From: Flectobacillus sp. BAB-3569
GTDB lineage: Bacteria > Bacteroidota > Bacteroidia > Cytophagales > Spirosomataceae
Direction of reading: 5' to 3'
NCBI RefSeq assembly: GCF_002270355.1
Contig: NZ_NJFZ01000003.1
Coordinates: forward strand, 222,307-286,306
Length of the DNA stretch: 64,000 nt
Under the pieces are notes generated by a model. It ran no database searches. It was not told the DNA's origin and saw nothing but the letters and a program-made list of their open reading frames with translations. Position numbers and translations under genes: made by a program. Shown in pieces: positions 1 to 64,000 of the stretch (within the stretch, counting starts at the first letter, position 1; every line of letters begins with the position of its first letter).

Positions 1-325
1 TACATACTGATTTTTTGACGCCTGTAACTTTTTTATGTCATCTTTCGCATTTTTAATAATTTGCTTAATCGTTGATTTGTACAAATTATTTTGCTGTTGT
101 TTGATGATGCAAATTTCTGCAAAGTTTTTTAATTCTCCAAATGTTTTTTTTCAATTTACGAAGCTAACTATACCATAACTATTTCAAAATCAGTGAATAG
201 TTGGATATAAGATGTAATTGTCGGTAAGCATACCAAAATAATATTTTGTTAATTGTGCAAAATACTACTGTATTATTCTGATTGTATCTTTTTGAAAAAA
301 TGGAAAAATTCTTTAAAAAGTACAA
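1..325. other. Window-edge stretch without a convincing gene
   Basis: No gene can be supported here. On the minus strand one frame is open from about position 150 to the window edge (about 49 codons, lysine-rich), but it has no ATG and only a late TTG. It could be the start of a gene cut off by the window edge, or chance. The stretch is very AT-rich. Confidence 0.3.
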
Positions 326-886
326 TTACTGATTGTATTTGTTCATCGTTTGATTTACGCCTTGAGTACAAAATGAAAGTACTATTTCACTTGCTCTATC
401 AAGATGCTCGGGTAAAAAGGCTGTTTCTGATTCAGTAAAATTACCTAGTACATAGTCGGCTTGTCGACCCTTCGAAAAATCACTTCCAACTCCGATACGC
501 AAACGACTATATTGTTGCGTGCCCAATAGCTCTTCAATGTTTCTCAAACCATTGTGCCCACCGTGAGAACCTTTGGTTTTTAAACGCATTTTTCCATAGG
601 GTAGAGCAATGTCATCTGTAATAACTAGTAGATTCTCAGGCTCTATTTTTAAGTCTTTTAGCCAATAATTTACCGCTTTGCCACTTAGGTTCATATAAGT
701 GGTAGGCTTCAATAAGTGAATTTGTTTACCTTTATGTCTAAATTCGGTATGATAGGCAAGGCGGCTCATATCGTATTTTACCTCGTGTGTATTAGCTAAT
801 TTATCAATGACCATAAAGCCGATATTGTGACGAGTGAATAAGTATTCTGGGCCGATATTTCCTAAGCCAACAATTAAATATTTCAT
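326..886 (-). CDS. pth: Peptidyl-tRNA hydrolase
   Basis: Releases tRNA from peptidyl-tRNA that drops off the ribosome; a cytosolic, normally essential enzyme. The 186-residue length is usual for bacterial Pth. Visible family motifs are GLGNIG at the N-terminus (the usual P is I), TRHNIGF with the catalytic His near residue 20, TYMNLSG, TDDIALPYG with the conserved Asp, and the GSHGGHNGLRN block. The ATG at 886 starts directly with MKYLIVGLGN, as expected. It stands alone, divergent from the large envelope gene to its right. Confidence 0.97.
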   Translation of the reverse strand: MKYLIVGLGNIGPEYLFTRHNIGFMVIDKLANTHEVKYDMSRLAYHTEFRHKGKQIHLLKPTTYMNLSGKAVNYWLKDLKIEPENLLVITDDIALPYGKMRLKTKGSHGGHNGLRNIEELLGTQQYSRLRIGVGSDFSKGRQADYVLGNFTESETAFLPEHLDRASEIVLSFCTQGVNQTMNKYNQ

Positions 887-1268
887 TTTAATAATACTGT
901 TGTATGTTTCTTATCCCTGCTAAATCCAATTTTTACAGATAAATGCCTCAGGGTAAATCAGGATACGAAACTGTGTTATTTATAGATTAAATGCAATTTT
1001 TATGAGATGATTTTTCTGAAGACGCACCAAATAAAAATAAATCAGTCAAAAAATGAGACTTGAGTGCCTAATTCTGCAAAAAAATCATTGAACCCTGTAT
1101 CTTTTGGTTTCAAAATCCTAATGTACCTGCTTTTTTGACAGTCAAGAGTAAAAACTTTTCAAATTCTTGCAAAACATGAACCGTCATATTGTGCGTTATA
1201 AAGAAAAGAAAGCTACTCGGTACTTCATCTAAGAGTGTAAAGCAAGGTACGCAATTGGCAAAATTAAC

Positions 1269-1276
1269 TAATTTTG
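1269..1276 (+). promoter_or_regulatory. Probable -7 promoter element of the PD40/OmpA gene
   Basis: TAATTTTG fits the Bacteroidota -7 consensus TAnnTTTG and lies about 19 bases before the ATG at 1295. No clear TTTG -33 element sits at the usual distance, so this is a partial match. The rest of 887-1268 holds no gene that I can support. Confidence 0.4.
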
Positions 1277-1294
1277 CAAAGTAATTAATTGCCC

Positions 1295-4200
1295 ATGAAA
1301 AACGTAACACGAAATATTAAGTTTATACTTTTGGGAATAATTGGCTCTTTGAGTTCGCAGTATATTGTAGCGCAAGGAAAAAAAGCCTTAAACCCACCTG
1401 TTAACACAGCCAAATTTATAGAAACAGCTCCGACGGTTAGTGCAGATGGTCGTACCATGATTTTCGAGTCAAATCGACAGGGAGATTGGAAGTTGTTCGA
1501 AACCAAAAGAAAAGGAAATGTTTGGTCTGTGCCTACACCAATACCCAAAATCAGCGCTACTTTTTACGAAAATCAACCTTTCGGTGCTCCTTGCTTGAGC
1601 TACGATGGAAATATTCTGTATTTCTCGGCAGAAAGCAAAGAATCTTCTGGTCACGAAGATATTTTTGTTTCTGTAAAAGAGTCTACTGGATGGTCGTCGC
1701 CAACTCGTTTGCCTAATACTATCAATACCACCGATTACGAAGGATATCCATCTCTGTCACCTGATGGACAAAAATTGTATTTTGCTCGTGCCAAATACAA
1801 TGAAAAAAACACACAAGATGCCCAGTCTTGCTATAGAATCATGGTATCCGAAAAAGCCATTGATGGAAGTTGGAAAGCACCTGTTGAGTTGCCAAGCCCT
1901 ATCAATTTGCTATGTGAAAAAGCTCCTCGAATCATGCCTGATGGTAAAACTTTGGTTTTTGCATCGGTAAGAAAAGAAGGAAAAGGTAATTTTGACTTAT
2001 ATTATTCTACTCTTCAAGCGAATAATACATGGTCGCCCGCAAAACCTTTAAATGAGGTAAACACACCGCAAGCTGATTTGTTTGCGGCAATACCTGCGTG
2101 TGGACAAGAGTTATTCTTTGTTGAAAATAATGATATCTATACCACTTCGGTTTCACTATTTGCAAATCAGACCATTATTGGTACTATTACCAATTCACTC
2201 ACCAATAAACCTGTGGCAACTAGAATCAATATTTTTGATAAAAATAAGGGGAATACGCTCATTGCGTCATTTTTGTCGAACACTGAAGGAAATTATACTG
2301 CTATCGTCCCTGCAAAAGGAAACTACTCTTTTGAAATTAGAGAGGCTGGCTATTATGAAAAAAGATTAGGACTGGATCTTACCAATCAATCGAGCTGTGA
2401 GGCAAGCGTCGAGCCAATCAAGTTGGTGATGCTCGCCAATCAGGCAAAGGTTGAGCCAACTCCAGCCAAAATTCCAGCCAATGTACCTCAACTTAAATTG
2501 GTTTTCCAAGTAGTTGACTCACAAACTCGTTTTCTAGTGCCAGCACAAGTTGAGATTTTAGAAAAGGGAAGTGGAAAAGCTATTGCTACTCAACAACAAG
2601 GTGCAACTGGACAAATTGCCAGCGCAGTAGCTTTAGGACAAGAATATGAACTAGTGGTAAATGCCAAAGGATATAATCCTGTTAGGCAACCCCTCAAATA
2701 TGATAATCAAAAAGATGCAAAGCCACTCACGCAAATCGCTTTAGAGGCTACTACCACCAATCTTACAATTAAGGCATTGGATGCTAGCACCAATCAGCCT
2801 GCGCCAAATTGGAGGGTTGTTTTGACTGAAAGTGGAACGGGTACTACAGCACAGTTTGCGCCACAAACAGGTATGAATTCTGTAAAGCTTCATATTCCAG
2901 AAAATCGTCAGGTAAAAGTGTCTATTCAATCCGATTATTTTGAAGACAACGACCTCAATATCACTTCGCAATCAACCAATGATTTGACAGTAAAGTTGAT
3001 TCCTCGAAAGGTTACGCTGATACGCCTGAAGGCTGTAGACGATATAACTCAAGGACTTTTGTATGCTTCATTTAAAGTAAAAACAAAGAAAAAAGGAGAA
3101 GTTTTAGAAGGTAAAACCAATAAGGATACTGAGTTTTTTGAGATTAAACTTTTAAAAGATGACGTATTAGAAATCTCGGCGGAGGCAGATGGTTATTTGC
3201 CTTTTGAAAAAACACTTGAATTCCCTGAGTTTAAATTAGGTGAAAAGAAAATAGAGCTGATTGCCATGCAAAATGACCGTTATCCGATGACGGTGAAAAT
3301 TGTGGATGGAGATACTAAGCAAATTATCAAAACTTCGAAAGTGAAGATTGCAGATATGCTTACTGGTGAAGTCAATCCAACTACACAGGGTAATGCTGGC
3401 GAATTTAAAGCTATGATGAAACGGAAAGGTTCTTTTGAGGTGGTGGCAAGTGCAGATGGTTATCGTCCTTTATCTCAAAAAATTGAAGATATTCCTGTCG
3501 GTGCAACGCTTACTTTTACTTTGTATAGAAACAAATCAGTTCCTGTTAGTTTTACCATTTTGGATGCTAAAACCAATAAACCTGTGGAGGCAAATCTAAC
3601 GGTTAAACTAGAAAAGTCTAATCGTGTCGAAACTTTTCAAGGTAAATCCGAGGTAGAAATACGAATTTCTGAAAAAGAAGTATTTACTGTCGAAACTTCA
3701 GCACCCACATTCAAGCAGAAGCAAAGTACCTTCAACATGGCTGACTTGCTTGAAAACAAAAAGTATAATTATATCATTCGTCTCGAAAAAGAATATGTAC
3801 AGGTTGCCATCAAAGTAGTAGATAATGCAACAGGTGCCAAAATTGATGTTCAGAAATATGCGCTGTATGATTTGTCAGATAAAAATGCCAAGCCTGAGGT
3901 GATTATTTCGAATGATGGCTCGCCAAGTATTTCGATTTTACCAGAAAACAAATATCGAATAGAATTGGTGTCGAGCGGATTTGAACGTTTTTCACAAGAA
4001 ATAAGTAATTTTTCAGGAACAGAATTAGTATGCCGAATGACACGAGTGGCGTCGGATATGACTGTAACATTGGCTGCAAAAGATTCTATTTCACAAAAGC
4101 CTTTGGAAGCTATATTTAAGGTAACCAAAGCAGATGGAAGCGTCGTAAGCCAAGGATTGACTGTATCAGGGAAAATGGAGTTTAAGTTTGTCATTCCTGC

Positions 4201-5524
4201 TTTTGGTTCATATTATGTTGAGACAGTAGTAAAAGGGTATTCTGTTAAAAAAGAGAAAATTATAATTGCAGATCTCTCGGCTAGCAGAAGTTTTAATGTG
4301 TATTTCTCAAGAGATTTTTCGGTACTTACTGCTCGCCCTGTTCATGCCGAAACGCGTGATTTATTGAAAGATGCCTTGGTGATAATGACAGATATTCAGA
4401 CCAACAAAATGGTATCTGCCATGGTAACATTACCAAACGGAGAGGTAAGTGCAAATCTGACGCCAGGACATACTTACAAAATGAAAGTAAAAGCAGCAGG
4501 TTTTGAGGAATACGAAACACAAATACAGGCTACAAGCGACGATCAGCGTAAAGATTTGGAATTACAACCCTTCAAAAAGTATTTCATTCAGTTGTATGCT
4601 ATTGATGCGGTCAAAAAATCAAGAGTGTCTGCGAGCATAAAAATTAGCGCGCCAGGAGGTGGTGCTATCGCAGAAGGGGTTACCGACATTCGTAACGAAT
4701 ATGTGCTGGCGTCATTAATGGACAAAGTAAATTATACTATCGAGGTAAAAGCAGAAGGCTACAAGCTATACGACGGACGCTTCACACTCGACGAGAGTAT
4801 GAAGAAAGATAAGGGCAAAACAGCTATTTGGCTTGAAAAAGAAAGCATCCTGTCGTTCTCTGTAATCGATGCCAAGTATAAAAACATTGTGAGTAATGTT
4901 ACAGCGCATTTGACCGATTTAAAATCTTCGCAAGAGTTGGCTTTAAATCTGAAAAACGATATTTATAGTGCTGAGTTAAGTCCCGTTGCCTCGTATCAGT
5001 TAGATATCCAAGCAGAAGGATATATGCCTTATTCTGCTAAAATAGAGCCTTCATCGGTGGACAAAAAGAAAGAAATATTACTGACTCGTACCAAAGAAAA
5101 CACGCAGATTCCTACTGTGGTAGCTAAAGCAGAAGCACCTGCTGCCAAAAATACTCCAGATGCAGTGCAGAAGATTGAAAAAGGAAAATCCTTTGTGCTG
5201 AACAATGTGTATTTTGAGCAAGGAAGTTTTATTCTCCAGAAAGAATCTTATCCAGAATTGGATAAGGTAGTGACTATGTTGAAGCAAAATCCACAAACTA
5301 AAATCGAAATTGCAGGACATACCGATAATGTTGGCGACCCAAGATTAAATAAAGCCTTATCTGAAAACCGTGCAAGAGTGATTTTGAATTATTTTGTAAG
5401 TAAAGGTATAGACGACAAACGCTTAACATTTAAAGGCTACGGAGGCACTCAGCCAGTAGCTCCAAACGATAACGAAGATACTAAGAAAAGAAATCGTAGA
5501 GTAGAGATTGTAGGGATTCAGTAA
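1295..5524 (+). CDS. Large PD40 / carboxypeptidase-regulatory repeat / OmpA protein
   Basis: A 1,409-residue exported envelope protein. After a signal peptide comes a PD40 (WD40-like propeller) region to about residue 290, with repeated SPDGQKLYF-type strands. Next is a carboxypeptidase-regulatory-like domain beginning near GTITNSLTNKP, then a long series of roughly 90-100 residue beta-sandwich repeats. The C-terminus is a typical OmpA peptidoglycan-binding domain with AGHTDNVG and NRRVEI. This order resembles the type IX secretion protein PorE, but the protein is about twice as long, so anchoring an outer-membrane assembly to peptidoglycan is inference. The start is the ATG at 1295; an in-frame TTG two codons earlier is less likely. 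Its last 102 bases overlap an antisense gene. Confidence 0.85.
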   Translation: MKNVTRNIKFILLGIIGSLSSQYIVAQGKKALNPPVNTAKFIETAPTVSADGRTMIFESNRQGDWKLFETKRKGNVWSVPTPIPKISATFYENQPFGAPCLSYDGNILYFSAESKESSGHEDIFVSVKESTGWSSPTRLPNTINTTDYEGYPSLSPDGQKLYFARAKYNEKNTQDAQSCYRIMVSEKAIDGSWKAPVELPSPINLLCEKAPRIMPDGKTLVFASVRKEGKGNFDLYYSTLQANNTWSPAKPLNEVNTPQADLFAAIPACGQELFFVENNDIYTTSVSLFANQTIIGTITNSLTNKPVATRINIFDKNKGNTLIASFLSNTEGNYTAIVPAKGNYSFEIREAGYYEKRLGLDLTNQSSCEASVEPIKLVMLANQAKVEPTPAKIPANVPQLKLVFQVVDSQTRFLVPAQVEILEKGSGKAIATQQQGATGQIASAVALGQEYELVVNAKGYNPVRQPLKYDNQKDAKPLTQIALEATTTNLTIKALDASTNQPAPNWRVVLTESGTGTTAQFAPQTGMNSVKLHIPENRQVKVSIQSDYFEDNDLNITSQSTNDLTVKLIPRKVTLIRLKAVDDITQGLLYASFKVKTKKKGEVLEGKTNKDTEFFEIKLLKDDVLEISAEADGYLPFEKTLEFPEFKLGEKKIELIAMQNDRYPMTVKIVDGDTKQIIKTSKVKIADMLTGEVNPTTQGNAGEFKAMMKRKGSFEVVASADGYRPLSQKIEDIPVGATLTFTLYRNKSVPVSFTILDAKTNKPVEANLTVKLEKSNRVETFQGKSEVEIRISEKEVFTVETSAPTFKQKQSTFNMADLLENKKYNYIIRLEKEYVQVAIKVVDNATGAKIDVQKYALYDLSDKNAKPEVIISNDGSPSISILPENKYRIELVSSGFERFSQEISNFSGTELVCRMTRVASDMTVTLAAKDSISQKPLEAIFKVTKADGSVVSQGLTVSGKMEFKFVIPAFGSYYVETVVKGYSVKKEKIIIADLSASRSFNVYFSRDFSVLTARPVHAETRDLLKDALVIMTDIQTNKMVSAMVTLPNGEVSANLTPGHTYKMKVKAAGFEEYETQIQATSDDQRKDLELQPFKKYFIQLYAIDAVKKSRVSASIKISAPGGGAIAEGVTDIRNEYVLASLMDKVNYTIEVKAEGYKLYDGRFTLDESMKKDKGKTAIWLEKESILSFSVIDAKYKNIVSNVTAHLTDLKSSQELALNLKNDIYSAELSPVASYQLDIQAEGYMPYSAKIEPSSVDKKKEILLTRTKENTQIPTVVAKAEAPAAKNTPDAVQKIEKGKSFVLNNVYFEQGSFILQKESYPELDKVVTMLKQNPQTKIEIAGHTDNVGDPRLNKALSENRARVILNYFVSKGIDDKRLTFKGYGGTQPVAPNDNEDTKKRNRRVEIVGIQ

Positions 5525-6247
5525 CGATATTACCATTTTTTTAATGGTAATATCATCGTATCTTCTGTATTTTTTCCATTCTTTTTCAGGAGATTCTAGG
5601 TTGCTGAGAATTTGAATAGGGGGGTAACCAAGCCATTCTAATAACTCCAAAATATCCTGAAAGTGTCTTTGTGAATAAAGGATAGAGGGTTTGTTGTTAA
5701 CATCAAAGCAAATGGGTTCATGATGAGCAATTCTGTTTCGTAAATTATTGATATCTGTAAGTTTTTGGTAAATATTTTTTTGATTTATCCCTTTCGGACG
5801 ATTAGGGAATATTTGTAATAATGTGTTTCCAAAAACTTTAAATTGAATTCCAGAAAACATAAATCTCCAAAATCCAAAACTCAGACCTGCTACAACCTTA
5901 TCGTGAGAGTAATTTTTTCTTAATGCGATTATGGTGGAGTTAACTTTTTCAGCTTGTTCAAAACGTCCTGCATGATTTCTTAATGAAGGGTCATAAAATA
6001 AGCCTGATGGTTGACTATTATATTTTAGCCAGTCTGGTTGGTTTAAGTGTTGTTGGTAATGCTTGTTAATAGCATTTCGTAACGCAATTTCAAGCATTGA
6101 AATTGTTCCAAAAAGGGACTGAGATAGTCTTAAATTATATTTATATAGTCTAACAGCCTGTGATTTATTGCCTTGTGTAGCTGTTAGAAAACGCCCTAGA
6201 CGTGGTTTTGAAAGTAACTTTTCGTGAAGTATATACTGCTTTGACAA
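5423..6247 (-). CDS. HEPN-type Abi-like protein (Abi_2/AbiD-F family)
   Basis: A 274-residue protein resembling abortive-infection proteins of the Abi_2 group, which are probable HEPN ribonucleases. The N-terminal block with SLFGTISMLEIALRNAI is typical, and R170-N-R-I-A-H175 gives the HEPN R-x4-H active-site motif. No ATG occurs before residue 51, so translation probably begins at the TTG at 6247, just after an in-frame stop upstream. The last 34 codons are antisense to the 3' end of the OmpA-domain gene and run through the hairpin behind it. That hydrophobic tail (ISFLSIFVIVWSYW) looks like read-through past a lost stop. It is an isolated gene, probably acquired. Family call fairly sure; function inferred. 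Confidence 0.75.
   Translation of the reverse strand: MSKQYILHEKLLSKPRLGRFLTATQGNKSQAVRLYKYNLRLSQSLFGTISMLEIALRNAINKHYQQHLNQPDWLKYNSQPSGLFYDPSLRNHAGRFEQAEKVNSTIIALRKNYSHDKVVAGLSFGFWRFMFSGIQFKVFGNTLLQIFPNRPKGINQKNIYQKLTDINNLRNRIAHHEPICFDVNNKPSILYSQRHFQDILELLEWLGYPPIQILSNLESPEKEWKKYRRYDDITIKKMVISLLNPYNLYSTISFLSIFVIVWSYWLSASVAFKC
5526..5554 (+). terminator. Hairpin behind the PD40/OmpA gene
   Basis: A perfect 12-base stem (GATATTACCATT and its complement) with a five-T loop begins two bases after the stop codon. There is no strong T tract after it, so termination efficiency is unclear. It lies inside the antisense Abi-like reading frame. Confidence 0.5.
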
Positions 6248-6296
6248 TTCGTTGCTATTGTTTTTTGAATAAAATCACTTATTTTTACAACGTATT

Positions 6297-6333
6297 CCCC
6301 GAAACCGCTGGCTTGCCATGTGTCGGGGTTTTT
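6297..6333 (+). terminator. Orphan terminator-like hairpin
   Basis: CCCCGA pairs with TCGGGG and is followed by a T run, as in a rho-independent terminator for rightward transcription. No plus-strand gene ends just upstream; the neighbouring gene reads away from it. Either a short unannotated transcript ends here or the hairpin is a relic. No other feature is seen in 6248-6655. Confidence 0.35.
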
Positions 6334-6655
6334 GTTTTTATAGGGAATAGCCTATTCTCTAAGATTTGATTTTATCTTAAAGTGTATTAGGTAAAATAAA
6401 AAGAGTGGGGTTTAATAGACAAGTCTTGAGCTGAACTAATCTAATAGTAGCTTTGAGGTGATATATCTTCATTATCTTATTTACTTATAGGTACGACTAT
6501 TTATTTACTGAACAAATGTAAAAATATTTATTTAAAATAGATGATTCTCTAGTCATAAACCATCATTTTATGGAAAAAGGAAAGGATGCGAAAAGAGTTC
6601 TTTCCTTTTTTTATATATTCAAAATCTATTACATTTTTCAACAAATTTATCTCCC

Positions 6656-7411
6656 ATGAAAGCTCCTCGACTGATTCTTGTATGTTTATTGTTCCTAAAA
6701 ATAGCCACACTTCAGGCACAAACGCCACAAGATCGTTTGTACGAATTGCGTACCTATTATGCCACTGAAGGTAAGTTGGACGCACTACTAGATCGTTTTA
6801 AGAACCATACGCTAAAACTCTTCAAAAAGCACCATATCCAAGTAGAAGGTTTTTGGGTACCTGTCGACAATACAGAAAGTAAGCTGACCTATTTGCTATC
6901 ATTTCCTAACAAAGCAGCCAAAGAAGCCTATTCAAAGGCTTTTATGGAGGATAAAGCATGGAAAAAAGTGGTGGCAGAAACCACAAAAGAGGGAGAAATC
7001 ATTGCTAAAATGGAAAGTGTTGACTTAAAAATGACCAACTTTTCACCTTATGATTGGAAAAATGTAGGCAATCGTGTCTTTGAACTGAGAGTTTATAAAG
7101 CTACTCCTAATAATCTGGGCAATTTGCTCGACCGCTTTAAAAACCACACTATTGAACTACTCGAAAAACACGGTATTCATAATTTGATTTATTGGACACC
7201 AACTGAGAGTAGTCAAGGTGCGGAGGATATGCTATACTATTTTGTTGTGCATAAAGACAAAGCTTCAGGGTTGGCATCATTTAAGGAATTTGATGCTGAT
7301 CCAGCGTGGAAAAAGGTAAAAGCTGAAACAGAAGCTAAAGCAGGAGGATTACTCACGGTATATTTAAAATCAGAATATCTGATGCCAACGGATTTTTCGC
7401 CGATTAAATAA
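6656..7411 (+). CDS. Exported protein with two NIPSNAP domains
   Basis: A 251-residue protein with a signal peptide (cleavage probably after TLQAQ) and two copies of the NIPSNAP ferredoxin-like fold, about residues 26-125 and 137-240. Both copies contain LLDRFKNHT and start with an ELR block, showing internal duplication. NIPSNAP proteins have no agreed biochemical role; in Bacteroidota secreted double-domain versions are common. Single gene; the start is the only sensible ATG, right before the signal peptide. Confidence 0.88.
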   Translation: MKAPRLILVCLLFLKIATLQAQTPQDRLYELRTYYATEGKLDALLDRFKNHTLKLFKKHHIQVEGFWVPVDNTESKLTYLLSFPNKAAKEAYSKAFMEDKAWKKVVAETTKEGEIIAKMESVDLKMTNFSPYDWKNVGNRVFELRVYKATPNNLGNLLDRFKNHTIELLEKHGIHNLIYWTPTESSQGAEDMLYYFVVHKDKASGLASFKEFDADPAWKKVKAETEAKAGGLLTVYLKSEYLMPTDFSPIK

Positions 7412-7594
7412 AATCAAAGGACAAACCTGTAAGAGTTGCTAATATTGCAACTAAGAGTCTTTTGGGACTCAATCATTTCTCTTTTTTACATAACTTTAGA
7501 AACAATTCATATACTGCTACGAGTTGTTTAAGAAACGATTAATAAAACACACAAAAGATAAGGGGCGGTTTTCATCAACACCCTTGTAACGATT

Positions 7595-8347
7595 ATGTCA
7601 AAATTAGCGATTATTACAGGAGCTACCTCCGGAATTGGTAGAGCAACCGCAGTGGCATTTGCCAATTTAGGAATAGACTTAGTAATTTGTGGACGCCGCA
7701 TCGAGCGCCTCAATGAGTTGAAAGAAGAGTTATCATCTAAAGTAAAAGTACATACCTTAACATTTGATGTACGTGACCGTGAGGCTGTAGAAACAGCATT
7801 GAATAGCCTTCCAGAAGAATTAAAACAAGTGGATATTTTGCTCAATAATGCAGGCAATGCCCACGGACTAGGGACGATTCAAGACGGTGACGTTGCTGAC
7901 TGGGATGCGATGATTGATGGCAATGTCAAAGGGTTACTCTATGTTTCGAAGGTAGTAATGCCTTGGATGATTGCCCGTCAGAAAGGACATATTGTCAATA
8001 TTAGTTCGATTGCAGGAAAACAAACGTATCCAAATGGTAATGTATATTGTGCTTCTAAAGCAGCAGTAGAGGCTATTTCGGAGGGAATGCGTTTGGATTT
8101 GAATCCGCATAATATCAAAGTAACCAATATTGCTCCTGGGGCGGTAGAAACAGAGTTTTCAATGGTAAGATTCAAAGGTGACGCTCAAAAATCTGATGCT
8201 GTATATCAAGGATTCCAGCCTTTGGTGGCAGAAGATATTGCGGATATTATTGCTTTCACAGTTACACGTCCAGCGCATGTAGTCTTGGCAGATATTTTGG
8301 TGTATCCTACGGCTCAGGCTTCTCCATCAGTCGTAAAAAGACAGTAG
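7595..8347 (+). CDS. Short-chain dehydrogenase/reductase, YdfG-like
   Basis: A 250-residue cytosolic NAD(P)-dependent oxidoreductase. The Rossmann glycine motif TGATSGIG is at residues 8-15, NNAG near 85-88, the catalytic Ser in NISSIAG and the Tyr/Lys pair in YCASK. The overall pattern is closest to the YdfG/serine 3-dehydrogenase group (3-hydroxy acid dehydrogenases), but the substrate cannot be read from sequence. Monocistronic, with a hairpin 15 bases after the stop. Confidence 0.9.
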   Translation: MSKLAIITGATSGIGRATAVAFANLGIDLVICGRRIERLNELKEELSSKVKVHTLTFDVRDREAVETALNSLPEELKQVDILLNNAGNAHGLGTIQDGDVADWDAMIDGNVKGLLYVSKVVMPWMIARQKGHIVNISSIAGKQTYPNGNVYCASKAAVEAISEGMRLDLNPHNIKVTNIAPGAVETEFSMVRFKGDAQKSDAVYQGFQPLVAEDIADIIAFTVTRPAHVVLADILVYPTAQASPSVVKRQ

Positions 8348-8361
8348 GGCATTGAAACAAG

Positions 8362-8390
8362 AAAGCCCAATACCATTGGCATTGAGCTTT
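8362..8390 (+). terminator. Terminator hairpin after the SDR gene
   Basis: AAAGCCCAATACCA faces TGGCATTGAGCTTT, with two mismatched positions in RNA read rightward (both become G-U pairs on the other strand), followed by a short T run. Confidence 0.5.
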
Positions 8391-8831
8391 TCATATTCCG
8401 AACTTATTTATGGTAACTAATTATTTCTAAATCCAAACGTGTTCAATTCTAAAACGAACTGTGCACGAAAATGTTATTGTTTCAATAACTGGGTATGCAA
8501 AAAACTGCGTGAAATTCGATTTTTGATAAATGAGAGGCAATTTGTCAAATTAGTAGCAGGTAATTAGGAAATGAAATTTTACTAAAAACGAACAAACTCA
8601 ACTTTGCATTCTGATTTCTAATCAAAATTATAAATACTTCCTTGAATATGTGGAATATAACTCTGATTATTGAGTGAACGGCACATTGTGATTAAAATCA
8701 AAAAATGGAGTTAACCGCCGAGAGAAGGGGGAAAACGAAGAGGCAAATTCTTGTGCGAAGAAATCGTTGTTAGGTGAAAATATTTGCAGAAACTAGTCAG
8801 ATATTGCTAGTTTCTGCAAACTATAAATGTA
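8391..8831. other. Intergenic, no gene seen
   Basis: About 440 bases between the SDR terminator and the end of rlmB. It is AT-rich, with no open frame, RNA gene or repeat that I can recognise. Confidence 0.6.
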
Positions 8832-9629
8832 CTACAAGCTAAGGCGCTGACGTACTGCTTCGTACAATACTACGCCATTGGCTACAGAAACATTAAGCGA
8901 GCCTACGCGACCAGCCATTGGAATACTGGCCAATTCATCAGCTGCTTTTAATAACTCATCCGAAATACCATCTTCCTCAGAACCCATAATGATAGCTGTA
9001 GGAATAGTCATATCTACTTCATATAGATTTTTCGAAACTTTTTCTGTACAACCTACCACTTGAATCCCTGACTCTTGAAGGTACTTTACTGTTTGAGCTA
9101 AACTTTCTTCACGACAAACAGGTAAAAAGTTTAAAGCTCCAGAAGACGTTTTCATGGCGTCAGCATTGATTTGCGCTGCTCCCTTTGTAGGAAGCACAAT
9201 AGCATGCACACCTGTACACTCAGCCGTACGAGCAATCGCACCAAAGTTGCGAACGTCGGTTACTCTATCCAAAATTAAAAGAAGTGGTGTTTCTCCTTTT
9301 TCGTAAATACCCGCTACTACGTTGTCCAACTTAGCATAGTTGATAGCTGATACGAAGGCAATTACACCTTGGTGGTTTTTGCGAGTAACACGGTCTAATT
9401 TTTCAGAAGGAACTTTTTGAACTGGAATACCACGAAGACGAGCGAACTCTAACACTTCAATAGATCCCAATTCTCTTTGTACTAAAATCTTGTCGATTTC
9501 TTTCCCTGAGCGCAGTGTCTCCAATACCGATTGAACCCCAAAAACAATATCTTTATTGTCTGGTCTCGGTGCATGATTAAAATATTTGAAAGGTTTTTTA
9601 GGCCCTTCAGATTTTTGTTCGAGTGACAT
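8832..9629 (-). CDS. rlmB: 23S rRNA (guanosine-2'-O)-methyltransferase of the TrmH/SpoU family
   Basis: Methylates a ribose 2'-OH in 23S rRNA using S-adenosylmethionine; a knotted SPOUT-fold enzyme acting as a dimer. The N-terminal L30e-like substrate domain (FGVQSVLETL) is followed by SpoU motif 1 (VRNFGAIARTAE), motif 2 (IIMGSEEDGIS) and motif 3 (SLNVSVANGVVLYE). The ATG at 9629 gives 265 residues, normal for RlmB; an in-frame GTG at 9653 is less likely. RlmB rather than another TrmH paralogue is the best guess. Confidence 0.9.
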   Translation of the reverse strand: MSLEQKSEGPKKPFKYFNHAPRPDNKDIVFGVQSVLETLRSGKEIDKILVQRELGSIEVLEFARLRGIPVQKVPSEKLDRVTRKNHQGVIAFVSAINYAKLDNVVAGIYEKGETPLLLILDRVTDVRNFGAIARTAECTGVHAIVLPTKGAAQINADAMKTSSGALNFLPVCREESLAQTVKYLQESGIQVVGCTEKVSKNLYEVDMTIPTAIIMGSEEDGISDELLKAADELASIPMAGRVGSLNVSVANGVVLYEAVRQRLSL

Positions 9630-9837
9630 TTTTTTTGAATATAAATATAGCACTTAGCTATGTTTGGTATTAACAATCAGATAGATATACTCAAGTACCT
9701 TCTCTTTTTGTTAATGAGAAAATTTTAGCAAAGTTCGTAAAGTTTTTGGCAGTAACCAACAACTACCGCATTCTTATGCAGTGCTTTGAATGGTATTTTA
9801 CTAAAATCTTTAAAACTCATCTGTTTGCATCAAAGGA

Positions 9838-10746
9838 TTACGGATTTTTTTGAGCATTAGGTTTATTAAGCAGAAGATGAAGACTAAATCTGGGCGAACC
9901 ATTGATGGTAACTCTATTCCTATAGTCATCTGTATCAATGATGAAGTTAAGTCCCAACTCCAAGGCATATCTTGCTCGACTAATTTTCAATGACGAACCC
10001 AGCATCGTTAATATAGCATCTCCTTCTTCAAACACCATGACTCCTTCGTTCATTAAAGTCAATTGATGATTTAAACGTTTGGAGTATCCTAGCGTTGTGG
10101 CTACAACACCTTTGCTATTTTCTTGATCATTTTTGAAAAATGCCGTTGAAATATTCACAAATGATTTGCTTGTGCCAATACTTAGCGCAGGAGCCCAGTA
10201 CGCACCACTACTGCTAAATGCGCCTATTTTTCCACCTGATACAGAGGCATGAAAAAGCCTTGTATCTAAAAAAATAAACTTGGCTTTGTACATATAAAAT
10301 AGCCTAGGATAAAAAGGAAATATGGCTCCCGACATCGAAAACTTTTTAATCGGAAACAAAGATATTTCTGTTATCCCTGAATGAATATGGAGTTGCGCTC
10401 CTTCTTGCCCACCTTCAAATCCTGTTGGACTTAGAATGAGTCTATCTAAAAATCGGTCTTCGAAGTAGTGCTTTACGGGTGGGTTTGTAGGATCGAGGGG
10501 TACAATTTTGTCGATACTTGTGTTGTAAATTTTTTTCTTCCGACCATCAGGTGTTTCAAATCGAACAAATTCTGGAGTTTGTTCAAGCATTTTTCCAGTG
10601 TAGAAGATTTTACTTTTTAAATAAATTACAGATTCGGGTTGTACACGGGAAGTATCAGTTTGGGTAATTACCTGAGCCTTGATGCTTGTAACAGAAATAA
10701 ATAATAATAGTGAAAGAGAAATGGTACGTAGAAATGATGAGTTCAT
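9838..10746 (-). CDS. Exported protein of unknown function
   Basis: A 302-residue protein with a clear signal peptide ending at SIKAQ. An early segment (YLKSKIFYTGKML, then ETPDGRKKKIYN) looks like a small beta domain of the kind found before outer-membrane barrel regions. The remainder is rich in alternating hydrophobic and aromatic strands, suggesting an outer-membrane-associated beta protein. I do not recognise the family. Confidence 0.7.
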   Translation of the reverse strand: MNSSFLRTISLSLLLFISVTSIKAQVITQTDTSRVQPESVIYLKSKIFYTGKMLEQTPEFVRFETPDGRKKKIYNTSIDKIVPLDPTNPPVKHYFEDRFLDRLILSPTGFEGGQEGAQLHIHSGITEISLFPIKKFSMSGAIFPFYPRLFYMYKAKFIFLDTRLFHASVSGGKIGAFSSSGAYWAPALSIGTSKSFVNISTAFFKNDQENSKGVVATTLGYSKRLNHQLTLMNEGVMVFEEGDAILTMLGSSLKISRARYALELGLNFIIDTDDYRNRVTINGSPRFSLHLLLNKPNAQKNP

Positions 10747-10881
10747 TACGGTATATTTAGGTATAAAGTTGATACCTAAAGATATATTTTAATAAGGTGT
10801 TTTGAAAGAAATTCTTCATTATTCACTTGTAATAGGCGAAACTTCATACTTTATAAGTATCACAAAATACTTTTTCAATAA

Positions 10882-10919
10882 AAAACGCTGTAGATGCATG
10901 GTTGCACCTACAGCGTTTT
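10882..10919 (-). terminator. Terminator of the GWxTD lipoprotein gene
   Basis: AAAACGCTGTAG pairs with CTACAGCGTTTT, with a further TGCA/TGCA pairing in the loop. It lies 37 bases beyond the stop codon of the leftward gene, and the stem ends in a T run in that direction. Confidence 0.8.
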
Positions 10920-10956
10920 GATTTAAGTTTTTTCAATAAGCGTGTGAAAATAGATG

Positions 10957-12207
10957 TTATCTAACTCCAACATCTCCATTACGCCATTGGTCTACCGTTG
11001 GGTACCAAATAGACTGATATTCCGCATAGCGTTGAAGTTCATAATGGTCTTCGGTAAATTGGTTGGCTCGTCTATTGAAGGTAAAATTTACTTCCGAATA
11101 CTGGCTATTGCGGGTATATGTCCAGATTTCTTTATCCTTAGTTCGTACTATTTTAGAAGGGTCTCCCATGATAATCCACACCATTCCTTTGTCGGTTTTC
11201 CAACCTTCTTTGTAAGTACTAAACATCTTATTGGCTTGTTCTACACGTTGATAAAATGCCTTGATGGTTCGTTTCGCATTATTTTGATTTCCTTGAGTTA
11301 CATTTAACCAGTAGTTGTCGAGTGCTTTTTTAGGTTCTCTTGATCCGTAAAGATCTGCCGTTTCGGTCGTAGTACTCATGTATATCAGCGGACGAGCTAG
11401 CTTTTCTGGACGAGTTAGTTTAGGGAAACGTTTATCTACCACCATCAAACCTATGCCAAATGCCTCAGAGGTGTCCTTAGTCATATAATACAGCGATTCT
11501 ATATCAAATCTGACAACTTTATTTGACTGAATGGTGTAGGCCGAGTCGGTGTACAGGCTTTTTTGAGGTACACGTTGTCCTGTGGCCATTGGTGAAAGGG
11601 CAGGATCAAACTCGTATTTGTAGCGCATCGTTTTGAACGCTGTTGTTTTGTTGTCTAAGCTTTTTAAAATCACTGAATCGCCAGCGGTTATGAAGCTTTG
11701 TAAGATTGGCATAGTGCCTGTTTTATCAAAAAACATATAGTAGTCTCCAACTTTGCCAGACTGAAATCTAACAAAACAGTCATTGATTACCTTGTTATTG
11801 CTACGATTGTCTCTAATTTCTGTCAAAACAACCCCTGTGTACAAATCTTTAGGTTTGGGTACGTCAAATGACGCGATGTACCAGCCTTTGTCTTCAAGCA
11901 ATGAATTGACCGAAAAATTAACATTGCCACTTGCCAATGCTTGCTTGGTGCTATTGTATTCTGGATATAATTGATAATTAATTACCACTTCACGACTAAC
12001 CTCTGCAAGGGTAGAAGGGCGGTCCAAATAGAAAGTCACATATACTCTGATATTATTACCATTGTCCAAAAACTTACTTTTGGTAAGAATTCGTTGTAAA
12101 GGAACTCTATTCTCTTGGTTATTGGCAGTTTGTTTTACCGCTGGACTGGTAGCAGTACATCCACTCAACAAAACTAATGCGGCGAATAGGTAAAATAATT
12201 GTTTCAT
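10957..12207 (-). CDS. GWxTD-domain lipoprotein
   Basis: A 416-residue lipoprotein: MKQLFYLFAALVLLSGC carries a lipobox with Cys17, so it is anchored in an envelope membrane. The C-terminal third contains the name-giving GWKTD followed by KGMVWIIMGDPSKIVRT and a WYP..WRNG end, as in the GWxTD domain typical of Bacteroidota. The function of the family is unknown. The ATG at 12207 is chosen because it begins the lipoprotein signal; an upstream in-frame start would bury it. Confidence 0.85.
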   Translation of the reverse strand: MKQLFYLFAALVLLSGCTATSPAVKQTANNQENRVPLQRILTKSKFLDNGNNIRVYVTFYLDRPSTLAEVSREVVINYQLYPEYNSTKQALASGNVNFSVNSLLEDKGWYIASFDVPKPKDLYTGVVLTEIRDNRSNNKVINDCFVRFQSGKVGDYYMFFDKTGTMPILQSFITAGDSVILKSLDNKTTAFKTMRYKYEFDPALSPMATGQRVPQKSLYTDSAYTIQSNKVVRFDIESLYYMTKDTSEAFGIGLMVVDKRFPKLTRPEKLARPLIYMSTTTETADLYGSREPKKALDNYWLNVTQGNQNNAKRTIKAFYQRVEQANKMFSTYKEGWKTDKGMVWIIMGDPSKIVRTKDKEIWTYTRNSQYSEVNFTFNRRANQFTEDHYELQRYAEYQSIWYPTVDQWRNGDVGVR

Positions 12208-12498
12208 AGTAATTCTAAATGAGTAAGCTCGTTTCGTCAACCTACAAATTGTAGGGAATGTTCAAATGATTCAGTGTAAAAAAGCTTGAGAGGTAAATTC
12301 TTTAAAGCATTTTTTGAAGGATATATGCTTAGAATTTTACCAAACCGAAACTTATTTCGGATAAATAACGAACCAATTTAAGGAGTATTTTTCTGATGTC
12401 AAGCAAAAGCGGTAATTTTGAAAAAAAATACAAAGACTCCAAGTGCCAAAGCGTGAAAACACACTTTATTGACAAATTGGATTTTACTCAAGAATACA

Positions 12499-13269
12499 AT
12501 GTATAAAACTACCGAAATCGCTTCCTCTGAAATTGTATCAGACAATCCTGTTCATCAGCGTTTGTTATTCCCTTATATCGAAGCCGCAAAAATGGTCTCT
12601 GGCGACATGTTGGAAATTGGTTGTGGAACTGGCCGTGGAGTGGCTGTGTTGGCACCTTCGGTAAAAAATTATACGGGTGTCGACAAAAACGAGCCTTTGA
12701 TGACCAAGCTAACGGCCGAATATCCTAGCTTCAAATTTATCGATATGTTTTTGCCGCCGCTCAAAGGCATTGCTGATAATACGTTTGATTACATCGTGAC
12801 TTTTCAAGTAATCGAGCATATCGAAGACGATTTGGCGTTTATCAAAGAAGCTCACCGTGTACTAAAACCAGGAGGAAAGTTGATTTTGACTACGGTAAAC
12901 CGTAAATATTCATTGAGCCGCAATCCTTGGCACGTGAGAGAATACCTAGCAGATGAGTTGAAAAACTTAATCTTGAAAGTATTCCCTACCATCCAAACTA
13001 GAGGTATTCACGGAAATGCTAAGGTGATGGCGTACTATGAGGAAAATAAACGTTCTGTTGAAAAAATTACAAGATTTGACATTTTCAACTTACAATACCG
13101 CTTGCCAAGATGGATGTTGCAAATACCTTATGATATTGCCAATCGTATGAGCCGCGATATTATCCAAAAAAGTGACGGTAAATTAGTTTCGGATATTACT
13201 TGGCAAGATTACTTTATTAATGACGATGCAGAAAATTGTTTTGACTTTTTCTATATCGCCACAAAGTAG
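12499..13269 (+). CDS. Class I SAM-dependent methyltransferase
   Basis: A 256-residue cytosolic methyltransferase. Motif I is LEIGCGTGRG; FDYIVTFQVIEHI and AHRVLKPGGKLILTT are the later Rossmann strands typical of Methyltransf_11/25 proteins. The substrate is unknown; the C-terminal part (about residues 165-256) is not a motif I recognise. The ATG at 12499 is used. A TAATTTTG -7-type element at 12413-12420 lies 79 bases upstream. Stands alone. Confidence 0.85.
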   Translation: MYKTTEIASSEIVSDNPVHQRLLFPYIEAAKMVSGDMLEIGCGTGRGVAVLAPSVKNYTGVDKNEPLMTKLTAEYPSFKFIDMFLPPLKGIADNTFDYIVTFQVIEHIEDDLAFIKEAHRVLKPGGKLILTTVNRKYSLSRNPWHVREYLADELKNLILKVFPTIQTRGIHGNAKVMAYYEENKRSVEKITRFDIFNLQYRLPRWMLQIPYDIANRMSRDIIQKSDGKLVSDITWQDYFINDDAENCFDFFYIATK

Positions 13270-13619
13270 TTAATAATATAGAATGGTGAGTTATGAATTA
13301 GGAGACTGTACGAAGGATTTTCAACAATTTCAGATTTGGGATTTCTGATTTCGGAAATAAAGTAAAATACCTTTGTTTTTTACAAAATATAGAAGATTAT
13401 ACTTCCGAAATAAACATTTTTCATAATCCTTTGTACACTACTAGTTATGAATTTCTGATTTCGAAAATAGGGGAGTATTCCATAATTTTCCTGAAATATG
13501 AGGCAAAAAACTGGGGAATATTTCCTTTATAAAGGACCAATTCATCATTCACAATTCTCAACTCATAATTGAGCACTAGGGCTTAGGTACTTTCATCACG
13601 AAGTTTAATTGAGTTTAAA
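13270..13619. other. Intergenic, no gene; short direct repeats
   Basis: No gene is seen. A short sequence, ATTTCTGATTTCG, occurs twice, near 13,345 and 13,450, and a CATTCACAATTC element near 13,550 recurs in other intergenic regions of the window. Confidence 0.5.
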
Positions 13620-14267
13620 ATGGATTTTCTTCCACAAAATATTAATGATTATTCAGAACAACATACCTCACCTGAAAGTGATTTGTTGAAAAAACTGAAT
13701 AGAGATACGCATGTCAAAATTTTACAACCTCGTATGCTTTCTGGGCATTTGCAAGGACGTTATTTGGCGGAGGTAAGTTATATGATGCGACCGCGTCGTA
13801 TCCTTGAAATTGGAACTTATACAGGATATTCGGCACTTTGTTTGGCTGAAGGCTTGGTAGATGACGGTAAAATTATCACCATTGACGTAAATGAGGAGCT
13901 AGAAACTTTTACTCGTAGCTTTTTTGACGAATCTCCTTATGCCGATAAAATTGATTATCGCATAGGCGATGCTGGCGAAATTATTCCAACCCTCGACGAA
14001 GTTTTTGACTTGGTATTTATTGATGCCGATAAAATGAACTATACCAAATACTATAATTTAGTTTTTGATAAAGTTCGTAAAGGTGGATATATCCTCTCTG
14101 ATAATGTATTATGGAGTGGAAAAGTTGCGAACATAGAGGAGGGAAAGAAAATAGATAAGGATACGAAGAACTTATTAGACTTCAACAAAATGTGTCACGA
14201 CGACCCAAGAACTGAAAATATATTATTACCATTAAGAGATGGGATTATGATTTCTAGAAAATTGTAA
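13620..14267 (+). CDS. O-methyltransferase, catechol-O-methyltransferase-like
   Basis: A 215-residue SAM-dependent O-methyltransferase of the Methyltransf_3 family. It shows ILEIGTYTGYSALCLA (SAM-binding motif I), IDVNEEL, the metal-binding region FIDADKMNY, and GGYILSDNVLWSG. These enzymes usually need a divalent metal and methylate catechol-like or caffeoyl-type hydroxyls; the real substrate is unknown. Ends before a very strong bidirectional terminator shared with the converging LysM gene. Confidence 0.92.
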   Translation: MDFLPQNINDYSEQHTSPESDLLKKLNRDTHVKILQPRMLSGHLQGRYLAEVSYMMRPRRILEIGTYTGYSALCLAEGLVDDGKIITIDVNEELETFTRSFFDESPYADKIDYRIGDAGEIIPTLDEVFDLVFIDADKMNYTKYYNLVFDKVRKGGYILSDNVLWSGKVANIEEGKKIDKDTKNLLDFNKMCHDDPRTENILLPLRDGIMISRKL

Positions 14268-14376
14268 GAGGCCTATTTGAATATTGAGTGAGTTATGATG
14301 GAGCGATTATGCAAAAGCTAATCTTAGTAGCAGAAACGCAGTAATTTGTATCTAGGGATATATCACAATGAAATTT

Positions 14377-14428
14377 AGCATGAAAAAAAGCGGTCGAAAA
14401 TTATTTTTCGACCGCTTTTTTTCATGCT
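14377..14428. terminator. Bidirectional terminator with 24-base perfect stem
   Basis: AGCATGAAAAAAAGCGGTCG and following bases (14377-14400) pair without mismatch with 14405-14428 around the loop TTAT. A and T runs flank the GC core on both sides, so it can terminate both the O-methyltransferase gene and the converging LysM gene. Confidence 0.9.
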
Positions 14429-14492
14429 ATTATGTTAGATATAACTTGGTTTAAGACGCAATCATTGCGTTTCTACTGCTAGAATATAAATA

Positions 14493-14533
14493 TTAAAATA
14501 ATCACTCATTCACTCAATCTCAAATCACTAAAT
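14493..14533. repeat. Short dispersed repeat, copy 1
   Basis: Contains TTAAAATAATCACTCATTCA followed by CAAATCACTAAAT. The same pair of blocks recurs at 28214-28246, and the second block alone, inverted, at 44441-44453. All three lie near terminators between converging genes. Confidence 0.6.
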
Positions 14534-14545
14534 ATTAATATCTGC

Positions 14546-16915
14546 TTACTTCACTTTTAGTCTTTGCCCTGCTGAAATAGATGGACTAGATAAGCCATTT
14601 AACTTCAGGAATTGAGGAACAGATAATCCATACATTTGTGATATGCGGTAGGCTGTTTCGCCTGCTTTCACCGTATGATATTTTGTCTCTGTAGGAGCAG
14701 GGGCAGTAGACACATAATCTGTTTGAGTACGAACAGGGACTTTCTGCGGTAGAGGAATCGAACCATAAGTGCTTGTTCCTGAGCCTTCTGTTGGCAAATG
14801 GGCATATTCTCCTGGAATAGAAATTTCTTGTCCTACTTCTACATTGTTGGATGGTAAACTATTCCAATTACGGACGTTTTCAGCGCTTACATCGTAAAAC
14901 TGTGCAATACGGAAAAGCGTTTCACCCTTTTGTACAGTGTGTACAATTTTGAATATCGGTTTGTTTGTTGACCTTGAGAAAGTTGAGTTTCCAACATTAT
15001 CTGGAACTTTCATCTGCGAATCATTTTTATCAGGGCTGCTACCATAACTAGGTTCGTCAATAGCTGATGGTTTTGGTTTTTTATAGTCGTTTGGAATAGT
15101 ACTGTCTTGGTTTCCAATCAAAGCATTTGAAGCTCCACTTTTGTACACTTTTATATCCTGACCAACACGCAAAGTCACACTTGCATCCACGCCATTGAGC
15201 TGATATAAGTCTGCAACAGACATATTATACAAGCGAGCAATGCTGAAGTAGGTTTGTTTGGCTTCAACACGGTGCGAGCCGATATTAAAGTTTTTCCTTG
15301 AGTCACTTGCATCGTTTGGAGGTGTTGGATTCGCAGGTTTTGGATTCGGTGTTGGGTACACAGGATCCAAAGGATCTGGTTCTTTTTTGCCAGGACTTGA
15401 TGGCGTTACAGGAGCATCAGGCTGTTTGGTTGGGGTACCCGGATTTACCAGAATTGGAGGTGGCATCTTATCCACACCACTGCTACCACCATTGTCTGGT
15501 TTAGGCGTTTCTTTGGGAGGAGTAGGTACTACAGGGTTTTTATTAGTATCTCTTGGAGGCTGAGGTTGCTCTGCATCTGTGCTAATCTGAATATCAACCT
15601 TTTCTGAACGAGTATCAATCAGATACAAAAGTCTTCCTTTCTGTAATCTTTGAACTGTTGTAATACGGTTTTTTTGTTTCAAGTCATCGAGATTAATCCC
15701 ATACATTTGAGACACTTGCCAAAGTGACTCATTCCCACGAACTGTATGGAATGCGACTTGTGCTTTGTGGTCTTTTTTACGTAAGTAATATACCTGATTA
15801 GGAATGATACGCTCGTTATCTTCCAAATCATTATATTTCAAAAATTTCTTTAAACTGATATTTCCACGGTCAGCTATTTTTTCGGGCGTGTCTCCCTCCA
15901 AGGCTAAAACCCCTTTTTTACCATTGATTTCGTAGTAAATAGGCTCATTCGGGTTTGTATTGGCAGGCGAAAGTCTTTTAAGTACAGGAAAACCAATATC
16001 TGGAGTTGTATCTGGCCCATTGGAGCTATTACTGTCATTATATATATTTGTCGAGTTGGTATTTTCAGCATCAACAATATTCATTAACTCTTGATACTTC
16101 ATCGGATCTACTACCAAATATAGGGTATAATCTTTGTCATCAGGAATAGATTTGGAAGTTAGCCAAGAGTTGTAAGTTTCAACTTCTTGTGTACTCACCT
16201 TCAGATAGCTTGCAATTTCGTAAAGACTTTTTCCTCTTGTTTTACTATACTCAAACAATATGGGATTGCTAAGAGGAGGGTTTTGCTTAGCCTTATTGTA
16301 TTCTTGGTCAAGAACTAATTTATATGCCAAGAAACGAATAATATACCAGTCGGTTTCGCCAGTAACGGTAATTTCAGACTTGTTGGCCCATTCCATCTCT
16401 TTGGCTTTCCTGAAGCTTGTGTACCCCAAACGATACGATAAAATACTCGCTACCCAGTTGCCTAATAAATCTCTATGTTTTCTAAAATAACTACAAGCAG
16501 CTCTGGTCGAAGCCATAAGGTGCTTACGCTCGTCTACCACAGCATCTACTCTAAGATTGAAATCTCTAGCAGTTTCTTTTTTGAATTGCCAATAGCCAAT
16601 GGCGTCTGAAGTGGAGCGTGCATCAGGGCTCAAGAAGCTCTCTTGAACACATAAATACTTGATTTCATCTGGAATTCTTTCCTCTTGCAAGATACGCTCA
16701 ACAGCTGGTAGGTAGGTCAGCATTCGGCTCACCATTCTATTCAAATAGTTGGCATTGATCGTGAGAGGGCTGATTTCATTTTGAATTTTGGTGCGCGCCT
16801 CATCCGTAATTTTTACATTAACAGAGCCAATGACCATACTTGACGGAACATCTTGAGCCATTAGTACGCTCGGGAAGAAAGCAACAAGTAATGTTAGGTA
16901 GCGATATAATTTCAT
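14546..16915 (-). CDS. Lytic transglycosylase with several LysM domains (MltD-like)
   Basis: A 789-residue exported peptidoglycan lytic enzyme. After a signal peptide (ending VLMAQ) comes an SLT-type transglycosylase domain, about residues 50-215; VQESFLSPDARS holds the catalytic Glu and AIGYWQFKKETA follows. LysM-like modules follow at about 230, 385, 545, 655 and 740 (for example HTVQKGETLFRIAQFYDVS). A Pro-rich linker of about 90 residues separates the second and third. LysM modules bind glycan strands, so it probably trims or remodels the cell wall. Five modules make it longer than E. coli MltD. Confidence 0.9.
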   Translation of the reverse strand: MKLYRYLTLLVAFFPSVLMAQDVPSSMVIGSVNVKITDEARTKIQNEISPLTINANYLNRMVSRMLTYLPAVERILQEERIPDEIKYLCVQESFLSPDARSTSDAIGYWQFKKETARDFNLRVDAVVDERKHLMASTRAACSYFRKHRDLLGNWVASILSYRLGYTSFRKAKEMEWANKSEITVTGETDWYIIRFLAYKLVLDQEYNKAKQNPPLSNPILFEYSKTRGKSLYEIASYLKVSTQEVETYNSWLTSKSIPDDKDYTLYLVVDPMKYQELMNIVDAENTNSTNIYNDSNSSNGPDTTPDIGFPVLKRLSPANTNPNEPIYYEINGKKGVLALEGDTPEKIADRGNISLKKFLKYNDLEDNERIIPNQVYYLRKKDHKAQVAFHTVRGNESLWQVSQMYGINLDDLKQKNRITTVQRLQKGRLLYLIDTRSEKVDIQISTDAEQPQPPRDTNKNPVVPTPPKETPKPDNGGSSGVDKMPPPILVNPGTPTKQPDAPVTPSSPGKKEPDPLDPVYPTPNPKPANPTPPNDASDSRKNFNIGSHRVEAKQTYFSIARLYNMSVADLYQLNGVDASVTLRVGQDIKVYKSGASNALIGNQDSTIPNDYKKPKPSAIDEPSYGSSPDKNDSQMKVPDNVGNSTFSRSTNKPIFKIVHTVQKGETLFRIAQFYDVSAENVRNWNSLPSNNVEVGQEISIPGEYAHLPTEGSGTSTYGSIPLPQKVPVRTQTDYVSTAPAPTETKYHTVKAGETAYRISQMYGLSVPQFLKLNGLSSPSISAGQRLKVK

Positions 16916-17388
16916 GAACTTTTAAGAAAAGTAAGATATATTTTGTGCAATAATTTTTAATTCAACTACGGTACTTTAGTATAAATGTCAGGGCCAAGCA
17001 ATTTCTACAGTGTTTTGTTTCTTAGACTTTCAAAAGTTTTGATGTTTCGATAAATACTTAATAATTCAATGAGAGGCTACAAAATATTGGAATACCTCCT
17101 GTGTTAAAAGAAAATGATAACGAATCAAATGTTGATAGGTCTATATACTCAATTTATGTAGAAGTAAGCTATTAGCTGATAGAATGAGTCATTCTGATAC
17201 AACCTAAATCAAAGTAAATTGCACAGGTGCAAATGAGAAAGAGATTCTTTACATCTTGACTAGCAAACTCAATTAGAGTGCCAAATTGTAAAAGTATCTA
17301 AAAATTACTTTAATTTCGCTAGATTTTTATTGAGTGGTGCATTTTATTTGGTGCTTTTTCCCAAATTTAACGAATATACTATAGGATT
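16916..17388. other. Intergenic between divergent genes, no gene seen
   Basis: About 470 AT-rich bases upstream of both the LysM transglycosylase gene and the DUF3109 gene; promoters for both must lie here, but I find no clear consensus pair. Confidence 0.6.
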
Positions 17389-17961
17389 ATGATTTTAATT
17401 GAGAATACGGTCATTAGTGATGATATCGCCGAGAAATTTTTTGTATGTGATCTCCTTAAATGTAAAGGAGCGTGCTGTGTTGAAGGTGATTTAGGGGCAC
17501 CGTTGGAGGACGACGAATTGCCTATTATGGACGAAATCCTAGATGCAGTAAAACCATACTTGTCGCCAGAAGGCTTAGCCGTAATTGAAAAGGAAGGCAC
17601 TTATGTAAAAGACTGGGAGGGTGATTTTTCAACACCTGTAATCGAAGGTCGTGAGTGTGCTTTCGCTTTGTATGATGATAAAGGTATTTTGAAATGTGGT
17701 ATTGAACAGGCGTATTTCGATGGTAAAATTTCATGGAGAAAACCAATCTCTTGCCATTTGTATCCCATTCGTATTTCAAAATATGACCAATATGATGCCT
17801 TAAACTACGATCGTTGGCATATATGTTCGGATGCTTGTTCACATGGTGAACAATTGGGCGTAGAGCTTTATAAGTTTTTGAAAGAACCGCTGATTCGTAA
17901 ATATGGGGAGGCTTGGTATCAAGAATTGTTAGAAGAAATTAAAGACCGTCAAGAGGAGTAA
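17389..17961 (+). CDS. DUF3109 family protein
   Basis: A 190-residue protein matching the DUF3109 pattern: [20 protein letters not shown] near the N-terminus, then [24 protein letters not shown] and CSDACSHG. The many conserved Cys residues suggest a metal or Fe-S site, in line with the CxxxxCxxCC-type zinc/iron-chelating families. No biochemical role is known. Its stop codon overlaps the next start (TAATG), so it is translationally coupled to the alkyltransferase-like gene. Confidence 0.88.
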
Positions 17962-18293
17962 TGGCTACCGACAAATCGAGCATATTCGAGGATGTGTATG
18001 CGGTAGTGCGTCTTATTCCTCAAGGAAGAGTGACTAGCTATGGTGCTATTGCTCAGTTTTTAGGAAAAAAAAGTGGAGCAAGATTAGTAGGCTGGGCGAT
18101 GAATGCCTCTCATGCCGATCCATCCATTCCTGCACATCGTGTTGTTAATAGCTCAGGCATACTTACAGGTAAGGGCTTTTTTGGTGGTAATCTTATGCAA
18201 GAACTATTAGAAGCCGAAGGTCTTGTGATCAAAAATGATAAGATTGTCGATTTCAAAAAGCATTTGTGGATTCCCTCGGAAGAGCTGTTGTAA
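17961..18293 (+). CDS. Alkyltransferase-like protein (MGMT fold, no active-site Cys)
   Basis: A 110-residue protein with the DNA-binding domain of O6-alkylguanine-DNA alkyltransferases: GRVTSYGAIAQFLG and RLVGWAMNAS. The alkyl-acceptor motif PCHRV reads PAHRVV, so the acceptor Cys is Ala. It should bind alkylated DNA and flag it for nucleotide excision repair (eAtl/YbaZ-type) rather than repair it directly. Overlaps the stop of the DUF3109 gene by one base. Confidence 0.88.
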   Translation: MATDKSSIFEDVYAVVRLIPQGRVTSYGAIAQFLGKKSGARLVGWAMNASHADPSIPAHRVVNSSGILTGKGFFGGNLMQELLEAEGLVIKNDKIVDFKKHLWIPSEELL

Positions 18294-18307
18294 TGCCAGT
18301 AAGAAAC

Positions 18308-18339
18308 AAAAAAGGCTAACCTGATGGTTAGCCTTTTTT
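18308..18339. terminator. Bidirectional terminator
   Basis: AAAAAAGGCTAACC and GGTTAGCCTTTTTT form a perfect 14-base stem around a four-base loop, between the alkyltransferase-like gene and the converging lipoprotein gene. Confidence 0.9.
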
Positions 18340-18341
18340 GA

Positions 18342-18932
18342 TTAGCCCCTAGGGCTCATTTGATAAGTAATGCTAATGTTTTGTGTATTTTCATCAACAA
18401 TGCCGGCGAAAAAACCTGCGAATACTGCGGCGGTCGGAATATCAATCTCATCGAGTTTTTGAATATCCCAATTTACTTTGCGCGCGTTTACACTCAAATG
18501 GAGTACCAAAGTTTTAGTGTCGGTTTTCAAAATATCCCATAACACCTCTTTTTTGTCTTCCAACACCATTTTTAATTTAGTGTTGTTGTCCACGAGCTTC
18601 CACTTTCCTTCATGTTTGTCACCTCCTTCGTCTGTGTGAATCACAGTACCGTCGGGCGATAACTTGAAGCATTCTTTCGAATAATCACGCAAATTTGCTA
18701 CTTCTCCTCTTTGGTAAAGCATATCCTTTTTGGCATCTGCTTGGTAATTTACCTTGTTGATTGTCCAAGTTCTAGACAATTGATTGGTTAGTTCATCTCC
18801 CTCTAATAATTCAGTGATGATAGATGGACTGTCCTGAGAAGAAAGGTCGTGTTGTTTCTGTTTGACTTTACAAGCAGCAACAAGCATGCTAATCATAGCG
18901 AAAAACATGCAGAGTAATAGCGTCTTTCTCAT
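18342..18932 (-). CDS. Putative lipocalin-like lipoprotein
   Basis: A 196-residue lipoprotein with signal and lipobox MLVAAC (Cys21). The body holds two stretches resembling lipocalin-like domains: a TWTINKVNY strand and LSPDGTVIHT followed by HEGKWKLVDNNTKLKM, the pattern of small Bacteroidota proteins that measure deviation of a beta barrel. Ligand and role unknown. Envelope-anchored. Confidence 0.7.
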   Translation of the reverse strand: MRKTLLLCMFFAMISMLVAACKVKQKQHDLSSQDSPSIITELLEGDELTNQLSRTWTINKVNYQADAKKDMLYQRGEVANLRDYSKECFKLSPDGTVIHTDEGGDKHEGKWKLVDNNTKLKMVLEDKKEVLWDILKTDTKTLVLHLSVNARKVNWDIQKLDEIDIPTAAVFAGFFAGIVDENTQNISITYQMSPRG

Positions 18933-19381
18933 ACAATATATGGTTGTTTAAGTAGAGCAAAAAGCCTCTTTCGGCCTGATGCGAGACTACTGCACCTTCC
19001 CGTATTCAAGTAGTAGTCATTCTTGAATATTCTTTGTGCTCAAAAAATAAGATAGCACAGAAAACAGTCATTCGGAGCCAAGCTGTACGGAGTCTTGGGG
19101 AATGAAAGCGAATACCTTAATTGTGATTAGGTTTTGGATTATTTTGTGAAAATGTTCGTGTCCGAATAAGCTGGACAAATGATGTGTAATTAAGTAAGAA
19201 ACTGTTTTACAGTTGTTTAAATTTGACGTGTGAAATTTTGATTCAAAGAACGTTTTTGGACATTTTCACAAGAGTGTATGCAAAGGTAATACATTTTTTA
19301 TCAATTTTCCAAACCGTTTAATAAAGTCCGTTGCCTCTCTGTATCGTTAGGAAATATATTTTTAGAGGTGTGATAAAATAG
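18933..19381. other. Intergenic, no gene seen
   Basis: About 450 bases between the lipoprotein start and the mtgA terminator. No open frame or structured element that I can support. Confidence 0.55.
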
Positions 19382-19427
19382 AAAAACGGGTAAAAATGTT
19401 TCTTAAAAACACCTTTTACCCGTTTTT
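19382..19427 (-). terminator. Terminator of mtgA
   Basis: AAAAACGGGTAAAA (19382-19395) pairs exactly with TTTTACCCGTTTTT (19414-19427), 24 bases beyond the mtgA stop; T-rich in the leftward direction. Confidence 0.85.
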
Positions 19428-19450
19428 ACTTTTAGAATATTTTGTCTTTT

Positions 19451-20248
19451 CTATAGATTCGAAATATATTGTTTGCCACCCAATCCTCGCATTTGTCTTA
19501 CAATAAAATTGGTTCTACGTTGTACATAGCCTGAAGGTTTTTTGATCGAAAAACGATTAGGGCTAGGTAATACTGCTGCAATCCTTGCTGCTTCGGCACG
19601 TGTCAAAGAATTGGCCGAATGCCCGTAATATTTGAGAGAGGCAGCCTCTACACCAAACGTCATTTTACCAGTTTCAGCAACATTTAGGTATACTTCAAGG
19701 ATACGCTCTTTTCCCCAAATCAATTCGATTAATAAGGTAAAATAGGCTTCAAGTGCTTTGCGAACATAGCTTCTGCCTTGCCACAAAAACACGTTTTTGG
19801 CTACTTGCTGCGAGATAGTACTAGCTCCTTTGATTTTTTTGCCTTTAAAATTATGGCGAAAAGCACCCCACATCGCATCAAAATCGAATCCGTGGTGTTC
19901 TGGAAAAAGCTGGTCTTCAGAGGCAACAACCGCCAAGGCTACTTCTTTCGAAATATTTTCGTAAGGTTCCCAATCTGAATAGATTTCAGAATCGCGTCCA
20001 TCTGCAATTGCTTCTAATTTACGGTCGAGCATAGTAGGAGTAAACCAAACGGGTACAAATTTGAAAATCAGTACCAATGCCAACGAGATGCCCAAAAAAT
20101 AAAGTATAGCTTTTAAGAAAAGACGTTGTAGGTATTGTGCAAAAGTATGTTCTTCTCTAAATGCTTTATAACGTTGCCACCAACTAGGTTTGGGCGTGGT
20201 TTCTTCCATTGGTTCTTGCTCAGTGATTTTGAATGTATTTTTTCCCAT
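19451..20248 (-). CDS. mtgA: Monofunctional peptidoglycan glycosyltransferase
   Basis: Polymerises lipid II into glycan strands at the outer face of the cytoplasmic membrane. The 265-residue protein has one N-terminal membrane segment (about residues 45-65) and the GT51 signature: ASEDQLFPEHHGFD with the catalytic Glu, KGASTISQQVAKN, WGKERILEVYLN, and AARIAAVLPSPNRFS. No transpeptidase domain follows, so it is monofunctional. Start at the ATG at 20248. Confidence 0.95.
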   Translation of the reverse strand: MGKNTFKITEQEPMEETTPKPSWWQRYKAFREEHTFAQYLQRLFLKAILYFLGISLALVLIFKFVPVWFTPTMLDRKLEAIADGRDSEIYSDWEPYENISKEVALAVVASEDQLFPEHHGFDFDAMWGAFRHNFKGKKIKGASTISQQVAKNVFLWQGRSYVRKALEAYFTLLIELIWGKERILEVYLNVAETGKMTFGVEAASLKYYGHSANSLTRAEAARIAAVLPSPNRFSIKKPSGYVQRRTNFIVRQMRGLGGKQYISNL

Positions 20249-20374
20249 AAAGCAATCTGTATATCAAATGAGGAGTTGATTTGTACGAGTAGATTAGGTT
20301 TTTGCCATAAGCGCATGTTTAAATTTATAAGTTATTCAAAATGGATAATTTACAGATTTTAGTATTTAGTTTTA

Positions 20375-20500
20375 CGAAATCCTATTGTCTGAGCCGTAGG
20401 CGAGTTTAGGATTTCTTGACTTTCTTTTGTTACTTTTCTTGTGTCAAGACAAGAAAAGTAAGGAGTGGCGAATGGAAATTTCGTTCTTTCGACAAATACC
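20375..20500. repeat. Dispersed repeat, copy 1 (126 bases)
   Basis: Closely similar to 32369-32509. Shared blocks include GGCGAGTTTAGGATTTCTTG, an inverted repeat ACTTTTCTTG / CAAGAAAAGT, and TTCGACAAATACC at the end. Its hairpin loop reads TGTCAAGA, the exact reverse complement of the loop in copy 2, and it lacks a 15-base GC-rich insert present there. Confidence 0.85.
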
Positions 20501-20703
20501 AAAATTTTTAAACATACTCGTAAGCTGAGAAACACAAATTTACTCAAAAATATCATTGGTTTTGTGATAATTTCAGGAAGTATTTCTAGAAAAAATACAA
20601 AATATTGATTTTGAATGATAAAGCATTTTTAGCACTCAGCCTAAGAATAGTCAGTAAAAAAGATTCTACCCAAACTATTGCCTCGGAGAAATGATATTTT
20701 GCT

Positions 20704-21831
20704 CTATTCTTCCACAAATAAATCTGATGCAATACGGTCAGCAAAAAGTTTTCCTGCTTCCGTGAGTTTGAGTGTATGCTCAATAATTTCAAGATGACCA
20801 GCTCTTAAAATTGGCTGAAGATAGCTTTTTTGTAAATCTAAAAAAGAGCTTCCAAGAATACTATCTAAATACTCAATTTTACAGCCCCAAATTGTTCTTA
20901 ATCCTGTCAACAAATATTCATTGATTTGGTCTTCTTTAGTAAGGATTTCGAGCGTTGCTGGAATAAGCCCTGTGCCGATTTGCTGAACATATTTGGTATT
21001 GTTGGCAATATTATACTGGCGACTAACACCATTAAAACTATGTGCCGACGGACCTATGCCTAGATACTCCTCTTGTTTCCAATAACTGGTATTATGCTTT
21101 GAATAATGCTGATTTCGGGCAAAATTGGATATTTCATATTGTTCATAACCCATTCTTTGAAGATTTTCGACTAAAATACTGAATTGCTGTGCCGAAAAGT
21201 CATCGTCAATATTGGGCATTTTACCTTGTTTAGTCCATTTCCCAAAAACCGTTTGTGGTTCGATTGTCAGACAATAGGCAGAAACGTGCTGAAGATTGAG
21301 CGCTTCAACTTTTGCCAAATCTGAATATAAAATCTGATGGTCTGGGGCTGGAATCGCATAAATCAAATCAATCGTAATATTGTCAATACCTGCATCTTGT
21401 GCCAATTTGACACAAGTTTCGGCTTCTTTTGCATTGTGCGCACGATTCATCTGTTTGAGATGTGGCTCGTGAAATGACTGAATACCAATACTAAGTCGGT
21501 TGATGCCAAACTTTTTGAAAATAGCCAGTTTTGCTACACTAATATCGTCTGGATTTGCCTCTAGCGTAATTTCTGCATCAGGCAAAATGGTAAATGTTTG
21601 GTGTAATGTAGAAAAGATGGTTTCTAGCGAAGTTTCATCCAAAATAGAGGGCGTGCCACCGCCAAAATAGATGGTCGATATATGGGTGTTTTTGAGGTAG
21701 CTTTTCTGTAAACGGATTTCTTGACAAATCGCCTCAACTACGGCTTCTTTTTGGGATAAGGAGGTACTAAAATGAAAGTCACAGTAGTAACAAGCTTGTT
21801 TGCAAAAAGGAATATGAAGGTATATATGCAT
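20704..21831 (-). CDS. hemW: HemW-like radical SAM protein (formerly 'oxygen-independent coproporphyrinogen oxidase')
   Basis: A 375-residue radical SAM enzyme. CKQACYYCDF gives the Cx3Cx2C cluster site, FGGGTPSIL is the GGTPS SAM motif, and LSIGIQSF and EISNFAR are typical of HemW. HemW proteins act as haem chaperones rather than as the oxidase HemN; HemN carries an N-terminal extension that is absent here. Begins with MHIYLHIPFC as most HemW do. Single gene. Confidence 0.92.
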   Translation of the reverse strand: MHIYLHIPFCKQACYYCDFHFSTSLSQKEAVVEAICQEIRLQKSYLKNTHISTIYFGGGTPSILDETSLETIFSTLHQTFTILPDAEITLEANPDDISVAKLAIFKKFGINRLSIGIQSFHEPHLKQMNRAHNAKEAETCVKLAQDAGIDNITIDLIYAIPAPDHQILYSDLAKVEALNLQHVSAYCLTIEPQTVFGKWTKQGKMPNIDDDFSAQQFSILVENLQRMGYEQYEISNFARNQHYSKHNTSYWKQEEYLGIGPSAHSFNGVSRQYNIANNTKYVQQIGTGLIPATLEILTKEDQINEYLLTGLRTIWGCKIEYLDSILGSSFLDLQKSYLQPILRAGHLEIIEHTLKLTEAGKLFADRIASDLFVEE

Positions 21832-22011
21832 ACGTTTGAGTGCGATGTTAATGAAAGCCCCTATTTTCGAGGCAAATAAATAGCAAAGGTAGGAAGTTTA
21901 TTCGATAAAGTTTTTGAACTTTTCCTATAGAGAAAAGAACAGACTTCGATATAATCGCAATCAAATAAGTAGATTCCTTTAAAATAATTTTAGGTTTCGT
22001 TATGAAAAAAC

Positions 22012-22019
22012 TAACTTTG
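22012..22019 (+). promoter_or_regulatory. Probable -7 element of rfbC promoter
   Basis: TAACTTTG matches TAnnTTTG and lies about 48 bases before the rfbC ATG. The -33 region at the right distance is only T-rich. Confidence 0.45.
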
Positions 22020-22067
22020 GAGAATCTCAAAACAATTTTTTAATCAGTCTATTCAATTTCATTAATA

Positions 22068-22598
22068 ATGCAGTTTAAGACAACAGCCTTAGAAGGAGTT
22101 ATCGAATGCTATCCCACTAAATTCGAGGACGAAAGAGGTTTTTTTTTCGAATCGTACAATCAAAAACTTTTTGAAGCAAATGGTGTTCCGGGGAATTTTG
22201 TTCAAGACAATCACTCTTGGTCAAAGCCTGGCGTCGTTCGTGGCTTGCACTTCCAATATGATCCTTTTGCACAAGGCAAATTGGTGCGTGTAATCACTGG
22301 AAAAGTCATTGATGTTGTGGTAGATATTCGCCGTAATTCTCCAACTTTTGGTCAACACGCCAAATTTGAATTGGATTCAAACGTGGGCAATATGCTATTT
22401 GTCCCTGCTGGATTCGCACATGGTTTTGTGGCTTTGGAAGAAACTGTATTTTTGTACAAGTGTACTGAATACTGGCACAAAGCTTCTGAATCAGGTATTA
22501 TTTACAATGACCCTGATCTTGGCATCGACTGGGGCGTAGAAAACCCAATCGTATCTTCAAAGGATTTAGTATTGCCAAGCTTCAAGGATTTGAAGTAG
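22068..22598 (+). CDS. rfbC: dTDP-4-dehydrorhamnose 3,5-epimerase
   Basis: Third step of dTDP-L-rhamnose synthesis for surface polysaccharide; a cytosolic cupin dimer. In 176 residues it shows FEDERGFFFESYN, NHSWSKPGVVRGLHFQ with the catalytic His, VVDIRRNSPTFG, and YKCTEYW with the catalytic Tyr region, plus NDPDLGIDW. Length is normal. No other rml genes are next to it, so the pathway is dispersed in this genome. Confidence 0.95.
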   Translation: MQFKTTALEGVIECYPTKFEDERGFFFESYNQKLFEANGVPGNFVQDNHSWSKPGVVRGLHFQYDPFAQGKLVRVITGKVIDVVVDIRRNSPTFGQHAKFELDSNVGNMLFVPAGFAHGFVALEETVFLYKCTEYWHKASESGIIYNDPDLGIDWGVENPIVSSKDLVLPSFKDLK

Positions 22599-22654
22599 TC
22601 AAAAAGAAAGTTTTTCATATAAAGCTTTCTTGCTATTATCTTGAAAATTATCCA

Positions 22655-22702
22655 AAACAAAACCCCTTCAACGCTATCTATGAGTTGAAGGGGTTTTTGT
22701 TT
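22655..22702 (+). terminator. Terminator between rfbC and the DUF5916 gene
   Basis: AAACAAAACCCCTTCAAC (22655-22672) pairs with GTTGAAGGGGTTTTTGTTT (22684-22702), with one extra T. T-rich on the rfbC side and usable in both directions. Confidence 0.88.
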
Positions 22703-22758
22703 AGCGCTTGAGATTTGAGGCAATTACTTATTTGCACCTTATCTCTGTTTCCTTTTTT

Positions 22759-24966
22759 CTAAAACTGCTTCAAGTAGCTGATTTTGGTAATCACATGATT
22801 TTCTACACGCACTCTTTCCATGTATGGATTAAAGGCTTGTTGGTTGAATACCAGATAGATATAGGATAAGGGTTGGTATTCCCACGAAAACCTAATGTTG
22901 TAATTCTGTGAGCTATTTTCAGAGTTTCTTTGGTAAAACCCTATGAGTTGTAACCTAGGATTGAGAGCAAATCGTCCCTCTATTGAGTATAAATCTACAT
23001 TGGTCGTGGTTTGATTTTCTCCCACTTTCGAGAAATGATTTCGGTTAAATCTCCCAGATAATGACACATGAGGCATGGGCGCAAACTGTAAGGTAGCATC
23101 GGCGCCGTCCAAATGACCATTAAAATAAGAACCTCCCGAATAGCCTACTTGTAAATTAAGTACACGTGAAGGGTCAGTACTGTAATACATCTGATGACGC
23201 ACGTAGTTGTACTCACCTGCTCCAATTTTTACCCCTAGTGGTTCAAAAGCTTCTGTCAAATACTGATAAGTTGGGTTGATACTATATCCAAAGTATCCTC
23301 CACTTTGCAGGTTTAACCAAATTGGATAAATCGTCCAAACTCGTTCAATCAGTTTTCCTGTAGAGGCTTGATGGTAGAATTCGGGGAAAATACTTGGTTC
23401 CCATGCACGTAGCCATTTTTTGAAAGGTAGATGTTTTCCGCGATACCACCAAAAAATGCCTGGCGTCGTAGCCACAACATCGTTACGAGAGACAAAGCCC
23501 AATTCGGGGTCATAATCTTTGGTGACAATAGATTGTGTCCACCAAATTTTGAATTGATTATTGACAAAAAAGTATTGCGCATACGCCGACATTCCATTTT
23601 TTCCTGTAATACTCGATGATGATTGTGATACCAAGGTATTTAAAGAGTGTGTATCCGAAAGTCTAAAAAAAGCATCTACCGTGCTGACGACATTAGTGCC
23701 ATCGGGTCTATTTTTAAGGGTTAATAAGCCACCTACACGATTTTGTTTTCCAAAGTTTTCAGAAAAACGTCCTACGAAAAAGTTGGTTGCAGGAGAGTCG
23801 CCAAGCTCTTTTTGGCGCATCAGTATGGCTCCGAAATTTCTTTTATCAGAACGATATACGATTCTACCTCCAATTTCGATAGGAATAGGGTTACCCTTGT
23901 CGTCCAAGCCGATTCGGCGACTAAAAAACGGCTGAATACGCATATTTCCGCCCGATTCATCAGGATTTCGGCTAATACCTACCCCAAAAAGAGAAGCATT
24001 TTCGAGAAAGAATTGTCGTCTTTCTGGAAAAAATACCGAAAACCTACTCACATTATTTACCTGACGGTCGGCATCAGCCTGAGCAAAGTCGGTATTGATT
24101 GTTAAGTCAAAAATGGTATTTGTATTGATAGCCCACTTCATTTCTCCACCAACTTTGACACTTGTTGCTTCAGGTTTTACCGAAGCATCATAGCCTGAAT
24201 AGTGGTCGTACGAAGTCAAGAAATAGGGTTGAAAACGAATATTTGAGGTTGGGGGAGGAGGTTTTAGATTAGTCAATTTCCCTGCGTAATTCATACGCAT
24301 CGCTGTAAACGAGCGAGGAAACGCCGAAAGGGCAGAAACCTCGTTGCTGAGCCTTCTATTTCTGTAGATATTTATTCCCCAATTTTGAATAGAATCTGCT
24401 GTTTTCGGATAACGAAGAGTTTGCCAAGGAATCGCTATTTCAGCCACCCAACCCGAATCACTTCGGCTAGTACGTACACGCCAAAGTCCATCCCAATCCA
24501 TATCATAATATAAATCATCGAAGGATAGCAAATCGCGTTGCACGCCATAAGGGTTAGTTCCTAACGAAATTGCATTTCGTTGGTCATTAAATCCATCAAA
24601 TGACAGCATGATTAAATCGTGCTGGAGGGCATTGAAATCTCGTTTGAAATCGGTGGCTCTAATGGCCTTTTTCCCTAAAGAATCCTTTGAAATAATACCA
24701 AAGTATAAAAAATGTTTGTTATACAACACTTTCACCTCAGTTTGGTGATTGGGTTTGTTGCCTTGGAAAGGTTCTATTTGGGTAAAATGTGGCGAACTCG
24801 GCGCTAATTTCCATTCTTCATCATTGAGTAAGCCATCGACTTTTAGTTTATGATGTATCTGAATAGCTCTAAGTTCTTTTTTGATGGAATCTGGCTTAAA
24901 TACTTCAGCATCTTGTGCACTTACCCCAGTCCAAACCAATAATAGTGGGAGGAGAAATCTTTTCAT
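22759..24966 (-). CDS. DUF5916 protein with family 9 carbohydrate-binding-like domain
   Basis: A 735-residue exported protein. After the signal peptide, an N-terminal CBM9-like domain (about residues 35-230) contains KVDGLLNDEEW and WGINIYRNRR. The rest is a DUF5916 region rich in aromatic beta strands, ending in an aromatic residue (YLKQF), which fits a 16-or-more-stranded outer-membrane barrel. HQYEFFPERRQFFLEN-type wording is represented by FFPERRQFFLENASLFG, a hallmark of the family. Function unknown; an outer-membrane role is inferred. Confidence 0.85.
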   Translation of the reverse strand: MKRFLLPLLLVWTGVSAQDAEVFKPDSIKKELRAIQIHHKLKVDGLLNDEEWKLAPSSPHFTQIEPFQGNKPNHQTEVKVLYNKHFLYFGIISKDSLGKKAIRATDFKRDFNALQHDLIMLSFDGFNDQRNAISLGTNPYGVQRDLLSFDDLYYDMDWDGLWRVRTSRSDSGWVAEIAIPWQTLRYPKTADSIQNWGINIYRNRRLSNEVSALSAFPRSFTAMRMNYAGKLTNLKPPPPTSNIRFQPYFLTSYDHYSGYDASVKPEATSVKVGGEMKWAINTNTIFDLTINTDFAQADADRQVNNVSRFSVFFPERRQFFLENASLFGVGISRNPDESGGNMRIQPFFSRRIGLDDKGNPIPIEIGGRIVYRSDKRNFGAILMRQKELGDSPATNFFVGRFSENFGKQNRVGGLLTLKNRPDGTNVVSTVDAFFRLSDTHSLNTLVSQSSSSITGKNGMSAYAQYFFVNNQFKIWWTQSIVTKDYDPELGFVSRNDVVATTPGIFWWYRGKHLPFKKWLRAWEPSIFPEFYHQASTGKLIERVWTIYPIWLNLQSGGYFGYSINPTYQYLTEAFEPLGVKIGAGEYNYVRHQMYYSTDPSRVLNLQVGYSGGSYFNGHLDGADATLQFAPMPHVSLSGRFNRNHFSKVGENQTTTNVDLYSIEGRFALNPRLQLIGFYQRNSENSSQNYNIRFSWEYQPLSYIYLVFNQQAFNPYMERVRVENHVITKISYLKQF

Positions 24967-25087
24967 TAATTATTTAGGATAGTATGTGAGTTGAGATTAA
25001 ACGTTGAAAGAGAGGCGTAGAGGTATTTTTGTAAAAGTCAGATAATCAAATGATTGAAGGTGTTGTGTGGACTGATTAATAGAAAAT

Positions 25088-25140
25088 AGGCAAAGAGATA
25101 GCAATGTAGTTTTAAACGAATGTCTATATTCTCTTTGCCT
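25088..25140 (-). terminator. Hairpin behind the TIM-barrel epimerase gene
   Basis: AGGCAAAGAGA pairs exactly with TCTCTTTGCCT across a 31-base loop, about 140 bases beyond the stop of the leftward gene. The long loop and distance make it a weaker terminator candidate. Confidence 0.45.
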
Positions 25141-25282
25141 AAGTTAGTAGGTAATATAAAAATCAAATTTTGGCTTTCGACTTTCAGCAATGGGCTTTCG
25201 GCAAAAATATTCCCAATAAATGCAAAAAAGCTTTTTGGCTTAATGCCTAAAGCTTATAGCCTAAAGCAGACGATTGATAATA

Positions 25283-26152
25283 CTAGATAGAAAGCTTTTT
25301 CATGTATTCAGCGTCATATTTTAAACTAATCAATGACGATTCTGGATATTCCTCTTGTTCAACCATGAAATACTTCATGCCATTGTCTAGTGCAGCTCTA
25401 AGCGTTTTTTGCATGTCTACGCTACCTTTGCCAAGGTCATTTTGAACGGGTTTACCATTTTCTTTTTTGTAATCTTTTACATGACAAAGCTCATAACGCT
25501 TGCCATATTTTTTCAAGTGTTCTGCTGTATTTACACCAGCCACATCAATCCAGCACAAATCCAATTCGAACATTACCTTTGATGGATCAGTATTTTCCAA
25601 CAAATATTCTTGAGGCATTTTGCCGTCTAACAAGTGGAAAGAGTAATCGTGGTTATGATAACCAAATTTCAAGCCAGCTTTATTTACTTGCTCACCCACT
25701 TCGTTAAATTTATCTGCGATGCGCTTCCAGTCGTCCCAAGTTTTTTGAGCACCTAAGTAAGGACAAAGGATATATTTCAAGCCAGCCTCAGCTGCCAAGT
25801 CAATACTCTTTTTCAACTCCTCTGGTTTTTTGATTTCGCCTGTATAATTGAAATGTGTACTGACCATTTTTACACCAATATCGCCCAAAAAAGTTTTGAT
25901 TTCCTTAGGTGTCATGCCCCAAAGAAACCCTTTTGCACCACCATAGCTTTCAAATTGTTTGTAACCCATTTGTGCCAATTGAGTCATCACGCCTTTAGGG
26001 TCTTTTGGCAACACATCACGAACACTGTACAATTGCACACCAAAAGTTTTGATGATTTTGCTATTCGAATTGGCGAATAAGTCTGAAGAATTTAGCGCGA
26101 ACGCTCCAGCGGCAAGTAAGCCTGATTGCTTAAGAAAATTTCTTCTTTGCAT
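25283..26152 (-). CDS. Exported sugar phosphate isomerase/epimerase-type TIM-barrel protein
   Basis: A 289-residue AP-endonuclease-2-family TIM barrel. It begins MQRRNFLKQSG, a twin-arginine signal, so it is probably exported folded. Metal-site and strand motifs include VSTHFNY, GYHNHDYSF, FELDLCWIDVAG, CHVKDYK and EQEEYP. Related Bacteroidota proteins act on sugars (hydroxypyruvate isomerase or xylose isomerase-like), but the substrate is not evident. Confidence 0.88.
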   Translation of the reverse strand: MQRRNFLKQSGLLAAGAFALNSSDLFANSNSKIIKTFGVQLYSVRDVLPKDPKGVMTQLAQMGYKQFESYGGAKGFLWGMTPKEIKTFLGDIGVKMVSTHFNYTGEIKKPEELKKSIDLAAEAGLKYILCPYLGAQKTWDDWKRIADKFNEVGEQVNKAGLKFGYHNHDYSFHLLDGKMPQEYLLENTDPSKVMFELDLCWIDVAGVNTAEHLKKYGKRYELCHVKDYKKENGKPVQNDLGKGSVDMQKTLRAALDNGMKYFMVEQEEYPESSLISLKYDAEYMKKLSI

Positions 26153-26438
26153 GAGTTTGGATATAGTTTAAACGTAAAACAAAACCCCTTTGTGGGGTTT
26201 GGGGATAGTTATTTACAAAATTAGGGACAATAATCTGTTTCTTATCAGTAGTTATTGGGGTAACTATAATTTGTTGGTGTCGGCGTTTGTAAAATTATAT
26301 TAGCTTCAAAAAATAATCGAATAAAAACTTAAATCATAAATCAACAATCTCTGAGGGTTTTATAGCTCAAAAACTAAACAAACCTGTAATTTTGTAGCTG
26401 TTAATGCGTCTCTGCACGAACAATTCATAATTTAATAT

Positions 26439-26446
26439 TATCTTTG
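26439..26446 (+). promoter_or_regulatory. Probable -7 element directly before pyrR
   Basis: TATCTTTG fits TAnnTTTG and ends seven bases before the pyrR ATG, which would give an almost leaderless mRNA. A second match, TAATTTTG, lies at 26387-26394 and would give a roughly 50-base leader; either could be used. Confidence 0.4.
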
Positions 26447-26452
26447 CATCCA

Positions 26453-26989
26453 ATGCAACGGAAACTTATTCTTTCAAGCCCCCTTTTAGAGATTACTATC
26501 AGCCGTCTCTGTCAAGAATTGATCGAGAATCACCAAGATTTTACTGATAGTGTCATCATTGGTTTACAACCAAGAGGTATCTTCTTTGCTAAACGTATTC
26601 AAGAAGAATTGTTAAGCATTACAGGCAAAAATATCCCATTAGGACAATTAGACGCTACTTTCTATCGTGACGATTTTCGTCGCCGTGAGCCCCTAAAGCC
26701 CAACGCTACTAAAGTACCTTTCTTGATTGAAAATAAGAAAGTTATCTTAGTCGACGACGTATTGGCTACAGGACGTATGGTGCGTGCAGCACTAGACGCT
26801 ATGACGGCATTTGGTCGCCCAGATAAGGTGGAATTGTGCGTGTTGATTGACCGTATTTACAACCGTGATTTACCCGTAAAACCAGATTACGTTGGCAAAA
26901 AGGTAAATACTATTGATACCGAAAAGGTATTGGTTGAATGGAAAGAACAAGGCCACGAAGCCGATAGAATTTGGTTGATTACAAAATAA
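26453..26989 (+). CDS. pyrR: PyrR: pyrimidine regulator / uracil phosphoribosyltransferase
   Basis: A 178-residue type I phosphoribosyltransferase. VILVDDVLATGRM is the PRPP-binding motif and DSVIIGLQPRGIFFA is the N-terminal PyrR block. In Gram-positives PyrR binds pyr mRNA and also makes UMP from uracil and PRPP; in Bacteroidota RNA regulation is less certain and I see no clear PyrR-binding loop near the pyr genes here. The ATG at 26453 is chosen over an in-frame TTG three codons earlier. Followed 80 bases later by pyrB, almost certainly one operon. Confidence 0.93.
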   Translation: MQRKLILSSPLLEITISRLCQELIENHQDFTDSVIIGLQPRGIFFAKRIQEELLSITGKNIPLGQLDATFYRDDFRRREPLKPNATKVPFLIENKKVILVDDVLATGRMVRAALDAMTAFGRPDKVELCVLIDRIYNRDLPVKPDYVGKKVNTIDTEKVLVEWKEQGHEADRIWLITK

Positions 26990-27069
26990 TCTGATGGCAC
27001 GATTCTTTTTGAGTCGTGTATTTTTTTGACTTATTTCATCGCATACTGCGTTTTGAGCTATATATTACC

Positions 27070-27993
27070 ATGCAAAAATTAAGCACTCGCCATCTTTTGG
27101 GTATCAAAGACCTAACTCCTGAAGATATCGAACTCATTATGGCTACTGCCACTGAGTTTAAAGAAGTTATCAATCGTCCAATCAAAAAAGTGCCTTCGCT
27201 TCGTGATGTGACAATTGCTAATGTATTTTTCGAAAACTCAACTCGTACTCGTCTTTCTTTTGAATTAGCAGAAAAACGTCTTTCTGCCGACACCCTAAGC
27301 TTCTCTGCAGCGGGAAGTTCTGTGAAAAAAGGAGAAACATTACTGGATACGGTCAATAACATTTTGGCCATGAAAGTAGATATGATTGTGATGCGTCATG
27401 CTAGTCCAGGAGCACCACATTATTTGTCAAAACATATCAGTGCGAATATTGTCAATGCAGGTGATGGTACACATGAGCACCCAACTCAAGCATTATTAGA
27501 TTCGTTTTCGATGCGTGAAAAGCTGGGAGATTTAGCAGGAAAGAAAATCGCGATTATCGGAGATATTTTACACTCACGTGTGGCATTGTCTAATATTTTT
27601 GCCTTGAAAAAACAAGGTGCTGAAGTAATGCTTTGTGGCCCTTCTACCTTGATTCCACGACATATTACTGAGCTAGGTGTAACGGTTTGCCACGATGTTA
27701 AAAAAGCCTTGGCATGGTGCGATGTAGCCAACGTATTGCGTATTCAGTTGGAACGTCAGCAAATTAAATATTTCCCGTCTTTGCGTGAGTATTCTTTGTA
27801 CTATGGTATCAACAAAAAAATGTTGGATGAACTAGATAAGGAAATCGTATTGATGCACCCAGGTCCCATCAACCGTGGGGTCGAACTTACTTCAGATGCT
27901 GCTGATTCTCACCATTCTATTATTCTGGATCAAGTAGAAAATGGTGTAGCAGTGCGTATGGCAGTATTGTATCTATTAGCAGCACAGAACTAA
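27070..27993 (+). CDS. pyrB: Aspartate carbamoyltransferase catalytic chain
   Basis: Joins carbamoyl phosphate and aspartate in the committed step of pyrimidine synthesis. The 307-residue chain shows FENSTRTRLSFELA (carbamoyl-phosphate site), MRHASPGAPH, HEHPTQALLD, GDILHSRVALSN and HPGPINRGVE. The ATG at 27070 begins MQKLSTRHLLGIKDL, the expected N-terminus; in-frame codons before it (from 27016) are leader sequence. No pyrI follows, so it is probably a class without a regulatory subunit gene at this locus. Confidence 0.96.
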   Translation: MQKLSTRHLLGIKDLTPEDIELIMATATEFKEVINRPIKKVPSLRDVTIANVFFENSTRTRLSFELAEKRLSADTLSFSAAGSSVKKGETLLDTVNNILAMKVDMIVMRHASPGAPHYLSKHISANIVNAGDGTHEHPTQALLDSFSMREKLGDLAGKKIAIIGDILHSRVALSNIFALKKQGAEVMLCGPSTLIPRHITELGVTVCHDVKKALAWCDVANVLRIQLERQQIKYFPSLREYSLYYGINKKMLDELDKEIVLMHPGPINRGVELTSDAADSHHSIILDQVENGVAVRMAVLYLLAAQN

Positions 27994-28103
27994 AGATTAG
28001 TTTTGAATTGTGAATTTTTAATATAAGTATTTGTTTTTCAATATTTTATATTTAAAAAGTGGCTCTTTGCAAATTTTAAAATTAGGCTAATACTCCAAAT
28101 TTC

Positions 28104-28149
28104 ATCAAAAAAGGCGTTCGGAAATCTCATTTCGAACGCCTTTTTTGAT
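28104..28149. terminator. Bidirectional terminator
   Basis: ATCAAAAAAGGCGTTCG pairs with CGAACGCCTTTTTTGAT, with an inner AAAT/ATTT pairing. It lies between pyrB and the converging glucosaminidase gene, about 110 bases after pyrB. Confidence 0.88.
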
Positions 28150-28213
28150 ACTATCTTTTAAAATGACACATCTTTAGACTCAAAATATTGCGTCTCTACA
28201 AGTGGAAAGTACC

Positions 28214-28246
28214 TTAAAATAATCACTCATTCACAAATCACTAAAT
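28214..28246. repeat. Short dispersed repeat, copy 2
   Basis: TTAAAATAATCACTCATTCA followed by CAAATCACTAAAT, matching 14493-14533 but with the spacer between the blocks shortened. An ATTGCGTYTCTAC block also precedes both copies. Confidence 0.6.
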
Positions 28247-28356
28247 GAGAGATGAATCATGTTAACTTAGCTTTAGTTTGTTGTGGGTAATTCAAAAAAT
28301 CAAAATACTGAGATTATGACCGCAAAGTACGGATACATCTTTTATTTACCAATGAT

Positions 28357-29514
28357 TTAATCAAAACTAAGCAGATTATATTTTTCGATAATCTTCATCG
28401 TTCTATCGGCATAATACCTGCCTCCCAAATGGGTATAGCCTTTTGAGCCTAGCTGAAAAGCAAATCGATAGGCCGCATCATATTTCGAATATCCTCTGTC
28501 AAGAAGACTGTGATATTCGCGTACGGTTCCCGAATAGTCTCGTTTCCATTTTCCTGTTTTGTGCAAGAAAACTTCTTCTACCAAAAACTTGATACATTCC
28601 GACCTTGACTTAAAAGAGCGATACCAGTTGTCTTTCCTTCTGGATTCGTCATAGACGTATTGACCCTGTCCTGCATGTTTGAGTATTCTTACTCTACCGT
28701 TGTGTTCGTCTGCTTGTCCTATTAGTTGGTAGCCATCTGCTGAAGCTTTCCATTGCTTAATGCCAAAATAATTATTAGCAGCAATGGAGAGAGTACTGTA
28801 CCCATAACCACTTTCAAGGGCTGCCATAGCCATAATTACACTAGCTGGCACACGGTATTTTTGTGCAAGAGGAAGTACTTCGTTTTGAATACTACTAAAG
28901 AATGTCCATGCCACCTCATTTGTGGGTTGGTATACAGGGTTCGCATTCGATCCACCTTTACTACTCTCATCAAAAGTGTCTGAAAAAGTAGGAACATTGG
29001 GATTGGGGTATACCACACTAGCACCTGAAAGGGCAGATGTAATACTTCCACCATTATAACTAGCGCTTTTGTCGCTCGTATTGGGTGGCAAACTAGCGTT
29101 TGTGTATTCGTACTTAGTTTCTTTAGAAATTTGATTTTTGCCAGCAATGGTTATTTCTCCCTGAACTTCACTCAGGGTGTTGTTTTCTGGAGAAATGCCG
29201 ACGAATTTTAGTTTTTTGGTACTAGCGTACACAAACCTGAATTTGAATTCGGCGTGATTGTTGGAAACGTAAGTAGAACCAAGGCTACTACCGTTCACAA
29301 AAACACGAATTCGATGGATATTCAATCGTGTAACAAAATTAAAAAACACTTCTTGACCTGTTTGGGCGTATTTGGGATAATACACCTTAAGTTCCATGGA
29401 AGTATCTTTAGATTTTGCAGAGATTGAAAATAAATTAAACATTAGTAAGGACAAACACATAAAGCCCTTGCAACTACTTAATGGCTTAAGTAGAAAAAGA
29501 CTATTTTTCTTCAT
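28357..29514 (-). CDS. Exported glucosaminidase-domain protein
   Basis: A 385-residue exported protein. The C-terminal half (about residues 205-385) is a glucosaminidase/FlgJ-like domain: YRVPASVIMAMAALESGYG holds the catalytic Glu, NNYFGIKQW follows, and RYYADRTMKIIEKYNL ends it. Such domains cut peptidoglycan glycan chains. The N-terminal half has beta-rich sequence after a signal peptide and no recognised domain. The start at 29514 (MKKNSLFLL) puts a signal peptide first; an in-frame upstream start would not. Confidence 0.86.
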   Translation of the reverse strand: MKKNSLFLLKPLSSCKGFMCLSLLMFNLFSISAKSKDTSMELKVYYPKYAQTGQEVFFNFVTRLNIHRIRVFVNGSSLGSTYVSNNHAEFKFRFVYASTKKLKFVGISPENNTLSEVQGEITIAGKNQISKETKYEYTNASLPPNTSDKSASYNGGSITSALSGASVVYPNPNVPTFSDTFDESSKGGSNANPVYQPTNEVAWTFFSSIQNEVLPLAQKYRVPASVIMAMAALESGYGYSTLSIAANNYFGIKQWKASADGYQLIGQADEHNGRVRILKHAGQGQYVYDESRRKDNWYRSFKSRSECIKFLVEEVFLHKTGKWKRDYSGTVREYHSLLDRGYSKYDAAYRFAFQLGSKGYTHLGGRYYADRTMKIIEKYNLLSFD

Positions 29515-29732
29515 AACTCGGATAATACTTAGGGTTCTTGTATCACAAGCGGGTTGAGATTTACTCAACTTAGTGTCAATGTGTTACAAATTTTCAAAAA
29601 CCGTGCCTATTGTATAAATCAGAATTATAAATATTGGATATTTTTTTATAGATATTAAAATAAAAATGGTGGGATAAATTACCAAATGTTCGTTTGTGTG
29701 TTCTGAGAATAGATTTTACCGATTACTCATTG

Positions 29733-30833
29733 TTAAATTTTTTGATAAATTTTTTCTAAATCTTTTGCGATTTCTATTGAAGAAAACTTTTTGATGTAAA
29801 CTTGCCCTTGTGTAACTAGTTTTTTTTGAAGAATAGGGTTTGAAAGTACTCGTTTTATTTCATCTGCCATACCTCTAACATCATAGGGGTTCACGTAAAT
29901 TGCCCCATTGCCACCAGCTTCTTCTAGGCATGAGCCTGTGGCTGCTATAACAGGTATACCTGAGTGTAGGGCTTCTACAATAGGAATACCAAAACCTTCA
30001 AAGATGGATGGGTAAACAGTTAAGGTAGCATTTTGGTATAAAGCTGGTAAATCTGCGAAAGGTACGCCATTGATGATATGAATTCCTTTGAGGTTTTTTT
30101 GTTGGATATAGTCCTCGATCTGATTTTGATAGGCACTTTTCCCTCCTACAAGTACCAAATCCACATCCTTATTTTGAAGTTCCTCAAATGCTTTCACCAA
30201 GGTAAGCTGATTTTTTCGGTCGGCAATTGTAGCTACACACAAGATATAAGGCTTATCCAAATGGTATTTCTGGGTAACAGCAGAAAGCTGTGCAGTCGAC
30301 AACTGATTTTTAAAAGCCACATCACAATCTTGATATACTACCTCTATTTTGGAAGGGTTAATGTGAAGCATATCAACAATATCATTTTTGGTTTGCTCAC
30401 TTATCGCCACCACACAATCGGCTTTTTCACATGCAGACTTAAATTTTTGTTTATAAATCCAACGGTCAATTGTGGGATATAATTCTGGATATCGTATAAA
30501 AATCAGATCGTGGATAGTTACCACAGTTTTGATACCTGTTTTTTGAATTTGCCAAGGTAGTTCATTACTCAAGCCATGAAAAACATCGAGTTTATCTTTC
30601 TTTAATTGTTGATTGATACCCCAGCTCCGCCACAGGGGTTTGGGCATAGAGGTTTGTGGTAATTCGACATGCAATCTTTTATCAAACTGGACTTTGCTGT
30701 TGAGCTTGGGTGTGTAGGCAAAATATTCGTGTTGCGTAGGAGAAGCTAATAAAGATTCAATAATAAATCGGCTATAGTTTCCTAATCCTGTAAAATTTTG
30801 GAAAGCTCGTTTTGCATCAAATCCTATACGCAT
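29733..30833 (-). CDS. Family 4 glycosyltransferase (GT-B fold)
   Basis: A 366-residue cytosolic enzyme transferring a sugar from a nucleotide-sugar donor, probably for surface polysaccharide. It has MRIGFDAKRAF with TGLGNYSR, the acceptor-side block, then YILCVATIADRKNQLTLVKA and the donor-site EGFGIPIVEALHSGIPVIA containing the EX7E motif. The ATG at 30833 gives the standard N-terminus. The sugar cannot be read from sequence. Confidence 0.9.
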   Translation of the reverse strand: MRIGFDAKRAFQNFTGLGNYSRFIIESLLASPTQHEYFAYTPKLNSKVQFDKRLHVELPQTSMPKPLWRSWGINQQLKKDKLDVFHGLSNELPWQIQKTGIKTVVTIHDLIFIRYPELYPTIDRWIYKQKFKSACEKADCVVAISEQTKNDIVDMLHINPSKIEVVYQDCDVAFKNQLSTAQLSAVTQKYHLDKPYILCVATIADRKNQLTLVKAFEELQNKDVDLVLVGGKSAYQNQIEDYIQQKNLKGIHIINGVPFADLPALYQNATLTVYPSIFEGFGIPIVEALHSGIPVIAATGSCLEEAGGNGAIYVNPYDVRGMADEIKRVLSNPILQKKLVTQGQVYIKKFSSIEIAKDLEKIYQKI

Positions 30834-31073
30834 ACTCTTGGGGGCTAATGGTGAATACTGACAAAACACAAAATTACCTAAACTTTCTGGCTACGAGAAT
30901 GTATTTATTTGAAAATGTGTTATAACATTCAGGCATCTTATTTTCATAAGTAGTTTTACGAACCATATCAATCGCTTCAAAATTGTGTAACTTTGTAGTT
31001 CGATAAAAAAGTGCTTTAGAAATTAGTAAATAACTTGTCTGAGAACCACCATCAAACAAGGAAATTCATTAGA

Positions 31074-32309
31074 ATGGACGGAATACAAGAATATACATTA
31101 CCAAACGGTATCCGAATAGTACATCGCCAAGTAACGCATACAGCGATTTCACACATGGGTTTGATGCTCGATATGGGTAGCCGTGACGAAAAACCTCATC
31201 AACAAGGCTTGGCGCACTTCTGGGAGCACATGGCTTTTAAAGGAACGGACAAACGTTCGTCATTACAAATTATCAATCGACTTGAGGTAGTGGGAGGTGA
31301 ATTGAATGCTTATACTACCAAAGAAAAAATCTGTTTTCACGCGTCAGTACTAACTCCTCACTATGAGCGAGCATTAGAACTTTTGTCGGATATTACTTTT
31401 CACTCTGTTTTTCCCGACAAACAGGTAGAGCGTGAGCGTGGTGTAATTCTCGAAGAAATGTCGATGTATTACGATTCTCCAGAGGATGCTATTCAAGACG
31501 ATTTTGATGATATTATCTTTTCAAATCATCAATTAGGACGTAATATTTTGGGTACACAAGAAAGTGTAAACGGATTTACACGTCAAGATTTACTTGATTT
31601 TATAGCTGAAAACCTAGATACAAGTCGTATTATTTTCTCATCGGTGGGTAATCTTCCTTTCAAAAAAGTAGTGACTTTGGTAGAGAAATATTTGAAGAAT
31701 ATTCCTGCTAAAAGCTCTAGTTTGGTAAGAACTCCTCCAGCTATTTACGCACCTAAAAATGTAGATCATAAACGTAGTATTACGCAAGCGCACGTAGCGA
31801 TTGGTCGCACGGCCTACGAAATTACTCATGCCCAACGATTACCATTTTTTATGCTGATTAATCTCTTGGGTGGTCCAGGTATGAATTCACGTTTGAATCT
31901 GGCTGTAAGAGAAAAGAATGGCTTGGTGTATTCGATTGATGCAGGCTATACGCCATTTATCGATACGGGTTATTGGGGTATTTATTTTGCAACAGAACCC
32001 AAGCATTTGAAAAAAGCCAATGCCCTAATTCTGAAAGAGCTAAAAACTCTCAGAGAAGTACCTTTGACTAAGACACAATTGCACAATACCAAAGAGCAAT
32101 TGATGGGGCAAATGGCTATGTCTGAAGAGGGTAACATGAGCTTTATGCTTATGATGGCTAAAAGTTTGTTAGATATTAATCGTATCGATACATTAGAAGA
32201 GCTATTTGCTCAGATTCGTACGGTTTCGTCTACTCAGTTGCAAGATTTGGCCAACGAACTTTGCCGAGAAGAGGATTTAAGTTATTTGACTTTCCTTCCT
32301 GAGAATTAG
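31074..32309 (+). CDS. M16 family zinc peptidase
   Basis: A 411-residue peptidase of the pitrilysin/processing-peptidase family. HFWEH is the inverted zinc motif HxxEH, and the third ligand Glu lies in ERGVILEEMSMYYDSPEDA. The C-terminal M16_C half carries LLGGPGMNSRLNLAVREKNGLVYS. A TAACTTTG -7-type element at 30988-30995 suggests a 75-base leader. The ATG at 31074 is preferred to an upstream in-frame TTG. Substrate unknown. Confidence 0.93.
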   Translation: MDGIQEYTLPNGIRIVHRQVTHTAISHMGLMLDMGSRDEKPHQQGLAHFWEHMAFKGTDKRSSLQIINRLEVVGGELNAYTTKEKICFHASVLTPHYERALELLSDITFHSVFPDKQVERERGVILEEMSMYYDSPEDAIQDDFDDIIFSNHQLGRNILGTQESVNGFTRQDLLDFIAENLDTSRIIFSSVGNLPFKKVVTLVEKYLKNIPAKSSSLVRTPPAIYAPKNVDHKRSITQAHVAIGRTAYEITHAQRLPFFMLINLLGGPGMNSRLNLAVREKNGLVYSIDAGYTPFIDTGYWGIYFATEPKHLKKANALILKELKTLREVPLTKTQLHNTKEQLMGQMAMSEEGNMSFMLMMAKSLLDINRIDTLEELFAQIRTVSSTQLQDLANELCREEDLSYLTFLPEN

Positions 32310-32368
32310 AATATGTTAAATTTCATAAGTTGCTTATAGTTAGCAGCTTATGGACAAATGTATTTTTC

Positions 32369-32509
32369 TGAAATCCTACTGTTTGAGCCGCAGGCGAGTT
32401 TAGGATTTCTTGACTTTCTTTTGCGGCCGCCGCTGCGGTTACTTTTCTTGTCTTGACACAAGAAAAGTAAGGAGTGTCAAATGGGAATTTTGTTTTTTCG
32501 ACAAATACC
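32369..32509. repeat. Dispersed repeat, copy 2 (141 bases, with GC-rich insert)
   Basis: Matches 20375-20500. It has a 15-base GC-only-but-one insert, CGGCCGCCGCTGCGG, just before the inverted repeat, and its hairpin loop TCTTGACA is the reverse complement of the loop in copy 1. Lies between the M16 gene and pyrF. Confidence 0.85.
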
Positions 32510-32595
32510 AAATGAAATTATTAAATATGCTTTCAAAAGGGAAGAACAGTGTCTATGGCACAAATCTCAATCTTACGAAGGTGGCACTTCTTCTA

Positions 32596-32619
32596 ATAGC
32601 TACAGCCGTAGCTATTTTT
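32596..32619 (+). terminator. Terminator-like hairpin in the pyrF leader (possible attenuator)
   Basis: ATAGCTAC and GTAGCTAT form an eight-base stem (nine with the flanking A/T) around AGCC, followed by TTTTC, ending 27 bases before the pyrF ATG. It has the form of an intrinsic terminator placed to control entry into pyrF. Confidence 0.5.
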
Positions 32620-32645
32620 CATGTAATACACAGTTGAACATAACA

Positions 32646-33476
32646 ATGACAAAGCAAGAACTTTTCGGACAAATTTTGTCCAAAAAATCCTATTTATGCG
32701 TTGGTCTTGATACCGACCTTCAAAAACTTCCGAAGCACTTGTTGGATACTGAAGATCCTATTTTTGAATTCAACAAGCAAATTATAGATGCTACCAAGCA
32801 ATATGCTGTAGCCTACAAACCTAATATTGCTTTTTATGAAGCTTTTGGCGCAAAAGGATGGGAGAGTCTTCAAAAAACATTAGCCTATATTCCCAAAGAA
32901 TGTTTTACGATTGCTGATGCAAAAAGAGGCGACATCGGTAATACTTCTGGATTGTACGCGCGAGCTTTTTTTGACCCGAACTCTTCAGGACTTGATTTTG
33001 ATTCAGTAACTGTAGCACCTTACATGGGAGAAGACTCGGTTACGCCATTCTTAACTTTCCCTAACAAATGGGTTATTCTTTTGGCATTGACTTCAAATGG
33101 TGGTAGTAAAGATTTCCAAACGCTTTCGGTAGGAAATAAAGCCCTATTTGAGGAGGTATTAACCAAATCACAAGAATGGGGTACCGACGAGCAACTGATG
33201 TATGTGGTGGGTGCTACCAAAGCAGATATGCTTGCTCAGGTGCGTGCACTTGCTCCAGAGCATTTCTTGTTAGTACCTGGGGTAGGTGCGCAAGGAGGAA
33301 GTTTAGAAGAAGTTTCTAAATACGGAATGAATAGCACTTGTGGTTTATTAGTGAACTCTTCACGTGCGATTATTTACGCTTCCTCTAGTGAAGATTTTGC
33401 TGAAAAAGCTGCCGAAGAAGCACAAAAAGTACAAGCTGAAATGGCTCAGTATTTGGATTTGTATTTGAAGAAATAA
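32646..33476 (+). CDS. pyrF: Orotidine 5'-phosphate decarboxylase
   Basis: Last step of UMP synthesis. The 276-residue length and motifs place it in the longer type II OMP decarboxylase group: [32 protein letters not shown] with the catalytic Lys/Asp network, [10 protein letters not shown], and [10 protein letters not shown]. The ATG at 32646 is the start; the frame is open for 55 codons before it, through the repeat and the hairpin, but that part is not homologous to PyrF. It sits 5 kb from pyrR-pyrB. Confidence 0.95.
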
Positions 33477-33729
33477 TAGATACCTTACCATTTGGATTTG
33501 GCACCTATTCTAAGCATCAACTCTTAGAATAGGTGCCAATTTTCTTTTCCACTCATTTTTTGACTATTCCCCTAATATTTTTATCCAATTATCGATTTTT
33601 TTCGACTATATGAAAAAATGTTAATATATTTGTTTGTTGATATATAGACTTAAAAATTAATAGAAATTCTCATTTGTATTTCTCTCGGGTATCAAAGAGA
33701 TTCTATACTTAATCACTTTATTACTAAAA

Positions 33730-34362
33730 ATGAAACTCAAAAGACTCATAACAATTGCCATTCCGTTTTCGATTATATCGGGGATTGTGAATATTTTGGG
33801 TATAAAGATACTCGGTGTGGTCACTACCAACGTTACGGGGTTGTTTAGTTTGGGTGTACAATGGTGGAGCGATAATGAACATCAGTTTCCTTTTACGCTT
33901 ACTATATATATATTGAGTTATTTACTAGGTTCATTTTTTAGTTCATGGTGGTATCATAGTTATCAGTTAGTCCCCAAAATGTGGAAAAAACTCATCACTC
34001 CTAGTGTGAATTTGTTGATAGTGCTTGTGGCTTACTTAATGAAAGAGCCATTTATTCCCAGCTTGGTATTTGCTATGAGTAACCACAATGCTTTTGCTTC
34101 CAATTTTACCTGTGCCAAAGTAAAGCCATCGCAACTCACGGGTTTGGTAATGGATTTAGGAGTAGAATTATCAAAACTAAAATTTACAAGCCCCGAATCG
34201 AGAGGGTGTCTGTGGGATAGCATATTGACAAGACTCACTATTATTGTATTTTTTACCATAGGAGCAGTCATAGCAGTCACAAATCAAACTATGAGCTTGA
34301 TGCTACTTGCCGCAGTATTTTATATAGGTCTTATCATTAGTGTATTGTTACGAAAATTTTAG
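33730..34362 (+). CDS. YoaK/DUF1275 membrane protein
   Basis: A 210-residue integral membrane protein with about six hydrophobic segments and the DUF1275 marks: SGIVNILGIKILG..TTNVTG near the N-terminus, a centre with NHNAFASNFTCAK, and GAVIAV. Family members are called YoaK; function is unknown, transport has been suggested. A TATATTTG -7-type element is at 33625-33632. Confidence 0.85.
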   Translation: MKLKRLITIAIPFSIISGIVNILGIKILGVVTTNVTGLFSLGVQWWSDNEHQFPFTLTIYILSYLLGSFFSSWWYHSYQLVPKMWKKLITPSVNLLIVLVAYLMKEPFIPSLVFAMSNHNAFASNFTCAKVKPSQLTGLVMDLGVELSKLKFTSPESRGCLWDSILTRLTIIVFFTIGAVIAVTNQTMSLMLLAAVFYIGLIISVLLRKF

Positions 34363-34400
34363 AAGCGAAGTTTCTATCGATAAATAGGTGGTCTATTTAC

Positions 34401-34443
34401 ACACAAAATCCCTTGTAATTCATAACTACAAGGGATTTTGTGT
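34401..34443 (+). terminator. Terminator after the YoaK gene
   Basis: ACACAAAATCCCTTGTA (34401-34417) pairs exactly over 17 bases with 34427-34443 around a nine-base loop. Confidence 0.88.
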
Positions 34444-34741
34444 ATAGTATTTTTAATATTAAGTAATAGGAAAGATTAAATTTAGTTAGTTCGCAAAATA
34501 AAATATAAGATTGTGCTTTAAGCTTTCAGGTAACGGCTTTCGGCGATGGGCTTTGGAAAAATGCATGTCTGTGGGCAGTAAAAAAACATTTTAACACTCT
34601 GTGCCTGTTGTCTAGTGCCTAAACACAACTTAAATCTTGTTTTGCACCATTATTTAGTAGTATATCTGAGGAATAATTTGACTATTACTTTTTGATCGTG
34701 AATATCTTCAAATAACCAATATACTATTAACATCTTCCTAT

Positions 34742-34969
34742 TTAGTAAGGAATAAATTCGAGTACGCTCTCATCCGTCAGAATCTTGTTGTTGGTGACCC
34801 AATCTTTAAGGTCTTTCATGTGTTCGTGTTTTACGATAACCTGCACCTTTTCTCTATTTTCTTTTAATATTAAAAATGCAGTACTCAGGAATTTCGAATA
34901 GGTTACGTAAAAAACATCTTCAGGACGATATGGCATAGAAAATGGCTTATTAATTTGGCGAGATCTCAT
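34742..34969 (-). CDS. Small protein of unknown function
   Basis: 75 residues, mixed charged, starting MRSRQINKPFSMPYRPEDVF, with no signal peptide or membrane segment. I do not recognise it. It follows the next small gene by 15 bases on the same strand, so the two probably form an operon. Coding potential rests on good composition and an ATG start. Confidence 0.55.
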   Translation of the reverse strand: MRSRQINKPFSMPYRPEDVFYVTYSKFLSTAFLILKENREKVQVIVKHEHMKDLKDWVTNNKILTDESVLEFIPY

Positions 34970-34984
34970 ATTAATATAATTAAG

Positions 34985-35203
34985 TTAAGTTTTGGTTTTA
35001 CTCATCCTTGTGTGATATGCAATGTCCTTGCAGTTGGCAATCGAACCATCAATCCACCATTCGGGCGGTATTGTAATGTCTCTGATAATCCCTCTTTCGG
35101 TAAGCTTTACGCAAGCAACTTTGTATTTGTGTAGGTTAATAATGTCTTTATTTGTGATAATTCTGCCAGAATCCTTATCACGGTAAATAAATTTATAATT
35201 CAT
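34985..35203 (-). CDS. Small protein of unknown function
   Basis: 72 residues, beginning MNYKFIYRDKDSGRIITNKD and containing PPEWWIDG. No recognised domain. Upstream partner of the 75-residue gene. Both could be acquired small genes. Confidence 0.55.
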   Translation of the reverse strand: MNYKFIYRDKDSGRIITNKDIINLHKYKVACVKLTERGIIRDITIPPEWWIDGSIANCKDIAYHTRMSKTKT

Positions 35204-35672
35204 TGGTTAGTATTAATTCATGGGTTGCTATTGAATTTCAAGAAAAAGAAGGTTTATTGATGAAATTTCTCTAGTAATAGGTAAAATGATATTGTTTTGA
35301 ACTGGTGCAATACTAATATCAAAAATAGCAAAAAGCAAGAAAAAAATGCTTAATTTATTATTTGTGTATATTTTTCGCCGTAAATCATACTATATTCAAC
35401 AATTATCATTTATGCTGATTTTAACCCTAAAAGAACAAATTTGTTACTAAAAGTGATAAATAAGAACCGTGAATATTAGTCTTGAAATTTTGTGCTTTAA
35501 AAGGTTTTTTCTGCGCCAATGAGATATTGACCACTTTTATTGGCATGAAACTTGTTTTATATGGGTCGTAGCAGTTTGTATGCAAAATTGCACTTTGAGG
35601 TGTCAGTTCATGAGATAAAAATGGTATTGGTTAGATTTTTTCAAAAAATTTTCAAAAAAAACTCCGATAAAA

Positions 35673-35704
35673 TTTGTTTGGCACGTTTATTGTTAATACA
35701 TTTG
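35673..35704 (+). promoter_or_regulatory. Consensus Bacteroidota promoter
   Basis: TTTG at 35673-35676, a 20-base spacer, then TACATTTG at 35697-35704: an exact match to TTTG-N20-TAnnTTTG. Transcription would begin near 35,711, more than 500 bases before the next gene. Confidence 0.7.
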
Positions 35705-35710
35705 TAATGT

Positions 35711-36222
35711 AAATCAAGAACAACAAAATAAAGGTTTACAAAGTGAGCAAAATAAGCCCACAATTTAGATTAGAACTAGCAATTGAATAACGTTTCAATT
35801 CAAAGATATTAGGTTAGATATTGACCGCTTTTTCAACGTAGTGCCGCACACGCTACTAGAATGGTGATTGAGCCGCTACTCAATCACCAAAAAAATTCAA
35901 GGTTGAAAATTTTCAACTGAGTGAGTAAAGCTAATGCTTGAAAGCAAAAAAACTTTAGAGCTTCGGCTCATGGGTGGATTACCCAAAAGATAACTACTTA
36001 GGCGGATTGCGTAAAGGCTCGGAGCATTGCTGCGGGTCTTTATTATTTTATACCCCTTTCATCTTTTACATAATAGGTATTTCTTATTATTTTTTTCCAT
36101 TCCTCTCGATTTTCCTTTCATCTCATTTACAAATCCTTAATTTTAATATATTTTTTCTAATCCAATAGCATTAGTGCTTTTGTGTTGGATAAAATCTTAC
36201 TTCAAACTAAAACTAAATTATC
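35711..36222 (+). other. Long structured leader or noncoding RNA before the amidohydrolase gene
   Basis: About 510 bases follow the consensus promoter without a convincing gene. They hold a perfect ten-base hairpin at 35863-35888 (GGTGATTGAG / CTCAATCACC), a GAGC-TTCG-GCTC hairpin at 35958-35969 and a GGGT/ACCC hairpin at 35972-35984. An open frame of 64 codons from 35974 begins inside this structure and looks non-coding. It may be a regulatory leader or a separate small RNA; I do not recognise a known riboswitch. Confidence 0.4.
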
Positions 36223-37833
36223 ATGAAGCAAATTTTCCGTAAACTTCCAACACTCCTGTTGGTTGTAGGTACATTTTTGACCCAACCAATTGTAGCCCAA
36301 AAGCTTTCTCCTCAAAAACTAAAAGCACTTCAAAAAGAAATCATCGAAGAAGTTGACAAAAAGAAGGAATTTTCTGCTCAAGTCAATGATATGATTTTCA
36401 GTTTTGCCGAATTAGGATTTCAAGAAACTGAAACTTCTCAGTACTTGATCAACCTGCTGGAAAAAGAAGGTTTTACGATTCAAAAGGGTATTTCGGGTGT
36501 CCCAACTGCTTGGATCGCCACGTGGGGTTCTGGCAAACCTGTGATTGCCATTGGTTCTGATGTCGATTGTATTCCAAAAGCCTCTCAAAAACCTGGCGTA
36601 GCCTACCACGACCCAATTGTAGACGGTGCCCCTGGGCACGGAGAAGGACATAATTCTGGTCAGGCACTCAATATTACTTCAGCATTGGTGCTCAAAAAAA
36701 TCATGGAGCGTGAAAAACTTTCAGGAACCTTGATGCTTTGGCCTGGGGTTGCGGAGGAATTGGTGGGGACAAAAGCTTTTTACATTCGTGATGGTTATTT
36801 TAAAGATGTAGATGCTTGTATTTTTACCCATGTTAACAGCAATTTGAGTGTAAAGCATGGTGATGCAGGAAATAATGGATTAGTATCTGTAAAATTTAAC
36901 TTTGAAGGTGAAGCTGCTCATGCTGCTGCCAATCCTTGGCGTGGGAAAAGTGCTCTCGATGCCGTAGAATTGATGAACGTAGGCTGGAATTACAAAAGAG
37001 AGCACCTTTTGCCAACACAGCGCTCGCATTATGTGGTAGTAAATGGGGGTGACCAACCAAACGTAGTGCCTTCAAAAGCCTCAGTTTGGTATTATTTTAG
37101 AGAACGTACTTATCCTAAAATCAAAGAGTTATATGATTATGGTAAAAAAATAGCGCAAGGTGCTGCTATGATGACAGATACTAAAGTTTCGTGGGAAGTA
37201 CTAGGAAGTGCATGGCCCGGTCATTTTAACAAGCCTATTGCCGAAAGAGCATTCTCGCATATCAAGCGAGTAGGTTTGCCAACGTGGTCGGAGGCTGATC
37301 AGCAATTGGCGAAGGGTATTCAGCAAGAGCTTAGCTCTCCTGAACAAAAAGGACTTCGTGCAGAAATAGATACCGTTTTGGAAGTTGTAGGTTCTATGGG
37401 AGGAGGTTCGGACGACATTGCTGATATATCTTGGTCGTTGCCAACCATTGTATTGGGTTATCCTTCAAATATTCCGGGTTTGCCGGGGCACCACTGGGCA
37501 AATGCTATTTCGATGGCAACTCCTATTGCCCACAAAGGAATAACAGCTGGAGCGAAGGTGGAAGCACTTACAATATTAGACTTACTAAACGAGCCAAAGC
37601 TCATTGAAAGTGCATGGGATTATTACAAAAATGTACAGACCAAAGATATTAAATACGAACCGTTGATTGCTCCAACAGATAAACCAGCGATTGCGATTAA
37701 TGCTAATATTATGGAATTGTATCGTCCAAAGCTCAAGCAGTATTATTTTGATCCAACAAAGTATAAAACCTATTTGGAGCAGTTAGGTATTCAATACCCT
37801 ACTGTTCGAAAAGTAGAACAAAAGAAAGAATAA
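36223..37833 (+). CDS. Exported M20-family amidohydrolase (AbgB-like)
   Basis: A 536-residue metal-dependent hydrolase with a signal peptide ending IVAQK. It shows the M20 pattern: GSDVDCIPKASQKPG, a metal-ligand block GAPGHGEGHNSG, PGVAEELVG with the catalytic/ligand Glu pair, and GEAAHAAANPWRGKSA in the dimerisation domain. The closest type is p-aminobenzoyl-glutamate hydrolase subunit B, but it may cleave other N-acylated amino acids. Located in the periplasm. Confidence 0.88.
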   Translation: MKQIFRKLPTLLLVVGTFLTQPIVAQKLSPQKLKALQKEIIEEVDKKKEFSAQVNDMIFSFAELGFQETETSQYLINLLEKEGFTIQKGISGVPTAWIATWGSGKPVIAIGSDVDCIPKASQKPGVAYHDPIVDGAPGHGEGHNSGQALNITSALVLKKIMEREKLSGTLMLWPGVAEELVGTKAFYIRDGYFKDVDACIFTHVNSNLSVKHGDAGNNGLVSVKFNFEGEAAHAAANPWRGKSALDAVELMNVGWNYKREHLLPTQRSHYVVVNGGDQPNVVPSKASVWYYFRERTYPKIKELYDYGKKIAQGAAMMTDTKVSWEVLGSAWPGHFNKPIAERAFSHIKRVGLPTWSEADQQLAKGIQQELSSPEQKGLRAEIDTVLEVVGSMGGGSDDIADISWSLPTIVLGYPSNIPGLPGHHWANAISMATPIAHKGITAGAKVEALTILDLLNEPKLIESAWDYYKNVQTKDIKYEPLIAPTDKPAIAINANIMELYRPKLKQYYFDPTKYKTYLEQLGIQYPTVRKVEQKKE

Positions 37834-37845
37834 TCTCTTGTTACG

Positions 37846-37887
37846 ATAGCGTAGTATAGTCCAAAATGTCTGTACTACGCTATTTTT
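37846..37887 (+). terminator. Terminator after the amidohydrolase gene
   Basis: ATAGCGTAGTA (37846-37856) pairs with TACTACGCTAT (37873-37883), followed by TTTT. Confidence 0.85.
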
Positions 37888-38036
37888 CAAATGAATGAAA
37901 TTTCATTACTAACGATGAATAATCTTCTACCAACGTTGAGAGTACAACGGACAGATGTTGTTGGCATTAAATTTTAATATTAAAGCATCAAAATTCCATC
38001 TTTCATGTAAATCTTAGAAAAATACTAAACATTTAT

Positions 38037-38067
38037 ATTGTGGATAAAATTAATTGTACTAACTTTG
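38037..38067 (+). promoter_or_regulatory. Promoter of a candidate small RNA
   Basis: ATTG ending at 38040, a 19-base spacer, then TAACTTTG at 38060-38067. No protein gene follows; an intrinsic terminator ends about 220 bases downstream. Confidence 0.5.
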
Positions 38068-38073
38068 AATTGT

Positions 38074-38285
38074 CAAAGGTTCACAAATGTGGCGGCAGGA
38101 GTGAATACAATGACAAAATTTAATTTATGTTAATAATTAAGATAAAATAACTGTGGCGGCAGTGACGTTTATTGGCATTATTAAACAACAATAGCCTAAG
38201 TAATCTTAAAGTAATCCTCTAAATAGGAGAACTAAAAAAACAAGAAAACCCTTGGAGTGGCGGCTTCGAGGGTTTCGTTTTTTAT
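38074..38285 (+). ncRNA. Candidate small RNA with three GTGGCGGC motifs
   Basis: A free-standing unit of about 210 bases between the amidohydrolase terminator and glgB, with its own promoter-like sequence and an intrinsic terminator (stem AAACCCT/AGGGTTT with wobble extension, tail CGTTTTTTAT, at 38246-38285). GTGGCGGC occurs near 38,089, 38,153 and 38,258, GC-rich islands in an AT-rich background; the third lies in the terminator loop. Only very short frames exist (for example MWRQE). No known RNA family recognised. Confidence 0.4.
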
Positions 38286-38341
38286 AGGGTTCAAGTAAGT
38301 AAATTCCTTTTTAAAAGAAACTCTAATAGTACTTTATATTT

Positions 38342-38384
38342 AAAAGAAAATCGACTCCCATTGCTGAGAGTCGATTTTCTTTTT
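38342..38384. terminator. Terminator overlapping the glgB stop
   Basis: AAAAGAAAATCGACTC pairs exactly with GAGTCGATTTTCTTTT, 16 base pairs. It touches the glgB stop codon and is T-rich in both directions. Confidence 0.88.
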
Positions 38385-40443
38385 ATTTCACTTTTAATAC
38401 TAAACCACCTAATGGAGGAAGGTTTAGTGGAATCGAATATGCTTTTCCTTGCCAAGAAACTTCCTCTGCAAAGATTGGTTCTGGGTTTGTTTTTCCACTT
38501 CCACCAAACTTAGTATCATCAGAGTTTAGAATCTCTTGCCAAACTCCTTGCATTGGAACTCCAATACGATAGTTGTTATGAGGGATTGGAGTAAGGTTCA
38601 AGACTACAATAAGCTGTTCTTTGTGCGAATCGCCTTTTCTTGCGTAAACTACCACCGAGTTGTTACGGTCTGAAGTATCAATCCACTCAAAACCTTCTGG
38701 AGCAAATTGTTTATCAAACATCGCATGTTCATTGCGATAAATTAAGTTCAATTCTTTAACAAGATTTTGAACTCCTTTATGATAGCCGTGGTCTAATAAC
38801 CACCATTCAAGGCTTTTTGAGAAATTCCATTCTGATGTTTGACCAAACTCACCACCCATGAACAATAGTTTGGTTCCCGGGTGTGTAAACATATAGGTAA
38901 ACAACAAACGTAAATTTGCAAAACGTTGCCATTCATCGCCTGGCATCTTACCTACCAATGATTCTTTTCCGTATACTACCTCATCGTGAGAAAGAGGCAA
39001 CATAAAGTTTTCAGTAAAGGCATAAACCGTTGAGAATGTCAGTTGATCTTGGTGGTATTTACGGTACATTGGGTCTTTTTCGAAATACTTCAATGTATCG
39101 TTCATCCAGCCCATCATCCATTTTTGACCAAATCCTAAACCTCCGGTGTATACTGGGCGAGAAACACCTGTAAAGGAAGTAGATTCTTCGGCAATAGTTT
39201 GTACGTCTGGGAATTCGGCATAAAGGATTTCGTTTAACTCACGGAATAACGAAATAGCCTCAAGGTGATGATTACCACCAAAAATATTTGGCTCCCATTC
39301 GCCATGATTACGCGAATAATCTAAGTATAGCATCGATGCCACAGCATCTACGCGCAAGCCATCGGCATGGAAGCGCTCTAGCCAATAAATAGCATTTGAA
39401 ATCAAGAAGCTGCGTACCTCGTTGCGACCATAATTGAAGATATACGATTTCCAATCAGGGTGATAACCTTTACGCATGTCTGGGTGCTCAAAAAGATGTG
39501 AGCCATCATATTCATAGAGTCCGTGAGCATCGCCAGGGAAGTGTGATGGTACCCAGTCGAGAATAACGCCAATATCATTTTTATGACATTGTTCTACCAA
39601 ATACATAAAGTCTTGTGGTGTACCAAATCTCGAAGAGGGAGCAAAATATCCTAATACTTGATAACCCCACGATGGTTCGTAAGGGTGCTCCATCACAGGC
39701 ATAAACTCGATGTGTGTAAATGCCATTTCTTTAACGTAAGCAACTAGCTCATCTGCTAGTTCAACATACGATAGTTTCTCTTCGTCAGCTTTACGACGCC
39801 ATGAGCCGATATGTACTTCATAAACTGACATTGGAGACGAGAGTGAATTTTTACTCTTACGAGTTGCCATCCAGTCAGTATCTGTCCATTCGTACCAGTT
39901 ATCCCATACAATCGATGCTGTTTTAGGAGGTGTTTCGAAATAGTGCGCATAAGGGTCAATTTTTTCGAGTTTACGACCGTCATGAGCTTCGATACAATAT
40001 TTATAAGCCTCTCCTTTACCGATATGAGGGATGAATCCTTCCCAAATACCAGATTCGTCCCAACGGACAAAAAGGTGGTGAGAGTCTTTATTCCAATAGT
40101 TAAAATTACCAATGACCGATACACTTTTTGCTGAGGGTGCCCAAACAGCGAAATAAGTACCTGCCACACCTTGATATTCGGTGGTATGAGAACCCAGTTT
40201 TTCGAATAATCTAAAATGTTTTCCAGATTTAAACAACGAAATATCGAAGTCGGAGAAACGAGTAAACGCTTCTACATTCTTTAACTCGACAGGAGGAGCT
40301 GTGGGCGTTTGGTCAGCAACAATAGTAGTTTCGACAACTGGCGCTTCTTCAGCAGTTTTTTTTGAGACTCTTTTTTTTGCAGGAGCTTTGGTTTCAGCTT
40401 TTTCTTCTTCAGATTGAGTTTTTGCCTTGGTGGTCTTAGCCAT
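38383..40443 (-). CDS. glgB: 1,4-alpha-glucan branching enzyme
   Basis: Forms alpha-1,6 branches in glycogen. Of 686 residues the first 45 or so are a Lys/Ala-rich basic tail (KKRVSKKTAEE-like), unusual for GlgB; then a CBM48 domain, then a GH13 barrel with HFEH-type EFMPVMEHPYEPSWGYQ, DGLRVDAVASMLYLDYSR (nucleophile Asp), and TIAEESTSF (acid/base Glu), and NFMLPLSHDEVVYGK. The ATG at 40443 (MAKTTKAKTQ) is preferred over an in-frame TTG at 40476. The basic tail might bind polyanions; role unknown. A maltokinase-like gene lies 4 kb away. Confidence 0.94.
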   Translation of the reverse strand: MAKTTKAKTQSEEEKAETKAPAKKRVSKKTAEEAPVVETTIVADQTPTAPPVELKNVEAFTRFSDFDISLFKSGKHFRLFEKLGSHTTEYQGVAGTYFAVWAPSAKSVSVIGNFNYWNKDSHHLFVRWDESGIWEGFIPHIGKGEAYKYCIEAHDGRKLEKIDPYAHYFETPPKTASIVWDNWYEWTDTDWMATRKSKNSLSSPMSVYEVHIGSWRRKADEEKLSYVELADELVAYVKEMAFTHIEFMPVMEHPYEPSWGYQVLGYFAPSSRFGTPQDFMYLVEQCHKNDIGVILDWVPSHFPGDAHGLYEYDGSHLFEHPDMRKGYHPDWKSYIFNYGRNEVRSFLISNAIYWLERFHADGLRVDAVASMLYLDYSRNHGEWEPNIFGGNHHLEAISLFRELNEILYAEFPDVQTIAEESTSFTGVSRPVYTGGLGFGQKWMMGWMNDTLKYFEKDPMYRKYHQDQLTFSTVYAFTENFMLPLSHDEVVYGKESLVGKMPGDEWQRFANLRLLFTYMFTHPGTKLLFMGGEFGQTSEWNFSKSLEWWLLDHGYHKGVQNLVKELNLIYRNEHAMFDKQFAPEGFEWIDTSDRNNSVVVYARKGDSHKEQLIVVLNLTPIPHNNYRIGVPMQGVWQEILNSDDTKFGGSGKTNPEPIFAEEVSWQGKAYSIPLNLPPLGGLVLKVK

Positions 40444-40752
40444 ATTTTCTGAAATGGTTAATGGATTAAATTTCAAAAGGAACTAGATAGACTTTGGTAA
40501 AGATAGAGGTTGTCATAGTACAATCATTGAGAATAGGTGAAAATTTGACATTAACGCTTATTTCTTTTTCGTTATTCAAATCTTCGACTATCCTTTTAGA
40601 GGTGTTAGTTTGATTTATCATGCAAAATTCTGAAGGAAATACATAAATTGGCTTTGGGCTTTGAGCTATATGCCATAGAATTAATTACAACCAATAATCT
40701 ATTGATTGGATATTACTGCTAAAGTAATATTTTTTAGAAGTTTTTCACAATT

Positions 40753-41370
40753 TCAATTGGATTTATTCGCATTTGTCTGAGGCAACGAGAGTCCATATTT
40801 CCATGAAAGAATACGAACAGCAAAGATGATGAAGATGGTAATTTGATTTGAGTATGCTTCTAAACTTGATATGCTTTTGATTTGATAAAACGTGAAAAAG
40901 CCTACTAAACAAGCGGTTGCATATATTTCTTTTCGAAATAAAACAGGTATTTCGTTGAGTAATATATCTCGAATCACACCTCCAGCGCAGGCTGTACAAG
41001 TGCCCAATAAAAAGCTACTTAATACTTCATTGTTTTCAGAAATACCCCTTTGATACCCCAATACATAAAAACAACCCAAACCGAGGGCATCAAAAATTTG
41101 AAGTGGAATATCTACTTTGGGAATCCATGTTGCAAAAAGAATTGCTACAATGGCACTGATAAAAATGATAAAAATCAAGGCTTCATCATGAATCCAACGC
41201 ACTGGCTGACCCAGAAATACATCGCGAAGTGTACCTCCACCAACGGCGGTTACAAAAGCTACCACAATAACCCCAAACCAATCCAATCTTTTTTGAATAC
41301 CAGCATATGCGCCCGATATACTAAAAGCCACTGTGCCCAAAATACTGATGATTTTGTAGAGGTGCTCCAT
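40753..41370 (-). CDS. TRIC/UPF0126 family membrane protein
   Basis: A 205-residue membrane protein with about seven hydrophobic segments and two copies of the UPF0126 half: VTAVGGGTLRDVFLG and CAGGVIRDILLNEIP. Bacterial relatives are homologues of trimeric intracellular cation channels and conduct K+, or may have other substrates. ATG at 41370 chosen; the in-frame sequence upstream lies in an inverted repeat. Confidence 0.88.
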   Translation of the reverse strand: MEHLYKIISILGTVAFSISGAYAGIQKRLDWFGVIVVAFVTAVGGGTLRDVFLGQPVRWIHDEALIFIIFISAIVAILFATWIPKVDIPLQIFDALGLGCFYVLGYQRGISENNEVLSSFLLGTCTACAGGVIRDILLNEIPVLFRKEIYATACLVGFFTFYQIKSISSLEAYSNQITIFIIFAVRILSWKYGLSLPQTNANKSN

Positions 41371-41387
41371 AATTAATGATGAATAAG

Positions 41388-41557
41388 TGAATTGTGAATG
41401 ACGAATTAGCTGTTTACGCTGATTTCGGGAAATTTCTAGTGATAACAAAAACTGTTTACTTTCTCAAAGATATTTCTGATCCAAGCGTAATGCTAAAAGT
41501 TTAGTAATCGATGACGAATTGAGAACTAATGAGTTTAATTCGTCATTCACAATTCAC
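41388..41557. repeat. Inverted repeat flanking the TRIC-Lrp intergenic region
   Basis: GTGAATTGTGAATGACGAATT at about 41388-41407 is the reverse complement of AATTCGTCATTCACAATTCA at about 41537-41556. The two arms lie just upstream of the TRIC gene and just downstream of the Lrp gene. Related CATTCACAATTC sequences occur elsewhere between genes. Confidence 0.65.
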
Positions 41558-41559
41558 CA

Positions 41560-42021
41560 TTAAAAACTGTAAGAATACGTATGTTTGATTTCTTTCAAAA
41601 CGAAAGTTGTGTTTAGGACACCGATGTTTTCTAGTTTTGAAAGTTTGTATTTAACAAAGTCATGATATTCGTCGAGACTTTTTATATAAATCTTTAGTAA
41701 AAAATCTACCTGACCTGCCATGTGATAGCATTCGTGGATTTCTTCCAATTGCTGAACAGCCTGTTCGAATTTCTCGATAAACTCCTCATTATGATAGCGC
41801 ATAGATACCTGACAGATACACATAATAGGATTGTCGAGCAAGGTTTTGTCAACAATTGCCACATATTGCTTGATGTATCCAACGCTTTCTAGTCGGCGAA
41901 TTCTCTCATAAACAGGTGAGATAGTCAAGCCCAGTTGATTGGCGATTTCTTTGGTTGTTACTTTAGCATCTTGTTGTAAAATCCTGAGGATTTTTTTGTC
42001 TATTTCGTCTATTGCTTCCAT
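41560..42021 (-). CDS. Lrp/AsnC family transcriptional regulator
   Basis: A 153-residue leucine-responsive-type regulator: N-terminal winged helix (KILRILQQDAKVTTKEIA, then VYERIRRLESVGYI) and a C-terminal RAM/AsnC ligand-binding domain with CYHMAGQVDFLLK. It is divergent from tdh-kbl with a 200-base shared upstream region, so it very probably controls threonine breakdown in response to an amino acid; this is inferred from position. Confidence 0.92.
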   Translation of the reverse strand: MEAIDEIDKKILRILQQDAKVTTKEIANQLGLTISPVYERIRRLESVGYIKQYVAIVDKTLLDNPIMCICQVSMRYHNEEFIEKFEQAVQQLEEIHECYHMAGQVDFLLKIYIKSLDEYHDFVKYKLSKLENIGVLNTTFVLKEIKHTYSYSF

Positions 42022-42224
42022 AAAAGTAAATTTTTCTACCCAAATAATATTTTGCCTTCTTGGAAAAGTAAAAATTATGGTAAAAATATTATAATAAAGT
42101 AATTTTTATTGAAATAATCTATATGTTTTGATAAATATAACTGAAAATATAAATTTGTGCCAATATAATTACTGGTAAATATGTTTTTGTCAGTAATATT
42201 TTTGAATTACACTCATCAACTACT

Positions 42225-43190
42225 ATGGCAAAAGACAAAATTTTAGTAATTGGTGCCAATGGTCAAATTGGTACAGTATTGCTTGAGCAATTACGCAAGA
42301 TACATGGTACAGACCAAGTAATTGGCTCAGATATAGTAGCTCCTCGTGAGGAGAATGGTCCGTTTGTAGTATTGGATGCCACCAATGTTTTGGCTATGGT
42401 CGAAACAGTCCATCGTCATGGCATTACCCAAATTTATCATTTAGCCGCAGTCCTTTCTGCCAAAGGCGAGTTAGATCCGCTTCGTGCTTGGGAGCTTAAC
42501 ATGAGAACCCTCTTCAATGTTTTTGAAGTAGCTCGTGAAGTAAAGCTCGATAAAGTATTCTTCCCTAGTTCAATTGCCGCTTTTGGCGATAGCGCTCCAC
42601 AATACGATACACCACAAGCTACCTATTTGGACCCATCGACTGTATATGGTATTAGTAAAGTTGCAGGCGAAAACTGGGCTGGTTATTATCATAAACGTTA
42701 TGGTGTAGATATTCGCTCTTTGCGTTATCCTGGTGTAATTAGCTATCAATCTATGCCGGGCGGAGGTACTACAGATTATGCTGTGGAAATATTCCACGAA
42801 GCAGTTCAACACAAGCCATATACCTGCTTTTTGCGTGAAGATACGCTTTTACCTATGATTTATATGGACGATGCGATTCGTGCAACGCTAGAATTAATGG
42901 AAGCGCCAGTCGAAAATATTCGCATTCGTAGTTCGTATAACTTGGCTGGTGTGAGTTTTACACCTGCTCAAGTTACAGCTGAAATAAAAAGGTATTACCC
43001 TGATTTTGAGGTACAATACCAACCAGATTTTAGACAAATGATTGCTGATTCATGGCCTAAATCTGTAGATGATACAGCTGCTTACCAAGATTGGGGTTGG
43101 AAACCTCAATTCGACTTGGCGCGTATGACACAGGTCATGATTGAAAAATTATCTGAAAAATACCAACAAAAACTCTTAATTACTCAATAA
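42225..43190 (+). CDS. L-threonine 3-dehydrogenase, short-chain (epimerase-like) type
   Basis: A 321-residue NAD-dependent extended short-chain dehydrogenase. GANGQIG is the Rossmann glycine motif, and YGISK contains the catalytic Tyr-Lys. It converts threonine to 2-amino-3-ketobutyrate. The assignment over a sugar epimerase is supported by [18 protein letters not shown] and DSWPKSVDD, typical of this type, and by kbl only 16 bases downstream. A TATTTTTG -7-type element lies at 42197-42204. Confidence 0.92.
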
Positions 43191-43206
43191 TAACCAAGTA
43201 TTATTT

Positions 43207-44400
43207 ATGTACGGAAGTGTAAAAGAGGCTCTTCAACTAGAGTTAGATAACATCAAAGAAGCAGGACTATACAAATCAGAACGTATTATTGTGAGTCCTC
43301 AAGCTGCCAATATTCAAATTAATACAGGTAAAGAGGTACTCAATTTTTGTGCTAACAATTACCTTGGATTATCCTCACACCCAGAGGCTATCAAGGCAGC
43401 ACATGAGGCCATCGATACCCATGGATTTGGTATGTCGTCGGTTCGTTTTATTTGTGGAACGCAAGATATTCACAAAGAACTTGAACAAAAAACTGCTGAG
43501 TTTTTAGGCATGGAAGATTGTATTCTTTATGCTGCCGCATTCGATGCCAACGGTGGAGTATTTGAACCACTGTTGAACGAACAAGATGCTATTATTTCTG
43601 ACGAATTAAATCACGCGTCTATTATTGATGGTATTCGTTTATGCAAAGCAAAACGCTTTAGATACAAGCACAATAATATGGCAGACTTAGAGGAGCAGTT
43701 AAAGGCAGCTCAAGGAAGTCGTCGTATTTTGGTAGTTACGGATGGCGTGTTCTCGATGGATGGTACCATTGCGCAGCTAGACAAAATCTGTGATTTGGTT
43801 GAGCAATATGGTGCTATGATTATGATAGACGAATGCCACTCATCGGGCTTTATGGGTAAAACAGGTCGTGGTACGCATGAGTTTAAAAATGTGATGGGTC
43901 GTATCGACATTATTACTGGTACTTATGGTAAGGCGCTTGGTGGAGCATCTGGTGGATTTACGGCTGCCCGTAAAGAAATCGTAGAAATATTGCGTCAGCG
44001 TTCTCGTCCATACTTGTTCTCAAATACCCTTGCTCCAGCGATTGTTGGTGCTTCTATCAAGGTATTAGAAGTTTTGAGTAGTTCGACGGCTTTACGTGAT
44101 AAACTAGAAGCCAATACCAAATATTTCCGTCATGCTATGACCGAGGCAGGCTTTGATATTTTGCCAGGGGAGCACCCAATCGTACCAATCATGTTGTACG
44201 AAGCTAAGCTTGCACAGGAATTTGCTGCCCGTTTATTAGAGGAAGGGATATATGTGATAGGATTCTTCTATCCAGTTGTGCCTCAAGGCAAAGCACGTAT
44301 TCGAGTACAAATTTCGGCAGGACATGATATGGAGCACCTCGAGAAAGCAGTAGCCGCTTTTACCAAAGTAGGTAAGGAGCTTGGAGTTTTGAAGGCTTAG
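43207..44400 (+). CDS. kbl: Glycine C-acetyltransferase (2-amino-3-ketobutyrate CoA ligase)
   Basis: A PLP enzyme of 397 residues that splits 2-amino-3-ketobutyrate with CoA to glycine and acetyl-CoA, the next step after threonine dehydrogenase. Visible: [50 protein letters not shown], and the PLP Lys region [15 protein letters not shown]. In one operon with the upstream dehydrogenase. Confidence 0.96.
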
Positions 44401-44440
44401 TAAGAAGTTTGTGATTATTTGATAAAAAATAGTAAAAAAC

Positions 44441-44453
44441 ATTTAGTGATTTG
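44441..44453 (-). repeat. Short dispersed repeat, partial inverted copy
   Basis: ATTTAGTGATTTG, the reverse complement of the CAAATCACTAAAT block found at 14521 and 28234; again between converging genes beside a terminator. Confidence 0.45.
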
Positions 44454-44549
44454 ACATGAATCACGGATGTTCCATAGTTTTAATAAGAGGCATTTATTAA
44501 CTTTGTGTCTCATAAACAACAATTTATTATTTATTCGGGATAGGTAGTA

Positions 44550-44585
44550 AAAAATCCCCCTTGCCATTTGGTAAGGGGGATTTTT
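44550..44585. terminator. Bidirectional terminator
   Basis: AAAAATCCCCCTT pairs with AAGGGGGATTTTT with an inner CC/GG pair, between kbl and the converging maltokinase-like gene. Confidence 0.9.
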
Positions 44586-44586
44586 G

Positions 44587-46170
44587 TTACATCTTCATTT
44601 TCTCAATTTCTCGAATCACATTGACAATTCCTTTTAAGGGAATTTTTACCCAGTCGGGTCGGTAACTAATCTCATAGCCAAGCTCATAAACGGCTTTTTC
44701 TAATAAATAAATCAGGAGTAAAAAGTTGATTTCATTATTGTTTTTGAAAAGTGGATGCGGATGCCCAAAGGTTTCTAAATATTTTTCCAAATACGTCTGC
44801 ATAATTAAACGATACCAGCGGTCAGCTGCTGTTTGTACTCTAAATGCATCCATATCTGCTGTTTCGCTTGAATTAAGCATCTTTGCCGAAATTGCATAAT
44901 GGTAACTTCTAATCATACCAGCCACATCTTTGAGTGGCGAGTGCATGATTTTTCGGTCGGTAATGGAGCTTTCTGGCTCGCCCTCAAAGTCGATAATGAT
45001 ATAGTCGTTACTGGTAGCCAAAACCTGTCCCAAGTGATAATCTCCATGAATACGAATCCGAAGAGACTCCAAATCTTTGGTCAAAATTTGGTCGGAAAAT
45101 TCATCAATTAATTCTTTTGCCTCCATAAAATCCCAAGCCAATTTACGAGTGACTGGGTCGGTGATGCTGGTATATTTTTCTATCAATAAATGATATCTAC
45201 GGTCTAATAAATCGCACAGACGTTTATGAATAAAACGGCGGTAGGTATCATCAAATTTTTGTGTGGCAAACATCGGTTCGGCATCTGGAGCATAAAGCGC
45301 CAAGTGCATTTCGGCAGTGCGTTGTGCCAGCAATTCTACCTGACTGAAAACATCCTCTTTAATAGCAAAGGTTTTATCGACAAAAGCATTGACAAAAGCA
45401 TTGAGCTGATTGCCTGTCATTTCCCAAGTATCAGCCTGATTATCGACCATTCGTTGCATCATACCTAGGGTAATTTCGCTTTCTCCCTCTTGTTGCCACG
45501 TTACACTTCCTGCAAAGGCTGGAATAAAAGCAAAATCCGAATGTTCGGTTAAAAACTCAATCATTTCAACCTCAGGATTGGTTTCCTTAAATAGCTTTCG
45601 ATAAAGTTTGAGAAAATACTTTTCCCCAAAAACCATCGCTGAGTTAGAAGAAGATAAGGTTAAAGCCTTGGAAGAAATAGGAGCGTTGATATCCTCGCCT
45701 GATAAGCCTTTACCACGAACAAAATCCAATTTTCCTTCTTGTTGATAGACCGATTCAGCATGAGAGATTTGGTAAAAAAGAGCTTGTTGAAAACGCTCAT
45801 CGTATAAGGCATCAATTACAAAACCACGTTTTTCATTGATATATGCCAAGCTGATGATACCTACAGGCGCTATTGCGTTTGACTGAGTAGCTTCGATAAA
45901 TGAAACAGGCAGTAGATAACGCTCAATCTCCTGATTGTCGTAACCTACCTCCACAATGCAGAGCAAAGCAATCGAGTCTTTGATCGGGAGTTCGAGAGCT
46001 GAAGCGATTTTAAAATATTGTTGAACTCGGGCTTTACCTGCAAACCATCGACAACTATTCATGTAAGAGGGAAGAATTTCGGTCTCGAATTTTGAAAATA
46101 GTGCCGTATCATTTTTGATATCCTCCCAAGCCTTTAAGGAGCTGAGATTTGTCGAGGTGATTTCATTCAT
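44587..46170 (-). CDS. Maltokinase-like protein
   Basis: A 527-residue kinase of the Mak/aminoglycoside-phosphotransferase fold. The N-terminal cap is recognised by CRWFAGKARVQ, followed by a kinase body with FLKLYRK (ATP-site Lys), RIHGDYHLGQVL (catalytic HGDxHxxQ) and IIDFEGEP (metal-binding Asp). Mak makes maltose-1-phosphate for the GlgE route to alpha-glucan; glgB 4 kb away fits. In many bacteria Mak is fused to trehalose synthase, here it is free-standing. Exact substrate inferred. Confidence 0.87.
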   Translation of the reverse strand: MNEITSTNLSSLKAWEDIKNDTALFSKFETEILPSYMNSCRWFAGKARVQQYFKIASALELPIKDSIALLCIVEVGYDNQEIERYLLPVSFIEATQSNAIAPVGIISLAYINEKRGFVIDALYDERFQQALFYQISHAESVYQQEGKLDFVRGKGLSGEDINAPISSKALTLSSSNSAMVFGEKYFLKLYRKLFKETNPEVEMIEFLTEHSDFAFIPAFAGSVTWQQEGESEITLGMMQRMVDNQADTWEMTGNQLNAFVNAFVDKTFAIKEDVFSQVELLAQRTAEMHLALYAPDAEPMFATQKFDDTYRRFIHKRLCDLLDRRYHLLIEKYTSITDPVTRKLAWDFMEAKELIDEFSDQILTKDLESLRIRIHGDYHLGQVLATSNDYIIIDFEGEPESSITDRKIMHSPLKDVAGMIRSYHYAISAKMLNSSETADMDAFRVQTAADRWYRLIMQTYLEKYLETFGHPHPLFKNNNEINFLLLIYLLEKAVYELGYEISYRPDWVKIPLKGIVNVIREIEKMKM

Positions 46171-46483
46171 AGTTGATTATTTACAAAAATGGTATTTTAA
46201 TGGCTTAAATTTAGAATATATTTAGGTGAAAAAAAAGCCTTTTCACAGACTCTAAGGAGTGATTGGGTAGTAATAAAGTATCAATGGGTATAGTATAGGA
46301 AGCTGTTATGGGAGAAATAAAAAATGTAGCGTTAAAGAAAACCAAAGCGACTCATTTAGGAGTAAAACAAACAATTTGTGATTTATGATTGAGTTTTTAA
46401 ATTACAGTTTGAAAAATTTTATAAAAATAATGAATTCATAATCAGGTGATTAAAAAATAATTTCACTTTTTTTGTAAAAAACA

Positions 46484-46515
46484 TTTGGAGTGAATGCCTT
46501 AAAGCTGTAATTTTG
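46484..46515 (+). promoter_or_regulatory. Promoter of the tRNA-Glu pair
   Basis: TTTG at 46484-46487, 20 bases, then TAATTTTG at 46508-46515, an exact consensus, about 50 bases upstream of the first tRNA. Confidence 0.75.
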
Positions 46516-46566
46516 CACCACGAAAAACGACAAGGAAACATATTCTAAGCGTTTTTGTCCCCATCA

Positions 46567-46638
46567 GGTCCGTTCGTCTAGGGGTTAGGACACGTCCCTT
46601 TCACGGATGAAACACGGGTTCGATTCCCGTACGGACTA
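46567..46638 (+). tRNA. tRNA-Glu (TTC), first copy
   Basis: 72 bases fold as a cloverleaf: acceptor GGTCCGT/ACGGACT (with one G-U at the end), D arm GTCTA.., anticodon stem CGTCC/GGATG with loop CTTTCAC (anticodon TTC), T arm ACGGG-TTCGATT-CCCGT. CCA is not encoded. Confidence 0.97.
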
Positions 46639-46701
46639 CAAATATTTACTGATAGAGGTTAATATTTTCGAAGTAAGAGTACTAATTAGGTTAACCCACA
46701 A

Positions 46702-46773
46702 GGTCCGTTCGTCTAGGGGTTAGGACACGTCCCTTTCACGGATGAAACACGGGTTCGATTCCCGTACGGACTA
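46702..46773 (+). tRNA. tRNA-Glu (TTC), second copy
   Basis: Identical in sequence to the first copy over all 72 bases; 63 bases separate them. The accessory element begins directly after this copy, so its 3' end is the likely integration site. Confidence 0.97.
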
Positions 46774-47054
46774 CACAGAAGTATTTCTTTCACTGAAAGA
46801 AGCCATATAGTACCTTTCATGACAGAGGGGTACTTTTTTTTGAGTTTACACCTAAGTACGCTGATATATAAATGATTAAATGGAGCATAATTCATGTTTT
46901 TTCGCATGAATTTTTTCTATTCTCCATTTTACACTTATTTATTCTCCAGCGCCCCCCTCCATTCTCCAAATTTGTTTTTTCATGTGTTTTCATGGACTAG
47001 GCTGGGTATGTCTTATCACTCTAAATTTTTCAGTGAGACAAATACATCTAAAAC

Positions 47055-48293
47055 ATGAATCTACACTATAACTTTCTAGTTATGGAAATTCGCTTTTGCG
47101 AAGACGGCAAGAAGCCAAATTCAAAAGGACTCGTAAATCTTAAAGTTGGTATATCACTTGAAGGATACAAAACCGTATGGGTTGCATCTGGAGTTCAAGT
47201 ACCAAGTAATACATTAGACGCTCATTATCAGATATGTAAAAGTGAAAATGGACAAATAGACAAAGCTAGTCTTGAGTTTTACAACAATCGCTTAGTCTTT
47301 ATCAGAAAGAAGCTTGAGGCAATAAAAATGAGCTTCGAATATGAAAGAATGGCCTATTCTCCAGATGATATCATTCAGCAGTTCAAAAAACCAGTTATAA
47401 ACCCTATTTCTTTTTTAGCACTAATTGAAAAGACCCTCGCAGAATACTCAGCTCATTTAACACCAAATACTATAAAGAGTCATAAGTCATCCGCAGAGAA
47501 TGTGAAGGAGTATTTAGCCTACTCAAATCAAACAAAAATTCTTGCGGGTCAGATAAATACTGAATTTCTCAGAAAACTAGAAATCTATTTTAAAACCGTC
47601 CATGTGCCTAAATCTCATTCACATGGATTGAAGATGAAGTCCACTTCTATCAAGAAATTAATTACGTTTATTTTGAAGGTAATAAGTTTTGGAGTGGATA
47701 CTGAGGTGATCAATGCTAAAGAGCTTAAGTATAAGGTTAATACAAATGATGTTTCTCAAGACTATTCTCACCTTAGTCAACAAGAAGTAGAAGCACTTGA
47801 AAAACTTTCACCTTTTGTTTGTGAAAAATATCAGAGAGTTATTGACTGTTTTCTTTGGATGTGCTATACTGGACAAAGTCACATAGATACAAGTGGTTTA
47901 ACTGAGGCTCAGATACACAAGCTAGATAGTGAATTGACGATGCTCGGAGGAAAAAGGTCTAAAACAAAGATTGATTACTCTGTAGTTGTGAACGACAAAG
48001 CCCTAGTGTTAATAGAAAAGTATGGTAGTATTGAAACTATTCCCTGTCTACATTTAACTACTATTAACGAAGAGCTGAAGGTTATCGGAAAGATTTTAGG
48101 ATTCAAGATAAGTCTTTCTACTAAAATCGCTCGAAGAACCTTTGGTCAGTATTGGTACAAAAAAACGAACATAGCAGACAAATTCGTATCAAGAATGCTT
48201 GGGCATAACAAAGCAGATACTAAAAAGTATTATGTAAACCTTGACATGGAGGATGTTGCCCATGCCGTAAAAACAGCGAAAGAGCTTAATTAA
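47055..48293 (+). CDS. Tyrosine recombinase / integrase
   Basis: A 412-residue site-specific recombinase with an N-terminal Arm-like domain, a SAM-like core-binding domain and a C-terminal catalytic domain. MLGHNKADTKKYY contains the conserved His and the Tyr nucleophile, and ARRTFGQYW the second Arg. The first catalytic Arg position reads TGQSHIDTSGL instead of TGLR, and the His before the second Arg is Lys (TKIARR). Loss of the first Arg also occurs in IntDOT-like enzymes of Bacteroidota. Next to tRNA-Glu, it probably inserted the element there. Confidence 0.92.
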   Translation: MNLHYNFLVMEIRFCEDGKKPNSKGLVNLKVGISLEGYKTVWVASGVQVPSNTLDAHYQICKSENGQIDKASLEFYNNRLVFIRKKLEAIKMSFEYERMAYSPDDIIQQFKKPVINPISFLALIEKTLAEYSAHLTPNTIKSHKSSAENVKEYLAYSNQTKILAGQINTEFLRKLEIYFKTVHVPKSHSHGLKMKSTSIKKLITFILKVISFGVDTEVINAKELKYKVNTNDVSQDYSHLSQQEVEALEKLSPFVCEKYQRVIDCFLWMCYTGQSHIDTSGLTEAQIHKLDSELTMLGGKRSKTKIDYSVVVNDKALVLIEKYGSIETIPCLHLTTINEELKVIGKILGFKISLSTKIARRTFGQYWYKKTNIADKFVSRMLGHNKADTKKYYVNLDMEDVAHAVKTAKELN

Positions 48294-48319
48294 ATTCAAT
48301 TCTATCAACTACTTTTGTA

Positions 48320-49104
48320 ATCTAAAATTCAAACACCGTAAAAAATGAAAAAATTGCTTTATCCCATTGCAGCGATAAGTTTCGCTCTATCACTTTCCTC
48401 GTGTTCTACAGTACAACATAATCGGTCTGGAATGGGAATTAATAAAATTGATGCTACTAACCTAGAAGCGCTTAAAATTGAAAATCTAAACATTACAAAA
48501 AGTGTTTCTTCTGAAAAAGGATTCGATAAGTTTTGGCTACTATTTATTCCATTTGGGAGTAAAACTGAAGAGACTAGACGTGAGTATGCGTATTTGAAGG
48601 CTTGTAAGGAAAATGGTATTGATGGAATCCTTCAACCCAAATATCAAACAGAAAAGCTTGTAGTTCCTCTTGTTCTGTTTACCTACGTTAATTACAAAAC
48701 TACCGTCTTTGGAAAGGGATATACCATCAAGTCTACTGTTACCGATGCTCAAATTCAGACTACAGATATTGTAAAGAAAGAAGAGGTAGCTATGAAAAAA
48801 GTAGAAGAAGTTGTAAAACCTGCTAAAAAGGTCGAGGTACCAAAGGAAGAGCCAAAACCTGTTGTGGTTGAAGCTAAATTTAAACGAGGTGATTATGTGC
48901 TTTACAACCAAAAGAAGTGTATAGTAGTATCGGTTGTTAATAGTGACAGTGGCTTTATTCGAGAACTAGGTACTAAACAAAATAGAGAGGCAAAATTTGC
49001 CCAATTATCCAAACTAGATATTTCAGTTCAAGAAGTAGAAGCATTGGAAGCGAAGAAGAAGTAAATAAGACTTTATCTAAAATTCAACCACCGTAAAAAA
49101 TTAA
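48320..49104 (+). repeat. Shared 25-base leader before both lipoprotein genes
   Basis: TCTAAAATTCAA, then A or C, then CACCGTAAAAA occurs at 48321-48344 and again at 49076-49100. It ends directly at, or four bases before, the ATG. It is a short repeated translation or regulatory signal rather than a mobile repeat. Confidence 0.6.
48345..49064 (+). CDS. Lipoprotein with C-terminal SH3/KOW-like domain
   Basis: A 239-residue lipoprotein; LSLSSC is the lipobox (Cys20). A Lys/Glu/Pro-rich linker (about residues 145-180) leads to a small beta domain, FKRGDYVLYNQKKCIVVSVV, of SH3/Tudor type. No function assigned. A TACTTTTG -7-type element (48310-48317) precedes a leader shared with the next gene. 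Confidence 0.75.
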   Translation: MKKLLYPIAAISFALSLSSCSTVQHNRSGMGINKIDATNLEALKIENLNITKSVSSEKGFDKFWLLFIPFGSKTEETRREYAYLKACKENGIDGILQPKYQTEKLVVPLVLFTYVNYKTTVFGKGYTIKSTVTDAQIQTTDIVKKEEVAMKKVEEVVKPAKKVEVPKEEPKPVVVEAKFKRGDYVLYNQKKCIVVSVVNSDSGFIRELGTKQNREAKFAQLSKLDISVQEVEALEAKKK

Positions 49105-49548
49105 ATGAAAAAGATTATTCTATCATCTTTAGTCCTATTATTTGTCGCTTGCAAGAAAGATGTGACACCAGACTACACCGTAAACTTTCAAGGGTCCTTT
49201 ACGCAAAATTATGACGAATTGGAGTCTAACCTTTATCGAACCAAGGGAACTTACAAATTTCTTATTACAAAGTCGGGTGAAAATCAAGTTAAGATGGTTG
49301 CATCGAACACTTATGTTCTTACCAAAGGCTCTGTAGTAGTTGAACAGGCGACTAACTCATTTACCATTCCTGATGTTAAGTGTACCAATGAAACTGATTT
49401 AAGTGTCAGTTCAATAGTTAACTCTTCAGGTCAAAACTACATGGCAACAGGCACTGGTAAATTGATTGGAAAAAACTTAAAGCTTGATTTGACGTCCAAT
49501 GATGGTAAAAATACAGTTAGCCAAACCTTTTTATTGACAAAAGATTAA
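49105..49548 (+). CDS. Small lipoprotein of unknown function
   Basis: 147 residues, signal and lipobox LLFVACKK (Cys16). The rest is a beta-rich domain (YTVNFQGSFTQNY ... YKFLITKSG) with no recognised family. Belongs to the element, following the first lipoprotein by 40 bases and sharing its leader. Confidence 0.7.
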   Translation: MKKIILSSLVLLFVACKKDVTPDYTVNFQGSFTQNYDELESNLYRTKGTYKFLITKSGENQVKMVASNTYVLTKGSVVVEQATNSFTIPDVKCTNETDLSVSSIVNSSGQNYMATGTGKLIGKNLKLDLTSNDGKNTVSQTFLLTKD

Positions 49549-49554
49549 AATCAT

Positions 49555-49588
49555 TTTAGTCTGTGTAGCTTTTGTTACACAGACTAAA
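49555..49588 (+). terminator. Terminator after the second lipoprotein gene
   Basis: TTTAGTCTGTGTA pairs perfectly over 13 bases with TACACAGACTAAA around an eight-base loop. Confidence 0.8.
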
Positions 49589-49663
49589 TCATGTGAAATA
49601 ATAAGCCATAAGAATCGTTTTGTTTATAAGAATTGTCCTGATTTTTTGTTATCTTTGCTTTAT

Positions 49664-50448
49664 ATGTTACACTCTATAAGTCAACGAATAGAAATGGGTA
49701 TTTTACCATTTCATTATGATTTTGGGAATCAATCTACTAGAATTGATGCTCAAATGGATAGTCGTGTAAAAAAATTAAGAGTGATATAATTGGTGCTTTA
49801 CAATCAAGAAAGCGATTTAATGACGCTGTTATACTCTTTATTTCTGATGTGTTTGATTTCAGAATTTTAACATTGAAGTGGTTTTTGGCAAAAAAGTTTA
49901 ATGTATCTGATTTGTCGAAAGTGATGGATAGTTTCAATAGTAGTTTTTCGAAAGAACTTGTCTCTAGCGATAAACACGAACTTATAGACAATGTTAATTT
50001 TGCCATTAGAACTAATCTAAGAGTAATTGCCAAACTTTCTCAAGGATTACAAGAAGATTATTTTGAGAAAATAAATGAGCTTGAAAGACGTGATGTTTTG
50101 TCATCTATTCCTCAAAATTATAATGTCTTCGTAGCTGGAATTTATGCCAATATCCCTCCAGTAGAAAGTGAAAAAGTAATTAATTGGGTTGATACTTCAA
50201 TTCTACTCGAAATATCGTTACTAACATCACTTTTTATCCTTGAAGATAATTTAAAGATTAGTCCTTCCAAACTAAACCAAGTCTCAAGCTTTGTTGCAAA
50301 TACAGCACAAGAGTACGGAGCATGCGCTATGGAATTAGGGATGTTAATCCCTAAGATTAATGTGTTCGATATTGAAAATCAAAAGCTATCTGATGAGGAT
50401 TCTATTTTATTGGAACAAGGGTTAGCTGAATATGTTTTAAATTTATGA
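49664..50448 (+). CDS. Two-frame gene with A-AAA-AAA slippery site, partner of the MazF-like gene
   Basis: An ATG at 49664 opens a 41-codon frame ending at 49789. A second frame is open from 49762 to 50448 with no ATG until deep inside. They overlap at a run of seven A at 49768-49774, which in the first frame reads gtA-AAA-AAA: the classic -1 slippery heptamer. Slipping there yields a continuous protein of about 261 residues (DSRVKK then IKSDIIGAL). Alternatives are a frameshift mutation or a run-length sequencing error. TATCTTTG at 49650-49657 makes a nearly leaderless mRNA. The end overlaps the next start (ATGA). Not recognised; by position it could be the antitoxin or another partner. Confidence 0.6.
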
Positions 50449-50798
50449 AGCCAAATTACCAAAAAGCAGAAATAGTTTTTGTAGACCTAGGAACAGTGCC
50501 TGACCAAGTAAAAGGCCATGAACAAGCAAATGCACGCCCATGTTTGATTATTTCATCGATAAATGCTCTCGAACTGGCAATCATAGTGCCATTCACCAGC
50601 AAGCCAAAGTCTTCATTGTATAGCGTTGTCGAAGTAAAAAAAGGAAATGGTGGACTTAAATCCGATTCTTATGCACTTTGTCATCAAATTCGAAGTGTTT
50701 CGAGCCAACGTATCACTAAGAGAGTTGGCGTACTACCTAATAGTCACTTTTTCAAAGTGTTGACTGTTCTAAGTGACCTTCTTGATTTACCACAGTGA
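50445..50798 (+). CDS. MazF/PemK-like toxin-family protein
   Basis: 117 residues with the MazF/PemK fold pattern: EIVFVDLGTVPDQVKGHEQ, ARPCLIIS with the conserved Arg-Pro, IIVPFTSKP, SDSYALCHQIRSVSSQRI. MazF toxins are sequence-specific mRNA endonucleases. Starts within the stop of the upstream gene (ATGA overlap), as toxin-antitoxin genes often do, although a 261-residue partner is far larger than known MazE-type antitoxins. Confidence 0.8.
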   Translation: MKPNYQKAEIVFVDLGTVPDQVKGHEQANARPCLIISSINALELAIIVPFTSKPKSSLYSVVEVKKGNGGLKSDSYALCHQIRSVSSQRITKRVGVLPNSHFFKVLTVLSDLLDLPQ

Positions 50799-50826
50799 TA
50801 TTTTTTAAAGCGTAATTCAAACCCAT

Positions 50827-50875
50827 AAAAGAAAAAAAAGCCCTTCATTCTAATTTGAAGGGCTTTTTTTCTTTT
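50827..50875 (+). terminator. Terminator after the MazF-like gene
   Basis: AAAAAAAAGCCCTTCA pairs with TGAAGGGCTTTTTTT; strong GC core and long T run. Confidence 0.9.
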
Positions 50876-51091
50876 ACCAAGAATACACTATATTGATAAT
50901 TGGACTAATTTTTGCCTTAGTATTTTTAGCGATACCTAACCGCTAATTGTGTTAAACCTATTTTTATAACTTTACGCAATCCTAGTAGTTTACAATGAGT
51001 TTATTTTTTACTAAAAAGATAATTTAATACTTTTGGTAAAATTTGAGGCTTTATTGATAAATACTTAGTCTCAAATATCACAAGCAATCAG

Positions 51092-51122
51092 AAACAGCCT
51101 ATATTCTGTATTGGCTGTTTTT
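51092..51122 (+). terminator. Terminator-like hairpin before the 144-residue gene
   Basis: AAACAGCC pairs with GGCTGTTT followed by more T, 69 bases before the next ATG, with no gene ending upstream of it after the previous terminator. A further pairing TTTGAG/CTCAAA precedes it. It may be an attenuator or end a short RNA. Confidence 0.45.
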
Positions 51123-51190
51123 CCGTTTTAGAGCAACCTTATCATAATAGATTTAAACTTACCAGTAAATACCTAAAATACTAGAGCTAC

Positions 51191-51625
51191 ATGGATAATC
51201 TAAATATAGCAAACCTTCAGATAGGAATTTCAACAATTCGAGTTCTTAGTTTCTCACAGTTCGAAATAGAAGGTCTTGACCCAATAGAGGATAGGGAGAT
51301 AGAGTTTCAAACACAATATAACTTTCAACTTTTTGAAGAATCAAGTGAAATAGGTGTAACCTCGATTGTAGTACTTAACTTAAAAAGGCGAAATGTAAAG
51401 TATGCAGAAATGAAAACGCTTGTTAAGTTTAAGATATACCCACTATCGTCAGTTATTCGGCAAGATTCTTCCTCTTCTTTTGCACTTCCTGACACCCTTA
51501 TATTAAGTTTAACTACAATAGTTACAGGGACTATTAGAGGAATACTTTCGGAAAGAATGAAAGGAACTGTTTTGCAAAATGAAATATTTCCTTTGGTTGA
51601 TTTGAAAAGCATTTTGCTACAGTAG
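51191..51625 (+). CDS. Small protein, possibly SecB-like
   Basis: 144 residues, no signal or membrane segment. The N-terminal two thirds look like beta strands (FQTQYNFQLFEES), and the C-terminus has a helix then GTIRGILSERMKGT ... IFPLVDLKSIL, reminiscent of SecB-like chaperones (helix then a Pro-containing end). This resemblance is by eye only. If true it could belong with the nearby MazF-like gene as a toxin-antitoxin-chaperone set. Confidence 0.5.
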   Translation: MDNLNIANLQIGISTIRVLSFSQFEIEGLDPIEDREIEFQTQYNFQLFEESSEIGVTSIVVLNLKRRNVKYAEMKTLVKFKIYPLSSVIRQDSSSSFALPDTLILSLTTIVTGTIRGILSERMKGTVLQNEIFPLVDLKSILLQ

Positions 51626-51647
51626 ATTAGACAAAGTGTAAAACTAA

Positions 51648-51688
51648 AGAGGCACTATAGAAGATGTAACATCTAATTTCGTGCCTCT
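51648..51688. terminator. Bidirectional terminator
   Basis: AGAGGCAC and GTGCCTCT with an inner AGATGT/ACATCT pairing, between the 144-residue gene and the converging membrane-anchored protein gene. Confidence 0.75.
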
Positions 51689-51726
51689 CTAAGTAAATAG
51701 TAGCAAAATTTATTCTAGTTCAGTTA

Positions 51727-52272
51727 TTACCAATAATATACTTTTTTCTCATCTGGAGTACCTTCATTTATCCAGCTTTCATATACAGGAGTACCATCAT
51801 CCAAAAAACCTATAGCCCCCTCAGGTTTTGTACCACTCCCAAATTGATAGATAGGGATTCCATTATAGTAGTCCAATATCGTTCTGGTATCTACACCGTA
51901 ATTATTTTGAGTTGGCTTATAGGGTTCTGTAGAAAAAACCCAAACGCCATTTTCTTGGTATTGATAAACAATTGTACCATCATATAAATACCCTACTGAA
52001 AACTTCTCTGTGGGTCTTTCTGAGTCCTTTAATTGATATACTTCTTTGCCATCCCAGTTTACTTGTACTATGGCTGTGTCTACTCCATATTCATTTACCG
52101 TGGAGTCGAGGCTTCTTGCCTTTTTGGTAAGTTTGGCAAGAGTATTAGTTTTACTACTGGACGAGTCGGCGTTATTATTTAGGAATAAATTCCACCAACC
52201 TTTCGATTTACCGATGAAGTAAGTGATTATGGCCACTGTAATTGTTAGGATAATCAATAATGTTTTTTTCAT
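51727..52272 (-). CDS. Membrane-anchored protein with two ~50-residue YGVDT repeats
   Basis: 181 residues. One N-terminal membrane segment (MKKTLLIILTITVAIITYF), then GKSKGWW, a linker, and two copies of a roughly 50-residue unit starting YGVDT and containing L.DGT.VY. Ends with EGTPDEKKVYYW. Paralogue of the 207-residue protein to its right, which has the same anchor, repeats and end. No known family. Probably exposed on the outer side of the membrane, or part of a virion envelope if the element is viral. Confidence 0.7.
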   Translation of the reverse strand: MKKTLLIILTITVAIITYFIGKSKGWWNLFLNNNADSSSSKTNTLAKLTKKARSLDSTVNEYGVDTAIVQVNWDGKEVYQLKDSERPTEKFSVGYLYDGTIVYQYQENGVWVFSTEPYKPTQNNYGVDTRTILDYYNGIPIYQFGSGTKPEGAIGFLDDGTPVYESWINEGTPDEKKVYYW

Positions 52273-52275
52273 TTT

Positions 52276-52387
52276 GATAGCAAATTATGTTATTTAACAC
52301 TTGATAGATTTATAATTAAATGTAATCCTATTTTTTTGATAGCAATATTTAATAGGCTGCTCAACTGAAGTGAGATTTATTGCTACC
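52276..52387. repeat. Degenerate GGTAGC-box cluster
   Basis: TTTTGATAGCAA at 52272-52283 and 52334-52345 and TTGCTACCAA at 52380-52389. The first abuts the ATG of the 181-residue gene and the last overlaps the stop of its paralogue. Orientation (+,+,-) equals that of cluster A, upstream of the paralogue. Confidence 0.5.
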
Positions 52388-53003
52388 AATAATATACCTT
52401 ACGTTCATCTGGAGTACCTTCATTGTCCCATCTTTCAAAAACAGATGTGCCATCATAAAGGTATCCAATTACAAACGGATCACTGGAACTTCCTTGAGGT
52501 CTAAGCCTATATATAGAGATACCATACCAACTATCATAAGCACTATTGGTGTCAACACCATATTCATTGATACTACTCAAATATGGGCTTGTTGAAAATA
52601 TCCAAATCCCATCTTTAGGATATTGATAAACTATTGTTCCATCCTGCAAGAACCCGAAACCATATTCTACTAATTCATACGCATATTTCCCTCCCTTCTT
52701 GGCATAGACATTTTGACCATTCCAAAAAATACGTACAATCGAAGTATCAACAATGGAGCTATTATTCGGTGAAGGTGAAGTGTTGACATTTGGGTTTTTG
52801 ACTTCAATATTTGAATTGCTGTTTAAACCCAAGCTTGACAGTTTGGAACTAAGTTTAATCATAGGGTTATTGACTGTGGCACTCCCATTAGATGAATCTT
52901 TTGTTTTGACAATACTTCGAGTCCACCATCTTTTAGATTTGCCCACGAAATAGATTACTCCTCCAAGAATAATTGAGCCAATTACTATTAATGCTTTTTT
53001 CAT
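52383..53003 (-). CDS. Membrane-anchored paralogue of the YGVDT-repeat protein
   Basis: 206-207 residues from the ATG at 53003: MKKALIVIGSIILGGVIYFVGKSKRWW anchor region (no long motif quoted in full elsewhere), a longer Ser/Asn-rich linker, then the same repeats (EYGVDTNSAYDSWYGISIYR) and the end EGTPDERKVYYW. In-frame sequence upstream of this ATG (to 53129) runs through the regulatory repeats and is not shared by the paralogue. Confidence 0.7.
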   Translation of the reverse strand: MKKALIVIGSIILGGVIYFVGKSKRWWTRSIVKTKDSSNGSATVNNPMIKLSSKLSSLGLNSNSNIEVKNPNVNTSPSPNNSSIVDTSIVRIFWNGQNVYAKKGGKYAYELVEYGFGFLQDGTIVYQYPKDGIWIFSTSPYLSSINEYGVDTNSAYDSWYGISIYRLRPQGSSSDPFVIGYLYDGTSVFERWDNEGTPDERKVYYW

Positions 53004-53014
53004 TTTAAAATTGA

Positions 53015-53144
53015 TTTTGGTAGCAATAGTTAGATTGTTAATTCCTGATATCGTCCTGATCAGGCAAAGCTTGAGAAATTTTTGGTAGCAAAAACAACTG
53101 TAACTGTTATCTGAAGTAGATCTGGCCACTACCTTTTTGCTACC
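53015..53144. repeat. GGTAGC-box cluster A
   Basis: Boxes at 53019-53024 (+), 53084-53089 (+) and 53139-53144 (-), within TTTTGGTAGCAA contexts, spaced 65 and 55 bases. The first lies 12 bases upstream of the 207-residue gene's ATG. The spacer shares AACAACTGT and TGGCCACTA with cluster C. Confidence 0.7.
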
Positions 53145-53442
53145 AAAAAATAAAAAACCTTTCTAGTGTGACAATATTTTAGTTAATTCGTTTTAAATAC
53201 AAAATAGGTGTAGAACTATTAATCTCGAAAGTCCTTTGGTTTTACTGGAGGACTTTTCTCGTTACTCAATGAAAGGAAGGCTTCAGCTCATTTTATTATA
53301 CCATTTTTCAAGAGGAATTATACTAAAATACACTTTGATAGTTGGTACAAGTATTGTCTAGTATATTTATGCGTTTCAAGGCGTCTTAAAATAGCTTTTG
53401 AATTATACCATTTAAGGAACACTTTTGTAAACAATTTAAACT
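53145..53442. other. Intergenic with one hairpin
   Basis: No gene is seen. AAAGTCCT (53228-53235) pairs with AGGACTTTT (53249-53257), a terminator-like hairpin for rightward transcription with no gene feeding it. Confidence 0.45.
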
Positions 53443-53557
53443 GGTAGCAAAACACAAATTCCCTGGTTAAATATTGTCCGTAAGAAGTTGGTTTTTGCTA
53501 CCAATTCGTTCCTGGCATTTGATGTTATTTCATTACCGGGCTTTCATTTTTGGTAGC
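53443..53557. repeat. GGTAGC-box cluster B
   Basis: Boxes at 53443-53448 (+), 53497-53502 (-) and 53552-53557 (+), spaced 54 and 55 bases. The unit 53443-53502 is the reverse complement, 48 of 60 bases identical by eye, of 62640-62699 in cluster C. It ends five bases before the stop of the 233-residue gene. Confidence 0.75.
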
Positions 53558-53561
53558 AAGA

Positions 53562-54263
53562 TTAATTATCCCACCAGTGCTTGAATTTATCAATTAATGA
53601 GACGTTTTTCTTTGTGCCTGCAATGGTTTGAGGAACTCCTGAAAGACTTTGCTTCTTAGGTTTTGGTTTAGACTTTTTGAAATCTAAACCTATACGTAAG
53701 GCAATAGCTTTGAAATCTGCTGTATCACCTTTGATGAGATTCTTATAGAATTTTCTTTTGCCTTTCAGAATTTGAATTTGCTCTTCCAAGGTTAACTCTT
53801 TTTGGTTTTTGGTTAATACCCCTGATAATCCTGTTTGGCTAACTTTGAGGAACTTTCTTAATTCTGCTGCTATCTTTTCTTTGAATTGAGCGTTTGAAAT
53901 CACGGTTGCTTTTAACTCTTCTACTTCCTTTTCGAGATTGTCTCTTTCCAAGGTTTGTTTCTCGACCTTTTGTTGTGCTCTTTTGTCAACTGAGTTGGAT
54001 ATTTTTTTCTTACTTGGAGCTTTTGAAGTTGTTGATTTTGGCTTTTCCTGTTTTTGGAATATACCAACTGCTTCTGCGGTTTGTATTAGTGCGTCAAGGG
54101 TTTCTTCTGCTTCCGTTGAAATTGAGAACAAAGTGTCAAAATCCGAAAATCCCTCAGTATCCTCTTTTAACAATTGATAGTTCTCCTGTGAAACTTTGTC
54201 TAGTTGAGCTAACTGAGAAGGAGTAATACTTTTTACTAATTCGATGTTTTTTGAAGTATTCAT
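53562..54263 (-). CDS. Coiled-coil protein, last gene of the operon
   Basis: 233 residues, highly charged. A central coiled coil (about residues 90-130, RDNLEKEVEELKATV) follows a Lys/Ser-rich linker, and the C-terminus is basic, ending FKHWWDN. No recognised domain. Follows the 358-residue gene by 26 bases in the same direction. A structural or scaffold role is possible but only a guess. Confidence 0.65.
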   Translation of the reverse strand: MNTSKNIELVKSITPSQLAQLDKVSQENYQLLKEDTEGFSDFDTLFSISTEAEETLDALIQTAEAVGIFQKQEKPKSTTSKAPSKKKISNSVDKRAQQKVEKQTLERDNLEKEVEELKATVISNAQFKEKIAAELRKFLKVSQTGLSGVLTKNQKELTLEEQIQILKGKRKFYKNLIKGDTADFKAIALRIGLDFKKSKPKPKKQSLSGVPQTIAGTKKNVSLIDKFKHWWDN

Positions 54264-54289
54264 GTTATGTATTTTGAGAGTGAATGTTA

Positions 54290-55342
54290 TTATTTAAGTT
54301 TTTGTAATTCCATTTGCTGGAGTTGTAATCTTAATCGATAGGTGTATTTCTTCGAGATAATCTTAGGGTCTTTGTCTTCTATTTTCTCCAGTTTATCCAA
54401 TTCAGCTTTTTGAGAAAAAATAATGGTAGCATCTCCATAATCCTTGAGATTGACATCAATTCTCACACTTTTTTGACGATTCACCTTGAGGTAGATATAT
54501 TTTACCTGTTGTGATTTAAGCAATTTTAAAATCGGTAGAATAGTCGCATTGATTAAAGTGACGCTATTGGTTTCAGAAGGTGAGACAAAATGCCCACTGG
54601 TCTGTATTCCCTCTGCCCATTTTAGATTGGTGCTGGAGTTGACACGAACGCTAAACCTAGTTCCCGAAATAGTGATTCTTGGGTGTTCAACTCCTTCAGC
54701 TACATCGATTCTGTTGAACTTTTCGACGATGCTGAGCAACTCAGCTACATTAATTCCAAAGGTATGTTTTTCAATGTCTGGTACACCTCTTAAGTAGTTG
54801 GGTGGCCACTTCACATCGAACTTTAGACCATGCTCTGTATAATGCCCTCTTTGTGAACCCTTGGTATGTATCCAAATCATGGAAAAATGATTTGCACTAA
54901 ATACCCCGTCATCTGAAAAGCATATTCCGTAGTCTTGTGATATGGAACTCTGGTCGAGAAACTTTGCCATGAATTTCATGAACTTCGGATTAGATGGACT
55001 AATCAATTCATTGGGTTCTGGCTTCAGAGCTTCTTCACCTTCAATTCTATAAATCAAGTTTGATAGTTGATACGGATTGAAGGTTACAGATGAGTTGTCA
55101 CTTAGTGTAACCTTCAGTTTAAGAATACTATTTTCAAAAACAGCCTCAGCGGAGTTAACCTCAAAGTTTTTTCTGATATAGTCAGCCAGTTCTTGGACAC
55201 TCAAGAACGGAATTGCATTTCCATCGATTTTATCACCAGAGATTCCTGTACTTTTAAAGTATTTCCAAAGCGCTACCAAAAACCTTTCTCTCTGACTGTA
55301 GAGAGAAAGGGGGAGTTTACCAATTGTGCTATCTTTAACCAT
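54290..55342 (-). CDS. 350-residue protein with C-terminal YRLRLQLQ tag
   Basis: Unknown function. Beta-rich, with ENSILKLKVTLSDNSSVTF and RITISGTRFSVRVNSSTNL, no membrane segment. Its last 20 residues (KKYTYRLRLQLQQMELQKLK) share YRLRLQLQ with the ends of the helicase and methyltransferase. The ATG at 55342 overlaps the helicase stop by eight bases (ATGGTTAA), indicating coupling. A TTG at 55366 is a poorer start. Confidence 0.7.
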   Translation of the reverse strand: MVKDSTIGKLPLSLYSQRERFLVALWKYFKSTGISGDKIDGNAIPFLSVQELADYIRKNFEVNSAEAVFENSILKLKVTLSDNSSVTFNPYQLSNLIYRIEGEEALKPEPNELISPSNPKFMKFMAKFLDQSSISQDYGICFSDDGVFSANHFSMIWIHTKGSQRGHYTEHGLKFDVKWPPNYLRGVPDIEKHTFGINVAELLSIVEKFNRIDVAEGVEHPRITISGTRFSVRVNSSTNLKWAEGIQTSGHFVSPSETNSVTLINATILPILKLLKSQQVKYIYLKVNRQKSVRIDVNLKDYGDATIIFSQKAELDKLEKIEDKDPKIISKKYTYRLRLQLQQMELQKLK

Positions 55343-58300
55343 TTTGTAATAGCTTATTTCTTTCAAGAATTTGTAACTGCAACCTTAAACGATATTTATA
55401 CTTGAGGGTAAGAACTCTTTTAGCATCATCGTTCTTAGGCTGTTCCTGCACTAAGGTTGGACTATTAAATACAGGCAGATCTTGAAGCTCATCACTAAAC
55501 TGATTTTCAAGGTTTACTTCATCAGCAATAATTTTAAATTGCTCAGGGCTTAGCTCAGCACTTACCTTTAGTTTGCCACCTAAAGTATTGAGGACTTTAC
55601 TTAGGTTACTGACATGGACTAACGCTGTCATGGTAGCAGAAACCTTTTCGAAAGAGTTTCCAACAATAGCAGAAAGAATATCTTCGTCTAGGTACACATT
55701 TCCAGCCACCTGTTTACTGGCTGAAACAATCAGTTTAAAGTGATAAGGGTCTTTTCTGAAGATAGACAAAGTATTAGAACACTGTAACGATTGGTTGGTC
55801 ATAATACTTGAGACAACCTTCAAGCACTTATTGATAGGTACACTTACTTTCTGTGACGAGGTTCTACTTGCTTTTTGAATGTAGTTTTCTGGAAGAAGGA
55901 TTCCTTTTCTAACTTTATTTTCAAGAGTGGTAAACTGAACTAATCGCCCTGAAAAATTATCGTTACGGTATGCTTGAATTAAATTACCAGTAACGATGTA
56001 TCTAATACTTCTATCCTTTAAGTTATTCGAAATAGCGGTCTCCCATTTAGGCAAAAGCTCTTTAACGAAAGAGTAATTTTGAGGCATTTTTTGAGAGGTT
56101 CCTTTGATAGAAAAAATCCTTTCCGAATTACTTCCTGAGATGGACGGAAATGAGAGTAATCTTCTCGAGGAAGCTATTGCAATTCGAAGCCCTATATTGG
56201 ATGGCGAAAAAGGTTTATCTTTTGTTGGATTAATTCTGACTCCTAAACAAGTGGCTAATACTCTCGTTACGCTTCCATTTTCGAAATTATTTTCAGGAAA
56301 TAATAGAGGCATTCCAACTTGGAAGAAGCCTACAATTTCTTTCACGTAAGATAATTCATTAGCCGATTTTCTTTTACAATCATTGATGGATGATTCTTCA
56401 GCCTCTTCAAGCTCAATCAGCCTGCTTTGAACATAAGAATCTAAAGCAGCAGGTATTCCTTTTTCTGCTTTTTCTTGGTAAGCTTTCTCAGAAGTAATTC
56501 TTTCTCTTTTTAGGGCATAACTTTTCTCTATTTTCTCAATGTCTCTTTTAAGAATTAGAGCAAAGGAGTTTTCAGCCTGTAGAATAATCTCTTGAGTAAT
56601 TTGCTCAGGTCTTTTACCATCTAATGATGCTTTTAACTCGTCGTGTAACTCAGAGACACTCATTGGTTTTCTTAATACATTTACTTCACAACGTTCGATA
56701 AATGTATTGTCAGAAAATGGGCTTCTACCTCCCGTACCTACTTGTACGATAGTTCTTTCCAATGTTTTTGCACGCAGGTCCTGTGTTTCAACCTCAAGGT
56801 CAAACTTGTCATCTTCGATTAACTGTTTGATATGCTCTTGGTAGCGCTCCAAAATCTCAGTATAAAACTTTTCCTGCTCATGTACTGGTAATACTGCAAC
56901 TCGACCAGAAACTTTACTGGCTGCTCCAATTTGGATCGGGTCTTTATCTTCTTCGAACAAATTAAGAGGGTCATCAAGTTGTAAGCAAAGGTCTGTATTC
57001 TCTTGCATGTATTTAAACACAATCTCATCACCATACTTGTTCAAAAAATCTTCTGATTTCATCAAAGATTCAGAGTTCTTTTGGTTAGCTGTTGTGTTAG
57101 CATCCAAAGATTTTAGCTTTTTCTGCAACATCATCATGAGTCTTTTTTCCGCTGGAATCGAGGAAATAAGGTAATCGTAAATAGGCTTCTTAATCTGCCC
57201 CGTTCTGTTTATTCGCCCCCTTTTTTGTACTTCAGTATTAATATCCAATTCAGCTTGCAGAACAATCATTACCCTTTGTTTGACCTTTTCAGCAGGTACT
57301 TTAGCCGTAATGATGGCATGAGCTGAAGCGCCAGTAGAACCACTTTGGTTAATCATCAAGACATCTATTTCATTGTCATTGAATCTTCTAAAGGCATCAT
57401 TTACATTTTCCGCTTTTCTTCGAGAGACCACTCCGACAAAATTTTGAGTAGTTTTTTCAGACAATCTTTCACCAAGACCATTAAGTGATACGTTGGTAAA
57501 ATTGATAGAAAGATTTACTTCCAATTTACGTCCTGTAACCTCAGCCACCTTATAGCCATAGGCTTCTATTTTTTGCTTGATGTAGTCAATGGGTGAAATA
57601 CATAGCGAGCGTGAAGCATTTTGTATTTTATTGAAAATACGGAAATACTCATCACGAGCATCCATGGACATGGCTTCAATATCGAACGCATTTTTTTGGT
57701 GTTTCCCCACCTCATCCTTGATTGAATAGGCTAGTACCGCATTTAGGGACTTTAGGAGAACATTACTAAACGAAGCTGAAATAGTAGAACCATCTGAGAC
57801 CATTGTGCCTTCTTCATCCTCCATATTTTCTAAGAAAGACCCCATCGTTGAAGAAAAAGCTATAACAGGCTTTTTACCCTCTTTCAATCTCAATATAGCA
57901 CGGTTTGCCACATCATCAGCTTTTAGGGCAAAAAGCATTTGGTTGACCAACATAAACACCTTTGAAAAGGCAGGAGAAGCATCAACACCAGCACGTTTAG
58001 TACCATTTTCAATAATTGCTTGGGCTTGACTATCACGAACCTGTTTGTCGAGTTGTTGAACTTCAGGAATAATATACTCCTTCTGAAAATCAATGATGTC
58101 TCTAACAATTTCAGTAAACTCATCTGCTATTTTTCTATCCCTTAAAGCGTTTTTATCAAGATTGATATAGTTTACTTCAATGCCTTCATACAAGCGCTCA
58201 CGACGAATGAGTTGTCCCTGACTAGCCAATTGAGATGCTACAACTTCTTGCAGTGCCACACCACCCTGTTTGAAGGCACTTACGAGAGATTCTGTATCAA

Positions 58301-59132
58301 TGGCAGCTTCCGAAATACAAGTTTTCATAGCATACAGTGGCATATTATCAGGTCTTTTCGCAAAAGTTGCTGAAAGGAATGTAACCCCTTTGGCTTGGGC
58401 ACAAGCATTCATCAGGATTTGGCCTGTGTTAGATACCCCTGAGGCATTATGAGCTTCATCAAGAATCAAGATAGAGCCTTTTGCTACGCTCGTTAAGAAT
58501 TCAATTTTGGGAGATCCTTTTGAGTCTGATACCTGAGAATAGGTTAGCATAACAAGGTCATATTCTCTTGGAAGAATTCCAGATTTGATAATGCTATCTT
58601 GTTCCGATTTCATTGGGGGAGCATATAGCAAGTCTCCGTTTCGGTCTTTGATTTGAGTCTTTGCATCACGAGCATTCACAATAAAAGGATTTAGTGACTT
58701 GCTTCCAATGTCGTCCATATCTCGATACAAATCAGAAAATAGATTTGGTTTCTCTGTAATAAAGACGGGTCTATATCCTTGTTTGGTAGCATATCTAATC
58801 ATTGCAGCAGCGATACGCCCTTTACCGATTCCAGTCTGGTCAGCGATGATAATCCCTTGATTTTTTGCTTCAATGTTATAGATGGCAAGTGCTACAGCAT
58901 CGATTTGCTCAGCCGATAAAGCTTTGTAAAGAGCTGCCTTGGTTAGGTACTTCAAACGACTTTGGACGAAGGCATCCACGTCACCGCCGATGGCTTGTTT
59001 GAGATTTTGTAGCGCTTGATTGATTTCAAACGCCATAGAATCGGGTGTGTCCACATCAAGAGATTGTCCCTGAGAAAGTACAGGGTACTTCATGCCAAGG
59101 GCAATATCCATCAATTTTTTAGTTTTTTTCAT
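55335..59132 (-). CDS. Strawberry-notch-type superfamily 2 helicase with C-terminal YRLRLQLQ tag
   Basis: 1,265 residues. Walker A in DQTGIGKGRIAAAMIRYA near residue 105, DEAH box in LILDEAHNASG near 225, and a helicase C-terminal half with QSGSTGASAHAIIT and KRGRINRTGQIKKPIYDYL (motif VI) near 640; these match the AAA_34/Helicase_C_4 arrangement of Strawberry-notch proteins, which phages and conjugative elements often carry in very large polyvalent proteins. The C-terminal third is unrecognised, ending with KYKYRLRLQLQ plus 11 residues. Start overlaps the methyltransferase stop by 14 bases. Confidence 0.88.
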   Translation of the reverse strand: MKKTKKLMDIALGMKYPVLSQGQSLDVDTPDSMAFEINQALQNLKQAIGGDVDAFVQSRLKYLTKAALYKALSAEQIDAVALAIYNIEAKNQGIIIADQTGIGKGRIAAAMIRYATKQGYRPVFITEKPNLFSDLYRDMDDIGSKSLNPFIVNARDAKTQIKDRNGDLLYAPPMKSEQDSIIKSGILPREYDLVMLTYSQVSDSKGSPKIEFLTSVAKGSILILDEAHNASGVSNTGQILMNACAQAKGVTFLSATFAKRPDNMPLYAMKTCISEAAIDTESLVSAFKQGGVALQEVVASQLASQGQLIRRERLYEGIEVNYINLDKNALRDRKIADEFTEIVRDIIDFQKEYIIPEVQQLDKQVRDSQAQAIIENGTKRAGVDASPAFSKVFMLVNQMLFALKADDVANRAILRLKEGKKPVIAFSSTMGSFLENMEDEEGTMVSDGSTISASFSNVLLKSLNAVLAYSIKDEVGKHQKNAFDIEAMSMDARDEYFRIFNKIQNASRSLCISPIDYIKQKIEAYGYKVAEVTGRKLEVNLSINFTNVSLNGLGERLSEKTTQNFVGVVSRRKAENVNDAFRRFNDNEIDVLMINQSGSTGASAHAIITAKVPAEKVKQRVMIVLQAELDINTEVQKRGRINRTGQIKKPIYDYLISSIPAEKRLMMMLQKKLKSLDANTTANQKNSESLMKSEDFLNKYGDEIVFKYMQENTDLCLQLDDPLNLFEEDKDPIQIGAASKVSGRVAVLPVHEQEKFYTEILERYQEHIKQLIEDDKFDLEVETQDLRAKTLERTIVQVGTGGRSPFSDNTFIERCEVNVLRKPMSVSELHDELKASLDGKRPEQITQEIILQAENSFALILKRDIEKIEKSYALKRERITSEKAYQEKAEKGIPAALDSYVQSRLIELEEAEESSINDCKRKSANELSYVKEIVGFFQVGMPLLFPENNFENGSVTRVLATCLGVRINPTKDKPFSPSNIGLRIAIASSRRLLSFPSISGSNSERIFSIKGTSQKMPQNYSFVKELLPKWETAISNNLKDRSIRYIVTGNLIQAYRNDNFSGRLVQFTTLENKVRKGILLPENYIQKASRTSSQKVSVPINKCLKVVSSIMTNQSLQCSNTLSIFRKDPYHFKLIVSASKQVAGNVYLDEDILSAIVGNSFEKVSATMTALVHVSNLSKVLNTLGGKLKVSAELSPEQFKIIADEVNLENQFSDELQDLPVFNSPTLVQEQPKNDDAKRVLTLKYKYRLRLQLQILERNKLLQNG

Positions 59133-60696
59133 GTAGTACTGATGAAAGCGACTTCGACTGTAATTGAAGCCTTAGTCTATATTTGTATTTAATTTTGAGA
59201 GTGCTAGTTGTTTCTTGACTAAAATTGGAAGTAACTCTTTCGTAAAGCTCTTCGAAAGTATTTATCACTTCACCTCTGGCTTGTTCCTTGAGAGGTGCAA
59301 ATCCCTCAGCTACTTGTTTTATGCCAGAAATAAGAATAAGTCGAATATCAAAGCTTGTTCCTTGTCTGGAGTAAAGGTCGCCATTGATGTTAATTACGTC
59401 ATCTACCTTAAAATAGCGATATAGGTAACTTAGGAAAATTCTATTTTTACCTGCCTGAACCCTGCCTTCACTGTCATAATGCGTGTGTCCACCTATGATA
59501 ATGGCACATCGACCATCTGATTTTAAATTGTTGAGCGCATAATAGCTAAGAATATGGTCAAGGTCTTTGAGAATGTATTTATTGTCGATTTTTAGGTAAT
59601 CCCTTTGGTCAACTGCCCCAAATGGAGGATTGGTAATGACTCCATCAAACTTCTCGTTAGGCGTGTTGTAGATAGCATTGATTTGCGTTGCTTTTCTAAA
59701 ACCTTGAGTTAATAAATTCTTGTATCGGGTATCATCAATTTCGTTGACGGTGCATTGCTCAGGACGAAAAGCAATGGTCATCATGCCGTTACCTGCTGTT
59801 GGTTCAAAAATTTGACCTTGATAATTTTGTACTCCATTTTTTACATACAACCCTGCTAAATAAGCAATGGGAGATGCTGTTGAGTACTGTTGTAATAAAA
59901 TCGAAATACTGGTTCTATGTGAAAGTATTACCTGATTTCGATAAGTTTCAAGAATACTAAGGTACTTTTCATAGTCGCTTAGAGCCTTATCATTGGCAAT
60001 CTTTCTACAAACATTAACAATGGCTAATTCGGTGAGTTCTTTGATATCCGTTTTATCAGTGATTCCAAACTTACTAGCGAGCTTTTCAATACTTCTTTTG
60101 TTATGTTTCTCATTGCGCTCAAGCTCTAATTGTACCTGTTGAACGAATTGCTTTTCACTCGAAGTTATACTCAAGCTTCTACCGATAGAACCTAAGGAAG
60201 CGAAGTCAAAATCATACTCACGAGCTGTTTCATATGAGTCCTCATAATTAAATTTATCTTGAACTGGGTCAAGTACTATATCGGAAACAACCACATAGAT
60301 ATGTTGCCATCCTTGCCCAAAATCAACCATCTTAATCGTGTGGTTAACTTTGAGATTGTGTAAAATAGAAGAGATGAAAATGGTAAAATCTTCGCAGTCT
60401 ACGCCCTTTTGTCTATCTGCCCAAGTACGTCTGGGTAATCTGATTTGTTCAGTACCTTCTTTGTCGAAACGGTAATTGATATACGCTTTACAAAACTCGT
60501 AAATTTTTTGACAAAGAACAACACCTGAGTAAAGTTTAAATTGATTAGATAGAACGGTGGTTTGTTCAATGGATTTGGGAATAAGATTTTGTGTGATTAG
60601 GTTGAATGTATCATCCCCCGAATAATTGATTAATTCGATAAAATCATTCTTTTTGGGCTGCTGTAAAAGTAAGCTCTGATTCATATAAAAAGGCAT
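59119..60696 (-). CDS. Transglutaminase-like / N6-adenine DNA methyltransferase fusion with YRLRLQLQ tag
   Basis: 525 residues. An N-terminal transglutaminase-like domain has GVDCEDFTIFISS (Cys), WQHIYVVV (His) and VLDPVQDKFN (Asp), a complete catalytic triad, perhaps a protease. The second half is a class I methyltransferase with FEPTAGNGMMTIAF (SAM motif I) near residue 305 and ITNPPFGAVD (NPPF, N6-adenine type) near 357. It ends KYKYRLRLQLQ plus 12 residues. Likely methylates element or host DNA; together with the helicase it recalls P1 DarB. The ATG at 60696 overlaps the upstream gene by 53 bases; the ATG at 60684 is also possible. Confidence 0.87.
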   Translation of the reverse strand: MPFYMNQSLLLQQPKKNDFIELINYSGDDTFNLITQNLIPKSIEQTTVLSNQFKLYSGVVLCQKIYEFCKAYINYRFDKEGTEQIRLPRRTWADRQKGVDCEDFTIFISSILHNLKVNHTIKMVDFGQGWQHIYVVVSDIVLDPVQDKFNYEDSYETAREYDFDFASLGSIGRSLSITSSEKQFVQQVQLELERNEKHNKRSIEKLASKFGITDKTDIKELTELAIVNVCRKIANDKALSDYEKYLSILETYRNQVILSHRTSISILLQQYSTASPIAYLAGLYVKNGVQNYQGQIFEPTAGNGMMTIAFRPEQCTVNEIDDTRYKNLLTQGFRKATQINAIYNTPNEKFDGVITNPPFGAVDQRDYLKIDNKYILKDLDHILSYYALNNLKSDGRCAIIIGGHTHYDSEGRVQAGKNRIFLSYLYRYFKVDDVININGDLYSRQGTSFDIRLILISGIKQVAEGFAPLKEQARGEVINTFEELYERVTSNFSQETTSTLKIKYKYRLRLQLQSKSLSSVLHEKN

Positions 60697-60868
60697 AAAT
60701 ACCTAGATTTTCAATGAGTGGTTGGTATTGCTGGTAGAACTCCTTTGCTTTGGATATAGATAAATCACTTAAATCCTGCTCAGCACAGGTTGAGCAGGAT
60801 TGTGCCTCTGTAAATCCACGACGATAGAAGCTTGCAAACAAATTGATGAACGCCTGTTGAGTGTCCAT
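60644..60868 (-). CDS. Small operon protein, 74 residues
   Basis: Acidic to neutral, no membrane segment; CSTC near residue 25-28 is a single CxxC. Not recognised. Starts at TAATG overlapping the stop of the upstream gene and ends inside the methyltransferase gene. Its coding sequence contains an 11-base perfect hairpin at 60772-60801. Confidence 0.6.
   Translation of the reverse strand: MDTQQAFINLFASFYRRGFTEAQSCSTCAEQDLSDLSISKAKEFYQQYQPLIENLGIYAFLYESELTFTAAQKE
60772..60801. other. Perfect hairpin inside a coding sequence
   Basis: AATCCTGCTCA and TGAGCAGGATT form an 11-base stem with an eight-base loop within the 74-residue gene, about 75 bases before the methyltransferase start. No T run, so more likely an RNA processing or translational element than a terminator. 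Confidence 0.4.
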
Positions 60869-61089
60869 TATAGCCCAAAGGATTTTTTGACCTCAGATTC
60901 AATATACTCAGCGCCTTGGTTGATGGCGTCCTTGATATCGTCAGGGCTCGGATTAGGTCCGTTGAAGAGTACCTGTGTCACTCTGGCATCTTGAATGACT
61001 AAGGATACCTTTTGGTTTCTTGAATGAAAGAAGTAAGTCTGGCTTTTGAGCTTATTATAAATCTCAATTAGCTTGAATAGTTTGAACAT
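60868..61089 (-). CDS. Small operon protein, 73 residues
   Basis: Starts at the ATG at 61089 (MFKLFKLIEIYNKL); in-frame sequence upstream overlaps the previous gene in another frame. Contains PNPSPDDIKDAINQG. Not recognised. Overlaps the stop of the 177-residue gene by 26 bases. Confidence 0.6.
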   Translation of the reverse strand: MFKLFKLIEIYNKLKSQTYFFHSRNQKVSLVIQDARVTQVLFNGPNPSPDDIKDAINQGAEYIESEVKKSFGL

Positions 61090-61597
61090 TGTTAGTGGTT
61101 GGTTTTGGTGTGATGGCTTGCTTTGGTTTACCAAATAGGTACTTGAATACGACAAAGATGATTCCCAAGGCAAAGACAAGAACACCTAAGAAAATCAGCA
61201 TATTGTTTGTGGCTGTTTGTTTAGCTTTGTCTGCCGCAGTTTGCAATTGCTGTTGTTTGGTCTTTACTTTTTCCTGTAAAACCTTGTAAAGCTCTTGGTC
61301 AGCTTTGGCATCTTCAGCTTCGACTTGCAGTTGTTCAGCTTCTACTTGGAGTCTAGCAACTTCCTTTTTTGAATCTGCATTGACGAAGGCTTGAACTACG
61401 CCTGACACTGAGCCTACAATGGCGCTTACTGGGTCTGCACTCATTCCTACACTGATATTGCTTGAGGTGTCAAATCCGCTTCCAAGTAAGCTACTTAATG
61501 CCGTTTGATTATTGGTGCTCGAATTGCTTGAGCTATTTGATGTGGATGTCTTCTGGTTAGTTGAAGAGCTGTTTCCACTTTGTTTTGAGAACCCCAT
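61064..61597 (-). CDS. Tail-anchored membrane protein with coiled coil
   Basis: 177 residues: a Ser/Asn/Thr-rich first 35 residues, a Gly/Val-rich segment, a long coiled coil (about 75-125, VEAEQLQVEAEDAKAD), then one membrane segment (about 131-153, NMLIFLGVLVFALGIIFVVF) and a short basic tail. No signal peptide. Not recognised; could be a membrane-embedded virion or complex component. Confidence 0.68.
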   Translation of the reverse strand: MGFSKQSGNSSSTNQKTSTSNSSSNSSTNNQTALSSLLGSGFDTSSNISVGMSADPVSAIVGSVSGVVQAFVNADSKKEVARLQVEAEQLQVEAEDAKADQELYKVLQEKVKTKQQQLQTAADKAKQTATNNMLIFLGVLVFALGIIFVVFKYLFGKPKQAITPKPTTNNVQTIQAN

Positions 61598-62201
61598 AGT
61601 GTTTTTTACCTGCTAATTGAATTTGCTCCCTGTTTTTTGACTTGAATAGAAGTACACCCATGATGATGATGGCAATAAATCCCAACACAATCGCTAGTAG
61701 CTTTGTGATATTGAGTGATTGTGCATTATCACTATTTCCCTCTGTACCTGCGAAAGAATTATCGTTCTCCTCAATTGTATCTAAGACTTTCTGAGTTGCT
61801 TTGTCTTTGGCAACCTGCTTAGCGTTTATTCTCTCATTTAATAACTTGTCGGCCTCTTGCTTATCATCGGTAACATCGGTTGAGAGAACCCATACTACGG
61901 CTTCTACCTTATTATAAACTCCTTTACCCCATCCATTAAAACCCGATTTTTCTCTATTTTCTGTAGTGGATTTTATGTGATAATAGAGCTTATTTCCAAC
62001 TGATTTTGTTTCCCCTAATGTTATGCCTACCCTCTCTCCAGACAAGAAAAGCTTATCCTTGGGAGGTTCAGCTGCTCCATCTGTATCACCATAGAAGGTC
62101 TGCATAGGCCGTAGCGTATTGGGAAAATCATCTGTACTTTCATAGCATATCGCTCCATTGAGCTGTATGCTAAATAATTCTGTTCCTGCTTGTGCTGCCA
62201 T
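61557..62201 (-). CDS. Membrane protein with C-terminal anchor
   Basis: 214 residues. An N-terminal beta domain (about 1-110; LFLSGERVGITLGETK, LYYHIKSTTEN), a charged stalk, and one membrane segment near residues 165-187 (LLAIVLGFIAIIIMGVLLF) with a basic tail. Not recognised. Overlaps the next gene by 41 bases. Confidence 0.68.
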   Translation of the reverse strand: MAAQAGTELFSIQLNGAICYESTDDFPNTLRPMQTFYGDTDGAAEPPKDKLFLSGERVGITLGETKSVGNKLYYHIKSTTENREKSGFNGWGKGVYNKVEAVVWVLSTDVTDDKQEADKLLNERINAKQVAKDKATQKVLDTIEENDNSFAGTEGNSDNAQSLNITKLLAIVLGFIAIIIMGVLLFKSKNREQIQLAGKKHYGVLKTKWKQLFN

Positions 62202-62256
62202 TATTTTGAAAATTATGTAGTGTAATATTGCTATTACACTACAATGGTATCTTGGA

Positions 62257-62559
62257 TTATAATTGCTCTAAAACCCGATACTTGAACACATTGGTCATTT
62301 GTGTGTCGGCCTCGATGAAATCTTTTAAGATTTTAAGGTCTTGTGGGTCGAGTTGTACATCTTCTCCATTATACAATTGAAAACCAATGTACATGAGCTT
62401 TTGAGCATTTTGGTTTGAGGTAGAGTAGGCAATGCTTTGCCCAACGATTTTACCCAGATTTACTTCTTGCCCATTTTCGAGAATAGGTTTATTGTCGATT
62501 CCCAAAAATGGCGTGTTAAGACTTACTTTTTTTACAATTGGTTGAATGTCCTTTTTCAT
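62257..62559 (-). CDS. Small protein at the start of the operon, 100 residues
   Basis: Begins MKKDIQPIVKKVSLNTPFLG at the ATG at 62559, with ENGQEVNLGKIV and a C-terminal helical part. No membrane segment. The pattern (short early beta strands, then helices) recalls phage tail-assembly or chaperone-like small proteins but I cannot name a family. In-frame sequence up to 62631 lies in cluster C and is probably not translated. Confidence 0.6.
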   Translation of the reverse strand: MKKDIQPIVKKVSLNTPFLGIDNKPILENGQEVNLGKIVGQSIAYSTSNQNAQKLMYIGFQLYNGEDVQLDPQDLKILKDFIEADTQMTNVFKYRVLEQL

Positions 62560-62584
62560 TTTTTTAGTAATTAGAAGATTTGTT

Positions 62585-62699
62585 GCTACCAAAATATAGT
62601 GTCGAACAACTGTTGTTGTGTGTGTGGCCACTATAAATTGGTAGCAGATGCTAAGAATTTACGGATAATATTAGACCAGAGAATTTGTGTTTTGCTACC
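62585..62699. repeat. GGTAGC-box cluster C
   Basis: Boxes at 62585-62590 (-), 62640-62645 (+) and 62694-62699 (-), spaced 55 and 54 bases, filling the gap between the 116-residue gene and the operon's first gene. The unit 62640-62699 is an inverted near-copy of 53443-53502. Probably holds the operon's control region. Confidence 0.75.
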
Positions 62700-62701
62700 A
62701 A

Positions 62702-63052
62702 CTACGCTTCAACTTGATTTAGCAATTTGATAGTTGAGTAGTTTGATGTTTGTGGATCCAGTTGTTGAATTTCAGTCGCCACCAATCCCAAACTTGTCAC
62801 AAGGATTTCAATGAGTAGAATTTCTGGTTGATTGTACCAATTTTGAAACTCAGTTTGGTTAGCCTCCCAACTTTTTGGAGAGGTGGCGAAACCAGTCGCA
62901 TCAGGGTACTTTTTTGAATCAGCAATTTTCGAAATATCAATTTTTTCGTTGTAGCTGACATTAATTGTTTTTCTTGACTCAGAGATGTTGTCATAGTTCA
63001 TCTCAATTTCTGAAATGCCCCGTTTATTAGAGGCAAGGATTGCTTTAAACAT
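62702..63052 (-). CDS. Small protein following the fibre gene, 116 residues
   Basis: Soluble, mixed composition (KSWEANQTEFQNWYNQPEI). Begins 8 bases after the fibre gene stop, so it is co-transcribed with it and might be a fibre chaperone or accessory; not recognised. Confidence 0.62.
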   Translation of the reverse strand: MFKAILASNKRGISEIEMNYDNISESRKTINVSYNEKIDISKIADSKKYPDATGFATSPKSWEANQTEFQNWYNQPEILLIEILVTSLGLVATEIQQLDPQTSNYSTIKLLNQVEA

Positions 63053-63059
63053 ATTGATT

Positions 63060-64000
63060 TTAAGTTACATTGTGTTGAACGAAAACTACATTTCCCCAGT
63101 AGTCGATTGTTAAGTATCCATAAGGGGCGTTACTTTTTGACACTTGAGGAATATCCTTAATATTGATAGCACTTCCAGTTAGCGTCAAACTGGAGGTTAA
63201 AATGCTATTGAATGAACTCATATCACCAAAAATACATCCCTTCGGACTGTAAAGAATAAAGTTCGAAATAAGAGCAGACCCGTTTGAAACCCAAATTGGA
63301 GCTCCTGAAATGTCATTCCAATCGTGTCCATGTGGACTTGGGCTAAAGGTCGCAGGCTTTCCTACGATACTATCCCAATGATGACTATGCGCACTTGGAT
63401 TAAACTCGGACGGTTTTCCTGTGATGCTATCCCAGTTGTGGGTATGTCCCCAGTCAGCTTTACCATCAATTTTATTTTTCACGAGTGCCACAGACACAGG
63501 ATTAGTAATAGCATTTGACCATCTGGCATCATCGTTGACAACATCCACATGGTATCTTACCACATTTCCGTCTACTTGAACAACGTTGTAAGCACCAGAG
63601 GAAAAATTGATAGTGCTGTATTGCCCTTTATCTCCAGCATTTTCCTGTAATGATATGTTAAAAGCTGGTTTTCCTACAATACTATCCCAATGGTGGGTAT
63701 GCCCCCAATCAGCTTTACCATCAATTTTTGATTTCACTAGTGCAACTGATACAGGATTCGTAATGGCGTTTGACCATCTGGCATCATCGTTGATAACATC
63801 CACATGGTATCTGACCACATTTCCGTCTACTTGTACTACGTTGTAAGCGCCAGAAGAAAAGTTAACGGTGTTGTATATACCCTTGTCGTTTGCATTCTCT
63901 TGCAGTAAAATATTGAATACCGCTGGCTTTCCAGTGATACTATCCCAATTGTGGGTATGGTTACTGTCCGATTTTGAATTCCAGTAGGTAATTTGGGCAT
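63060..64000 (-). CDS. Phage-type fibre protein with 85-residue tandem repeats (partial)
   Basis: At least 313 residues, open to the window edge. Repeats of 255 bases (85 residues) each contain ADWGHTHNWDSITGKP, then LQENA.DKG.Y.T.NFSSGAYNVVQ and RYHVDV.NDDARWSNAIT. Shorter copies of HxHxWDSIxGKP follow toward the C-terminus. GHTH...I.GKP repeats are typical of phage tail fibres and other receptor-binding or host-recognition fibres. The true start lies beyond position 64,000. Confidence 0.82.
   Translation of the reverse strand, partial: AQITYWNSKSDSNHTHNWDSITGKPAVFNILLQENANDKGIYNTVNFSSGAYNVVQVDGNVVRYHVDVINDDARWSNAITNPVSVALVKSKIDGKADWGHTHHWDSIVGKPAFNISLQENAGDKGQYSTINFSSGAYNVVQVDGNVVRYHVDVVNDDARWSNAITNPVSVALVKNKIDGKADWGHTHNWDSITGKPSEFNPSAHSHHWDSIVGKPATFSPSPHGHDWNDISGAPIWVSNGSALISNFILYSPKGCIFGDMSSFNSILTSSLTLTGSAINIKDIPQVSKSNAPYGYLTIDYWGNVVFVQHNVT

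Follow-up and report, generated by a model that had tools for sequence, protein, structure and literature searches.

Neighbouring enzymes of a Flectobacillus element share a C-terminal peptide that is probably an element-specific, charge-coded docking tag

Three neighbouring genes of Flectobacillus sp. BAB-3569 encode proteins of different folds that end in almost the same peptide. Comparison of the sequences with those of related elements suggests that this peptide is probably an element-specific, charge-coded docking tag, by which separate polyvalent enzymes would be gathered on an adaptor protein. The genes lie on the minus strand of the window, as we call the whole stretch of 64,000 nucleotides analysed here, at positions 54,290 to 60,696. 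The features discussed below are the following.

59119..60696, minus strand: N6-adenine DNA methyltransferase, tagged; 525 aa, NPPF motif (Pfam, PHROGs, Foldseek)
59158..59190, minus strand: methyltransferase tag KYKYRLRLQLQ, ending 12 residues before the stop
55335..59132, minus strand: Strawberry-notch-type SF2 helicase, tagged; 1265 aa (Pfam AAA_34 7e-22, Helicase_C_4 4e-21)
55371..55403, minus strand: helicase tag KYKYRLRLQLQ, ending 11 residues before the stop
54290..55366, minus strand: 358-aa protein, tagged; TTG start; fold without family assignment
54317..54349, minus strand: tag of the 358-aa protein, KYTYRLRLQLQ, ending 8 residues before the stop
53562..54263, minus strand: 233-aa untagged protein with lysine-rich stretches, probable adaptor; next gene after the tagged ones, as in relatives
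54066..54263, minus strand: putative tag-binding domain, N-terminal ~66 aa of the 233-aa protein (charge, swap columns)

The shared ending YRLRLQLQ had been noticed in a sequence-only reading of this DNA and is present on all three proteins at the positions listed. That reading was also right that the 233-aa neighbour has no tag, while its third tagged protein keeps the tail and changes in length, from 350 residues to 358 counted from the TTG start. The methyltransferase has Pfam matches of the Eco57I/N6_Mtase type under the cut-off and matches DNA methyltransferase families of PHROGs, and Foldseek places its AF2 model near the TaqI/EcoKI-type methyltransferases. The folded part of this model stops near residue 490 and the tail forms a detached low-confidence helix (residues 497-524), so that the tag resembles a tethered linear motif outside the fold. 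The 358-aa protein has no above-cut-off family in Pfam, PHROGs or NCBIfam and no match in phages and plasmids; among the collected loci its clear homologues are found only in near copies of the window's element. Its weak PDB match to a LIS1 segment covers the tail region only (E 3e-4) and was taken as chance or coiled-coil, and a sliding-clamp identity guessed from motifs proved unsupported. By eye, several proteins of the window's element show a hydrophobic, membrane-like segment.

In the window the likeness of the tails is at the peptide level, not at the DNA level. Over the three pairs of tails only 12 of 37 degenerate sites with identical residues share a codon, where 14.7 are expected from the genes' own usage, and the aligned stretches of DNA are 51-59% identical; the earlier view that the tails are not a recent DNA duplication is thereby borne out. 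In the 6.6-Mb genome a degenerate DNA pattern that encodes YRLRLQLQ is matched perfectly at exactly 6 sites, namely in the three tagged genes of each of the element's two copies (contigs C48 and C60). With up to two mismatches it has 25 matches, including these 6, against 21 for the reversed control. A fixed-sequence search for YRLRLQLQ in the own genome returned only copies of this element. A search of this kind, as the sequence-only reading had proposed, would miss relatives because the tag sequence is specific to each element. An element tagged LIKIKLxLLKLK (L152) lies in the same genome about 60 kb from the window's element.

Relatives of the helicase were collected from several sources. 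Two loci came from a scan of genome contigs and nine from viral contigs, and a second search of viral contigs, of which the best 80 of 160 helicase relatives were kept, gave 78 loci. Among whole genomes, helicase relatives were present in 14 of 390 from the order, in 3 of 395 from a phylum sample and in 17 of 395 from a class sample; later samples gave 1/2, 2/7, 7/36 and 6/247, some of these genomes overlapping the earlier samples. Searches of viral contigs with the helicase alone confirmed none, and the methyltransferase alignment gave 59 stretches with 0 confirmed. The adaptor alignment found seven loci there, all on contigs already in the locus set. The methyltransferase-helicase dyad is split in Persicobacter plasmid pPP10 and lies inside a single 5391-aa ORF in Bacteroides phage BS-TP4. 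The methyltransferase and helicase ORFs of two cyanobacterial, one Pseudomonas and one Acinetobacter plasmid carry no tag on reading; the crude tag score flags two of these plasmid loci (L154, L156), and a fifth stretch (L155) is cut inside the ORF. A strict count of alternation was rejected as a general tag detector, since it missed most acidic tags.

The tag sequence differs between related elements, yet it is common to the enzymes of one element. Tags consist of alternating hydrophobic and charged residues after a linker and are net acidic or net basic, as in LVKLRAKAILxKQKQ, KLRLAKAKAKALLLYAYAQ and LELEAEALxLELEL. The helicase and methyltransferase tails are, respectively, RAKAILILQAQ and RAKAIMILQKQ in pPP10, LIKIKLQLLKLKAQAL and LIKIKLRLLKLKxxAL in L045/L152, RLRIAKAKAKAKLK and RLRIAKSKAVAKLK in L060, LVKLRAKAILIKQKQ and LVKLRAKAILLKQKQ in L064, and MELEAEALILELELM and IEIEAEALALELELM in L150, and in L066 both proteins have KLRLAKAKAKALLLYAYAQKNK. 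Other folds are tagged as well, namely a 347-aa protein in L036, a C5-methylase-like and an LPD1 protein in L084, and an LPD1 protein in L143 and L144.

Matching within elements was evaluated for 33 elements in which both tails could be read, 16 split and 17 fused. Near copies were dropped (L029, L030, L044, L045, L049, L050, L053, L057, L067, L134, L137, L144 and L149; L030 and L044 are apparently one contig, with identical size and identical ORFs), as were L046 and L047 with a cut methyltransferase and the cut ends L056, L059 and L151. ORFs longer than 2600 aa were treated as fused polyvalent proteins and left out. L136, which has an extra C-terminal domain, was set aside and tested later, and L058 was omitted as a split element with no tag seen, in which 7 of 300 shuffles reached its own score. 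The mean similarity of an element's own methyltransferase and helicase tails was 48.7, against 26.6 for permuted partners, and none of 100,000 permutations reached the observed value. The same was true (0/100,000) of the split elements alone, with 56.1 against 25.8, and of the fused ones alone, with 41.7 against 30.9. In the window the own similarity is 62, while the best foreign methyltransferase tail scores 32 and the best foreign helicase tail 40. However, the own pair exceeded the same gene's methyltransferase tail from elsewhere in only 14 of the 33 elements, so the effect is clearest between closely related groups and not within them.

Individually, 20 of the 33 elements beat all 300 composition-preserving shuffles of their tails. 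The 13 that did not are L061, L063 and L074, split elements with 3-4 residues past the methyltransferase core, L077, whose methyltransferase tail does not exceed shuffles, and nine fused elements, seven of them with a degenerate helix-like junction (e.g. LEREALDLQDLF) and two (L135, L147) with another insert. Nine elements were tested later; all three split ones (L162, L163, L167) and five of six fused ones (L136, L158, L159, L160 and L169, but not L161) beat all 300 shuffles. Among the 12 loci fetched later, L164 is cut, and L165, L166 and L168 have no methyltransferase-tail or adaptor match. The codon comparison and the matching within elements agree with the earlier view that the peptide itself, carried by proteins of different folds, appears to be under selection.

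In fused enzymes a second, matching copy of the tag is less frequent than in split ones. A matching copy is found in 12 of 13 tagged split elements and in 8 of 17 fused ones (Fisher p 0.017), or in 15 of 16 and 13 of 23 when the later elements are added (p 0.014), both values being uncorrected for phylogeny. All 17 fused ORFs retain, by eye, the tag after the helicase module. This series fits a tag that is needed once per separate polypeptide. It also shows that the tag is not purely C-terminal, as had been supposed, since in those 8 fused homologues the matching copy is internal, at the methyltransferase/helicase junction. In eight elements (L036, L062, L084, L143, L144, L145, L163 and L167) the tag is internal to the methyltransferase protein and stands before added residues. 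Internal copies in homologues had been named beforehand as evidence against a tag; they do occur, yet every one listed closes the methyltransferase module and none is scattered.

If the tag is a docking peptide, which protein could receive it? We compared its charge with that of seven neighbouring gene families in three regions each. The strongest of these 21 tests, in which the correlation first came to light, concerned the family whose gene lies downstream of the helicase gene: for its 60 N-terminal residues rho was -0.69 (n = 24). The six other families had no negative charge correlation at p < 0.05, and the two other nominal results at p < 0.05 (the C-terminal 60 residues of the adaptor and of family f275) were positive. 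The downstream gene encodes a domain of about 60 residues, usually N-terminal, whose charge tends to run opposite to that of the tag. An iterated profile of this domain matched 37 ORFs near their N-termini, and more distant internal copies were found in L145, L036, L046 and L047. Over 30 elements the charges of tag and domain have a Spearman correlation of -0.73, and independent contrasts on the helicase tree give r = -0.69 (p = 2.6e-5), where of the 28 non-zero contrasts 19 have opposite signs and 9 agree in sign. Flips of charge between sisters are seen in L077/L060, L055/L052-L054 and L148/L051. Twelve elements outside the fit agree, nine with an acidic tag and a domain charge of -2 to +3 and three with a basic tag and a charge of -3 to -7; in this check the dividing line was not preset, several elements are closely related to fitted ones, and a further four loci lacked an adaptor match.

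Most of the charge swap is held by three columns of the domain, with Lys/Arg against Glu/Asp in a comparison of 15 basic-tag and 24 acidic-tag elements: KGH is exchanged for EAH, the K of VxK for E or another residue, and IKK/R for IKE/D. Column 29 shifts the opposite way (+0.92). The domain of L077 is similar to that of pPP10 and L064, a type found with basic tags, yet it has Lys at all three columns, and the helicase tag of this element is acidic. The misfits are L135 (acidic tag, domain -3), L148 (tag 0) and L146, where the domain charge varies with the alignment (E 0.0028).

Of 141 helicase loci, 49 have the adaptor domain; 48 of these were scored as tagged and the last one (L057) is tagged on a second helicase ORF; this tally includes near copies, and the profile was trained on tagged loci. 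Another 69 of the 141 score without tag and without adaptor, and among these the tails of L062 and L166 look like tags when read, with no adaptor match at the threshold. The crude tag score flags 13 adaptor-less loci beyond four of the window's type, and among the flagged loci without adaptor at least L063, L074, L154 and L156 have no tag on reading. In the adaptors that were read the domain is followed by a lysine-rich linker and a helical region. The larger adaptors scanned run into a P-loop ATPase (L035, phrog_6891 5e-21 and RadA model 7e-5), with weak AAA matches in those of L139 and L053.

In the window the 233-aa protein is probably the adaptor, although its homology to the family is weak. 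It is the best of the 44 ORFs of the element against the adaptor-domain profile and aligns over 57 columns from its first residue, with a weak score (hhalign p 0.0042, probability 8-9%; hmmsearch i-E 3.9). Its first 55 residues have a net charge of -7, and Glu27, Glu34 and Glu54 fall on the three charge-swap columns. Both traits are as the basic tag predicts, in a protein that was outside the fit.

We propose the following arrangement. The tagged set would consist of the N6-methyltransferase and the Strawberry-notch helicase together with, depending on the element, the 358-aa protein, a C5-methyltransferase, an LPD1 protein or the 347-aa protein. The tags would bind the ~60-residue domain of an adaptor whose gene follows directly; behind this domain the adaptor often has a lysine-rich linker and, as we infer, a RadA-like ATPase. 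Specificity would be partly electrostatic, with basic tags received by acidic domains and acidic tags by near-neutral or basic ones, and the tags of one element would co-vary because they have one receptor in common. Such a complex could hold protective and early-acting enzymes together with the element's DNA during or after transfer, and would serve the end that other phages reach by joining such enzymes in one giant protein. More tentatively, it is possible that viruses of Bacteroidota assemble co-delivered polyvalent enzymes non-covalently on an adaptor-ATPase in this way, and that divergent tags keep apart the sets of co-resident elements.

The nature of the elements bears on another reading, in which the peptide is a tag for virion packaging or delivery and binds a capsid, scaffold or internal-membrane protein, with the adaptor secondary or part of the route. 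Upstream of the dyad 12 relatives have a gene for a protein of one family, whose complete members measure 235-281 aa, and the AF2 model of a 238-aa member (pLDDT 70.6) is a beta-sandwich. At E <= 0.001 it finds only three PDB entries, all of them capsid proteins (EhV-201 twice, SPV1), with FLiP penton, PBCV-1 and SH1 among the weaker matches, and this favours tailless viruses as the identity of these relatives; plasmid pPP10 encodes an annotated amidase. The window's element is mobile and probably virus-like. The tagged proteins are of the polyvalent type (methyltransferase-helicase dyad, LPD1), a class which PMC5512222 describes as virion-packaged or co-injected, and packaging of the tagged enzymes is plausible. 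However, the TM-scores of the capsid matches normalised to the query are mostly 0.2-0.4, phmmer found no homologue of the family in the window's element, and the charge of this family does not run opposite to that of the tag (n = 9, rho 0.17 to 0.58). We therefore regard a packaging tag as doubtful, though by no means improbable, and the adaptor protein as a better-supported partner than the routing into a particle that had been suggested earlier.

Three other explanations appear much less probable. Recombination could copy tails between neighbouring genes, and the copies could persist neutrally with no function. Pooled over 11 methyltransferase-helicase pairs, the codons of identical residues agree in 83 of 168 cases, where 63.7 would be expected, which makes it likely that some of the elements have copied DNA; the largest excess is that of L150 (10 of 11 codons against 5.1 expected), with smaller ones in L060, L066 and L036. 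DNA copying has thus probably contributed in some elements, most of all in L150, and is not visible in the window. Here, as in L064 and L084, the methyltransferase-helicase codon agreement is below expectation and the peptide is kept, which contradicts this explanation for the window. It is also opposed by the non-matching junction copies in 9 of 17 fused elements against 1 of 13 tagged split ones and by a domain in a separate gene that follows the charge of the tag, and as a whole we find it very unlikely. Self-association, in which tags bind one another and bundle the enzymes directly, is unlikely too; peptides of alternating hydrophobic and charged residues can self-assemble, but matching tags of one element share the sign of their charge, which makes homotypic pairing unfavourable, and the oppositely charged adaptor domain is the better partner. 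A non-specific amphipathic anchor for membrane or DNA could draw on the Lys/Arg of basic tags and on the membrane-like segments seen by eye in several proteins of the window's element. Acidic tags, with a net charge of -3 to -10 in the final 28 residues, are however no rarer than basic ones in the set compared and would be unfit to bind DNA or anionic lipid, and an anchor gives no reason for near-identical tags within an element, so that we consider it highly improbable.

Docking of separate enzymes by a tag, as proposed here, would give mobile elements a second way to keep unrelated enzymes together, the same plug on each protein with a shared socket, besides a giant fusion. If binding is confirmed, the natural pairs of tag and adaptor would form a ready series of peptides and domains of different specificity, and the tag would be a sequence handle for proteins that act together in uncharacterised elements. 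It would also be easier to test what travels with invading DNA, since the tagged proteins can be read off from the genome sequence.

The recruitment of unrelated enzymes to one scaffold by a shared peptide or module is known from dockerin and cohesin of the cellulosome and from the cargo peptides of encapsulins and microcompartments. To our knowledge, a charge code for each mobile element is not part of these systems. The capsid targeting sequences of phage T4 are likewise common to unrelated internal proteins, but they are N-terminal and cleaved, whereas the tags described here are located at the C-termini of modules. Literature searches for the tag strings and for shared cargo peptides gave, judged by the titles listed, no report of the tag, and the part of PMC5894146 on Bacteroidetes viruses that was consulted does not describe the methyltransferase-helicase dyad.

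Closest in its presumed working is the docking of NRPS and PKS subunits, where, according to PMC9113145, a C-terminal SLiM on a linker pairs with an N-terminal beta-hairpin docking domain of the partner subunit through charged interface residues, and charge reversal alters specificity in a PKS class. At the level of sequence, the anatomy of tag and adaptor domain and the covariation of their charges would fit such a pairing, and both systems occur where subunits are separate. The elements differ in their mobile setting and in having several enzymes with one tag and one putative hub instead of ordered pairs; no Pfam or NCBIfam match to the beta-hairpin docking family was found in the adaptors of L035, L064, L139 and L053 or in the 233-aa protein. 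In enzyme content the elements resemble the polyvalent proteins with a methylase-helicase dyad, such as DarB of phage P1, whose account in PMC5512222 does not, in the portion consulted, name a docking tag. The window has an EcoKI/TaqI-type N6-methyltransferase adjacent to a SWI2/SNF2-like helicase, which defines the dyad, and the enzyme set (N6-methyltransferase, SWI2/SNF2-like helicase, LPD1) is the same, with fused forms such as BS-TP4 also seen. In the window, however, methyltransferase and helicase are separate ORFs, and the multi-domain polypeptide is seen in fused relatives. In contrast to polyvalent proteins, separate polypeptides of these elements would be joined through the tag and the adaptor.

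The genome of Flectobacillus sp. BAB-3569 (G000) carries a further copy of the window element and, in addition, a distinct element of this kind. The features considered are as follows.

G000, contig C60, 82231-110204 (loci L025, L026, L028): additional copy of the window element, mosaic in structure
G000, contig C48, 331000-350999 (L152): another element of this type, distinct from the window element and some 60 kb away from it
G1355, C16, helicase ORF 5888-10186 (L166): more distant helicase
Window gene 59119-60696, residues ~46-121: N-terminal region of the methyltransferase
Window 63060-64000, continuing beyond the window (L023, 14367-19898): C-terminus of a very large protein with repeats
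L035, 418-1134; L064, 882-1727; L034, 2381-3223; and homologues: protein family of 235-281 aa

The C60 copy shares 84-94% DNA identity with the window element in aligned blocks, its helicase only 70% protein identity with the window helicase, and its methyltransferase is split over two frames, with the frame change near residue 205. The L152 element carries its own tag, LIKIKLxLLKLK, which differs from that of the window element; thus, two tag types occur together in one genome. The L166 helicase ends in FKLKLQLQLAA, similar in style to the window's tag, and beside it neither an adaptor nor a tagged methyltransferase was recognised.

Besides the tag, another short motif of the approximate form L-x-G-[VL] (variants LNGV, AGLG, LGGL, LSGV) seems on visual inspection to recur, both after the tags in loci L036, L084, L143 and L163 and at the end of the adaptors of L064 and L031; the window 233-residue protein, a probable adaptor, contains LSGV.

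The N-terminal region of the window methyltransferase gave a sub-threshold transglutaminase-like match (DUF553, E 0.011) and is missing in shorter relatives, such as that of the Persicobacter plasmid pPP10. The repetitive protein, of at least 1843 aa with repeats containing ELGAYLPLTGG, is probably a fibre. The L035 member of the 235-281-aa family had no match in Pfam, PHROGs or NCBIfam; this family is possibly the jelly-roll capsid protein of tailless Bacteroidota viruses that have so far gone unrecognised.
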